DNA from: Bugulina stolonifera
Taxonomy: Eukaryota; Bryozoa; Gymnolaemata; Cheilostomatida; Bugulidae
Direction: 5' to 3'
DNA length: 64,000 bases
Assembly (NCBI GenBank): GCA_935421135.1
Contig: OW285191.1
Span: forward strand, 15,507,700-15,571,699
The notes under the pieces were generated by a model that was given only the letters and a program-made list of their open reading frames with translations, searched no databases and had not been told where the DNA came from. Both the position numbers and the translations under genes were made by a program. Shown one piece after another: positions 1 through 64,000 of this stretch; the stretch's first letter is position 1; each line of letters opens with the position of its first letter.

Positions 1-312
1 ACTACAACAGCTACTGTTGCTTTTATTGCCTCTACCGTTCCTCCTACTATTACTATTGCTCTTCCTACTAGTGCTGCTGTCACTGCTCCTACTATGGCCA
101 CTGCTGCTGCTTCTACTACTTCTACTACTACTACCACTGCAGCTACCAGTGCTGCTACTACAACTGCTACCACTACTGCCACTGCTACCACTACTGCCAC
201 TGCTACCACTACTGCCACTGCTACCACTACTACTACTACTGTTGATGCTATAACCCTGAAGCTACCGCCGCTACTGCTACTACCCCTGCTACTCCTACTA
301 GTGCTAATGGGA
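1..312. repeat. CTA/CTG-type trinucleotide-rich low-complexity tract
   Basis: Imperfect CTACTG/CTACCACTACTGCCACTG units fill the start of the window; an 18-bp unit recurs about three times around 168-228. The forward frames are open only because of the triplet periodicity and give Leu-rich or Thr/Ala-rich low-complexity peptides. It could be the tail of a coding exon beginning outside the window, but nothing supports that. Confidence 0.8.
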
Positions 313-1352
313 GTCACATTAAAATAAATTGAATACCACATCATCGGTAGAACCAGACAATAATGGTATATGTACATCTCTTCAGTTTTAAATTCCATTC
401 AGCAATGGTGAGGGTCCGGATGACTGATCAGGATGCAGAAGATCAAGGTGCACTAAATGTTAATGAGACTTAAAAGGACGAAGTCAGAGTACAGCACTGG
501 CTTCAGGCTGACATCCGCCTACAGGTTGTAATCTTGGTGCCTGCAAGCCATCGCTGCTGATCTGTATCCAATGACAGGGTCTCAGAGCAAGTCCAGTCTG
601 ACGAAGGCTACCCATTTCAAGCATTTGATCATAAACTTTTACAACTCTATGACTGAGTCAGCCAAGATTGAGTTGAAGTAGAATTACCATATTATTTCAA
701 CCACAATGAGCTCTACAGTTGTTTCTGGTACCAACAATACTCTAGAGGTCTCTGTTGTGTATCTATAAAGGATGAGCCCTGAAAGCCCACTCTTGCTTTG
801 TTTCGAGAAGAACAGCTGAGTTCCAGAAGAGCAGCAGGATTCTATTGTGGTTTATGACCACATTATTAAAGTCTGTTATTGCAATCTGAAGATACCTCCA
901 GATCTGTTTGGGGGCATTCAGTACAGTACAGTAGAGTGCTGCGCTGTCTTGGTCTGTGGTATTCAAATGTGTTGATCATAGTCAATTGATATGGAAATGT
1001 GCTGTGACAGCCCTAGGGCCTCGATGTATTCATTTCAGTTGAGCTAGAGCTTCCACAGCAATTGTAATAAAATCCGTAATGAAGCCTATGGTTTCCATAT
1101 TGCCAACCAGGTCTACAATCTTGTTGCTGTAAATTGCTGTTCATGATTTATTACTGTGTTGTACATTTCACCAACTAGGCCTATAGTTTGCAGTCAGAAA
1201 CTGATGAAGTAGTAGCATAGGCTATATATATTTGCTCTTTTTGGTTGATATGGAAGCAGATTTCTTCTTGCTCCCGATTCAGTAGCTACTAATCAATCCT
1301 CTGCTACCATAAAAACCTTTATAGGCAGAATTAACAGGCACTTGGCAAAAGA
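313..1352. other. Stretch without a recognised gene
   Basis: AT-rich sequence with no long open frame and no convincing exon flanked by splice signals. It may contain the promoter and 5' untranslated region of gene A, whose proposed start follows it. I see no repeat or RNA gene here. Confidence 0.4.
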
Positions 1353-4300
1353 ATGAGGGCTGCAGGACTGCAACAGGGCAGGTATAATAATAATTCCCAT
1401 GGTTCCAAACATGGCAATGGGTATTCTCCAGTGACCTGATTGATCATTCATTGATCATTAGCATTAGTTATCGGATTTACAGCAAGCATTAGTTGGAAGC
1501 AATAGCTAATAAGTAAGTTCACTAAATTTAATACCAATCAATAACAACATGAAGAAAGCACAAAGACATGATAATTATAATTAATATTAATAATTTAATA
1601 CATGTGATGATGGCGAAACTTCCAATTTTGAATTTAATAAATATTTGTTCAATACATACATGTACACTATGACTATTTAGGCCTTAAGTACTATAACTAC
1701 TATAGATATACTAATGAAATGTAAATGATAATTATCATACTATGATATTTTAACCAGTGAAGTTGAAATTTAAATTAATAATATTTTTAAAATATTAATA
1801 ATTATTATAATATAATTTAATATTAATTAAATATTACATATTTTATATTATCCTATTAGGCCTACTTTTAGTGATTCAACTGATTTCTACCTGATATTCT
1901 GATCGCTTGATTTCGAAATCCTAAATTAAAATTAATTAAATTGTACTACGCTTTTCCTTCATTTTAGAGAGTAGGTCATGAGTAGAGAAGTATTTTCTAA
2001 TGATGCATGTTGGATTCACTTTAACCAACAGGAACGCTATTGCATTGCAAATAACAATACTCGCTAGCTTTGATTTCTTGCCAGCTAAAATATCAATCTC
2101 TAAATTAGGTAGCTGATGCAAGTTTTGTTCACATATCTAGGTGCTATCACAAAGCATCCTAAACATCAGTCTAAAATAATTTCTATGCAATGGAAACATT
2201 ATGAGTTTCACTTTGCTGGGCACAAGAGAAGACAACTCCAATTGCACTGTTAAAATGATCAAGAGAAGACAATCACTGCAATAAAGGCTGACTCTTGGAA
2301 AACATCACAATTAGCCAATGAAAAAGTCACACATTGTGGCCTTCATCATTGATGAATCATGCTTCAATGATTATTAACCCAATGCCTACAGTGGTAATTC
2401 TTTTAAAATAATGCACCGCGTTGTCATTTCAGGGGACCCCCCTGAAATGACAACATAGCGTATTGACATATTTTTGCAATGCGTACTGTAGTTGTTTTTG
2501 GCCAAGGATGGGCTGAACATTGTGTTCAAACAGGCAACAAGACCTTCCAGTAGAGATATGGGACTCTGAATCCGTACAGTGGTTAGGGCAGCCACAGCAG
2601 CCAAAGATTCCTGGTGTTCGCTTTAGGTAAGACATTAATTAGTCTAAAAATCTATTAAAGCTACATGTCCATGTGTCTATCATGAAAAATTAGAAATCAG
2701 AATCAAACACTATTATTACAAAACGTACCTGTAATATTTGTCTTAAGTTCTTTATGTGTGAATATTATTGCCAGCAACCCGACGATTTGTGAACAGTTTG
2801 TTGTAAAAAGATTCCAATTTTTATAGCAGCAGTATCATAAAGGTTATGGAATGAGATGTTAAATGAAATTAATTAAAATTCACATGACTCTATGGATAAT
2901 AGTGCATTATAATGATCATCATCATGACCTATGAACATGGTGTAAACAGAGAAATTGCAAACTTTCGTAAAAAGTGATGGCACTTGCATAACACAATGCG
3001 GTCATTAAGATATTACCATATTCACATATATGATGTCAAAAGCATGCATCTCTTTAGAGATTTAGGACTGCTGATCAGCACACATGTATTGAAAATTCAA
3101 TTATTGAGTATAATTTATTATTTAATGGATTTCTAACAAAAGAATTATGTTTTGTACAATTTATGTATTAGGCATGCTGGCTGCAAATGTTATTATTATT
3201 CTTTCCCAATTTTTCAAATGCACTGTAGGCCATCTCCAACCTCCCCCTCCCCGGGCTCAACTCCTTCTCCATTACCAGAAAGTTATCCTTCTATGAGGAC
3301 ATTGGGCGGTCGTCATGTGGGAGCTGGCTTTGGAAACAGGTAGGTCCATTTGTTTAAGAAGGCTACACATGCAGTCATAGTGAGAAGTTGTATTTTTCGA
3401 TTCCATTCATTATACATTGTATTATATCTTTAGGACTAGATATAGCCATAGGACTAAAACAAATTGCAGTTAGATTGTTAGCATAACAACTCTTCTCGAT
3501 GAAGGTTCATTGGTCTTTTAGACATAGCCTATAGGAGTTTGTGCTTAGGTAAGTATGTGTGTGTGGACATATTAGGTACAGTTGTCTTCCCTTCAGTGGG
3601 TAGCATCTGAAAGAGATCCAACACAAAAGGGAATTGTGCAGAAATATTGTCACTCAATGTTCATCTATAGATTAGGAGCTATGTTCTCGGTGGCAATGTT
3701 AATATTTTTAACAAATACAGAGGAATTCTACAATATAAAACTAACAACTTTCCACTATTAAGGTTTAATCAATTGTTGCTAGCTGCTGAGTTGGTAATCC
3801 AGCTATATTATCTATCGGCATAAACACAGATTTAAGGCATTTATAAAGCTTTCATCTATTTTGTGATTGCTCAAACAGTGGTAAGTAGCTGGAGCTGGAG
3901 GTAACCTCAGGGGTTCCACAGGGCTCAGTTCTGGGCCCCACACTCTTCCTGATCTACATTAACGACCTGCCACTGGAGGTAAACTGCAGTGTAAGCCTTT
4001 ACGCTGATGATACACTGCTATATCAGACAGTTGACACAGATGACGATGTTATACGTTTCCAGAACAACATTGATGCCATACACAAATGGTCTGTTGATTG
4101 GAAAATGCCATTCAATGACAAGAAATGTAAAGTCATAGCCTTCGGGAACCAAAATAGTAGACCAACATACAAGCTAGGTGAAACTGTGATGGAATGGGTT
4201 GACAAAACGGCATACCTCGGTGTGGTCATGCAGTCAAACCTTAAATTTGACCAACATATGGCGCTCAAGAAAGAAAAGGCCTCCAGAACTCTGGGAGCTA

Positions 4301-7300
4301 TCAAGCACATTCTGCATGGAGCCCCCAAAGAAGGTCGGTTACTAGCTTACACTAGCCTGTGTCGCCCAATATTGGAATATGCGGACACCGTGTGGGACCC
4401 GACCTTAGCCAAAGACATTGAGTCACTCGGAATGATACAGCACAGGGCTGTTAGGTTTATTGCCAGATTGAGGGGGCGAGAGAGTGTCACTGAGGCATGC
4501 TCCGAACTTGGTCTACAGCCCCTCAAACAAAGGCGTAGGAACCACAGGCTAGCTTTCCTTAGCAAAATCCTGCAGGAAGAAGAACGCCACTCAGCGCTTT
4601 CGTTGGCATATGATGAGATTACCAGAGACCGCAAAAGTATGACGATGACCACCAGATCGGCTGCCCGTGGCGAGTTGACATCGGTCTCCGCGACCTCACA
4701 GATATACCATGGTAGTTTCCTACCGAGAACCATGAGAGACACCAGAGTGAACACAACCGTGACAAGCAGAACGCAGCATTTACCTGTAACAGAAGGCTGT
4801 AGTCCAACCCCCCTGTAAAGGAGGACTACTGTAGCACCATCAACTACTAATCAACAGCAGATTGCTGTAACCCCTGTAGCCAAACACATTGCACACTGTT
4901 AGCCAAATGAGGCACTCCTTTATACACTTAGTGTTCCTGAGTGTCCGATGACGTCAAAGGTATTCAAAGGTATATGGGTTCATGGTTTTCATTCTCCGTG
5001 GTTAATGTTGCAATAAGCAGCCATGCTGCAATGCAGAACTCTTTCAGAGCTCTAAAAATCACTAAAGTGTTGTTTTCACTTGATTTATTTATGAGTGTCA
5101 GTCTATTGACTTTGTACTCCACTTACACAATGGTGTAATCAAATGAGCAGGGCATCAATATTACGACCATGATTACTGATGATCTGATCTCCTTTGAGAG
5201 TTTAGAGTTGGCATTCTTAACTTCGTATCCAGAACTAAGAGCTAGCAGTAGACCGACTTATAAAGCAATTGCCTGGCTGGTAGTCCTTGCTCTTTGCTGC
5301 TCCCATGGCTTAAGTGTAGTCCAAGCTGTTTATAGTTAGTGTCTAACACTACACCATTATACTGACTAACAGGTTTCCAGTACCTCGAGCAAGACAGCTT
5401 AGTCATATTAGTATTTTAACATGTTTGCTATTGAGTCATGTAATTGACCACTCATGTGGATGTGATGTATGCGATTGAGCTAAATCAGTGTGCTTTGAGT
5501 GTTATTATAGGTTTGTGCCCAATTTTTTTTAGGACGACATATTAATTAGATAAAAACCTGACACATGTGTTGTGAAGCAACATTACAATGTATTCCAGAA
5601 CATCGTGGCACAGCATAATAATATTGTTTTATATTTTTTAAATTTAATATGCTATTTGAATTAATTATAGACACCATCCAGCTAGTTATCCAAATGGACC
5701 ACCAGCTCACCACCGCAGCACATCCAGGTATTGTCTTAGCATTAATAGACCTCACTAACCATTTGCAAAATACATTACAACATTACCACCCTAAAGAACC
5801 TACATTAATGTTAAACATTATGTTTTACAGAATTAATCTTATGCCAACCTTGGATGAAAACCAAGACAGTCGGCTGGTTGACCCATCTCTTATCCGACAA
5901 GAATCTGCTTCTTCACCATTGGACAGGTAAATTAACTGCTAGTAAAATGTCTGTTAGTAAAAATTCAACATGCAAAATCTAAATCACAGGTAATGGTAAA
6001 TAAAAAACCCTCGAACTGTATTTCCATGAGCTGCAATGGATAAAACTGGAGTAAGGCACATGCTGACAAGCATCATAACTGAAGCTACATTGTATTATGT
6101 TCTTGACCTATATTATTATTTGATACAGACCTCCAAATGATTCCCATTCACCTGGTATTCCAGTAAGAAGAACTGGATCACGATCCTGTAAGTACTTAAA
6201 AACGTTTAAGCTTTTGGTTCAGGCTAAAGTTTTCAACCAGTGACAAGGTTGAACTTTTGACCTCTATTGCTTCCTGAGTGTACTTATACATGATAGTATA
6301 CAAACTACACTGTCCTTGTATATGATAGTATACTAATTTCAACAGTGCTTAAACTGTAGAAAAAACTATAAAGGAACTGTAACAGGGTGGAGGGGTGTAA
6401 GGTGAGGGCACCCCATGCAACAAAAAGTTTTGAATTTTATGGTCTCTAGAAGCAAAATGTCATATATTTCAGTACCTAAATGTGTGAATTGGTATAACAC
6501 AAGATAGGCCCATTCCACAAATGAATAATAATATATGCCCTTCCCTTTGCTGTTTGTTACAACAACAGTAAACCAACATGACTACTACTCACAACTAACT
6601 AGTACTAGTGCTACAACTAGTACTTGCATTAAAATAATATTTACATTATTTATGTAATATTTAATGCTTATTATTATGATAATCGATTTATTATAATGAT
6701 CATCATTGCCTAACAACAACAGTAAAAAAATAATATTATGACCATAATTCATAATAATCATAATATTATAATAATATTCGTCATGATCATAAGCGACTAT
6801 TCCTTGCTACTGTTACACTATAGAGCATGCAGCAGAGTCACTATTATTAGTAGAAGTTATCAGAGCAGAGTTGGATTTGAGCTAGCAATTGTATAATAAC
6901 AGTATTCTTTCTCATTATACAGTGTATCACTCTGAATCACAAGCTGCCATTTTCGAGCTATACATACTTGTATATCAATATATCTCTGCAAATATTTTGA
7001 CTACCTAGCTATTTTTTAAAGATTGAAGTTCACACATTACTAAGAACCTGGTGTGTGTATTATAGCTTTTCGCTTCTCCATTTCCACAAGAATGTCAATC
7101 TTCTATCCGAAATCTAATTCTGTGGCTACATCAGCTTGCACAGAATGACATACACACCATCCAAGAGGAATAGCATCATAAAAAATAAAAATAACTGCAT
7201 GCAAGAATTTATCACATACATTGCACATGTAGTACTGACAAGAAAAGTGAAGGTACTTGGCATTCATTGCATTTGTGAATCTACAATAAAATGATGTCGA

Positions 7301-10300
7301 GATTCTTCCTAGTACAGGGCTTTATCCGCAACATTACCAAATTAACTTTCGACCAGATAATTGCACTTTATCATTCCCTAACTCATGTTATAATAGACAT
7401 TGCTTATTTTACAGATTCAGTGAATAAACATGAACGGAAGCATTCACTGCACAGAGGATATGGGAGTGCACAAGACATGACTCTTGAATACTTATATGAT
7501 ACAGTTGCAGGTAAGATTATGTTTTTGGATATTAAAAAGTACGTTTTATCATAATTCATAGATGTCGTTGGTTACAATGCAATGACTGATTAAAATAATA
7601 AATAACGTGATAGAAAAAATAATAATAAAATAATCATGCATTGTTATAATTACATGCAAATACATGTAAATAGCAATAAATACAAAATATGTTCAATAAA
7701 AATGTTCAATATAAAGAAATTTTATACAATTGATACACAAATTTTCTGTGAATATTCATCGCATATATACAATTTAAACATGTTCCTTCTAGGCCTTATT
7801 TGCTACCAAGTAATCTGTAATAATCCATTATTTCAAAACATGGTTTAAAGGCAATATGAAAATGAAACATAAGTTTTTAGTTGACGTTTGCATAGTGTAG
7901 TACATTTGCACTTTTTAATACTCAGCCTATTGAGCACATGAAAATAGTTCAATCAAGTGCAGATGACAACATTACTGCAAGCAGTGAAGTTGCACAGTAG
8001 CATGGTAGCCAAACCAGATAACATTTTACATGTACAATGTATATTTCTAATATGAGAATAATTTTATTTACATGGCTGAAATTCGCCACGATTATAGTTT
8101 GCTATTACTATTACTAATGCTGGCAACCGCTGACAAATGTGACAGTGCAACTTGTGCATACATGTACTTTAAATTAAATAAATTACTGCTCAGTGTGCAG
8201 CTTTCCACTGCATTAGAAAAATAACAGAATGATCAATTTATCTGATTCCTAACCAAAAACCCTCACATTTTTAATAATATTATATAATTTATTACGTATT
8301 AAACAAACTGAATAATTAATGTGACAATGCAGTCTAAAACACCCTTGATTAATGTTTGCAGCAGATTGTTAAAATTGTACTTTAGTTTTGTAGGATAGTA
8401 CTTGTAATTTATATTAATCTATAAATGCATCATAATTGTAATTTTACATTGTCCAGGGCTTTGTGTTTGTAGATCTGTCTGAGCAGGTTCAAGAACTAAC
8501 ATTGGAGAACAGAGGTAATATGACTAACACTTTGACAGTTATTTGAATGCTTTGGTAAAACCGCATAATGTTAAAATAAAAATAATATTATTTTTGGTGT
8601 ACAGTATTTAATAAAAAATGCAATCATGACCACTGGTATACAAAGATGCTGATTATCACTTCAGACTTTTTCTCTCAAAATTCCTTAATCCTCCATTGCT
8701 ATTTGGAGCATAAAGTATGTTTCTAAACTTTTGCAAACCAAGCAAGTTTGATGAAGACATAAACAGGAAGATAATAATATGCCTATATTTACAATAGCCT
8801 GTACAGCTTTAACGGGCGACTCTCGCCCCTATTAATGTTAAATTGTGATAAAGGTGAGTAATCTTGACTTTAGGCAAGTTTACTCAACTAGTTGTTGCCA
8901 AGGACAGTGAATAACTTGGTTAATATAATTGCTAAATCTGCCAATCATAGGCAAAATTCCAAGACTGCTTGTTCGCAACACAAATGGGCAGTATGGGCAG
9001 TATGGGCAGTATGGCGGTGAACCATGTGAGGTAACCAAAACTTCTGATTGTTTGGGGCCCTCAGCAAGCAGGACCCTAGTTGCCAGGATAATTAGAGGGT
9101 TCTGATATTCTTGATGTCATGAATTTGTTCTATGGCAATGTTTTAAGAGACATATATCCTGAAGTTTATTTGTACTGCTCAGGTTGTAAGACAATTATAA
9201 TAAACTGGTTAGAAAACACTGTGCATCAGATTATATAGTTGATAAATCTATGATAGCAAAACAGCAGCCTCAACATGTAAAACAATGTAAACAAAACAAA
9301 GCGTGCTATGTAGGCTTGCAGTATCATAACATAGCAAAGTGACCACAACTAATTACAAAACAGCTTTGTTGTCTGAGAACAGTAATAGTATAAAAGGTAG
9401 GCAAATCACACATTTATGACACTTGAAACGCCAGTTTCGGAATTACTTAGAAAAAGTTGTACATTTTTTGTTTGTGAAATAACGTGACTCCAGTGAGCAA
9501 ATAGTCAATGTATTGGACTAAAAAATTACAGTTTTGAAGTCGATCACCTTTAGCGGTTTTAATTGCTGTTAGTTGTTAGTATAACCACCAACCCTTGCTG
9601 ACTGAATACCCATTAAAAAGAGAGGTGGGTATATTATGTCGTGCACTTCTGTGTGGATCCTCACTTCTAACTCTAAGGCGGCACTAGGGGTATAGTTTTA
9701 ACAGTGTAATTCCAAGCAAAATGAAAAAATTGTAAATATCTTGCATATGCGTGTATGTCTATCAAAAATTATTTGCCATAAGAAAGTTGGAGAAAGTTCT
9801 CTTCTCAAACTAGAGAGTATAGGAAGAAGGATAAAGAAATTGAGAAAAAACAAATTTTTTGTTGCCATTGGTGCTCATGGTGGAGATGGTCAGTTTTTGC
9901 TTCAGCCGTTATTCGCAAAATCAGTGACTTTAAAACTGTTCTCCTTTTCATCTTTATTTTCAGCATATCGATTGCGGAATACACTGAGTATGAACAGCCT
10001 CAATTCTGCACAGGAAGGTAAGTGATGCGATATACATGTATTATCATTATTACGTATATCGGTATAAGGTGTAATAATATGGCATATGGTATGCGTCATG
10101 TGGCATATGGCATAATTATATGGTCCAGTTGCATTAAAGTCATGCAAATTCAGTCGAAAAGTGTCAACCCAAACTTTGCAGTCTTGCATTGGGAAGGATA
10201 GTGCCATACCAAGATGGAGTCCGCTAAAACTAAACCATTGTAATTTGAATATGTAGAACTAAACTAATTTGATCCGAGTCAATAAATAAATAGATAAATA

Positions 10301-13300
10301 AATACATGTATTTTTATAATTATTTTAGTATATATAGACTAATTTAAATATAACAATACAAAAACGGATTTAGTTTTCAAAATACATTATAATATTAAAA
10401 TGCATACATAATATCCAAAAGTCAATAATTTATGAATTTTATCTATTTATTAAAAATGTTAACTTGCACACTGTATAGTTTCCCATTCTACTGGTGCCTT
10501 TCTTTTGTCAGCTGACTTGTCAGTTCTACTTGTATTTCCTAAAAAAATTAAAGCTGCTCCATCTCTTCTCTGTCTCATTAGCACAAACATAGCCATGAGT
10601 AAACAGTTGCATGTATTTAATACGAAAGGTTATTAAACCGCCCACTTAGCAAAGCATCAACAGTGCTTAGGCTATTGTGCTTGACTACGAAGTGGATAAT
10701 GCTATTGAATAGAAGCATGGACAAGCTCACATTGAATAGGGCAGACAACTTCGAAGCATCGAAAGCCAGTGTATAAGTTGGCCATTGCTATCCGAATTTG
10801 TAGGCTGGAGTAATCCCAGCCATTGCTTACTGGTCATCAGCTATCTTATGAGTTTGTTTTATAATTGGAGATTTTCTAGATAAAAATTATTCAAAAAGAC
10901 ATAGGCGTAACCTACATACAATATATTATGCATGGAAGTACATGTAGCTGTAATAGTTGAGTCAAACAATTTTGTGTAGAACAAATTGAAGCAAGTTTTT
11001 ATTTGTTATCGTGATCGACCAAGAAGAAGGTATTCTGCCGAGGCACTTTGACTAATAGCTTCACTTATGATGTTTTTATTCAAATGGTTAGGTTATGTAA
11101 TGATCTTCATGCACAAATGGCATATTTCTTGTTAAAAACTTTCTTGTCCAATTTATGCCAAATAAAAAAACTGGGAAGTATCAGATACTATTTTGAACCC
11201 GTGTACAATACATATACATGCATCTGCTTTGTAAGGCCTATCAAACTAATACAGTAATATCGTAAGTGCATGCAAGTCTAGTCTTTCATCATGGATTCTT
11301 CAACTATTTTATTTAGAATAATATGCATATATTAATTGTATGTCATTACCACACATCCTTGTCACTGCAATTGATATTGTAGAGCATCAAGCGGCTACAA
11401 ATAGACGTTTCAATGACGTATATTCACAGAATTTGGGTTAGTAGTACATTATCATATATACACCTAATCAATTACTGTTTATTGCATTTTGCTTTAATAA
11501 AATTTATTTTTGAGATTCATAATTAACTGAGATTTATTTTGTTTCAGCATACCAACTGCAAACTGAAGAAAGACTTAGCAATATGACTTTAAATTGTGAA
11601 GGTAGGATTAGTTATTCCTTTCCTGTACAATATAGGCCTTCAACAGGTACTTGTACAATATAAAATGTGCATGTAGGCTTATAACAGGCGCTTGTACATT
11701 ATAGGCCTACAACAATTACAAATACTTATACAACTGAACAATTTATTTGAATTCACACAATGAAATTAGGTGTTTAGTAGTGGTTATAACTGCATATAGT
11801 GTAAGCTACACAAATTTAGTTTTGAAAAGGTTCCTACCAATTGTCATTTTATGAATTGAATAAAAACAGCAATAATTTATTATTTTGTCCAAGATTAATA
11901 ACAATGACTAGATGTGACATATATTTTATCAAAACTAAAAAAAACTCACCGGGCTTATACTTCTCAGCGTGACCAGCCCCTTGCAACTCGCACTGCCAGG
12001 TGCCAGTGCTGGCCAACTTCCTGTGAAAAAAGTGTTTCCCTAAATATTCCAATATTACAATATATCAGCTGTCATAATGCTGTTTTAGGGAACCAGCGTC
12101 GCATGGATAATATGGAGTCGCAGCATCTAGGTCAGTAGTAAGATTACATCTGTAATTCTAGCAGGCATCATGGATGCCTGCGTACCTTATGCATGTACGA
12201 TTTGTCCACAAGCACAAGTTGTAGCAAATAGCCTTTCGGGCAAATGATAGAAACTGTACTTTTGGTATGCATGTATTCCTGAAGCTGAAACAGATTGAAT
12301 TTTCAACCTCAACTGGCTAAAGAAACAGCAATTAGGCTACTTTATGTGTACAAAAAATTTGCTCTGAAGTAGACCAGATGCTAGTTGGTTTAGAGTTTGG
12401 TCGACTCAAAACATAGACCTGCACTTTACAGTATTATTCTAATTTATTTGCAAGTTTTAAGATTTATGCTTTAGCTCGACATCTTCAAACAGAACAATGG
12501 CTTGGGGATATGACCACGAACTATGACGGTATGTACAGCACTGTCTACTCATTTTATAGCATACAATTATGTAATTTATCTTCAACCTTTGGTTAAGCGG
12601 GTTGGCTGAAATTGTTGATAGATTAATTCAAATTTTAGAAAATGTGGCTAGGTATTTGGAGTGAAAGGCACAAATTAACCATATTGTATGTGTTGATTAG
12701 ATAAATATAAATGTATCTACTAATTTTTGTGTTTACTTGTACGTGTATGCTTTAACAAGTTTAAACATAATGAAATGGGAAAATATCTCATAAAAAAAAC
12801 ATCAGCTAATAATGTTATAGAAGTAGAATTATATAGTTATTAATTATTACTGGTTACTCATTTACTTATACGTTTATGCACATTATTGGTATCTTTTACA
12901 GTCATATACATTGTATATGTATTATTAAATACATACATGTAGCCTACATTGTAGAGGTGTACACATACATTGTACTATGATCATGTACCATATTATACAT
13001 AAAATGTATACTGTGTTATGCATGCACATACATGTAATACCTTGTGCATCTAATGCTTGTCTCATGGATATCTATGCACATTATGATACAGTTCCTCCAA
13101 TTTTATGTATTTTATTTCATATAATTCTTGCTATCATGTAACAACTCATATATTGTATACATATGTTATAAAGTCTATCATGCAATCATGTACATAATGC
13201 AAAATAAGGCGGCAACCTAACAGTTGCGAAACAATGGAGAACAAAATCAAGTTGATTACATCACAACAAATCGCCTCTATTACAGGTCATGTAGCACAAG

Positions 13301-16178
13301 GCATAGATGACCAGCAAATAGATTGTACAGCTTACAGAGGTGAGAGTAGGGTATGGGACACTATAATATGACTGTTTGGTCTAAAAGGTCGCTACAGCTT
13401 TATTAACCGATACTAGTGCAAGTAAACCGACTAACACAAATACATCAATGCTGCAGGTTAACTCTTGTGTCAACTTCATAGACTGAGAGTTATAAAATTA
13501 TTAAATGATTGTACTGTAGTCCATTTCCTTTTTTAGCACATCACTCACCGGTGGATGATTATAGCGACCACGAGGAAGAGTTCGCTCCTCAACACAATAT
13601 GGGCCAAGGTAGATAGGTCAACTAATTCAAACTAAAGCAACCATATAAAAAAGAATATTTTCTGTTATATTATCATTTTGTGTGATTTACTTTTGCGTTG
13701 AACTACACACAGTTCAGTATTTTTGCATGAAGTTTACACCAAACAACATATAAAATAAACATTACACAGCACTCCGAAATGTGTCCTTCTCATGCTATTT
13801 TGTTTACAAATTCAATATTATAGTTGAGTAGAGTTAGCGTGGGGTGACAGTATTTTTTTATAAATTCTCGTTCTTAAGCTGAACACATATCAGCAGAGCT
13901 GGGTTCAAGTCATAGATTTGACTTGATTTGCCAAGTCAAATCAAGTCACAAGTCGACTTGACTTGAACTTGGCAACTTGCTGACTTGACTTGATTTTGAC
14001 TTGCCTATCAATGTGAATTGACATGACTTGGACACATGAATGACTTGTGACTTTGACTTGGGTTCTGCCAAGTCAATGTTACGGGTAAAATTTTGTACAG
14101 TGTATAGCTAACATGGAAAAAATGTCTCAATTGCCTACATATTTATCATGTCTACTTCATCAATGCTACTAGCAGCACTCAGAGTATATCAAGGTTAACT
14201 ATGAGGATACACAACTCAGGCAATGTCTAGGCTGTGTGTACGTGAGACTACACAATGTATATTACTACTTACATGTACATGTATATAGACTAGTTCTTTA
14301 CCATAATTGCATAACATACATGCCCAGCTACACCTTGGCATAGTTTTTCATGGAGTGGAATGCCTATAAAAGAAAAAATTGATGTTTTGGAAAACGTAAA
14401 AGTTTTTGAAGTTGTCTTCCACTTGAATTGCATTTCTACTTGACTTGACTTCGACTCGACTTGACTTGCGACTTGCATGGTGGCTGACTTGACTTGACTT
14501 CAATTTTTTTAGAAACGACTTGACTTGTTGACTTGAAGTCCGACTTGGACCCAACTTTGCATATCAGTCTGAAGCTGATGCCAACCAATGCTGGTTGTTT
14601 GAAATAATTATTTTACCATTTTTATTTTCTCTTACTGCTTGACATGTGAACTAGAAGTCTATTCTATTCTATTTAAAACTATATTTGGCCTCGCTACAGT
14701 AATGTTGTTGTTGTTAATAATTTTAGCTACATGAATTTGACTATTAGTACTGGAGGAAATACAAGCCCCTTTTGAAATCAATAATACTGTGTCGATCCTA
14801 GCACACTAAGGGGAGGTTTGAGAGTAGTCTATCGACCTTTATTACATGTGCTGAATGCTAATGACTAAGTGTTATTGAGACCGTGGGTTGAATGCTACTT
14901 GGTACCTAAGTGCTCATGTGTATGACGCTACCCTAGCTTCTCTGGCTGCAATAGATCTGCATTTTTCTAGTTTGGGATAGGGAAGGGGCTCTTCACCAAT
15001 GGTAAAGTTGCTATATGCACAGGTTGGATGCCATTCCCAGCGTCAACAATGACCTTTTAGGGGAGTTTAACCTGGATCTCCCACACGGTCACGGCTGCGT
15101 GAAGTCCACTAACTAATACAAAGCATCCCCTCTGCCTCTTATGCAAACAATAAACAACATGACATTTATGACAAATTATGTACAGCTCAATGACCACCAC
15201 AATACTTCCATACATACACCTATTTAGCACCATCTTAATGTTTTCTAATTTTCAAAGATTAAAAGGGTCCTGGAAGTCATTTGTGTCTTGCTTTATTGGA
15301 ACTGAGCTTGGTAGCTGGCACAGCACAGCAGATAGGTGCTTGACTCATGGACACGGGTCAGGGTTCAGTTCTCGCAGGAACCATTATAAATGCACACTGC
15401 GTATCTCATTTCACTACCGCTACTGCTAATGGAGCAATTGTTGAATTAAAGCTGGTGAGATTTTATTAGAAATGGGTTTGCTGTTCTCATCTAGGAGAAC
15501 ATAACCTTGGTGACCTATAAATTATAGGTTGAAATCTGTTTGACCAGTCTAGGGCAAAGTGTGCAATTTTCTATCAATCTGAATATTATTTAGATTTATT
15601 AAGGTATCATATGGGTACCCTTAGGGTAATATTTAGGCATGTTTTGCTTGGGATTGTTCGCTTTTACCCAGTGCGGGAAAACATCTTAAAGTATGGTCTT
15701 ACAATCCAATATCTCTATGGATGAGAATAACAAGAAAGTCAATTATTGTAATCTTGCCTCTTCAAAAGGACAACAGAATGTTGGTATTGGCTTATGCCTG
15801 CTAACATTGCCCTAAGACCACAGGCAAATGCCTGCTAACATTGCCTTGAGACTAGGAGATATGTGATGTAACGGAATCTTCATTTTCTTGGGGGCCTTAT
15901 GCAGTAGGCCTACCTTATGCAGTAGGCCTACTTTATGCAGTAGGCCTACCTATCTACAGGTATATAATTGTTATTGACTCATTTTGGCTTATCAGGTGTC
16001 TGTCTTATCATAAATCCAAGATAGGTTTATTCAATTATTTTGGTGGAGTACTCTGTACTGAGCACAAGCCTTTTTCGTCTTCACTTTTCCATTATCTAGA
16101 GATCTTCGGCAGCAACAGGCTGAATGGGTATTATTTGTGTTCCTCTTACTATGCAGTACAGGATTCTTAGCATTGTAA
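1353..16178 (+). CDS. Gene A: unrecognised multi-exon protein with C-terminal membrane anchor
   Basis: Exons joined by splice signals and frame: 1353-1381 (start, tentative), 2534-2626, 3229-3339, 5671-5727, 5831-5926, 6129-6187, 7415-7510, 8473-8514, 8951-9016 (weak), 9964-10017, 11383-11436, 11548-11601, 12089-12130, 12475-12528, 13286-13339, 13537-13608 and 16102-16178. The sum is a multiple of three and gives about 370 residues (about 347 without the weak exon). The 5' exons meet in phase 2 and are rich in Ser and Pro; exon 6129-6187 switches to phase 1. The following 42- and 54-nt exons encode 14- and 18-residue segments with recurring Leu-Gln-Thr-Glu patterns, probably helical. The last exon encodes Leu-Arg-Gln-Gln-Gln, then about 18 hydrophobic residues, then a stop, as in tail-anchored proteins. 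Its acceptor has alternative AGs (TAGAG); the second gives the hydrophobic frame. I do not recognise the family. Phase architecture links it to gene B. A LINE relic and a MITE sit in its introns. Confidence 0.5.
2403..2516 (+). repeat. 114-bp dispersed repeat, copy 1
   Basis: Contains a strong palindrome around 2431-2455 (arms based on GTCATTTCAGGGG). The same 114 bp occurs in reverse orientation at 56929-57042 with only a few differences. It ends 17 bp upstream of a gene A exon, so it probably supplies part of that exon's upstream splice context. It is MITE-like, but no coding capacity or clear target duplication was found. Confidence 0.75.
3889..4818 (+). pseudogene. 5'-truncated non-LTR retrotransposon (LINE) reverse transcriptase fragment
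   Basis: An open frame of about 309 codons begins inside the reverse transcriptase domain. It contains the SGVPQGSVLGP block, the catalytic YADD box (about 4000-4011) with LLY following, a thumb-like region with Y-L-G-V, and the C-terminal segment typical of Jockey/CR1-type elements (CRPILEYA...VWDP, HRAVRFI). The upstream part (endonuclease and palm start) is missing and an in-frame stop precedes the fragment at 3886-3888. The last 30 or so codons look unlike the family and may be frameshifted. It lies in an intron of gene A in the same orientation. As known for LINEs, 5' truncation is the usual result of incomplete reverse transcription. Confidence 0.88.
10748..10771 (+). repeat. Short relic shared with the MCT-1 intron 7 repeat
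   Basis: A 24-nt stretch rich in TTCGAA/ATCGAAAG and ending GCCAGTG is identical to 32158-32181. The bases just upstream (AGACAA) also match, apart from a 10-bp gap. Probably one end of the same degraded transposable element. Confidence 0.45.
13894..14559. mobile_element. hAT-type MITE with 8-bp target duplication
   Basis: The element is flanked by identical 8-mers CATATCAG at 13886-13893 and 14560-14567. Its ends form an imperfect inverted repeat: CAGAGCTGGGTTCAAGTC on the left and the reverse complement CAAAGTTGGGTCCAAGTC on the right. CAG.G.TGGG termini and 8-bp duplications are characteristic of hAT transposons. The interior is largely GACTTGACTTG-type repeats in opposite orientation near the two ends, with about 350 bp of unrelated sequence between them. 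There is no transposase, so it is non-autonomous. It lies in the last long intron of gene A. Confidence 0.75.
15055..15120 (-). repeat. Possible tRNA-derived SINE fragment
   Basis: Read on the minus strand, it contains GTGGGAGATCC followed by GGTTAAACTCCCCT, resembling a pol III B box. A similar block occurs on the plus strand at about 28050-28085. Neither boundaries nor target duplications were found. Confidence 0.35.
15897..15951 (+). repeat. 18-bp tandem repeat, three copies
   Basis: The unit CTTATGCAGTAGGCCTAC is repeated three times with one substitution. It lies in an intron of gene A. Confidence 0.85.
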
Positions 16179-16784
16179 AGGTAAGTACACTTTCAAGTCA
16201 TGTTATGCATTTCATGCTTATGTAGGCACAGTAGGTATATTTTGGGACAGCTAGCATAAGGAGAAGATTATAACAACAATAAAACATGCCTATGCAAAAA
16301 CATTGCTACTGTAAGCATTTGCAGCAGTTTAAATTGAATACATGCAGCTGAAGTAGATCAGTGAGCCTTGTTTTCAAACCCCTAAAGCTAATTTAATTTA
16401 GTTGTAGAAGATTATGATTTGTCAAGTAGGCTTATACAATGTATGTGGGGAAGTCTGACTTTCCAAAAGTATTACTAGCCATGGAAGAATGGATTCTATT
16501 TGGGGAATTACTAGTTGAATAAGTTAAATTTTTAGTTAATTGAAAACGAAAAGTTGTGCACAATCACAAAAATGTTTTTTCAATAAATGGTATGAAAGAA
16601 ATTATCATTGGCATAACAAGGGAAAACGTTTTGAAGATGTCAGTGTAACAGGTAATGTTAAAATACAGTAGTACATACGGATAATGTGGCTGTGTATTTC
16701 TAGAAGTACTACACTAGATAAAGTGACATTTGTGATCAACCCACAACAGATTATAAGTGACATGACAAATCACACTCAATCAGG

Positions 16785-19700
16785 ATGGCAAAGCAGTTCC
16801 AAAACCTGATAAATAAATTCACAGACTACATCTTCAACTCAGGTAGAAGTAGGGCACACAGTCACGTAGTTACAACGCAATTTTATAATGTCATTCGCTA
16901 GTTGTTGAACTAGCCTAGTAATAGTGGAACTCCAGCCATGTGTGTGAACTGATTGCCGCTATAAATGCCCTGTCTAAATTTTTTTCGGTAGCTGCTTCAG
17001 TCACAGACTAGGCTGAGTGCCAGAAGTTGGTAGTTCAAGACAACATTGCTTCCAGGGATAATTCACATGACTAGTCTATTATACATCATAGATAGGTGAT
17101 GTTATGCTGAGAATTGAGTTACTTTTGTTACTTCAAGTTCAAGTTCAACTGTTGCTCATAAAATAACATGCATCTATGTTCAGAGCCATACTATGAAATT
17201 TTGCTGTGAATTTTGAATGACAACATTGTCTGTTCCGAAACAACGCGAGCTACTTTATGTTGACACTATATATCTCATCACCTCAAATTTCTAGATTTTA
17301 ATTTTATGTTGTTGAAATATTTTGTAAGTAGTCACCTAACTTTCTACATGATGTATAGTTGCGTACACTATTGTTGAAAATATTGTATTATTGTGTTACA
17401 GTAGAATGTAGAATACTTATTTCAAGCAATTAGATCAACCCCTCTCTATTTATCTTAAAGATGGCAGATGGGAACGTTTCGTTGGCAGAATAATGTTAGA
17501 TTTACTAGACATAGGTTGCAATACTTCCTTTTTAATACTGAAATTAGCTCAAATCTATAAGTAATCTAGCTAACTAAATCTTATGTTGCATGATGCACAC
17601 TGTAATTCATACTTAGGAGATACTGAGAAAGGTCACAACTCAGATGGAATATATGGGAAGATAAATAGGACAACGGAGAAAGAGCTAACCCCTATCAATA
17701 ACATCATAACAATCAATACCAACTCAGAAGGCAGCAGTAACATTCGTAGAAGAGGGAGAATTGCCACGAATAAGGATGCTGGAGTGACCGCTAGCCATCA
17801 AAGGTTTGTTACTATTACTGATATGAACTTGTGGCATTATGGGAATGTATGTACAATTTAGTTCTTATAAATAAACTCAAGAAGAGCTACATGTATATAT
17901 TGAAGGCTTTGAGGCCACATGTACATGTACATGTATATATTGAAGGCTTTGAGGCCACATGTACCATGCATATATTGAAGGCTTTGAGGCCACATGTACC
18001 ATGTATATATTGAAGGCTTTGAGGCTACATGTACATGTACATGTACATGTACATGTACATTGACAAATATTTTATTCTGTGAGTGTAAAAGATAGGATAA
18101 GATAATGATAAGTTTACTTGTCTTATCACATTCCAAGTAAGACACACCTTAAGCAGGAGCCTTCCATTACTCATTGGAATTTTTTAAACTTTCATGTGTA
18201 TTACAGCATGATGTAGTCATAAACAAACCCATAATGAATAATATAGTGTAGGTCTTTCAATGGATGTAGCCTACTGTATTAGCTTTCATTTTTTTTTAAT
18301 TATGCAACTACGATCATGTAGAGTAGAGCCATTGACAGTGTGGGTTATTATACAGTAATACAAAATGTCTGAAATGCCATATTATCTACAATTTATAAGG
18401 ATTTTAATCAAAATATGGTTTCTTGTTTTAGTGAACAACAAAGACTTAGGTTGCCTTACGTGTAAGTATTAATATTGTGGTGAAACAGCCTCCTGGCAAT
18501 GGCTTCCCTGGGCCAACCACACAAACATTGTATATAACACTGACAATAATCTAATCCATATTCATTCATGCATGATGTCTTACCTTGTATTGCATTATAC
18601 TCATGTGTGTTACCTTATTATTATTCAACTCTGTATTGTATACTGCGTGTCTTTTATATATTAGCAATCAGGCTTTGGAATTACACTTATATTGCATCTT
18701 GGGTTTTCCCACTTACATTGTTAGTAATTGCGTGTTATTGTCTGATTGAATTAAATAGAGTCTTTTACCATTTATATTAAGTAATCTTGTGGCCGATGCT
18801 ATGGAATGGACTCATACTTATATATCATATGTTTTACACTATTGTAAGCACATTTTGTGCCAAGGCCAACCCTCTTTGTGGCCGACATCGGGCGGAACCA
18901 TCCATGTTGTTGCATCAGTTCCGGAGCCGATACCATGTCGGCCGGCCGATACCATGTTGGGCTCTTTTGGCCGGAAGCAGTTATAGTATAAAAGGCAGTG
19001 CATTTTCTGTATCAAATCAGTTGTTGATTGCGCTTCAATAAAGCAACATCTTCTAACTCAAACCTATAGAGGCTTACTCTCTTAGGCGGGTAACTCTACC
19101 GGAGGATCTTTGGATCCAGTACGGCTCGAGTTCATCCCCATCCTAGTTTAAGCACATCTCTACATGCCTTCTTAGACTTAGGTCGATCCCGGATTCTTTA
19201 TGAATCTAGCGTTGGGCCTAAGATCTTAGAATACACAATCTTTCACCGCACTCCTCTGGAGTCTAAAGTCTACATGACCTACGTCGGTCTTGAGCTCCAA
19301 TGAGCCTTGGCATCGGCCTACGTCTGCTATAACACACCAATAAGAGCACATATAATAACTGTTCACTCTTTATGTAATGAGCAGAAGGTTACTTGGTCGG
19401 CCTCTACCACCTTCCAAGCCCTTCACATACTTGTAGCCCTCGGCTCCTGTATGTAACTTACTCCAAAAACATTACAATATTATCAATAACCAGAGATTCT
19501 AGCCTATGGGTCATGTGTGCATCAAGCATACTGGACTTTTATTGAAATTCAGATAATCTGATTCAAGTTTCTAAAGCACAAAATTTTCAACCTCATCTTT
19601 ATGTGTACATAAGACTCAACTTTAGCGCATACAGTCGCGCATACAGTCATGCATACAATCACGCATACAGTCACGCATACAATCGCGCTTACAATCGGCG

Positions 19701-22142
19701 CTTACAATCGCGCATACAGTCACACATATTTATGCATACCCTCATGTCATTAGTATCTATAATGAAGGAGGAATATCCAAAAGAAAGTATGATGTAGTTC
19801 AGATCAATTTGCAAATTTATTAAACTGTAGCTGTGACTAATAGGTATTTTCAGTTGTTTAACGTACATGTGAACGCTCAGGGTCAAATGCAAAAATTTGA
19901 GTAACTATGGTAGGAAAGGCATTAAATTCAACCTACTGAAAATCTTTAGGAAGAAACCTCTGGGATTCTTGAGTATCCCTTTTCACAAAAGATTGACTCG
20001 AAATACATGCATAGTGTGGCCGCAATATAAAACGATTCTGATTTATTTTTTCTTTAGGAGAAAGTACAGTCAATCTTTTGACCCTGTCAGTCACTGTGAG
20101 GATCCAAACCGTGGAGCTGATATGCATCTTCCAGTGGATGACCCAAGGTAGATGTGGCTGTCTTGTTTATATTTTTGTAGAGTGATAGTTCAGGGTTCAA
20201 ATGCTGAAATTATTTCACAAGTTTACGTGCAGTCGAAAACAACTATTTCTTCTGAATTCTAGCTATTTATCTTAGGTATGAGCAGACTGGCAGTAAACCT
20301 AAAAAATTCCGTTCTGAAAAGAAAAAATGGGGAAAGAGTGCGAACGTCAGGTAAATGTGTTCCTCACTAACAAAGCTGTCTGTGAATTGAAAACTTATCA
20401 GAAATAGTTGTCGGCCTATGCCTAATGTGTTATTTTGTGAAAATAATAGTGTATTTCTATTTATTCATGTGTTCTTATTCAAGAGATTATTGAATAACCA
20501 TCAATAGAAAGCATACAGTCATGTACATGTAGGTAGCTTGTGCTCATCCATAATAGCATTGTAGCTTTGTATTTTTTTATACATATAATGTACATACTTC
20601 CAGCCATGCTGCTTTGCCAAGTAATATGAAAAAGGTACAGAATAAAAAGGATAAAACAGGATCAGAGAGACAAGAGTCTGATGATGAAGCGCTGGGTATC
20701 AGGTAGACTTACATGTATATCTGCTTACATAATAATCGTTGTAGGGAGTTGATCTGTCCAGTTTATGCCAAATAATCTGAATGATGTACTACTAATAGTG
20801 TACATATGCATTTGATGTAAGGTAATAAATTATAATTATATTATAATTATATAATATTATTAAGCCTATTATACTAGTCTTGGATGTATGCTTATGTATA
20901 CTCTATATGGGTATTGTACAAGAACACCAGGATGATCAGTGTGTTCTGTTCGTTTTACAATGGCAGGCAATGTGTGTATTATGTAAATGTATGTACATTG
21001 AATAAGTTTTGAGTATATTTCTTTGAAACAAAATCTGAAACTCACGTTTTGGCCACAGATTTCATTATTAAGCATAGCTAATAAAATTACCTACGCAGTA
21101 ATTTACTGTTTTGTACTCGAAAGCTTATTGACATCAACCTTATGAAATGACAAACCCTAGACATATGGGCATTCCTTCAGGGCATATACATGTAAGCCTA
21201 ACTACTTGTTCACATGTTATTGGGTAATAGAGTAAATTACATGTTGTTAACAATGTTCTATTCTACAGAGATGGTGCTGATACAGATTACAATGAACTTC
21301 CCATGAGCAGACCAATTGGTAAGTACATTGTACTATAAAGTGATCCTGGTTTTGTTGACTGAAGAAAAGCTCCATTGCCAAACCTTCTTATTTAAATTGC
21401 AGCTTAAAATGATTGTATAGTAGTATACTTGCTGCTATATTTTTATGGTTGTCAGCACTAAGTAGTGGTGAAACTTGACATGCCGACCTACATTTATGTG
21501 CATATTCATGAAGTAACATGAGTCATACATATCATAGTGAGGCTGAGAAAAATCAGGCATTATAATTTTAGCCGGAACTCAAGATCTATCGCAGAGTATG
21601 GACTTTCTTACAGCTGAAGTTCGTAGTAAGTAACTGTGTTAGAATTATTGTATACATTTACATAAAGAGTAGTTCACTCTAAGTGTTAAATAATACTGCA
21701 ACGTTGTTTGCTGTATTAAAGGGCTCTAGTGGATACGTTTGCAAAGCTGATATGTAAGCGGAAATTGTACAGTATTTTACTTATAACATTTACTAACATA
21801 TTTAGACTATTATTTAGTTTATCTTTATACAGGTTTGAAGTCAGATGTGAGAAACCTATCTACTAGACTCTCTGGTGAAGGTAAGCATGCTCCAATGTTT
21901 CATAAGCAGAACTACATGTACATGTACATGCCATGTTTTCAGCACACAACTTAATTACACAAGTGGTTTACTATTTTTACCAGATGATTATCTCATTTGA
22001 ATAAATCCCATAAATGATTATTTTGTTAGCTGTATCACAATACACTGAGAGACAAAAGAAAGATGACAACTTGAATTATAATTATATCTGTGTTTTTGGG
22101 AATTCACTGGTTGCCCTGGAATGCCCCACACTATTATCATGA
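16785..22142 (+). CDS. Gene B: unrecognised multi-exon protein, paralog of gene C
   Basis: Exons: 16785-16842, 17617-17803, 18432-18461, 20058-20147, 20276-20350, 20604-20702, 21269-21318, 21572-21625, 21833-21880 and 22030-22142. Phases agree at every junction and the sum gives 267 residues. It opens with MAKQFQNLINKF. A 62-residue polar exon follows, then a tiny exon beginning SEQQRL, then Lys/Arg-rich exons with a DDPRY junction. The 50-nt exon switches introns from phase 2 to phase 1. The next two exons encode a short predicted coiled coil (DLSQSMDFLTAEV, then LKSDVRNL). Exons 1, 3, 4 and 6 have exactly the same length as in gene C (58, 30, 90 and 99 nt). A solo LTR sits in intron 3, starting 15 bp after the exon. 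The final exon is uncertain because a hydrophobic frame begins nearby in another phase. No known family is recognised; it is likely a soluble or membrane-associated scaffold-like protein (inference). Confidence 0.6.
17887..18061 (+). repeat. About 38-bp tandem repeat ending in a TACATG tract
   Basis: Four copies of a unit containing TATATTGAAGGCTTTGAGGC and CACATGTAC are followed by (TACATG)n. Open frames on both strands here are repeat artefacts. It lies in intron 2 of gene B. Confidence 0.85.
18476..19476 (+). mobile_element. Solo LTR, copy 1 (about 1.0 kb)
   Basis: Starts TGTGGTGAAACAG and ends ACATTACA, with ATAT on both sides. It carries a TATA box (TATAAAAGG, about 18987) and an AATAAA signal (about 19038), as expected for LTR U3-R-U5. 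It aligns along its full length with 51835-52818. No internal retrotransposon genes flank it, so it is a solo LTR left by recombination. It lies in intron 3 of gene B in sense orientation. Confidence 0.78.
19622..19728 (+). repeat. 10-11-bp tandem repeat (CATACAGTCGCG type)
   Basis: About ten degenerate copies of GCATACAGTCA / GCATACAATCG. Located in intron 3 of gene B. Confidence 0.8.
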
Positions 22143-22375
22143 GTACTATATTTAGCTTTTTGCTCAGCTGGATCAGTGTAAATGTATTATCTTCCATCTG
22201 CTTGATCTTGCTAGATACACTAAAAGCCAAGTTAAGAAAGTGTGCCAGTTGCGAAGCTTTGGAAGAGGCATCAAGAGCTGCACAGGTTCAGAACACTGCG
22301 CAGGGCAATGTCTACAACGTCTATAACTACTCTGGTTCCCGACCTGCCCAAACACCATGGCTGCCGTTTTAACTG
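22121..22375 (+). other. Hydrophobic open frame overlapping the end of gene B
   Basis: An 83-codon open frame carries one strongly hydrophobic stretch (IFSFLLSWISVNVLSSI and following residues), then a polar tail rich in Asn, Tyr, Ala and Gln ending PWLPF. By position and character it resembles a C-terminal membrane anchor such as that of gene A. However, no acceptor in the correct phase joins it to the preceding gene B exon. It may be the true last exon reached by an unseen splice or sequencing frameshift, or a fossil of one. Confidence 0.35.
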
Positions 22376-23596
22376 TTAACACCAAACCTATACCAAGCTG
22401 ACAGCAAGATAACTCTGAAAGCACATGCTAGTAATGCATTATTAAGTGAATAGTGTTTGTGTAGGTAATACTGCATTTCATTCCATTATAAAGTACAAGT
22501 ATATTATACTACATTTATATATTTAATATTCTATCAATGATAGATCTATAAAGCTATCCAAATGATTCAGATTAGCTTTGTACACCTTCTCAGTGTTAGA
22601 TAGAATGCTTGCCATGTAAGTTTACTAGATAAATAAGGTTTGCTGAAAGGTTTTTGAGGCATTAGTTGCTGATTATTATATACACATAATTTAGTAGTGC
22701 CTGCAATGAATTATGTAATAATAATTTGGTCTCTCCTGGTCTCTTCTCATTATGATGATTCTCTTGCTTGCTACTGAGTACTAGTGTACCAGCTCCATAT
22801 CTTATATTATATTGCATATTAATTTTGCATAATGTGTACTGTATATTTTGCCTTTTGCATATTAATATTACATATTTGTAGTTGCCAACGATTGATTGGT
22901 GGGAATATTTATTATTATAAATTATTAGCAGTACCTACTAAGGAAATCTTGTCACAATCTGGTATGCTTTATAGCTCAGTATTTTGAAGCCATTGTATTA
23001 AAACTGAAGCTCATTGTAATCTCAATGGCTATCCAATCCACAGTAACTAAAATATAATTACATTGTATTTATTATATTTTTATAATGCTGGATCAAATGC
23101 ATTTCAACCTTAAATTGCTGAGGTTCAAAGCAAGGATTTGCTCCTAGAGACTTTTCGTGTACTTTGACTGAATAGAGAGAAGATGCTGCCATAGAACAGT
23201 ACAGCCTACAGCTGCTGCATCATAGCCTATAAGTAGATGCTGACTTTTATGCAACAAAAGCAATTTACTTTGAAAATGAAAGAAGAGGACAACCAAAGGA
23301 AGCTTATACAATCATATTGTCACTTGTAGAGTGTGGGTCTCTGTAAACATACCCTATAGGTGTGTTTATGGGGTATGAATATAGAATATTGTTCACACAA
23401 CAACAAAAGATTTTGATTTCATCAAGTTACTGAAGGAGTCTAGAACGAAATTTATTTCAAAAAATGAAATTGCATAACCATGTATTATTATTCAAATAAC
23501 TACATGCAGTGTACACATTATCTTACTGGGACATTTTAAGCGTTATAGTGGGTTAAACAAGTGATATAATAAAACCAAGTCCCTTGGTTGATTGAT
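22376..23596. other. Intergenic stretch between genes B and C
   Basis: AT-rich, with no open frame or splice-bounded exon that I can support. It presumably contains the 3' end of gene B and the promoter of gene C. Confidence 0.5.
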
Positions 23597-26500
23597 ATGG
23601 CTGAAAGTTTTAACAATTTGCTAGGACAGCTCCGGAATGACATCTACAACACAGGTAAATATAATAATTATTTATAATCATTTGCAACTAGTAAAACTTA
23701 TGTAGTACCATAGCGAACCTACAGCAGCCCAATCTTTAGTTTTATTAGTCTCAAGATGCAACGATTCCTAAATTAATTATGATTTTAGTTAAACTAAAAA
23801 AAATTGATTTTGGAAGGTTATAAATTTGCATTTAGGTGATTCAGAGAAGGGTCACTGTTCTAACAGAAGATATGGAATGGTAAAAAGGGCACCTGCAGAG
23901 TGTGGAAGGATATATAGGGCACCTGTGGAAAAATCAATACCTGTCCACAACACTACAGCAGTTGACACTATCTCTGAATGTGGTAGTAATGGTGACACAA
24001 CTTCATATCAAAGGATGTCTAATAAAGATGAACTGGACTGTACTTATCGCAGGTTACAAGATAGCTGCTTTTGCAAGCCAAGTACAAAACTCTATATTTT
24101 ACCAGTAATTTAGGTGCATTAATGCACTAGACAAAAGCTAGGTTTGACGACCTACATGTATGACAATCGGCTACCTTGTTACTTTTATTTGCAACCGAAG
24201 CCAGTTCATGAGGTCGCAAAGGTTTTATATATGCACCCAGTCTACATATTATATTTTCCACAGGCATTAAAACATTAGATAGACATGCATCATCCTGAAG
24301 CTGTAGTGTAGTGCAAACTAGGTGATGATGCAGATAAGCACATGGGATAGGTAGCACAGTGAAATATTCTATCTTATCTACCTCTAAATGAAATTGATAT
24401 AGTGTACATGTACATAGTACAATGTTCATAAATATATTTTCTTTGTTTATTGAAATTATATTTGTCATCTCTTTATTTGAATTGAAGTGTTCACCCCATT
24501 ATCACATCTACTATAAATATTATTATGATTACATCAAAATTATATACGTTAAATTCTATTTTCATTTCATTGATAAGCATAAGCAATATTTATATTGTAT
24601 TATATTTTCTTGTTTTAGTGAGCAGCAAAGACTTGGACTGTCATATGCGTAAGTATTATACAAATACTAGTTAATTAGGGAACCACATGGAAGTGCTCAC
24701 AGGCTATGGGGAATCATTGCGAGAACAAGAACTCAAGATGTTCAAACTTTACAGCAAGTCTTTTCCAATTCAAAGTTATGTAGCTGTAAGGTTGCGAAAG
24801 CCTACATAGCAATTGTCATCTGGATTATTGAATGATTATCCATGTATAATAATATCTTGGATGTAAAACCACATTGGCGTAGGACTACATTGGCAAGAAT
24901 CATAGACATTTATATAGACATTTATATTTTACTTGATAACAAAATCAATAATTGCAGTGCCAATCATTCAGAATTTGCGAACTTAGACTATTTTTAGAAT
25001 GCATTTATATAAATTTTATAGTTTTGACTGTCTTCAAAGAGGTTTATGCTGTAATATAACAAAAATAGGTAAAGAGTTGTTTATACCTCATGGTACCATG
25101 TTACCTTTTGTTGGGAGGTGATAACAATCTGCCATATATTGCCCAGTAATAACTAATAGAACTTTGGCTAAGGTTATGACTAATTGGAACCTTATGATAA
25201 TGTCAGTCTCCATTCCAAACTAGATTGCCCATATTATTACTTTGTATACATGAACTTTTGCAACGAAAGCATGAAAACGGTGTTTCAACACATTCAATTT
25301 TGGGTATTTGTGAGCCTTCTCTATTTCAAGAACAGTTATTTATACTATACAGGAATGTATGACTCATGCATTTGTTTGCAGGAGAACCTACAGACACTCT
25401 TTTGAATCTGCCAGCCTTGTTAGAAACCTAAGCCATAGAATAGACGGTCATCTTGCAGTAGATGACCCAAGGTACAGTATAGGTTCTAGTAACACCACAG
25501 CTATACTCCTTCACTGCTGAGTGATAGTGATGAGTCTATGCATGTACTAATATTTACCAATTTTAGATGCATGTGACAAAACTGCTTAATTTTAGATATG
25601 TTCAGGTTGGCAGAGAACCAGATAGATCAGAAGGTGAAAAGTGGAGAAAGGGGGCAAACATCAGGTAGAAATTCAGCTTTCCTTCTAATGAAACTGCATG
25701 CCTAGATCCAATAATATTTGGAGAAGCCGTAATTTATATGAGTTATCTTCCCATGCTAAATACAGAACATTCAGGTAGATTTTGCTGATACATACATGCT
25801 TTATCTATTACAAGTTGCATTTTACATACAGCCATGGTGCTATGTCAAGTTACATAATGGTGGGAATGTGTGGAGAGGGTAAGACAAGATCTGAAAGACC
25901 ATATTCTGATGGTGAAGTTTTGGGATTCCGGTATGTCAGATTGCATAATATGTTGAGTTTAGTTGAGATATATTACTGTACCATCTGAGCAATATAATAC
26001 ACAATACATATTGTACATACATTGTATATAGGCGTCCAGATGATTCTTCAATATTGTGCTTACCTTTAGAATTGCATGACATAGGCTTATGCTGGGCATG
26101 TGTACATGCACATTAATAGCAATGACAGACTTAATGGATTATGTCTATGTTAAAAATTCCAAATAGTGAGCACTACATCGATATTAGATTGATTCTAGTT
26201 AGGTGCTGAGTTTGTAAGGATCCCCTTCCACTTAGAAACCTCAAATTTTATTCATGTTTTCATCACTCAGCTTTCAGCTTTAGTGAGATAAAGAAGATTG
26301 GAATTATCTACGATAAATTTCAAGATGGTTCCAAATTTTCTTTGGGAGCATTTCCTACTGTTGTAGACTGAATTAAAAAGTTGTTTTTACAAACTGTATG
26401 ACTCGTGTTTTAGACCCTGCTTGTTTTCCAGGAGAACCTACAGGCATTCCTTTGAATCTGCTAGCCTTGTTAGAAACCTAAGCCATAGAATAGACTCCCA

Positions 26501-26768
26501 TCTTGCAGTATATGACCCAAGGTATGTATTATAGTAATACGCTATTAACAAGTTCATAGTCTACATTCTATAGTTTCATTGAGTGGTAGCTGCAAGCATT
26601 TTTTATGCAAACAGAATATATTACATAATTTTCACTACAACTCAGGCTCCATACAATCAAACTCTCATTTATACAAACAACTTGAACTTTAGGTATATCA
26701 AAGCTGGCAGCCACCCCAGCCGACCAAGGAAATCGCTTGGTGAAGACAGGGAAAGGTGCAAGCAATAA
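23597..26768 (+). CDS. Gene C: paralog of gene B with duplicated exon pair
   Basis: Exons: 23597-23654, 23836-24052, 24619-24648, 25382-25471, 25596-25664, 25832-25930, 26432-26521 and 26693-26768. All junction phases agree and the product is 242 residues. It starts MAESFNNLLGQL, parallel to gene B. Exon 2 carries GDSEKGHCSN (GDTEKGHNSD in B), exon 3 SEQQRLGLSY and exon 4 a block ending HLAVDDPR. Exons 7 and 8 repeat exons 4 and 5: exon 7 is nearly identical to exon 4, and exon 8 is a diverged exon 5 ending in a stop. The coiled-coil exons found at the end of gene B are absent. It is probably cytosolic and basic. Function and family are not recognised. The duplication looks recent because the exon copies differ at only a few bases. 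Confidence 0.62.
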
Positions 26769-28908
26769 ACAACATGAAGAAAGGTGTTATAACTAGGGTC
26801 AATGCTGTGTAAACTGTTTCTTCACTTTACATGGCTCTAGCAACAGTTAAATTTGTTCATCTTGTTCATCATTTGTTCATTAGAATGAAAATACGGTTAA
26901 TTGTAAGTATAGGTAACTTTTTCTCAAGCACACAGGCACATGTATTACATGTATTACATCATACAATGCATGCTTACATGTGTCATAAGCGAAATAGATA
27001 TTTATTGCACTGACTAATACTGAAGTACCTATACATACAAATTTTATTAAAGAAAAGATAACTCTTATAAAAACAGTTTCAACACATAAACGTATTTTGC
27101 CTTGTAGTAAATAGCCTTACATTCTTGTACTAGTGTACATGGAAATGTACATGCAATTATCCTCCCTCAAATCCCCTTGTGTAGAGTCGTCTCTCCTTGG
27201 AAGGAAGTGACAACTCCCACAGAGAATACATATTATTTAAACTGAGAACTACTGTACAAGTACGATTGATATCAATGGTTATGTACAATATAGCCTAAGT
27301 AAAGATCTTCTACTCCAAACTCATCAAACTGTGGGTTTGTTGATTATAGAACCTGGGCTAATCATTGTCAACTATCTGCACAATGCTGTAGCCTATGTGT
27401 TTATGGCTAGACCTTATTTCTGGAGACCTGGAGCCAATGTTATGTACATGTGCATGTATTTTGCAGACTGGTGTCTAGTTTAACTACAAGGTATCTATCG
27501 AAAGGCTGTAAATATAAGATTAGTGTGCTACATGCATGTACATGTACTTGTAGGCAACCAAGCAATGCTCTTCACTATTTATGGTAATTGATTTATTAGT
27601 GTTAAATGCAAAAGAGGACAACTTCTAAATCATGCTAATTAGCTACTGCTACTAAGTTACTATAGTTCATTATGCATTGATAATCAAATTCTAGTCTAGC
27701 CTAGGTTCTCTCCCTTTAACATAGCCTTGATTAACTTGAATACACACACATTATATGGAAGGCTAGAAACCCAGTCTAAAGCTTGAATAGCTTACTTACA
27801 AACAGTAAAGGCTCTTGATATTATTATACAAACATAAATTACATTCATCATGTTAGTTACTAGCTTACTGTATGGCTGTGGAATGAGTGCATTGCAATGA
27901 TGCACAGTCTGTGTGACTGTGTATCTTACTTGGATATTATAGAACCAAATGTTACTGTGTTGATCTCTACTAGAATCTGTAGGAACCAAGGTAATTATAA
28001 CTATGCATTTTGGGAGCAGTCATGACCTGGTGGTTAGAACTTTGGACTTCCATGTGGGAGATCCAAGTTGATTCCTGTAAAAAATTCATATCTCTGTATA
28101 GAGTTTAGAGAGGGGCGAGGTTATGAGGTCTCCTACTAGAAACTGTAGGAACCAACGGAAATATAGTTGTGTTTTTATGTGCGGGATTTAGAGTTGAGTG
28201 AGGGTGGATTTAAGGGGTCTCTTATCACAGATGTATATATATCAATTTGTTTATACTAAATAGCAGTATGATCAGAGTTGTTTGACAGCTGCAGGATAAA
28301 GGTCATCACCTTTACTGTGTACACTGTAGAACCTACCGGTGATGAGGCCTTGGCACCCAATGTAAGCTTTAAATTGGCATGAGTTATGTTATAGTAACAG
28401 GTATGGTAATAGATGTACATGTATACATCAGCATTTGTGTGATGCACAATAATATGGTAGACTTAGCTACAGTGTGTCTGGCAGCCTATTATTGATTGAC
28501 CTGAAGTTCTAAGGCTAGCTAGCTGCAGACATACACTGTAGCTGCATTGCAACACAGATAGCAAGCTAGTTACACTACTAGCAGCTAGAGAGATACACCA
28601 GTAAAGTAAGTACATAAATATAACTCTTGCCTTCTTGCCAGACCATGCTGATAAAATAATTATCATTCAATGCCTAAATGTGTAGTACTGTGAATATAAT
28701 CTTAAGCTTGGAAAATAACACATATTTTAAACATGACATAATTATTGCTGGTAAGGTAAGGCAGGGCAATACATTGTTATCAACATCAGTATTAAGCATT
28801 AATTATTTTTAGTGAATGGGTTGGATAAGTCACCATAGGCTTGCAATCCTTTCAACTACATTGTGTAATATATGATTTTAGACAAGTTAGAGACCATTGC
28901 ATTTCAAC
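26769..28908. other. Intergenic stretch before the transporter cluster
   Basis: Contains no supportable gene. Around 28015-28090 there is a possible tRNA-derived SINE fragment (GTGGGAGATCC followed by a B-box-like GTTGATTCC), related to 15055-15120. Around 27955-27985 and 28130-28160 a short CTACTAGAA...GTAGGAACCAA block recurs. Confidence 0.45.
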
Positions 28909-31900
28909 ATGTGTGGAAAAAGCACGAGAGAACAACTACCAATTGATCGTGGCTGGGCGTGGGTCATTACCTTTGGTAATAATATTAAACGTACAATATA
29001 TTAGACATAACATTATGTAATATATTTCTAAGTGCAACCCCCTTCACACTTGGACAACTTATTTACAACAATGTTGTTACATTATCAATTCACTATGCAG
29101 AGGTAAAATTGTCACACTATACATTTTTGATCATAATTCAGCCTTTGAAGCTATTTTGTAACAGATTGTATTTCTTATCTATTGCAGCTGCATGCGGAAC
29201 ATTTGGTATAGTCTCGGGTCACTTTAAGAGCCAAGGAGTGATATATGTTGAACTGTTGGAACGGTTCCCTGATGCATCAGCACAGAGTCTCTTGTGGGTG
29301 TTTGGTCTGTGGAACCTAATCAACAGATTGTGTGGTTGGTAGCTGAGATTTTATTGTCATCAACTATGTGTCTTGTCTTGGCAGTGTACACAAAATAAAA
29401 AAATTATAGCAACATCTTTCTTCTTATATTCGCTTTTTGACTTTTGGTTTGTAATATTTGTTAGACCTTGAGATTTGACTGCATCCTTTATTTGACCTGT
29501 ATTGAATAATGTTGAGTTGAAGCTGGTGTTTACCGTAATAAGTTTACAGTAATTTGTAGGTCCACTGTCAGGCATATTGCTAGCAAAGACATCTACAAGA
29601 ACGGTGTCGATAGCTGGAGTGTTACTAATGTCGTCATGCCTGGTGTTCTTCGCATACTTACCAAGATACGAGTACATGTTTCCTGTTTACGGAGTAGCTG
29701 GAGGTACGTCTTATACTGTGCTCATTCATAATCGCATAAGCCTCGGTGAATTTAGTCTCAGCTTATTTGACTACATTAGGTCATAGTTGGCATTTTGAAG
29801 CATCTTCGGGTATCATTTGGATATCATTTGGTAAAATTACTAACTTTTACCTGGTGTAGTACAATAAGTAAACATCAAGTTCACCTAAACTTATGTGACT
29901 CTGATTGAGCATGAAGAACTGAATCAGATTATGCAATAAAACAAGTACCAGTACCTCCACTTTTAAGGAATAAAAAATACTCTTACAGGGTTTGGTGCAG
30001 GGATGATAGCATTGGCAGGTATAACAGCACACGTCCCATACTTTGATAAGCGTAAAGCTTTATCAATTGCCATAACTTCTAGTGGTTCAGGGATTGGAGC
30101 ATCTATACTTCCTCTATTACTTCGGTACCTGTTTGATAACTACAGCTGGTCCAATGCAATACTTTTGTATGGTAAGTAACCATACTGACTGTCCATTGGT
30201 TTGCTAGACACCACATCGCAATAATGTGTAATATTATTAGTATATTATTGTTTCAATCTCAATAGAACTGCTTGACTAGATGAAGGGCATACAGACTTCT
30301 GAGTGTTGGCCTAAATATCTGTACACTGCAATATAGCCTGTGTACTATATACTAGTATAGCCTGTTAGCTGTCCACCATATATAATATAGCCTGTGTAAT
30401 ATAGCCTGTGTAATATAGCCTGTGTAATATAGCCTGTGTAATATAACCTGTGTACATATAAGCCTGTGTACATATAAGCCTGTGTACTTTGCACTGTAAT
30501 ATACCCTGTGTACTTTGCGCTGTAATATAGCCTGTGTACTTTGCGCTGTAATATAGCCTATCTCTACTGTTTCCTGCTCTAGCTGGTGTGTTCCTACAAC
30601 TGCTCACCCTATCTGCTTTACTGAGACCATTCTCATTCTATGCAAGACAAACATGCGATAAAGAAGCACCAGGATTTGAGATGGACGAAAGTAATTCAAC
30701 AAAATTTCATAAAACATCGGACACAGGCATTGTAGGTTATTAAATAGGTTATAATCAGTAAAATGTGACCATCACACAATACTGAAAAACATGCTTGCAA
30801 ATTATTTGTGCGTTTCCTAACTTTTGAATGGCCATATGGGTTGTATTCCTTGTTATTAGGCTAAAAATACATGTATAATAATTTATTATATTGTTACCAT
30901 TATTGTTATTTATTATTATTGCCGCTAAATAATACAAATACAATGTATATTTATGTTCTTCCCAGAAAGATTTCCGACAAAGAAGCCAGTCAAGTGGTGC
31001 TTGCGATGCGCCCGCTAAGAAAATAAGCTTCGATAACAGTGAGTCAAAGATGTTTCTTTCCCTTTCTACAATACCTATTAGAATGGAAAACGGCAATGTA
31101 AAGGAACGTTCTAATTCCATACTGTCTTACAGTGTGCTAGATTTAACTGCAGAAGGGCAGGCATTTAAAAAAGCACCCTCTCTAAGTGGGAAACCTCTCA
31201 ACGATAAGGGAGAGAAATCATCGCTATGGAGCGTAGCAAGAAGTCCTAAGACCTTAGCAATAGGATTGGCCTCCACTTTCTACATTGTAGGATTTGCTAA
31301 CGCTTTCCAGTGCCTACCACCTCTTGGGGAATCTTCAGGTAAATTGAATTCTCTATCTCTCTCAAACCATAAAACTGAAAATCTTTTAGTCAACGCTTCT
31401 CTGAAACATAGTGCCGAGTCTTTATAAACTACACTATTACCAAAACGTCTTTTTAGGTGTTCCAAAGAAGTTAATCGCTACTCTACTATCGGTGTTTGGT
31501 CTCACAGAGATTCCATTTCGGCTGCTAAATGGTTGGCTAGCTGACAGAAGGTATATATCTCCTCTTACACAGCTGTCTATCAATATGATAACAACAGGTG
31601 TGGCAGCTATAGTCGGTAGTCAAATCTCCGGTACAGCAGGTATGGAATGAATTTATTATATAATTATAATATACATTGTATGTAGCACTATATTTTATTG
31701 CATGCCCCTGTACCTGTATACTTTATGTTCATGTTTTATGCTTGTGTGGCTGAGAGTTTGAGATTCTGTATGGTTGTGTGCCTACACCCCCCCCCCTTCC
31801 GTCCAAGTAGTTCTAGGTTTTATAAATTTGTAAACTCAACAGAAATATGCACCAGAGCTGTTAATCAATTCCCTTACAGTGATTCAGTGATGAGTGATTC

Positions 31901-34900
31901 CATATTCGAATTCGATATTATTGGGATTCACTTGTGGAAATAGCGGTAGCTCTTTTAGATAACGGTGGCCAAATTGAGCCTAGAACAATAATTCACGACA
32001 GCCAAAAGAAAAATTTTAGCAAAATTATACATTGTTACAAAGCCCAATACGATGACTCGCTTCGCATGGCTTCGTAGCCGTCATTCGAAGCAAAAAATCA
32101 TACGAAGTCATTCGAAGTATCCCATTCCATGCTTCGCAGGGACAGACAATTCGAAGTACTTCGAAGCATCGAAAGCCAGTGATTGTATTTACTTCCTGTA
32201 TGTTTAGGTGTAGTGATTCTGGCTGCAGCCTTTTCCATGACCGGATCCTCTGTATTTAATCTAATTCCTGTTGTAAATGGTGAACTGATGGGTGCTGAAA
32301 ACGTGCAGGCAGCTACAGCAGTCAACTATGGATTTCAAGGTATAGGAGGTCTGATATCTACCCTATCCGCAGGTTAGTATAACAGTATCTCTTGTCAGAG
32401 TGGATCTGATTTGTTTGTTTCACAGACTGGCAATCTAAAGTTGCCCAAATATTTCTTGTTTTGACCCTACTTGATCTTGATGCACTCTTGTACCTCTTCA
32501 TTATGGCAAAATATTGTGCAAGAATAGTTGAACAATGCAATTCTGTAAACAGTTGATAGATATTTTGTTCACTATACAGAAAAACCGCCACCATCTCGTT
32601 ATGTTGTACAATCAAGAAACTCTGTTTTTTCATAATTTTTTGTTCTTCATTGATGCACATGTATACACATGCATGTGACTTAACTTGTACATACAAGTAC
32701 ATGTACATGTACATGTACTTGTATGTACATGTACATACAAGTACATGTACATGTAAGTATATACAGCACGTCTTGGAATGAATCTTGTAGAACTCCTTGT
32801 AATTTTATTAGAGTTGTTGGTATGCAAGTTTAGGCTAAAGCTGGGTATTCTTTGGTATTATTTAGTTAGGCAAATATTTTCCAGGGCATCATTGGGTCAC
32901 ATGAATACCGAAATAGAAACCATCTTGGCCTACTGGTTTAGTAAATATCAAAGTTGTATATTCTGAAAGAATAGTAAGATCAAATTAGATATTCTGAATA
33001 GCTGCCAGAACAACTAGGACTGACACATTCTCACATTCTCACATAGCTGGCATCCTGTTGAAAATCCAATGTCAAAATACACCTAGATTTGATCATTATG
33101 TTAAATGGGATTACATAATCTCATCTGGTCTGTATGTAGACATATATTATAGATGTAGACATGTATACATGTAGACTGCATCCAACAGAAATACATGTAA
33201 ACTGTCATTGTGAAGCACAACAGTAGTATAGTCAGTGCAGATCTGCACAGACACCCAGTCATTTCCGCGTCTTATTAGCCCTAGATCCAAAAACTCCCCG
33301 GGCGGACGACCACCCCACCCGTCCTCTCGCCCCCTCCCTTTCCCTAAACCTCACTCTATGTGCAAAGCCCTAGAACCTACCCCCCGATCGCGGGTGGGGT
33401 TTCAAAAACCTCATCGGCTGTTCCGTAGAACCCAGTCTAAAGAGCAAACCCCTCGCCCGGTCCCACGGCTCGGGCGAGGGGGCGCGCGCGTACGCGCGCG
33501 CCCCCCCCCCCCCGCCCCGCGAACCCCACCCGTCCTCCCTCCACCCGTCCCCGCCCCTCCCCACCCCTCCCCACCCCAAACCCCTCCGCCTCGCCCTCCG
33601 CCTCGCGGCGGTTCTCGTTTGCGAGTCCAGCCGTGGCCCCACGCCGCCGTCCCCCCGCCCATCCCCCGCCCCTCCCCCGCTCTCCCGCCCCAACGACCCG
33701 TCGCGGCCCTCGCGGGCGGACCGTCGGCTGGAGTAGGGTGAAGCGAAGGAAAATACGGGTTAGAGTAATGGTGTGTGATGTATTCTAGAATAGATGATAT
33801 ACGACCATGAAAAATATGAGTCAGGGTAATGATACGCGAGTTTGTTTTAATTTTCAATACGTTTGAGAGTAATAATATAAAACTAAGTGATAAAAAACCT
33901 GATACACAACTATGAAAAATATGAGTAAGGGTAATGATACACGAGTTTGTTTTAATTTTCAATACGTTTGAGAGTAATAATATAAAACTAAGTGATAAAA
34001 AACTTGATACACAACTATGAAAAATATGAGTAAGGGTAATGATACACGAGTTTGTTTTAATTTTCAATACGTTTGAGAGTAATAATATAAAATCAATCGA
34101 TAAAAACCGATATACGACTATGAAGAATATGAGTAAGGCTAACGATACACTTGAGAGTAATAATATGAAATCAATTGATAAGTAGACACGAATGAGTGTG
34201 AATGACAAAAGTTTTTGCCTCAAAACTGTGCAGTGGCGGGGAGGAGACGCTCGCCGAGGATGGAGTCTAGAATGGCACAATCGTAGAATGTTCTCCCGCT
34301 CTTGGAAGTCTTCTGTCCCTTGTACACCATCACGGAGGGGAGGAGGTCTTTCATCGAAACTGCCAGACGTCCCGGAAGGAAGACCTCTCCCTTTCTTTCT
34401 TCGTTTCCAATCCGACACTCGTAGGTGGCAATGGAGTTGCTCGCATTATCACCATCACCGCATCTTGGGACGTATGCGGGTCGGAGCGCGGTCACCACCA
34501 GCACAGAACCAACGGGGAATGAAGATAGCGTTTGCACTCGAAAAAATTCTTCCAACTGGGCCAAGGTCTTCTTTCTCAAGTCACCGGCCAGCTTTTTCAT
34601 GGCTGCTCCTGGCAGGGAGCACACGCTCTCGATACGGTTGAATGTGTTTTGTCCTTTAGCGGTCTCCTGCTGTCCCAAGTACACCATGATCCTAGGTGGA
34701 AGGGTAAGGTCCTTTAGCTCCTCTTCTTTGACATCCGCTAGCTTGGGCATGGCGTGACGAATGTTGGTGTGAAAGCTGATGCAATGTCTCATCCCCTTGT
34801 CATCCACATAGCTTGCCCTGGCTAAGAATGCTTTTCCGAATGCCGTTTCAACCACCGAACCTCCACTCACTTCTAGCACAGTTCCTGGCTCTAGCTCTGA

Positions 34901-37900
34901 CAACTTCACCGTTGTCTGCAGAGAGCTCCTCTTCTCCGCTCCCATGCTCCTACAATAACGAAAGTGGTGTATATAGATCCGACAAAGTGGTTAAACGGGA
35001 GAAAGATAGTACGGTAATTTATAGATATACGAACAGGGCTACTTACATTAGGGTTGCCGCCACTGCACGAGCTTTCTCCAGGCTTAGTCCCCCGCTCTTT
35101 TTCTTCCCCTTGCAAGGGGACTTGGTAGCTTTTTTTCCCTTCGTCGTCGTCTCACCACCATCTATTTCTTCCGTAGCCGTATCGGCTCCGTGGCCATCAT
35201 CATCATCATCATCTGATATTACAATCACCTGGGATTTCTTCTTTTTCTTAGCACAGATTTCATCTCCTTTTGGGTTCTTCCTCTTCTTGGTTGTTGTGGT
35301 CTCGCCCCTATCCGAGGCCCGCTCCGGGGAGGACGGAGAGTCCGCCATGTTAGAAAGATCCTTTCGGGCAAGACTCCCCACTCCTATTATTTTCCCCTTC
35401 TTCCGTGCCTCTTTTAACGCATCCACCTCTTCTTTCCTCTTCTGACTGCACTCTTCTTCTTCAATAATTCCATCCATTTGTGAGTCCGTTAAGCCCGCAA
35501 ATAACTCTTCTTGGTTTTGGACTATGTTGTCAGTATCCATTGATAATGTACTATTGTAGTAGTGTGATGTGCTGAACTTTGAATGCTGAGACTGTGATCC
35601 CATTCTCCCTTTATACAACTGCTCATTTCTTGACTCCTCCCTTTTTTTTATCCAATCCCAATGTGACCCGATGCACCCCGATGTGAATCCGAAGCCTCCC
35701 GATGCACCCCGATGTGAATCCGAAGCCTCCCGATGTGAATCCGAAGCCTCCCGATGCATCCCGATGTGAATCCGAAGCCTTCCGATGCATCCCGATGTGA
35801 ATCCGAAGCTTCCCGATGCATCCCGATGTGATTCCGAAGCTTCCCGATGCATCCCGATGTGAATCCGAAGCTCCCCGATGCATCCCGATGTGATTCCGAT
35901 GCTTCCCGATGCATCCCGATGTGAATCCGAAGCTTCCCGATGCATCCCGATGTGAATCCGAAGCTTCCCGATGCATCCCGATGTGATTCCGAAGCTTCCC
36001 GATGCATCCCGATGTGATTCCGAAGCTTCCCGATGCATCCCGATGTGTCAATTCACATCGGGGTGCATCGGGATGCATCGGGAGGCTTCGGAATCACATC
36101 GGGATGCATCGGGAAGCTTCGGATTCACATCGGGATGCATCGGGAAGCTTCGGAATCACATCGGGATGCATCGGGAAGCTTCGGATTCACATCGGGATGC
36201 ATCGGGAAGCTTCGGAATCACATCGGGATGCATCGAGAAGCTTCGGATTCACATCGGGATGCATCGGGAGGCTTCGGATTCACATCGGGATGCATCGGGA
36301 AGCTTCGGAATCACATCGGGATGCATCGGGAAGCTTCGGAATCACATCGGGATGCATCGGGAGGCTTCGGATTCACATCGGGGTGCATCGGGAGGCTTCG
36401 GATTCACATCGGGGTGCATCGGGAGGCTTCGGATTCACATCGGGAAGCTTCGGATTCACATCGGGGTGCATCGGAAGGCTTCGGATTCACATCGGGGGGC
36501 TTCGGATTCACATCGGGGTGGTATTGCCAAGGGTGGGGAAATGGTTAGACTCCGCCCACTGAATACTACTATTTAAGGTATGAGTTTCTCACTTTAGCAG
36601 TATGAACAATCAGCCTCTAGTCAACAGAGTGAGAGTAAACAGAGACAGCTACCTACTAGTCAGTGCGTGAACAGAGATGTCAACAAGTAGAACATAAGGT
36701 TAGTGTTAAATGGAGTAATTGGCAGCAATTGTGAAGTGTTTATTGTATAAAATGCTATCAAGCTAAAAAATGACTCACACCCTACTGCTATATATTTTTA
36801 TAAGGAGACTAAACAGAGACACCTACCTTCTAGCCAGCACATGATCAGCAGAGATGTCAACAAGTGAAAAAGAAGGTTAGTGCTAAATGAGGTATTTGGT
36901 AGCAATTGTGGATTGTTTATTGTTTATGTAGTGTGAAGTAAAAGAATAATAACTTACACCCTACCATTTTTTTTTTATAGGGGGAGAGACCTCTCGTCAG
37001 GTCGAGCACACCTGTCAACTATGCGGTCTGGTTCTCAGAACAGCGTTTTCTCTAGACAGGCACACGAAGAGAATGCATGCACAGGCTCACCCGCACAAGT
37101 GCCCCGTTTGTGGCGGATGTTTTGATGGGAGGAGAAAGCTAGGTCATCACATGAGGCGATTTCATAGCGAGGGTAAGGTGGAAAAAGATGAGGGAGGTGC
37201 AGAGAAGTTTGATGATGTTTTCTGGTCTAAACCGCCAACAGCTGAAGAGGGGGATGAGATGGGGGTGCTACTAGCCCGCTATTGGAGCTCCATCAGGTCC
37301 GCAATACACTCTCGTCCCGTGGAAGATATTCTCAATGTTCGAGTGTGGAGAGGGGAAGGTGAAGACGAAGGAGATGAAGAGGTGTGGACTAAGTTGAGAG
37401 CAATGTGGAAGAGAGTGCCTTGTACTGTGAAGATTAACTGTAGCGCTGGAGTCATCCTCGAGCATAAGACCAGTGGAGAGTTGAGCTACTTTCACTCATC
37501 GAGCAACAATGCCGCATTCTTCCCCAAACCAAGACTGATCAAAACAGAGAATGAGATGAGAGAGTTTTGCAAATCTGTGCAGGAGCTCGACTTGAGAGAG
37601 AGGTCAGCACAAAGGAGACCGAATACCGCTTGGGCTTTACGTCACATTGCGAATCTGACATTCTACATCTATAAACTCCTAGAGATTGGCAAGGTGGGCG
37701 GTGTAGTGAGCAAACTCCCAGACTACATACTTAACAACCGACACGTGATAGCACTAGACGTAGACTTTTGGGCTAGAGGAGGTGCGCGTCCCTACTCAGA
37801 CAACTTGTGTTTCTTTAGATGCTTGGCCATGATGTATGACTGTAACTGCGACCAAAAGAAGGGATGTCGTTGCCGTCGCCCCTCTTGCACCACAACACAT

Positions 37901-40900
37901 CGCTTGTTTAAACAATACATGAGACAAACTAAATCTTCTTCCCCACCCTCATCAACTTTGTCAGACTTTCTCGGGGTGGACTCGAGTGATCTACTGGCCT
38001 TGGAAGATCATTTTGACGTATCTATAATAGTCTTCTGTCTAACTGATGAGAAGGTAGCTCCGATAGTTTGGTCATCCGGGGCACGAAACAAAGCCCATAA
38101 ACTCTTCGTCAACATGTACGAAAAACACTTCAGCTGGATAAAGAATGTTGATTCGTTTGCCAGATGTTTCACCTGCAAGCTGTGCGATAGCGTGTTTACA
38201 CGCTTGTCCAGCCTACGACGACACAAGTGCTCGCCAGAAGAAGCATCGGTGTTCGTTTTCCCTGGTGGAACGTTTGGACCCCCGCCAACCATATTCACAA
38301 AACTCAAGCGAGTGGCGGGAATAGAGGTGGTGAACCCCGACCTCTTATACTACCCCTACTATATCACCTATGATATCAAATGCTTCATGCCAAAAGACAA
38401 CCTACCAACTAACACCACCACGATGACTTTTAGTGCAAGACACGAGCTACTGAGCATATCCGCGTGTTCTAACGTCCCGGGGTTTGAGCGAGCCAAGTGT
38501 TTTGTGAGGAGCGTCGACAGCAAGGATGGGACGAAGTGCATTCGTCAATTCGTCCAATACATAGCAAAGATTGCTGACGTGGCAGGAGATTTGTTCGGAG
38601 AAAGATTCCAGGATGTACGCGAGCGACTCTCTACCTTCCTCGCGGATCGGGCGGATAGAGAAGAGGCCTTTGCTGACGACAAGTTCTCTAACGTCTCGAC
38701 TTACAGGGTGAAGTCCGGTCTCTCCGGATTAGAAAGGGAATTAGAACAGCACATCTCCAGCGTTCCGGTGGTCGGCTTCAACTCGCAAAAGTATGACCTA
38801 AATATACTAAAGGGGCCTTTACTTCGCTCTCTACAAGAGGAGGAGGGAGAAGATTTTGTTTTCATCGTTAAGCGTGTTAACAGTATGTCCTGCGTGGAGA
38901 GTAGACGTTTTAGATTCCTTGACATATGCAACTTTATCGCACCAGGCTTCAACTACTCCAAATACTTGAAGGCATTTGGCGTGTCAGAGAGTAAGGGATT
39001 CTTTCCTTACGACTGGGTAGATTCCCTGAGAAGGTTGGATCATCACGGACTCCCTCCCCGAGAGAGTTTTTTCAACTCGCTGACTCAGCAAGAATTGAGC
39101 CAGCAAGATTATCACCACTGTCAGCTCGTGTGGGAAAGAGAGAACATGGAAACGTTCAGGGATTTCCTCATCTGGTACAACGACCTCGATGTGGCCCCAT
39201 TCATCGAGGCCATTGCACGTCAGAGCTCTATCTATCGACAAAAGGGTATTGATATGTTGAAATCTGCAATCTCGCTTCCAGGCTTGGCTATCAGATGGTT
39301 GTTTATGGAGGTGGAGGCCCGACCTTACGGCTACTCTCCTCCACAAGCCGCTCTCCCGCTGCATAGGTTAATGTCTCTCTGAGGCGAACTTTGCAACTCA
39401 CAACCCATATGTCTGTTCGATGAGGAGAGCAAAAGTCTGTACCACACTCTCCGTGATAACCTCGTGGGAGGGCCAAGCATCATCTTTCACAGACATCATG
39501 AAGTTGGAGTGACCTCTATTCGAGAGAAGATTTATGGCACATCCGCAAAACCCTGTAGGTCCATTCTGGGAGTCGATGCCAACGCTCTCTACCTATACTG
39601 CATGATGGGGAATATGCCTACGGGTTATCCCAGGCGGAGGCTAGAGAGCCGAGGCTTTGCTCTGGAACCCGTTAAAAAGTTCAGCAAAGTGGCGCATGGA
39701 TGGTTAGAGTTCCAATCGTGGAAGAGAGGAGAGGTCATCCTTCACCAACAGAATGGAGGAGAAATGAGGATAGGCTGTCACAACCTACCGGTGGATGGTT
39801 ATAGCGAACAGAGTCGGACTGTGTACCAATTCCATGGTTGCTACTGGCACGGACACGAGTGCGAGCTAGGAGGGAATGGAAAAGGTGTCAGAAACATGAC
39901 GAATGAAGAGCTCCGGGTGGACACTGCGAGGAAAGAAGATTACATCAAGGCTCTAGGCTATAAGCTCATCACCACTCGGGAGTGTGAGTGGGGAGCGCGA
40001 GTTCGTTCGGATGAAGAGGTTAGGACATTTCTCTCCGTCTTCTTTTCTTCTCTCTATCCAGAGAGGGGTTGTGTCAACCTCGATAAAATAATCAACAGTA
40101 TTCGTAGTGGAGAGTACTACGGTTTAGTGGAGTGTGACATTTCCGTACCCGAAGAGCTAAAAGCGAAGTTCTCTGAGATGGCACCTATTTTCAAGAATAT
40201 AAATGTGGGAAGAGAACACCTTAGCGAACACATGCGCGCTTTTGCCAAACAGAACGGATTCTTGAAGAGACCTCAGCGAATGCTCGTGGGGAGTCTTTTT
40301 GGCGAGCGAATCACACTACTCACCGATCTGGCTAGATGGTATCTAGATCAAGGTTTGATAATTACCAGGGTCTATCAGTTTGTTCACTTTATCCCACGAG
40401 CCGTCTTCAAAGACTTTGGTTCTTCGGTCTCAGACGCAAGGAGAGGGGGAGATCTGGACCCTGATCTGGCCCTCTTGGCCAGCACCAGCAAGCTCGTTGG
40501 GAATTCAGCCTACGGAAAGACCATAACAAATAAAGAGAAACATAAGACTGTCAAGTATGTAGAGACAGTAGAGGGGGCGGCCGTCAAAGTGAGGAGTAGG
40601 CACTTTTCTAGTCTCAACGAAGTCGATGAAAACTACTTTGAGATAGAGCTTCACAAGAAAAAGGTAAGTGTTGACAATCTTTCTTACTTTGACTCTTGAT
40701 TTGACAAAACTTTTTCCGAGTGGAAGGGTGAACTTTCTCTCTCTCTCTCTCTCTCTTTCTTTTAGATTCGAATGGATGTTCCATCCGTCGTAGGATTCGT
40801 CATCCTCCAGAGAGCCAAGTTGAGGATGCTAGAGTTCTACTACGACTTTATGGATAGGTGAGTAGAACTAGACTATACAAAGATTTTATCAAATCCTTTT

Positions 40901-42024
40901 CTATTTATTCTTCGGTGTCAGCAACCTCTAACTCGCCCGATTTATTTTCACAGATTCGTCAGCAGAGAGGACTTTGAGTACGTAGAAATGGATACGGATA
41001 GCGCTTACATGGCCCTGAGTGCTCGCAATATAGATGAGGTCATCCGAAAAGATAAAAAAGAAGAGTTCTACAGAGAGTATGGTAAATGGTTTCCCAGACC
41101 CTTCTGCGATAGTCACAAGGGAGACTTTATCACAACCAAGGTGCTCGGGCAAGAGTGGGAGATGAGGGAATGTTGTGAGAAGGTGCAGCGATACGAAACA
41201 CGAACCCCTGGTCTGTTTAAGGAGGAGTTTCGGGGGGAGGGGGTCATCGCGCTCAACTCAAAAACTTACTTTTGTTGGTCCGCTGACGGCGATAGCAAGT
41301 ATAGTAGCAAAGGACTAAATAAAAGAGGAAACACCCTAACCAAAGAGAAGTTCCTCTCCGTGCTCAAAACAGGGGAGTCGGTGAGAGGAGACAATCGGGG
41401 TTTTATCAGAAGAGGAAATCAAACGTATAGCTATACCCAGCTAAAGACCGGACTCACCTACTTCTACGGTAAGCGGAAGGTTGCGGAAGACGGGGTGAGT
41501 ACGAGTCCTATAGAATGTTAGTACTGATTTCTCGGAGATGAGACTACTTCATTCGATAAATCGGAGAGTAAACGAACAGTGCATCACAACCCTTGTATAT
41601 ATATATATATATATCCGTATAATTTTTTTTCACATTCACTCTCTATTGTAAGGGGTCTCCGTCCTCAAAACGGAGGGTTTACCGGTTGTAGCCTTAAAAC
41701 CGAGCAATAAAACACTAGCTAATACATTAAAAACCATTTACCTCTCCAAACCAAAGGGGTAGACGGTACTAGCGCAGCTTCCGCTCATACTCACCCCTTA
41801 TCAGTTCACATTTCTTCTATTGTCTTCATTCGTAGGTGGGGGGGTGACATCGCACGCGCACGATGCGCTCTCTCCCTATCGGAGTTTGCTACCCGGGGGA
41901 AAGTGGACGCGGTGGTCAAAGAAATTGGTGGCGAGTCAACGACATCATCGTAGAGGCGGGTCTATTTGTAGGATGATGATGATGATGATGATGGTGATGA
42001 TGGTGATGATGATGATGGTGATGG

Positions 42025-42059
<35 letters not shown>

Positions 42060-43335
42060 GTGATGAAGATGGCGATGAGAAGACAAGCATCTATCTATCC
42101 CGTTTATCTATTTCTATTTCTACCCCTCCGAGCGATGATGTCGTCGGCTAACCTCCTCGCGAAGTCCACGGTTTGAAGCGCGGAAGAGCCACCGCCTTCA
42201 CTTTCCCTCGCCACTCGTCACGGGGACGGGTGATTTCCCTAGGGGAGGGTCCGGGGAAAATGAGGGTTAAGACGCGAGTCTTTCATCGAAGGTCCGGGGG
42301 CGCTCGAACGGAGGAGCGCGCGAGTGCGGTGTCACCCCAACCAGTTCAGTCTCAACAGTCCCCGGCGAAGAAATCATCCGGAAGCACCACCACCACTCGG
42401 TAAGTTTCTTATAGTAGTATAGTCAGCGTCGTAAACTCTGCACGGGCACTCCGCACGGATGTAGCCTATCATTACTTTAACCCGTATTTTCCTTCGCTTC
42501 ACCCTACTCCAGCCGACGGTCCGCCCGCGAGGGCCGCGACGGGTCGTTGGGGCGGGAGAGCGGGGGGGGAGGGGCGGGGGATGGGCGGGGGGACGGCGGC
42601 GTGGGGCCACGGCTGGACTCGCAAACGAGAACCGCCGCGAGGCGGAGGGCGAGGCGGAGGGGTTTGGGGTGGGGAGGGGTGGGGAGGGGCGGGGACGGGT
42701 GGAGGGAGGACGGGTGGGGTTCGCGGGGCGGGGGGGGGGGCGCGCGCGTACGCGCGCGCCCCCTCGCCCGAGCCGTGGGACCGGGCGAGGGGTTTGCTCT
42801 TTAGACTGGGTTCTACGGAACAGCCGATGAGGTTTTTGAAACCCCACCCGCGATCGGGGGGTAGGTTCTAGGGCTTTGCACATAGAGTGAGGTTTAGGGA
42901 AAGGGAGGGGGCGAGAGGACGGGTGAGGTGGTCGTCCGCCCGGGGAGTTTTTGGATCTAGGGCTAATAAGACGCGGAAATGACCGGGTGTCTGTGCAGAT
43001 CTGCACTGACTATACTACTCACAACAAGCAGTTTTATACTAAGTAGATATTCAACATATGTTTTTGTTAAGGGTCAGTAGGTTACATTTTTTCCAGGGGG
43101 AGGGTTATTGTCTGAACAAACACAGACTAGATATTTTATTAGCTCAGTAGCAACCAGTACACTGAAGCACTTTACTGTGAACTTCCTGTTGATTACAGGT
43201 GCTTTATTTGAGGCTACAAAGAAATGGGAGAATGTATACTTCTTCATTAGTGGCTGCTGTATAACTGCTGGTCTTATAGTACTGTCTATTAGAATATTTA
43301 CACATTTCTATGATAAAAGACAAACTAACAGCTAA
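28909..43335 (+). CDS. MCT-1: SLC16-type (monocarboxylate transporter-like) MFS protein
   Basis: Nine exons: 28909-28975, 29188-29334, 29560-29703, 29989-30171, 30583-30731, 30966-31338, 31457-31639, 32208-32372 and 43199-43335. They give 515 residues, within the usual MCT range. Exon 1 ends in a TM1 motif IDRGWAWV, equivalent to the MCT [DE]G[GS][WF][GA]W signature. Exon 4 holds the second family signature, YFDKRKALSIAI followed by SGSGIG, in TM5. Exons 5-6 encode the long polar loop between TM6 and TM7. TM8 keeps an acidic/basic pair (E372, R376), at the position of the functionally important Asp/Arg pair of vertebrate MCTs (family knowledge). Substrate cannot be read from sequence; proton-linked carboxylate transport at the plasma membrane is the family default. 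Intron 8 is 10.8 kb because a Polinton-like element sits in it. An AATAAA is at 43370. Confidence 0.9.
30385..30560 (+). repeat. Degenerate 13-27-bp tandem repeat (AATATAGCCTGTGT)
   Basis: Runs of AATATAGCCTGTGT, lengthening to a unit with ACTTTGCGCTGT, lie just upstream of the MCT-1 exon 5 acceptor. The reverse-strand open frame is an artefact. Confidence 0.8.
31881..32181. mobile_element. Probable degraded MITE rich in TTCGAA
   Basis: A roughly 300-bp block in MCT-1 intron 7 with many TTCGAA/GCTTCG motifs, beginning near CAGTGATGAGTGATTCC and ending CATCGAAAGCCAGTG. Its last 24 nt recur at 10748-10771. Terminal symmetry is weak and no clean target duplication was found, so the boundaries are tentative. 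Confidence 0.35.
32688..32757. repeat. TACATG/TACAAG palindromic array
   Basis: Alternating TACATG and TACAAG units form a nested palindrome that could fold into a hairpin. It is in MCT-1 intron 8, upstream of the inserted element. Confidence 0.8.
33216..33221 (+). repeat. Target-site duplication, left copy (CACAAC)
   Basis: Identical to 43020-43025 on the other side of the Polinton-like element. A 6-bp duplication is the known length for Polintons/Mavericks. Confidence 0.9.
33222..33770 (+). repeat. Left terminal inverted repeat of the Polinton-like element
   Basis: Pairs with 42470-43019 with only scattered substitutions and a length difference in a C run. It includes a terminal palindrome GTGCAGATCTGCAC, a 26-bp palindrome at 33479-33504 made of alternating GC around TA, long C-rich tracts capable of forming G-quadruplexes on the other strand, and an inner edge ending GTAATG. 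Open frames across it occur in both TIRs and are composition artefacts. Confidence 0.92.
33795..34190 (+). repeat. Subterminal ~104-bp tandem repeats, four copies
   Basis: Copies begin at about 33795, 33901, 34006 and 34109; the last is truncated. Each contains a GATACACAACTATGAAAAAT-type start and a GAGTAATAATATAAAA end. They are AT-rich, in contrast to the adjoining TIR, and no counterpart exists at the right end. The region lies just beyond the stop of the minus-strand gene and may hold its 3' untranslated sequence, or serve as asymmetric protein-binding sites. Confidence 0.85.
34220..35540 (-). CDS. Element protein with NLS, SUMO-interaction-like motif and beta-rich (OB-like) C-terminal half
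   Basis: Two exons on the minus strand, 35540-35047 and 34949-34220, joined by a GT-AG intron with matching phase 2, give 407 residues. The start at 35540 is chosen because a TATAAA box lies 70 bp upstream; an in-frame ATG at 35603 would fall too close to that box. Residues 1-165 are charged and apparently disordered, with a KKRK...KKKKK nuclear-localisation-like stretch directly followed by VIVIS and six Asp, the classic form of a SUMO-interacting motif. The second half has alternating hydrophobic strands (such as GTVLEVSGGSVVETAFGKAF) repeated twice in pattern, compatible with two OB-like folds. I infer a replication accessory or single-strand DNA-binding role beside the polymerase; the family is not recognised. 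It is transcribed divergently from the polymerase across the 31-bp array. Confidence 0.68.
35610..35615 (-). promoter_or_regulatory. TATA box of the minus-strand element gene
   Basis: TATAAA followed by G on the minus strand, between the inverted repeat array and the proposed start codon; transcription would begin near 35580. Confidence 0.55.
35655..36523. repeat. Giant inverted array of 31-bp units
   Basis: The left arm (to 36047) has about 12 copies of a 31-bp unit containing CCCGATGCATCCCGATGTGA and CCGAAGCTT. The right arm (from 36054) has about 15 copies in the opposite orientation. The arms meet at a 6-nt spacer TCAATT. Each unit contains the smaller palindromes GATGCATC and AAGCTT. 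Because 31 is not a multiple of three, all frames on both strands stay open and read the same cyclic peptide, so the open frames carry no coding signal. The array lies between two divergent promoters and could form a very long hairpin or cruciform. Confidence 0.93.
36570..36576 (+). promoter_or_regulatory. TATA-like box for the polymerase gene
   Basis: TATTTAA lies just outside the right arm of the 31-bp array, with a CCGCCC box 20 bp upstream, and precedes the duplicated leader exons of the polymerase gene. Confidence 0.4.
36637..36980 (+). repeat. 177-bp tandem duplication of the polymerase leader exon
   Basis: The blocks around 36677 and 36854 are diverged copies 177 bp apart. Each has an ATGTCAACAAGT start, 22 nt of exon and a GTTAGTG donor. 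The downstream copy splices in frame to the polymerase; the upstream copy has TAA at codon 7 and could only be a leader exon. Confidence 0.75.
36854..41521 (+). pseudogene. polB: Protein-primed-type DNA polymerase B of the element, interrupted by an in-frame TGA
   Basis: Exons 36854-36875, 36981-40663, 40766-40857 and 40954-41521 join in phase and span 1,455 codons. From the N-terminus: two C2H2 fingers (C19/C22/H35/H40 and C48/C51/H64/H69); an OTU-like segment with D281-N-L-C284-F-F-R and H390-F; a third finger-like cluster near 400-425; exonuclease motifs I (D472-I-K474), II (N608...Y-D613) and III (Y740-N-D-L-D744); palm motif A (D873-A-N-A-L-Y), motif B (K1178...N1182-S-A-Y1185-G) and motif C (D1279-T-D-S). 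The C-terminus ends naturally a few residues after a KRK motif. Two lesions are visible. A TGA at 39380-39382 (codon 808) lies between exo III and motif A, with the same frame continuing on both sides. Exo I also has Lys where this family normally has Glu. Known role: replication of Polinton DNA from protein-primed ends. Other genes of the set are missing. Confidence 0.85.
41522..42469. other. Unassigned right part of the element
   Basis: Contains a (TA)n run near 41598-41613, a hairpin (TCTCCGTC...ACGGAG) near 41660-41685, a 3' splice-like site at 41835, and a GC-richer block at 42120-42402. The last encodes a short basic peptide ending TTTTR followed by a good donor (GTAAGT at 42401). This may be a remnant or one exon of a third gene, but I cannot join it to anything. 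At 42413-42426 the sequence AGTAGTATAGTCAG copies the element's own tip. Confidence 0.5.
41970..42068 (+). repeat. (GAT)n microsatellite
   Basis: An imperfect GATGATGGT/GAT repeat of about 100 bp inside the element, producing a Met-rich spurious frame. Confidence 0.92.
42470..43019 (-). repeat. Right terminal inverted repeat of the Polinton-like element
   Basis: Reverse complement of 33222-33770, ending CTATACTACT at the target duplication. Differences from the left copy are few (for example ACCCAGTC versus ACCCGGTC in the same orientation), which points to recent insertion or gene conversion between the ends. Confidence 0.92.
43020..43025 (+). repeat. Target-site duplication, right copy (CACAAC)
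   Basis: Exact match to 33216-33221. Confidence 0.9.
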
Positions 43336-45205
43336 CCCATTGGAAAACACAGCTGAGAAACTTTTTCAAAATAAATTTTACAGCTTGTAACACTATTACA
43401 TAAGATGTGTCACAAAGCATGTATAAAATATGTAGGCTAGTCCCAGTTTTATCTTGTATTTGCACTATTTTATGGTTGGGTATATTGAACTCTTGCCACA
43501 ATTTTATTTTGTGGTTATATTACAGCATACATGTACATGTGGGCCTATATACATTGTAGCAGAGACTGTAGTATAGTATTGTGTATATGTATTATGTATA
43601 ATATGTACAATAATAATATTACTTTGTGCTTTGAAATTTTGTCAAGTGAATAGTTGTTTGATTATTAATATTACAGAAACTTCTATGCTGCTTCTATGCT
43701 GCTGTTTCTTTAATTTCCTGCTAGAAGAGTATATTAAACAACATAGTTGTACAACATCTACAAAATATACACTATTAGCTATCCTAAACAAATGATATTC
43801 CTATATCTTTTGCATAGTATTATTCACTAATGTAGCCTACAGTGTGAAAACTAATCCATTCCTACTCATATTGGGAAAAAGTTCAAAATGGCATCTTGCG
43901 TATGTATCGTGTAGGTGAAAGAAGTTTGCCACCAACATCAAATAAATTCTCTCCAACACTGGTTTGCAATGTGACCATAATCCTAATACCTGTTTTGATC
44001 AACTTCTATTGTTATTCTGTATGTTACAGTTGCATATAAATCTACTGACCTATCTTTTGCTACAGGGCATGTACATGTATATAACATATAAAACATTAAC
44101 TACTGTATTTTTAAATAAACTAACCTTTTTATGGTGTGGTATGTCAGCTAAGGTAGACAATTCCTAAAATCTAGATCAGACAAATTTTGCATGGTGCAAA
44201 TCTTGGTGTGGCTCAAATAAATGCACGTTTAATATATTATTTCAACAGCTAAACCCTGTCTCGTAATACAATCTGTATGTAGCCTATAGCATGTATCATT
44301 GTATGACCATACTGCAAATTTCCCCTAGCTGTTGGGTGCTTTAAACATAAATATACATGAAAGTATGCCCATAAGCCAACCTCGTAGACATGTTAATGTA
44401 AACATACATGTGCAGTGTACAAAAGTCTGATATAAAACTTGACAGTTGAGACTTGGAAGGTCGTGTTAATTATGTATATACATATAATTCACTGTTTTGA
44501 CCTGAGCTTGTCTGTCTTCATTTACATAACGTGTAGATTAGATGAGTAGAGGCAGCTAGGTAGGTACAGTCTACTGTATACTTCAAAGATACTTGTACAT
44601 TATATTGGTATGTAGGTATGTAGTTTCTATATAATTTTACATTTTACTTTAGTAGCCCTGTAGCTAAGCCTACCTGGTGCTGAGCGTTTGAAGGAACACA
44701 TGCTACCTTATACATGTAGAAGATTTTGTACTATGCTATTGCTTCAGCAATTTCCCATTTCATTTTCTTTATTTTATGCATTGCCTTGATTGTATTTAGC
44801 AGACAACTGCAATTCAGTTAGTAAAGGAAAGGTACCTAGACTAGCCCCTTCCCACTCAGTCGAGATTAAAAACTTCCGCTACTCCACTAAACATCATACC
44901 AACCGTAGTAACATTCTACATAGGTAAATAGCTCAGTGGTCTCCCAATTAAGCTGAGGCTTACTCTCTTGCTATACAGTTTTCTACAGTAAAGTGTGTTT
45001 AATTAAAAGTTGTCCAGTCCTTTAGCAATCAAGAATTTGGATCAAAGTGAAGTTCCATAACTACATTTACTTACATGGCTTGTACAATATATGGTTAAAA
45101 TTTAATGTGACAGAAATCATCAGCTATAATACATTAAACCTTAATTCAAGCCATGTGCCTCTAAATACATCTGAGCCATCGGTAGAGCATTGAGGGGAAG
45201 CGAAC
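43336..45205. other. Intergenic stretch between MCT-1 and MCT-2
   Basis: Begins with the 3' untranslated region of MCT-1 (AATAAA at 43370-43375). The rest is AT-rich with short TACATG runs and no supportable gene. Confidence 0.5.
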
Positions 45206-48200
45206 ATGTCAGAGAGAGAAGATGAGAAACTTGATGAAAGAGTAGAGAAGTCACACCTGCCTATTGACCGAGGATGGGCATGGGTCATAGCTTTTGGTAC
45301 GTAGACCATTCTCCTGCTAATAAGATCAGATCTGTTATTAGTAGATCAGTACATTACATTTCTTTCTAAAACATCGAATAAGAGTAAGTAATTACCCAGC
45401 GAATAAGAGTAAGTAATTACCCAGCGTGGTGCTTTATTGTATTTATATGGAACTTCTTTACCGTGTACTAGTATTAATTGTAATAATTTGGTTAAAAAAT
45501 TACAGTTAAACAAAGAATATAACTCCATGTTGCAAGCAGTAATTTAAGAACTCCAAGTATTATAGTATACCTTCATGTACCTTCATGTACATTCATGTAC
45601 ACATACATTGTCAAATTTACAGAAAGAACTCACATACTGCAGTTACTATAACATATCTCTTGCCTGCAGGTAGCCTATGCTTTATGCAATGCATAATGTA
45701 AATTTATAGCATATAATTATTATGTATATTATAAATGATACTTTACATGTTTGTTTGTTAATGTAGCTGGTAGTGGACTGTTTGCCTTTGTTGCTGGAAA
45801 TGGTAAAAGTCGTGGCATCATCTTGGTGGAACTAATGGAGATTTATCCAGACGTGTCTGTCACAGCACTGCTATGGATATTCAGTCTGGCTAAACTGTGT
45901 AACAAATGTTCAGGTAGATACCATAGCTCAAGAGTATCTTTATATAGACTGTTTGGTAGGTCTTTACATTCAGTGGTCATTAGCTGCTTACGTGTAATGT
46001 AAAAAGTGTCTTCATGATATTTTGAACCAACTTGAGATGCTATTGAAGTATTGATTGTAATAATGACACAATTTAATGTTGAATTAGAATGATGACAGAC
46101 AAAATTCTCCTAGCAGAGGTTAAAACTGACAATTGTCTTAATGTATGAAACATAAATAGTCGTTCTGTTTTAGGTCCACTATCTGGTCTCATACTAGCTA
46201 AAACGTCCAACAGAACTTTGTCTATGCTCGGAGTTCTGATTATGACATGCAGTCTGGTTATATTTGCATATCTCCCTCGATATGAGTACATGTACCCTGT
46301 TTACGGACTGGCATTTGGTGAGCGTCTTTAGAAACAATACCTGGTAATTAATGTAGGTGTAGGCCTCATGTTCATCTAAATAATGATAAACTGTATACTA
46401 AGAGTCTCTTATTTACATTCTTTTTAAAATCAGTTTACGAGTTCAAGAGAAGCTACACTTCCAGCAATGAATACAATGTAGTATGGTACCAATTTTCTTG
46501 TGTTATGCGTTATACCCAATACTCTGCAGATGAATATTAACGTCACCCTGTTTTCGTTAGACTTTATAATTTTGATTAACATATTGTCTAATTGGATATC
46601 TGATAATAGCCTTATGTTCGCTTGTGACTACCCACAGGTATAGGGAATGGAATGGTAGTGATGTCTGCGTATACAGCATACGTTCCATACTTTGATAAGA
46701 AGAAAGCTCTATCTCTGGGCATAACTACAGGAGGGTCTGGTGTTGGAGGGATGATAGTCCCAATTCTATTAAGAACCTTACTTAACAACTTCAACTTCTC
46801 TGGTGCAATATTGATACTCGGTAAGCTGGTTCTATCAAAACTGTGGCAGCGCACAAATTTTATTCTGTGTAATTTGCAATGATTCCTTTAAACAACTAGG
46901 TATGTGAAATTTATAATGTCTAGTTAACCATGACTTAGCAGATTTATATAGGTGATAAAATAGGACAGTGTTATACTGAGATCAGCAGCTGCATACTTGA
47001 CTATAAATATTTATGTCAAAGTGGAACATTGTGCAAATATTTGCATTCATTCAAATGCACAAGTATCTACATTTTCTAACAACAAGTGTCATAGCTACAA
47101 TGTATGTAACTGGTACATTGTATAATACTTCTTAGGGTCATTTTTAAGGCTAATAAATTGTGTAGGTGTAGAACTCTTTACAGCTGTTGACCTCTTCTAA
47201 AATAAAATGATTGATTTCTTAGGTTTTATGGTGATAGCAGCGAACAGTGCAGCAGGCTAACAGTTGCATTCATGCGTGTACATTCCTTTAAAGTGATCAT
47301 GCACCCTAGGCTTATTATATATCGTTGCGCTCCATTTTTCAAGGCGAATCAACTGATTTTAGGAGTTATCTTTTCAATGGAGCCATTTATCACTAGATTT
47401 AGTAGTAAAATGTGTACGTGAAACATGAGGGTATTCCAGATATAAGTGAATGCTATACAGAAGGAACATAATTACAAAAGTTCTCTATTAACAAACCTAC
47501 ACAAATAACACATTGCATAAATTATGCATCTAGCCTTAGTTCTCATCTCCACACTCTCTGAATTGTATTTTAGCTGGAGTCTGCTTACAGACGCTGGTAC
47601 TAGCCGCCCTTCTCAGACCTATATCGTACTATGAGAAACAGTATATGGTTTCAGATACTTCTTCAGTGTCTACCTCAGACGGGTTGAGAGAAGAACTTAG
47701 CGCCCTACAGGTACTAATAGACTCGTCAGCTTATGAATAAAATACTAGTGAAAACTTGTTAGAAGATACTACCCAGTTTTTATCACAAAGTGGTCTCGAA
47801 GTAGTGGATTTTTATCCATCCATTAAATAGTTTGTCTCAGCACATGTAGCCAGGCGTTATGCTACAAGGTTGCTATTCTTTACTTAGTTATAATTGAATC
47901 CATTCAGATTGGCTGCTAGTAGTTTCAAACCACACTCACACTCCACTCGATGTAACGTTGGTTTCAAATTTTCAGTTTAATACATTCCCTATTTAATTTT
48001 TCTATCATAGGAGATAGTTATATAGAAAATATGCTAGATATGATCTATACTGCATTCAGCTTGACTAGTAATACCAAACTCTGGTCTTCGTTGCACCTTT
48101 AGAGCAAACTTCATGAAGTGGAGACAGAGGACACACTAAAGCTGGGCTCTGTAGCCAAAACATTTCTCTCAGCACCTACTCTCCAACATTCCTCACATGC

Positions 48201-49913
48201 AGAAAAACGCCTGAGCCTTAGTAGCAGCATCCATAGCCTCTCTCGACAACAACTTGCACATGAAAATGATTTTGGAGGCTCGGCTGTCGAGTTGGAAACT
48301 GATTCACACTCTACAGAAGCTGAAGAATCACTACAACGTGAAGTCGACACTGAAAATGTGTCATTTTGCAGCAAATTAGGAAGACTTTTCACTCCTAAAT
48401 CCCTTCTCATAGATTTTGCAATACTGTGCTACTCCTCAGGGACAGCTGCCACATATCAGTCAATCCCTCCTCTTGCAAAGGAGCAAGGTAGGATAATATC
48501 AAACTCAGTGCCACTTTTGCAGCACTGTTCAACAGGCAATGCATGTAGGGTAATGTCCACACACTGAGCACCTGTTGAGAGAATCTGTTGAAATGAATAT
48601 TTTCTGGATGAGATGGTTTTATTGCAAATAAGGTAATAGTGAATTAAATGAGAATTCCTAAGTATGGTAAAACCTTAGTCTACATGGTGTGCTGAGCTAA
48701 AGCAATGGCCGTATATGGACAAGCAAGCATTAGCTCTCCTGTTGCAAAAAAAGATGTTTTTATTGTCTTAAGCTTCCGCTCACAAAATTGATTCCCCAGG
48801 ATTATTGCAATCATTATTTCTGTGTGTAGGTATTAGCAAAGATCTTGTAGCCACACTGCTAACAGCTGTCGGATGTTTAGAAATATTTGCAAAGGTAGGG
48901 AATGGTTTGCTGGCTGACAAGAAGTGCATGTCTGTCTGCATGCAGGTGGCCATCTACATGACCATAAACGGTGTGTGTGCCATTCTCTGCGGTCTTATTC
49001 CTGGGGTAGCAGGTAAGATAAATACAATCATGACTTTAATTACATGTGTTACAAAATGCTGATGCATTTATACATTGCAATTTGTTACAATATGGCGGTG
49101 TGTTATATTACATGTGTCACAATATGGTGATCTACTACTCTACGTGTTGTGTTACTGTTACACATCTCTGACATTAGGCTGGGCATGGAGCCTACTAGTC
49201 TAAGCCAATCAATAAGTAGAGTTTACTTTAGAGTTAGTAGCAAGGAGGCCTCGAAAGGCTGACCGATCTGAATGACAGTTTTTCCAGACTTTCTCACTAC
49301 CAGTGCACTAAACTAAACTCTACCTACTGACCGGTTTAGACCAATATAACATAATTATATCATAGCCTGTGCTATAAATATATCATAGCCTGTGCTATAA
49401 ATATATCATAGCCTGTGCTATAAATATCTGGAATGTAGCCTACAATGTGTATTATCTACACCATATTTATCATCATTGTCTTCTTATGACAGGGATAGTT
49501 ATAATGCTAATCTCAATGACGACTGTTGGTACGACTGTATTTATGTTGATGCCACTGGCACTAGGAGAGTTGGTGGGAAATAAGCGGCTCAAGAAGGCTC
49601 TGGCCATCAACTTTGTTTACCAAGGTTTAGCCTCAATCATCACAACGTTCGGTACAGGTATATGACAGCCCATATTTAACGTACTACTCCTTTGCAGAAG
49701 TCAGTCTAGAACATTATGTGTGACTTTGACGCATGTTTATGTGACACCTTTGTAAATTATTTATGCCCACTATTTGAATTTTTTGTTACAGGAAGTATAT
49801 ATGAGCATACAGGAAGCTGGAGGAACGTCTTCTTTTTTATTGGTGGTTTCATTCTTCTAGCCGGCATGATTATGTCGATTGCTGCATTTATTGTACACCG
49901 GAGGAGAAACTAA
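45206..49913 (+). CDS. MCT-2: SLC16-type (monocarboxylate transporter-like) MFS protein
   Basis: Nine exons: 45206-45296, 45767-45913, 46174-46317, 46638-46820, 47574-47710, 48103-48487, 48830-49012, 49493-49657 and 49792-49913. The product is 518 residues. Exons 2, 3, 4, 7 and 8 have exactly the same lengths as in MCT-1 and MCT-3 (147, 144, 183, 183 and 165 nt). Signatures: IDRGWAWV at the end of exon 1 and YFDKKKALSLGI followed by GSGVGG in exon 4. The central loop (exons 5-6) is long and Ser/Glu-rich. In TM8 the acidic/basic pair is E380 and K384, so Lys replaces the Arg of the other two copies, which could alter substrate or proton coupling (inference). It ends in a basic tail HRRRN. A polyadenylation signal AATAAA is at 50461-50466. 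Expected location: plasma membrane, 12 TM segments. Confidence 0.9.
45374..45425 (+). repeat. 25-bp direct duplication
   Basis: AATAAGAGTAAGTAATTACC followed by CAGCG occurs twice in tandem in MCT-2 intron 1. Confidence 0.9.
49361..49428 (+). repeat. 21-bp tandem repeat, three copies
   Basis: Tandem copies of ATCATAGCCTGTGCTATAAAT in MCT-2 intron 7, upstream of exon 8. Confidence 0.88.
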
Positions 49914-50934
49914 ATCAATATCATCATCATAGCGAATATTCTTCATCAGATGGGGCTACTCGGTGCTTGTCTGTGGAGATCTGCGCTGCCTATACTACTA
50001 TCAGATTGTTCCTTCAAATCCCTAGATTATCACCAAGTTAATGCTGATGAGACATTGTGTTAAATGTTTAAGAGAAACAATGTAGTTTATAGGCTATAGA
50101 TTTACTGTTCACGACACAACTGTAGTAGCACTACAGAAGTCACATGACTGTTGATATTCACAAAGACAAATTTAAAAAATTATTGTTGGAAACTTCACAC
50201 AAATATAGTGATTTATAAAAAGAGTAATGTACTGTATGTAAGTTAGTAAACACAGCTATGTAGGTTAAAACATCTACAAAACGTATTTTATCAAGAGGAA
50301 ATTTTCCGACTTCTAGATGCTAGAGATTTAAACATTCATTGTTTCTAGCTGCCTTACTCTTCTTGTTTCAGAGGCAACAAAATCTCCAATTTTCTGTCTT
50401 AATTTTGTGTAAGCAGAGAATACTAGCCTGTATCATATTTGCCTTTGTTGTCATGCCAATAATAAAAGATACTGATCATTAAATAGTGCACGCAATTATA
50501 TTTTTAACTCTAGTTTTGGCAGGTGGTGAGGGACATGGTAACCTATGGTTGCCATGAAGTGCTGCCTGGCGACTGCCACCGCATCCCAGCCACGACTTTT
50601 CATTATTTCATAATCTTAATAACATTATCTTCCTTTTTGGCAAGAAATTTTAGTAAATCCAAATCTGATCCTTTAAAAGGGGTACTGTAAACACCCTCAC
50701 TTGCTAAGACCAGAGTGGGTAAAGGAAGCCTGTGGCCCCACGGTAACAAGGGTATCAACTTGGTAGCATGTTACACAAACTAATTAAACTCATTGTGGAA
50801 ATTTAAGATTAATGAGCAAATTCACACACGAGACGCACACGAGACGCACACGAGACGCACACGAGACGCATGTTCTCATTATTACTTATTTTTAGTACTT
50901 TTAAATACAGAACTCGAGCTATTGAGGAAAGAAG
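49914..50934. other. Intergenic stretch between MCT-2 and MCT-3
   Basis: Holds the MCT-2 3' untranslated region with AATAAA at 50461, a relic of a Polinton end at 49968-49999, and about four to five tandem copies of ACACGAGACGC at 50826-50870. No gene is seen. Confidence 0.6.
49968..49999 (-). mobile_element. Relic matching the terminus of the Polinton-like element
   Basis: These 32 nt match the outer end of the right TIR (TGTCTGTG.AGATCTGC.CTG.CTATACTACT) with three substitutions, in the same orientation, and stop at the same terminal base. Sequence further inward does not match, so only a stub of a related element, or a target-derived motif, remains 55 bp after the MCT-2 stop codon. Confidence 0.6.
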
Positions 50935-53900
50935 ATGACCAGATCTCCACATAGACAGCATGATGTGCCAATTGATAGAGGATGGGCGTGGGTCATCACT
51001 ATAGGTATGGCGCTGAGAAATATATTATTATTCTGGTGTTGATGCATAATAAATAATTTTTACCAGAAAATGTAATATGCCACATTAAATTGAGACTAAA
51101 TAGAAGTATGGTGTATTGTAAGGTCAACTAAACTCTCTTGCATTGTATAATATGAATAATACATTCAAAATGCTTATTTTGCTTTCAGTGGCCTAGTTTA
51201 CCTAATCTGTACACACACCCTTCTACCACATCCCCCTTATCTATTGTATGTAGGTATTTGATTAGTTATATTTTTACTACTCTCTTTCCTTTTCTTTTAG
51301 TTAGTTGTGTTTTGTTTGCATTCTCCTCTGGAACTGAAAAATGTCGAGGAATAATGTTAGTAGAGTTAATAGAGCGATTCCCAGATGTTCCAGTGACCTC
51401 TCTACTCTGGATATTCACTCTACATAAGCTGATATCTAAGTGTTCAGGTAAATACATGTAGTTAGAGGTCTTGCTAACCTGAGCCACTCACTGTACAACG
51501 TAGAATAGCTGCTTCTAGAATTTTTTATTCATTTTTTCCACAACCGCTACAGTATTGCTATACAACTCAAATCAATTCTAATTCCAGATTTCTGAGGTTG
51601 CAAATTCATAAAGAAAACATAATTCAGGCAAATGCATGTATTATAAACAAGTACATGTAGGTTTAAAATTACAGTATAACTAAAATTACCTGTTCTGGTG
51701 TTATTCCAGAGTTTAAAATCCATTTGCTATTATTACTCTTACAATAGCAGCATAAATGCGAACTTGTTTTTTCAGGGACCGCCGTCTTGTTCAATTGCTA
51801 CCTCACTGTTTGAATCTCTGTCATTGTGTAATATTGTGGTGAAACAGCCTCTGTGGTAATGGCCCCTAGGCCAGCCACACTAACATTATAATAGCTGACA
51901 TTAATTACCTATTCTTATCCATGCATTGTTATCCATATTCATCTATGCACTCATTATTATCTTATATACTGCATGTCTTATATACATATGTACTAGCAAT
52001 CAAGCCTTGGGATTACGTTCTATTGCAGCTTGGTTTTTCCCACATTTATAGACTTATTTAGTAATTGTCTGTTCTTACTTGATTGTGAATTATTAGAGTC
52101 TTTTTGCCATTTTATATAGTACCTTCGTGGCCGACCTTATAGATTTAGCTCATAATTATATACAACATGTTTCTCCTTATTGTAAGCACATTTTGTGCAA
52201 AGGCCGACCTTTTATGTGGCCGAGTCGGGCGGAACCAGACATATTGTTGCGTCAGTTCCGGAGCCGACCCCATGTCGGATAGCCGACACCATGTCGGGCT
52301 CTTTTGGCCGGAAGTTTGTTATGTATATAAGGCAGTGCATTTTGTGTTGTAATTCAGTTGTTGATTGCGCTTGAATAAAGCAACATCTCCTAACTCAACC
52401 TACAGAGGCTTACTCTTTAGGCGGGTAACTCCACCTGAGAATCCTTTGGATTCAGTACGGCTTGAGTTCACCTCATCCTAGGCTAAGCACATCTCTATCC
52501 ACCCCTTAGGCTTAGGCCGATCCCGGGTTCTAATGAACCTAGCGTCGGACTTAGGTTCTCAAGGTTAGACATTCTTTCTCTACACTCCCTCGGAGTATAA
52601 ACTCTACATGACCTACGTCGGTCCTGAGCTCCAATGAGTCTCGGCATCGGCCTACGTCTGATATAATCTACAATCTACACTATAAAGAGCACCCATAACT
52701 GTTCACTCTTTTATGTAATGAGCAGAAGGTATACTTGGTCGGCCTCTACCACCTTCCAAGCCCTTCACATACTTGTAGCCCACGGCTCTCGTATGCAATA
52801 GTACTCAAAAACATTACAATATCAGTGTTTTCCTATCCATAGGACCAATTAACGGCTTAATCCTGGCCAAGACGTCTCATAGATTTATTGCCATGACTGG
52901 AGTACTACTTATTTCCACAAGTTTATTCATCTTTGGCTATCTTCCAAGATATGAGTATATGTACCCTGTATATGGTATAGGATTTGGTAAGTACTGTCTA
53001 CACTCTACATGTATGCTATACCTACTGCAGTTGGTAAACTTATCAGCAGAAACAGGGTTTCATTAAGTTGTACCAGACAAGAATTTGTGTTTTTTTCAAA
53101 TACCTAAAAAGTCCCATGAGACTACATCAACAGCTCACACCAATAAACACAACCAGTTTATTATTTAATTGTGGCGAATAATGCGCAAATCCAGTGAATA
53201 ATAATATTCCACAAAGAAAGAATTCAGACACAATCATTTAGCAGGCCTACAAGACATTCTATTTTAGCTATATTCTATTGAGTATGTATCTAATTCATAT
53301 AAGAGGTGATGGCAGCTAATATGGTGGTGTTCAATTGGCTTATATACAATGCATGGTTGAAAGCTCAGTCCCCATTACTTTATTAAATTTACAAATTTAT
53401 TATCATGCAGTATGTACATGTACATGTATATAGTGAATAATTTGTGAGTATGAATACACATCAAGGTCACTGAAGTGTCATGCATGTTAACAGTACATGA
53501 ATCTCTTCAATCTACAGGACCCGGTGTGGGAATGATATCTTTATGTGCGTACACAGCCTCAGCACCATATTTCAATAAGAAGAAATCTCTAGCCATTGGC
53601 ATCTCTACCTCTGGCTCTGGACTGGGTCTTTTGTTAGTCCCTCCAATATTGAGGTCCCTTCTGGATAACTTCTCTTTCCAAGAGGCATTTGTATTATTCT
53701 GTAAGTTTTTCTTTTTTTTGCATTAACTTTGATAACATTCACTACCAGTGAACTAAACATTGTACACCTAAGCTACTAAACACACGCAACATCTAACTTT
53801 CTGCCAAGTTGCAAAATAGCTGATTGCTTCTGGGAGAAATTCAATTGGAGTGATGTTGTATTTCTCAAATATGTGTTACAATTTATAAACCATATTCATT

Positions 53901-56252
53901 TTATATTCAGGAGACATTTTCTCATTTCACTGTAGTATTTATTCCTGGAGTCTCTCATTGCTAGTTAGTTTCGCAGTCACATGGTCAGGTTATCCGAATC
54001 GAAATTCTAACTCATTGGTGGAAAGGCCATGATTATGATTTTGTAAGCAAGGAAAGACAACTCTGCATTGCTTAACAAATTTCATTCAAATTAAATGTCA
54101 AGACAACTTTCTTATATAATTATGCTGCTAATACAATTTCACATAATTTCTGTAGATTTAAAATTTCAAGCATTTTATAACTAATAAATTGACATAACCA
54201 ATAGTTTTGAAGATGTTAATGTAAAAGAACACATACATTACTGTAGCAGGAATCTGCCTCCAAACTATAGTGTTAGCTGCTTTGTATAGACCAATCTCCT
54301 ATTACACAAGATATGGAAGAGGAGCTAGAAAAGGAGATAAGATGCCTCTTGCAGACTCGGTAAGTGAAAGATGACAAATTAGTGGAGAAGTTTGGAAATC
54401 AGACTGATATACAAGCAGAACATTATCCCACTGTACTGCTCAAGACTACTTATTTCAATCTTTTCTAGAACGTGTGTAAAAATAATGACGTTACAAAACC
54501 TGCTCTTACGGTTCATCTGCTAGTCCTATGAAGTTGCTAATTGCACAACTAATAGATTAGAGTTAACACTACATAATTTTACAAGGAAGTTCCAGGGCAG
54601 TCCCCGTTCTAATGCCACTAGTCTCATTACTCAATTTACGAACCTTGTACAACATGTGAATTAGCTCTGCATGTTATTACAATAGTGTATATTAAAAATC
54701 GACATTACTAGAAGCTAATAGGTGACCCACAGTGTACAAATTTGTATGCTGTGGGTCACCAACTAACTTCCAGTAATGTCGATTTTTATACTATTGCAAC
54801 ATTATAATTCAGGTAAAGGATTGCAACAAAAACATTGAGGAATTAGATGGCGAGTTAGAAGAAAGAGAGGACGCCTCTGTCAACCAGAATGTGCCAAGTG
54901 AAAAATGCACAGTTGAAGAGCGTTTGTCTGATTCAGCCAATAATACGGCATGCAGTCTGACATGTGAGGAGCTACAATGCAACCCAGAGAAAGGGGAGGA
55001 ACAAGTAGACAATGAATGTTTAGAAGAAGAGACTCACAAGAATTCCTTCAACTGGAGACTAGCTTGTTCCCCACAGTCAGTGGTGATGGGAATCTGCTTT
55101 TTCTCGTTTAGTTCTGGGATTCTGACTGCATACCAGTGTCTACCACCGTTGGCTAAATATAAAGGTTAACTGTTTCACTGTAAATATTACAAGCAAAAAC
55201 ATTTTAATTCAACCTGCAATTTACAATTCACTTTTTGTCTGCTAGGGAAAAAGTTTTTTGGCATTTGTAAAACTTTTGCATTCAAAGTAACTTATATTAC
55301 GTTAGAGAAGCTCTTAGGTAAATGAGAAGCAATTAACTTTTGTAGGCGTGAGCAAAGAGATGATGGCTTTGCTGCTTTCCGTAGGAGGAGGACTTGAAAT
55401 TCCTGCTAGATTGGGTATGGGGTGGCTGGCTGATAAAAGATACATCACCCCATCTGCTCAGATGGCTGTGAACATGTGCTTTGTGGCAACAGGTGCCCTG
55501 CTCTGCGCTGTACTACCTGGAAAATATGGTAGGTAAATTAATTTCATAACGCAAGATGGAGTAGGATGTAAAGTCTAAAGGCAGATACCGTTAGGCAGTG
55601 ACCAGTCAATTCATTAAGAGAAGACTACAGCGGGATACATGTTCACATAGAGTTTCCATAGCACAATCATGCACTATATTACAACAGGTGTCCCGATTAT
55701 GGCTATAAGTCTCTCATCAATGGGTGCTTCTGCATTCTCTGCTTTACCTGCTGTTATCAGTGACCTAATGGGGAAGGAAAACGTAGCCAGTGCTCTTTCC
55801 ATCAACTTTTTCTATGAAGGCTTATCTGCTATCTTCTCGACATTCATTTCAGGTATGCAGGCTTCGATATGTAGCTACTACATTATATTATTATGTTGTA
55901 ATATATGTAGAGAGAAAGGTCTACTTAATATATCTTACTAGATTTTTACATTAAATACGGTGACTGTAAGCTTTAAACCAATGAGTAACTTGGTTTAGTT
56001 TGATTGGATAACAGTGAACTTCAATTGCATTTCAGTTTTCTATGTAGAAAGTGCTAACATGCTACAATTTAAACTACTGCAGGTGGCATCTATGATCTGA
56101 CCGGCCAATGGGAACACGTCTTCCTCTTCACTAGCAGCTGCTTCTACTTCTCCGCCATCATTATGATCGGCATCACTATTAAATCATACCGGAATTTGAG
56201 ACAAGCACAGCTTATGGAGAGCCCAGATACAGTAGAAATGAAATTAGAATAG
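50935..56252 (+). CDS. MCT-3: SLC16-type (monocarboxylate transporter-like) MFS protein
   Basis: Nine exons: 50935-51004, 51301-51447, 52843-52986, 53518-53700, 54247-54359, 54813-55164, 55346-55528, 55688-55852 and 56083-56252. All junction phases match and the product is 508 residues. Exon 1 ends PIDRGWAWV; exon 4 holds YFNKKKSLAIGI followed by SGSGLG. The acidic/basic TM8 pair is E354 and R358. The loop encoded by exons 5-6 is very acidic and differs from those of the other two copies, as is usual for this family. For exon 5 the acceptor at 54246 is chosen because the next AG, three bases on, would create a stop at the junction. The C-terminal tail after TM12 is longer than in its neighbours. 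A solo LTR sits in intron 2 and a hairpin MITE in intron 5. Confidence 0.9.
51835..52818 (+). mobile_element. Solo LTR, copy 2 (about 1.0 kb)
   Basis: Same family as 18476-19476: starts TGTGGTGAAACAG, ends ACATTACA and is flanked by ATAT on both sides. It has a TATATAAGG box (about 52324) and AATAAA (about 52374). It sits in intron 2 of MCT-3, ending 24 bp before the exon 3 acceptor site, in sense orientation. Confidence 0.78.
54680..54797. mobile_element. Hairpin MITE in MCT-3 intron 5
   Basis: A nearly complete palindrome of about 118 bp: outer arms CAATAG...AAAAATCGACATTACT and inner arms GGTGACCCACAG, with a short central spacer. It ends 16 bp before exon 6, so a hairpin would sit against the branch point and polypyrimidine region of that acceptor. 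Confidence 0.75.
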
Positions 56253-56928
56253 GGTTTTGCCACTGGTACGTTTACATCGATATAAAACCAGTATATTGCA
56301 CTTTTTGTATGCAATGTACAACCAGGATATTGAACGATACCATGTATATGACAGTATGTGCAATTTACCATACCCCATTGTCTCCATAGCCTCTGTATAC
56401 ATTTTTCTGTAAGGCTATTATGATATCAAATAATAATATATTTTAGTTGTGTTTTGCATGTTTAATTTTAATTTGACGAGGTGTTGTTAACAACAAAATA
56501 TTCTTTCAAATACACTATCAGGCAAAACTTGATGATGTAAGTTTGCTATACCAACATTTAAATGGTTTAGCTAATGCCTACGTGTATTTTTACAACAAAT
56601 AGTGAAAATTTCTGGATTGTGGATAGTTGAGAGGTAGGTATGTAATATAAAAATGATTTCATGCAGTATCGTTTTACTGTGGATTGTAGTGTACATGTAA
56701 TCATAATTGTTCATAGATATACATGTAGTATGGTAATGGCATAAAATATTATAAACATGCATTACTTCAATTGTAAACAGGCATGCTATATACACTTTTT
56801 ATTTTGTACATTCATGTAGCAGTAATCTTTTGCCCAAATTTAGCACATGGGGTTGATCGAAATTTTAGTCTGCTCATTCTCATCTGGCATTTAAGCAGCA
56901 CCACGTGAGCAGTGACATACATAATTTA

Positions 56929-57042
56929 TCAGCCCATCCCTGGCAAAAACCAACTACAGTGTGCATTACAAAAATATGTCAATACGCTATGTTGTCATTT
57001 CAGGGGGGTCCCCTGAAATGACAATGCGGTGCATTATTTTAA
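56929..57042 (-). repeat. 114-bp dispersed repeat, copy 2
   Basis: Reverse complement of 2403-2516 with the same length and a few substitutions. The internal palindrome TCAGGGG.../...CCCCTGA is intact. Confidence 0.8.
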
Positions 57043-57408
57043 ACAATTTATACATGCAGGCTATCAACCTAACTAATTCAGGTTTCTATAAACCAGTTAC
57101 AACCGGGAACAGACATTCAATGTACCGAGATGCAATGCTATCTACACCCCCCTGTATCTTGGATAGTTACTAATGATTCATTGCTCACTTTATAAAATAT
57201 ACACTGTATATTATGCTAGCGGCTTCCACTATTCTAAATATTACTTAGTAGCAAATTGACAGTATTCTCTGACCGTAACAATATCACTGTCATCAAAATA
57301 TTAGAAAACAAATAAATAAAATGCTTCTAGCATTGTATGTACTACGCTACATTTTATCGTCAAACTTCTTTACCAAAACTAAAGTCTTCAAATTGATAAT
57401 TAATTTTG

Positions 57409-57561
57409 AATAATAAAACGAGACGCTTTTTTCATATATTTTTATTGACTCTTACTATTTCGATGTACATCCATACACCATCATCGGAGGAATGTATGGA
57501 TATACATCGAAATATTAGGAGTCAATAAAAATGTATAAAAAATGCGTCTCTCCTTATTATT
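57409..57561. mobile_element. Hairpin MITE of about 153 bp
   Basis: The arms AATAATAAAACGAGACGC... and ...GCGTCTCTCCTTATTATT continue inward as long matching arms (through TTTTTATTGACTC and ATTTCGATGTA) to a short loop near CATCATCGGAGG. No coding capacity. The foldback structure is typical of small non-autonomous DNA elements. Confidence 0.78.
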
Positions 57562-57795
57562 CATCATTATGATACTCGCTCACACCAACATTTTCCAATA
57601 ATTAATTTTATGGGATTAATTTCAAAACTCTACCACTAAATATTGAGTTCCTGACATTTACAACAGTTTAATACTACTCACAATTTTCCAAAATATTTAT
57701 AATAAAATGGGCTTCATAGCACAAAAATACTTTGAATTTTCCATCTCCCTCTATCTGACGGCAAGTAGGATGTAGAGAGCCGAGTGTTAATAATT

Positions 57796-59376
57796 ATGGA
57801 AGACCAATTGCTTTACTTTAACTTGAGAGCCAGAGCAGAACCAACCCGTATGATCTATGCATTGGCTGACCAACCTCTGACAGATGAGCGAATCTCAGGA
57901 CCTGATGAATGGCTGGAAATAAAACGTGGTACGGACTATGGCGGCATCCTAATATATACCAGTATTTTGTACTTGAAATATACTTGATTTAGAATCTCTC
58001 AGTGCCACTGCTGATTTTGTTGCCAATTCTCATGTAACCAAAATATAGTTCACATTCACAATTCACTTTCGTATGTAACTACACAAAAAATTTCAAGGCT
58101 TCCTTTTTATCTTTGTCTCCTAATAAATTGCTCAGTATGCGGATATTATTGATCTAGTTTATATTTCGCAGGTAGAGCTAGCTTGGAAAGTAGAATATAA
58201 TAAAATTTGCACAACAATATGTTCATATTGTAGAACAGCCTCTGGGACAACTTCCTGTATTCACATGCACTGAAGGAACCCTGGTTATGTCAAACACTAT
58301 TGCCAGATATGCGGCTAAAAAATTTGGTAAGTTGATACTTTCTACGTAAATCTATTTTACTGCTCTTCAATATTTCCTCAGTGGTATCAAATGTGTAAAA
58401 TAATGTATAATAATATATTAACTTTCTGGTGGTTCTTGTCTTCTCTTAGCTCTTCTCGTACTACAAATTATGTGGAATGTAGGTCTGTCAGACTGTCACT
58501 GGTATAATGTTTTAATAATCTCATTCTAAGCTATTCAGTAAATTATTATTATCGTTCAATAGAGTTTCTACTGAACATATCTGGTTCTTGCACCAGCGAA
58601 TGTAATTAATAATCCCGATGAAGCTGGCTCTACAACAATATGTTTGATTAGGTTTGATGGGAAACACTCTTTGGGAAGAGGCACTAAACGATATGATAGT
58701 TGAGGCCTGCGTTGAGTCCTTTGGAACGTTTGGAACCAGAATTCTGAGATGGAAAGTTCTCGGCATTGAGAAGAAGCCAGAGAATGCAGAAGACCTGGTC
58801 AATGAAATCTATGAAACTCTGGTAAAAACACTGCACTTTATCCAGCAGGTAGCGGAACTAAGAGGTGCCAAGTTTCTTACATGTGACAAGGTTAGTGGAG
58901 GGTCAAGGTCGGATTTATCAAAATAGATGAGTTGAGGTTCTTCTGCTTTTTGAAACAATTTCATAAACTAGTATGTGGATGACCATAAATAATTGTTATA
59001 TCTGTGCTAATAGTGTAGCCATGAATGTTCATAAATATATTTTTATATTATATACAATTGTATATTTGTATTTTATATTGTTTGGAAATATTTTGAGTTG
59101 CTTAAAGCTCTGCCGTAATTCAATATTATTCGTTAGTCCATTATAATTTTTTAATGAATGAAGTCATAGTCTGGTTGCCGCACAGTTCATGTTAATGTAC
59201 TTCTTCTTTAGATATCACTGGCTGACGTATGGCTGTTTTCATCATTGGAGCAAGCTCAGCTTGTATACCTCGACATATTAGATCTAAACCCCTGGATGAA
59301 AGAATTTGTGGCTAAATTCAAATCAAATGAGAAAATGAAAAATTATCTGGAAGCGAGACCAAATACTCCTGTATAG
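57796..59376 (+). CDS. GST-1: sigma-class glutathione S-transferase
   Basis: Four exons: 57796-57928, 58234-58326, 58652-58890 and 59212-59376. They give 209 residues, the normal length for the class. The N-terminal thioredoxin-like domain has LLYFNLRARAEP with the expected catalytic Tyr (Y7). The glutathione-site block reads M63-S64-N-T-I-A-R-Y, where most members have Gln-Ser. Exons 3-4 encode the all-helical C-terminal domain. Sigma-class enzymes conjugate glutathione to electrophiles, and some isomerise prostaglandin H2 to D2; which applies here cannot be decided. It is cytosolic with no signal peptide. The 3' region has AATAAA at 59571-59576. Tandem paralog of GST-2 with identical sizes for exons 2, 3 and 4. 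Confidence 0.92.
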
Positions 59377-59770
59377 TCTACCATATACTCCTCTATAGTC
59401 CATTCCTGTGTAGTCTAACCCTCATTTTATTTCATGTAGTAAAACCTTCATCTCCTAGAGTTATTATTTCCAAGATGAGAGCTGTAACTATATTGTATAT
59501 CAGTTAAAAGATGTTATAATAATTACATGGCATTTTGTTTGAGATATATTATAATGAAAACTAATGTTGTAATAAAGCACATGTATATATACATGTATAT
59601 TAGCAGAGCAGAATATATTAGCAGAGCTAAATCTTTCTACTTTTATACATCTTACATTTTGTTATTGCACTCATATAATGCAATAGAGCTAATCTGGTAT
59701 TTCACCAATAAGCAGTAGAAGTTAAATGAGACTTGTTGCTTACCTGCAACAATGTTCATGCTAACATGCA

Positions 59771-59915
59771 ATACTATATCACTATATTACTATATTACTA
59801 TGTTACTATATTACTATGTTACTATATTACTATATGACTGTATTACTATATTACTGTATTACTGTATTACTATATTACTATATTACTATATTACTATATT
59901 ACTATATTACTATAG
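59771..59915 (+). repeat. CTATATTA 8-bp satellite
   Basis: About 17 copies of CTATATTA/CTATGTTA/CTGTATTA. The Tyr/Leu-rich frame through it is an artefact. Confidence 0.9.
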
Positions 59916-60505
59916 TATGTTGTTAACTAAAGATTTCCAACTAGACATCTGGATCAGCTTTATAGAGAGTGGACAACTCTCAACTTTAACTGCTTTCTTA
60001 TATTATAAACTTGGAATTTTGCTTAAATTGCGCTGCACTGCACGGCACCGCACTGAGTCCTATAAATAGCACCATGTCCCTAGTGCTAAATCAGTAGCAA
60101 ATCTCTTTGATTATGAAAGTCGTTGCACACAATGGCTCTATACTGTAGTATTTATTAATAGGTCATTTATCAAGTGACAAAGGTGCTTGAGTGAAGATGC
60201 AAAAACCAGTCTTACCTTGAGTGACAATGCATCTACTTATGACCTCCAACCTTGATGAACATTATTAATGACTATGGATACCAATGATAGTGTATATTAT
60301 CTTTGTGGATACTATAAAATGTATTCCTTGCAGTTGACAAACGCAACAGAGCATAACTAAACACTTGTAAGAAGCTAGTTAGTAGTAGTAGTATCACAAG
60401 TCATAATATATTAGTTGTAGTTGTAATACCATATGCTAGCTTGGTTTGCTATAGAAATCTTTGCAGTTGCATAGTAGCAGTGCAAGGAGTTGCTAACAAA
60501 GTGAG

Positions 60506-60588
60506 TATTACATGTACATGTATTACAGTATTGTATTACATGTACATGTATTACAGTATTGTATTACATGTACGTGTATTACAGTATT
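60506..60588 (+). repeat. 28-bp tandem repeat, three copies
   Basis: The unit contains TATTACATGTACATG and TATTACAGTATTG; three copies with minor changes. Confidence 0.88.
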
Positions 60589-60871
60589 TCTATAAATTAT
60601 CCAGACTATTGCAGCAGTTGATTAATGTAGAGGAGAATTTTGGGGTTGTTCACTCTCTAAAATAGAACTGTCAATAATATTACAAATGCTAATACATGTG
60701 TAACGCAAAAATAAAGTTTTGTTTTTAATAGAATGGCCAGATAGGTCTAATATTATAATATACAATGTATATTCTGTGCATTAGATGAAACTTCAACTGG
60801 TACCAACATTTTATTTCATTAAAATAAATATTACTACGACATGTTTTACTTTTATAGGATACAGTCTAACT

Positions 60872-63274
60872 ATGGAAGCCACAGATAAGATCTTATACTT
60901 TGCTATCAGGGCTCGAGCTGAGCCAATCAGAATGGTGTATGCTGCTGCCAATCAACCTCTGGTAGATGAAAGAATTGGGTTAGATGAAGTTGCCATGGAC
61001 GGGAAATCAAAATGGAGTAAAATCAAACATGGTAATATTATGGTGGTAGCTTGTTTCATATAAACCATAGCATGTTTCAAGCAAGAATTCTTTCGAAGGC
61101 ATAATCGCACGAGTTCTTTAAAACAACATTCAGCCATTGATCTCTCACCATTTCTGTCTTACATATGTTATTAGTGTGCAATGGATACACGAAGTTTCAT
61201 CAATGAATCTACATCTCACGCTTGCTATAATAATATTTTTCAGCTCAGCCTCTGGGACAACTTCCTGTCTACAAATGTCCAGAGGGAACTCTGGTTATGT
61301 CCAACACAATTGCAAGATACACGGCTAAAAAATTTGGTATGCTGAAACTAAAGATTTGCATGAATCTACACGTGTGTCCTCCCTTTGGGGGTGACTTAGA
61401 CCTCAGGCTATTGTAATTTGTGAAGCACATGATCAACTATTATAATTGTTACAGTTACACGGTTTTTGTAACTAATGTGGCAGCCCTGGAATATCTGTTG
61501 TATTACTTTAAAGGCCTAATGGGAGACACCCTGTGGGAAGAAGCACTAAACGACATGATAGTAGAAGCCTGTCTAGAGTCATTTGGACCTTTCGGAACAG
61601 AAATACTCAGATGGAAAGTGCTAAAGATTGTGAAAGTGCCTGAGAATGCTGACCAACTAGTGGCCAATGCATATGAAAACATTATGAAAACCGTCAAGTT
61701 TATCCAAAGTGTAGCAGATGGCCGAGGTGCAAAATACCTTACCTGCGATAAGGTTTGTATTGGTAAATACCTTACCTGCGATAAGGCTTGTATTGGTAAA
61801 TACCTTACCTGCGATAAGGTTTGTATTGGTAAATACCTTACCTGCGATAAGGCTTGTATTGGTAAATACCTTACCTGTGATAAGGTTTGTATTGGTAAAT
61901 ACCTTACCTGCGATAAGGCTTGTATTGGGAAATACCTTACCTGCGATAAGGTTTGTATTGGTAAACACCTTACCTGCGATAAGGCTTGTATTGGTAAATA
62001 CCTTACCTGCGATAAGGTTTGTATTGGTAAATATCTTACCTGCAACATGGCTAGCAGTGCTATAGTGGCTGCGTTTGATTACTTTTTGGGACTATTCAAA
62101 ATAGCAGCAGTATTATTGGTGCATGGACATGCAGCGCTGTATAACTATTTTATGTGTGCCACCAATCGCTACTACTTCCTCAAACTATACACGTATGCAT
62201 GTGGTAAGTATATACCAACCTTACACATGTAGGTGTATTATAGCAGTACGCCTAGCATTTTAGCAAGCACCTGCATGCACATGCACAAGTATCATAAAGC
62301 TAAGATAATAGTGACAATATTGATTGCTATATAAACATTCAGTGCAAATATGCCACTCTACAGGATTATCCTTTTGCAACCAACTCTACCCAACAAAACC
62401 ACATTATCCTACTAGGATTACAATCAGTCTCTTTTGCAGTAATACACAACATTAATTGTAGAAACTGTGTCATAACTCACTACAAAAAAAAAATTACATG
62501 CATACATGTACGTATATATGTATACATGTACGTATATATGCATACATGTACGTATATATGCATACATGTACGTATATATGCATACATGTACGTATATATG
62601 TATACATGTACGTATATATGCATACATGTACGTATATATGCATACATGTACGTATATATGCATACATGTACGTATATATGCATACATGTACGTATATATG
62701 CATACATGTACGTATATATGTATACATGTACGTATATATGTATACATGTACGTATATTATATGTATACATGTACGTATATTATGTATACATGTACGTATA
62801 TATGTATATATGCATACATGTACGTATATATGTATACATGTACGTATATATGTATACATGTACGTATATATGCAGCCTACGTTGATGTGATTCAACACTT
62901 TTTTCAAACAATTCTGTCTCTCAGTCTGTTCACCCCAATTTTCTAAACACCAAATCAGCCGCTAGACGCTGAGAAGGAGAACTGTCTCTCTGAGATGTGA
63001 TAGCATAATACAAATACATGGTTGGCTGCTGTGGTGCATGCACGTGTATGTATAATATAACCAATATATTATTATGTTATACTATTTACATATCATACAT
63101 ATATTTTAGATATCACTGGCTGATATTTGGTTATTCTGTTCCTTGGAACAAGCTCAGCTCGTCTACCCTGATATGCTCGACCAACATCCCTGGTTAAGAG
63201 AGTTTGTAACTAAAATTACGGCTAATACCAGGATTGAGAAATATTTGGAATCCAGGCCTGTGACTCCATTATAA
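60872..63274 (+). CDS. GST-2: sigma-class glutathione S-transferase
   Basis: Four exons: 60872-61031, 61244-61336, 61514-61752 and 63110-63274. They give 218 residues. The start ILYFAIRARAEP holds the catalytic Tyr (Y9). The glutathione-site block is MSNTIARY, as in GST-1, and the C-terminal helical domain is closely similar. Exon 1 is nine codons longer than in GST-1, inserted near the end of the first domain (around DEVAMDGKS). The exon 3 donor (GATAAG/GTTTGT at 61752/61753) is the first of nine tandem copies of the junction, so alternative in-frame donors exist downstream. Intron 3 is long because of two satellites. Role: cytosolic glutathione conjugation or prostaglandin-type isomerisation; specificity is unknown. 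An acceptor at 60857 just before the ATG suggests a 5' untranslated exon. Confidence 0.92.
61726..62050 (+). repeat. 33-bp minisatellite built from the GST-2 exon 3/intron 3 junction
   Basis: Nine units of 33 bp follow the exon end, each containing TACCTTACCTGCGATAAG then GTTTGT or GCTTGT plus ATTGGTAAA. GT and GC types alternate strictly (61753 GT, 61786 GC, 61819 GT, and so on to 62017 GT), giving a 66-bp higher-order unit. The reading frame stays open across the array because 33 is a multiple of three. Confidence 0.93.
62498..62875. repeat. 20-bp palindromic satellite (CATACATGTACGTATATATG)
   Basis: About 18-19 tandem units, each made of nested palindromes (TACATGTA, TACGTA, ATATAT), with a few GCATAC/GTATAC variants and slippage near 62756-62810. 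Open frames on both strands are artefacts. Lies in GST-2 intron 3. Confidence 0.95.
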
Positions 63275-64000
63275 AATAATATAGATATTGATTTATGATG
63301 CAGGCTTATAAAGACAGGTGTATGACTTGAGTCTATCACCACTTTTGTATATAAGTTTTTCTTTGGTAAAGAATATTCACTCTCCTCAGGCTCTCACATT
63401 ATCTGAAGTGTTGCAAGATATTCTGATGTATAAAATATTGTAAAATGTATCCTATAGACCTGGACTAATAGCCTGTATGTGGGTGTAGCCTCAATGCATA
63501 TCACAGTATACAATAATATTGTATTGAATTGTTGTCATTTTGTTATTATTTTACTATGTTGTGTACATTAATGTGGAACTGCTGCTTTGTGTCATATAAC
63601 TCAACAGCTTCCATCAATTTGTAGCCAACAAACAAATAATAATGCAATTATAATTTCAAAGCGACACAAAAGCTAATAAATAAGATGTATAATAGCTTAT
63701 AATAAATAATGTATAAAAATATTATAATAATTCATTTCACAGTATCATAATAATATTGCAAGCTGCAGCCATGACAGTATTACAGCTATTTATCAGCAAG
63801 GAATGTGCTAGTATGCTAAATTTATACATTTGATTGATGACCGAGGAAAAGCTTGTCAGATGTGCCAGATAAAGTGAATAAATTCACTGAAACTAGGCTA
63901 CTGGTATCCATTCAAGTAATGACCAACCAAGGCAGTGGTTAGCATCACAGTATAAGTACAGGTAGGTAGTAGTAAGCTACTACTAGTAACGGCACTTGGA
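63275..64000. other. Stretch downstream of GST-2
   Basis: 3' untranslated and intergenic AT-rich sequence; candidate AATAAA at 63675-63680. No further gene is seen before the window ends. Confidence 0.5.

What the first reader, a model, noticed from the sequence alone, without database searches (positions are those of the whole stretch)
33222..43019. Compact Polinton-like element with only a polymerase and an accessory gene
Termini, 6-bp target duplication and polymerase type all fit a Polinton/Maverick, yet at 9.8 kb it has no recognisable integrase, packaging ATPase, protease or capsid genes. It may be a minimal lineage replicated by its own polymerase and integrated by an enzyme supplied in trans, or a deletion derivative. 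Near-identical TIRs and a perfect target duplication suggest recent mobility.
Basis: partly seen in the sequence, partly recalled or inferred. Interest (0 to 1): 0.88.

Follow-up and report, generated by a model that had tools for sequence, protein, structure and literature searches.

The report
Integrase-less Polinton-derived replicating element
A 9.8-kb jumping element carries its own DNA-copying genes but no recognisable insertion enzyme; it belongs to a large, very uniform family whose ends and insertion sites look like those of full virus-like Polintons in the same genome, so it probably borrows their enzyme.

Summary
It is not a one-off deletion derivative: the genome has 986 matches to its 27-nt end (control 0), roughly 460 insertions, and 29 of 44 end pairs formed from the 100 listed places are 9.4-10.0 kb. 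All 17 pairs with both ends in hand have perfect 6-bp duplications. Its genes are a Polinton-type protein-primed polymerase and a predicted tandem OB-fold-like protein: a replication module. No integrase or packaging ATPase was found, nor any protease or capsid domain. The polymerase evolved under purifying selection (Ka/Ks 0.14-0.15); 53 of 57 other scored copies lack stops there, but the window copy has an in-frame TGA. Full Polintons with integrase and ATPase in the same genome share its first 9-10 bases and 6-bp duplications. Best reading: a Polinton-derived element that copies itself and integrates with a Polinton integrase supplied in trans. The trans step is inferred; the helper family is unresolved.

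The parts
33216..33221 (.). left target-site duplication CACAAC
43020..43025 (.). right target-site duplication CACAAC
33222..33770 (+). left terminal inverted repeat, begins AGTAGTATAG (the (AGT)2 end motif reported for vertebrate Mavericks)
   Evidence: I4, I11, I18; end motif from passages of PMC8097293
42470..43019 (-). right terminal inverted repeat
33222..33252 (.). end with an imperfect palindrome centred on AGATCT; elsewhere in the genome two ends occur fused as a 40-nt palindrome at 29 places (<=3 mismatches)
34220..34949 (-). accessory gene, exon 2 (ORF 34220-34945): predicted tandem OB-fold-like protein
   Evidence: model, structure comparison; homologs
35047..35603 (-). accessory gene, exon 1 (charged tail); splice sites inferred from sequence, frame-consistent
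35668..36505 (.). central minisatellite of 31-nt units arranged as a long inverted repeat (arms 35668-36047 and 36126-36505, 96%) between the two divergent genes
   Evidence: units in both orientations also in the 9 other copies looked at (L072-L080)
36854..36875 (+). polymerase gene, likely first coding exon (inferred); part of a 177-nt tandem duplication 36631-36979
36981..40663 (+). polymerase gene, main exon: C2H2 fingers 37007-37114, OTU-like Cys 37799-37828 and His 38120-38140 motifs, third finger 38168-38197, Exo motifs 38363-39193, palm motif A 39566-39598, Vsr-like insert about 39824-39991, motif B 40490-40516
39380..39382 (+). in-frame TGA in this copy; the only one of 58 scored copies listed with an 809-aa frame
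40766..40857 (+). polymerase gene, exon 3 (inferred splice sites)
40954..41521 (+). polymerase gene, last exon: palm motif C (MDTDSAY) 40988-41008

Best explanation
The element is a Polinton/Maverick-derived mobile replicon that keeps only the replication module: a protein-primed DNA polymerase fusion (zinc fingers, probable terminal-protein region, OTU-like protease motifs, exonuclease, palm with Vsr-like insert) and a tandem OB-fold-like, probably ssDNA-binding, protein. Model: the polymerase primes on its own terminal protein at the (AGT)2 ends (a jump-back start as in adenoviruses, recalled), copies a linear molecule, and an RVE-type integrase made by a full Polinton in the same genome joins that molecule to a 6-bp staggered target. 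Shown: family size, ends, duplications, gene content, selection on the polymerase, co-resident integrase-bearing Polintons with the same first 9-10 bases. Inferred: protein priming, ssDNA binding, integrase in trans. Not resolved: which Polinton family is the helper.
For: Polinton-type polymerase: 59 homologs, DNA_pol_B_2 and Vsr matches among the 8 proteins scanned, aligned OTU/Exo/palm motifs; 36-52% identical to the polymerase of another element of this genome that stands beside an rve+chromodomain integrase. (AGT)2 is the commonest end of intact vertebrate Mavericks (PMC8097293 passage). 17 of 17 pairs have perfect 6-bp duplications. Selection: Ka/Ks 0.151 (697 codons) and 0.141 (353 codons) against a diverged copy. 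Open copies: no stop in 53 of 57 other scored copies, 148 of 150 for the accessory exon, 150 of 150 for the last exon. No integrase: two Polinton integrases find each other at 26% identity, E 2e-19 and 1e-21, but nothing better than E 0.19 in the element; 0 of 77 scored integrase hits on C1-C4 lie inside 44 element intervals. Full Polintons of the genome: rve integrase and Pox_A32 ATPase, ends AGTAGTATAG or AGTAGTATAA and 6-bp duplications in 3 of 3 copies with both ends read; 6 of 6 of their integrase genes open. A compact copy and such a Polinton lie 98 bp apart.
Against: The (AGT)2 start is common among Mavericks, so only 3-4 further shared bases point to a specific helper; beyond base 10 the TIRs are unrelated. 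The polymerase groups with the VSR-type element, whose termini I could not reach, not with the VSR-less Polintons whose ends match. The 98-bp neighbour is one case among nine Polinton ends seen, noticed after the fact. Terminal-protein and OTU domains rest on motifs, not on a structure. No expression, extrachromosomal DNA or biochemical data. The window copy itself is broken (TGA; exonuclease motif I also departs from that of the four relatives looked at).
Confidence: 0.72

Rival explanations
1. Self-sufficient element: the Vsr-like nuclease inserted in its polymerase (or another undetected function) cuts target or ends, so no helper is needed.
For: A Vsr-like domain is present and its motif is conserved in relatives.
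Against: A VSR-like insert is the mark of group I Mavericks, and Mavericks are described there as having their own rve integrase (PMC10328495 passages); in this genome L068, whose polymerase has a similar YQFHGC motif, stands beside the integrase of L091. Vsr enzymes are known as mismatch nickases (recalled). The 6-bp duplication fits Polinton integrases.
Confidence: 0.12
2. Ordinary internal-deletion derivative of a full Polinton of the same genome, kept by chance.
For: Deletion derivatives of the family itself exist: 2.8 and 3.2 kb pairs, the former with the accessory gene; gene loss from Polintons is known (PMC4028283 passage).
Against: Uniform 9.4-10.0 kb size in 29 of 44 pairs, selection on the polymerase, its own inferred introns and central palindrome, and a polymerase only 36-52% identical to the nearest integrase-linked one found. 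No parent with matching TIR interior was seen among the loci read.
Confidence: 0.08
3. The helper integrase is not from Polintons but from a host-encoded or LTR-type rve gene.
For: The genome is rich in rve genes (986 first-look candidates, 150 scored).
Against: LTR-type integrases usually act on TG..CA ends with 4-6 bp duplications (recalled); (AGT)2 ends with 6-bp duplications are reported for Mavericks.
Confidence: 0.08

Closest known systems
Group I Polintons/Mavericks and adintoviruses (OTU-containing pPolB; VSR insert in group I)
   Same: polymerase architecture by motifs, TIRs, (AGT)2 end, 6-bp duplication
   Different: no rve integrase or packaging ATPase found, no protease or capsid domain seen; 9.8 kb instead of typically 15-25 kb (PMC6431247 passage); inferred introns; hundreds of copies, many near-identical
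Polintons without capsid genes (nine elements lacking MCP, PRO and ATPase, PMC4028283 passage)
   Same: loss of the morphogenetic module
   Different: here the integrase is also missing; whether those nine keep theirs I did not check
Cytoplasmic linear plasmids and transpovirons (PMC11071308 section 11)
   Same: described as polinton- or PLV-derived replicons that lost the structural module; pPolB-based replication
   Different: this one is inserted in chromosomes with target duplications
Non-autonomous DNA transposons (MITE-like)
   Same: need an enzyme made elsewhere
   Different: this element encodes and keeps under selection its own replicase
Bidnaviruses (PolB acquired from a polintovirus, PMC4061559 passages)
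   Same: Polinton-derived PolB with TIRs
   Different: no parvovirus-type helicase or capsid domain in the Pfam scans

Membership tests
Polinton/Maverick | Polinton-type protein-primed PolB | tested here: met
Polinton/Maverick | long TIRs with (AGT)2 or (AG)3 end motif | tested here: met
   motif per PMC8097293 passage
Polinton/Maverick | 6-bp target-site duplication | tested here: met
   17 of 17 pairs: 16, the window
Polinton/Maverick | own rve integrase | tested here: not met
   (with sensitivity control)
Polinton/Maverick | packaging ATPase | tested here: not met
   best E 0.035 with the ATPase of this genome's Polinton as query; no Pfam match
Polinton/Maverick | major and minor capsid proteins | tested here: inconclusive
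   no capsid domain in the Pfam scans; the Polinton ORFs used as queries found nothing, but which of them are capsid genes was not shown
Polinton/Maverick | Ulp1/adenovirus-type protease | tested here: inconclusive
   no Pfam match in the ORFs scanned; no such protease was used as a direct query
Adintovirus | PolB with OTU-like domain | tested here: inconclusive
   OTU-like Cys and His motifs aligned; no structure; definition from PMC11071296 passage
Adintovirus | rve integrase with chromodomain | tested here: not met
   with L091 integrase as query
Cytoplasmic linear plasmid | free linear DNA with protein-bound ends | not testable with these tools
   needs DNA from cells
Non-autonomous DNA transposon | no own enzyme for mobility | tested here: inconclusive
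   no integrase, but a selected replicase
ssDNA-binding OB-fold protein (accessory gene) | OB-fold topology b1-b2-b3-a-b4-b5 | tested here: inconclusive

The most novel reading that the evidence does not exclude
The family is a replication-autonomous satellite of Polintons: it copies itself with its own polymerase and ssDNA-binding protein, is inserted by the helper Polinton's integrase, and may also ride between cells in the helper's capsid, a Polinton counterpart of satellite viruses.
Probability: 0.15. Interest if true: 0.92.

Novelty: new variant of a known kind. Interest (0 to 1): 0.72.

Why it matters
Cheating transposons usually drop every gene and borrow the transposase (recalled). Here the split is different: replication is kept and selected, integration is dropped. 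If confirmed, the two halves of the Polinton life cycle (replication and integration) become separable and testable in one genome, and it gives a chromosomal counterpart to the polinton-to-plasmid transition proposed for linear plasmids (PMC11071308). It also suggests that a Polinton-class replicon can reach hundreds of copies without virion genes of its own.

Tried and rejected
Relatives in IMG/VR and GTDB contigs: none confirmed by tblastn. Pfam rve search of the genome was swamped by other rve elements (150 of 986 scored, none near the strong PF03175 hits) and was replaced by Polinton integrases as queries. An AGTAGTATA seen upstream of the VSR-type polymerase (L092) was tested as a terminus and rejected: it has no inverted partner. 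The termini of the VSR-type elements and of the high-copy 359-aa-integrase family remain unknown. PDB sequence search of the accessory profile: nothing up to E 10. Nesting of compact elements near Polinton integrases is above uniform expectation (5 of 77 within 12 kb, expected 1.1, P 0.004), but general clustering of mobile elements could explain it. The structure job for the polymerase piece was never accepted and the Foldseek pdb and viral searches neither (125, 130, 133). Empty sites and insertion polymorphism were not tested: only one assembly is held. The host was not identified by any search; the inferred introns point to a eukaryote.

Novelty in print: the listings (the last, for phrases such as nonautonomous Polinton, found 0 papers) and the passages I read describe no integrase-less, polymerase-bearing Polinton family. 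The library is open-licence PMC only, and Kapitonov and Jurka 2006 is not held, so this is weak evidence.

Full report
What is there. The stretch 33222-43019 is a 9,798-bp insertion with TIRs of about 550 bp and a perfect 6-bp duplication, CACAAC. It is richer in GC than its surroundings. Two genes diverge from a central minisatellite of 31-nt units that is itself a long inverted repeat. Rightward runs a polymerase gene: inferred exons 36854-36875, 36981-40663, 40766-40857, 40954-41521 with GT-AG borders and consistent frame (positions; the splicing is inference). Leftward runs an accessory gene with inferred exons 35603-35047 and 34949-34220.

Family size. The window lies in a 235-Mb assembly of 27 contigs. 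The 27-nt end occurs 490 times forward and 496 reverse with up to 3 mismatches; the reversed control pattern gives 0. Twenty-nine places are two ends fused into a 40-nt palindrome. Setting those aside, about 460 insertions remain if ends pair up, short derivatives included (my arithmetic). Of the 100 places that one search lists (C1-C4, no mismatch; 886 are not listed), 88 form 44 neighbouring pairs and 12 stay unpaired; 29 of the 44 are 9.4-10.0 kb, and the rest are 40 nt, 2.8, 3.2, 8.1-9.1 (seven), 10.4-11.4 (four) and 20.7 kb. The outer 270 nt of the TIR differ by 0-4 positions, without gaps, from a reference end in 50 of the 64 end sequences compared (the window's left end counted twice); the other 14 are four readings of one fused-end palindrome and ten ends that diverge by 8-195 positions, some of which may be indels. 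L059 carries the same end on a more diverged relative, 77% identical over 525 nt of the polymerase region.

Target sites. In every pair with both ends in hand (16 pairs plus the window; 17 of 17) the 6 bp on both sides are identical. The duplicated sites lean to A-T-A-T at positions 2-5 (12, 13, 11 and 13 of 17). One fused-end palindrome (L043) also has a perfect 6-bp duplication, CTCATC; a second, less perfect one (L060) shows none; the other places were not read. These palindromes look like scars left when two ends recombine at their shared GTGCAGATCTGCAC, comparable to solo LTRs; this is inference.

The polymerase. The piece up to the stop has 59 homologs, 770-1,346 aa for the best 25, mostly unnamed metagenomic proteins; the only two with an organism in their name are from animals (Patiria, Paramuricea). 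Pfam finds C2H2 fingers at its start, and Vsr and sub-threshold DNA_pol_B_2 matches behind the stop; among eight proteins scanned (seven polymerase homologs), two pass the DNA_pol_B_2 cut-off. The alignment shows OTU-like DNLCFFR and His motifs, exonuclease and palm motifs A and B, with the Vsr-like insert between A and B (window positions and motif C). Passages and section 11 of PMC11071308 describe TP-vOTU-EXO-PALM as the polinton order, and passages of PMC10328495 name a VSR insert as the mark of group I Mavericks. I did not confirm the OTU or terminal-protein domains by structure: that job never ran.

State of the copies. The window copy has an in-frame TGA at 39380-39382 and its exonuclease motif I departs from the four relatives looked at. 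Of 58 copies scored among 431 candidates it is the only one with an 809-aa frame; the other 57 have frames of 1,195-1,311 aa, 53 of them without a stop in the match and 4 with one TGA. For the accessory exon 148 of 150 scored (341 candidates) have no stop, at 98-100% identity; for the last polymerase exon 150 of 150 scored (505 candidates), at 97-100%. Only the best candidates are scored, so these are the copies nearest the window. Between the window copy and the diverged copy L071, Ka/Ks is 0.151 over 697 codons and 0.141 over 353; with L070 it is 0.314 (303 codons) and 0.218 (374), with few changes. The polymerase has therefore been needed while the subfamilies spread.

What is missing. Ten proteins of the genome's own Polinton-type elements (two integrases, the ATPase and seven other ORFs) find nothing better than E 0.035 in the element, whereas the two integrases detect each other at 26% identity with E 2e-19 and 1e-21. 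Pfam scans of the ORFs show no rve, ATPase, protease or capsid domain. None of 77 scored Polinton-type integrase hits on C1-C4 lies inside the 44 elements.

Full Polintons in the same genome. VSR-less family: one copy read in pieces has TIRs 99.4% identical over the 341 nt compared, a 310-aa rve integrase, a Pox_A32-type ATPase and further ORFs without a Pfam name above cut-off. Ends and duplications: AGTAGTATAGACTCG with TAATAT, AGTAGTATAGAAGTA with GATTAC, AGTAGTATAAAAGTA with ATAGCT; two more left ends read AGTAGTATAAAAGTA. All 6 of its integrase genes are open. VSR-type family (L068, L069): polymerase 36-52% identical to the window's, and beside L068 a gene with a chromodomain and an rve match just under Pfam's cut-off; its ends were not reached. 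A third, high-copy group with a 359-aa integrase frame (many hits with identical scores) is 41% identical to the VSR-type integrase (114 of 398 candidates scored). The window's polymerase resembles the VSR-less ones only weakly (short matches, 23-32%).

Argument for help in trans. (AGT)2 is the commonest end of intact vertebrate Mavericks (PMC8097293 passage), so the first six bases place the element in the Maverick class; the shared next three to four bases (ATA, ATAG) with the VSR-less Polintons are suggestive of the same enzyme. At C1:34.62 Mb a compact copy with its own duplication CCTAAT ends 98 bp before the left end of a VSR-less Polinton. Among the nine Polinton ends I had in hand the expected number of such neighbours within 100 bp is about 0.008 (9 x 980 x 200 / 235 million, my arithmetic), but the case was noticed after the fact.

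Verdict. A real, recently mobile, high-copy family: Polinton-derived, replication module kept and selected, integrase and packaging ATPase absent, capsid and protease not seen. It fails the integrase criterion of a Polinton, so I do not file it as one; it works like a Polinton at the replication and target-site level. Capsid-less Polintons (PMC4028283 passage) and polinton-derived plasmids (PMC11071308) are the nearest known states.

Noticed in passing
G000 C1:14505550-14505589 and 28 other places (L043; L060 is a further, imperfect one): 40-nt perfect or near-perfect palindromes made of two element ends fused; the one read in full has a perfect 6-bp duplication. They look like recombination or excision scars.
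   Followed up: partly
L056:1527-1626 (C1:34619851): A compact element and a full VSR-less Polinton inserted 98 bp apart.
   Followed up: partly
L082:8667-8993: Small ORF inside the TIR of a VSR-less Polinton, profile-similar to the OB-fold-like accessory protein; being in the TIR it should be present at both ends.
   Followed up: partly
G000, rows with a 359-aa frame: Dozens of near-identical Polinton-type integrase genes of a high-copy family whose other genes and ends were not read.
   Followed up: no
G000 C1:19723371-19726161: 2.8-kb derivative that keeps the accessory gene but is too short for the polymerase.
   Followed up: partly
L059: Same 27-nt end on a more diverged relative (77% over part of the polymerase region), a further subfamily.
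   Followed up: no
window 33786-34171: 105-bp tandem repeat just inside the left TIR of the element.
   Followed up: no
window 35623-36576: The 31-nt minisatellite is open over long stretches in several frames on both strands; its unit count varies between copies.
   Followed up: partly
window 3889-4818: Reverse transcriptase fragment (RVT_1).
   Followed up: no
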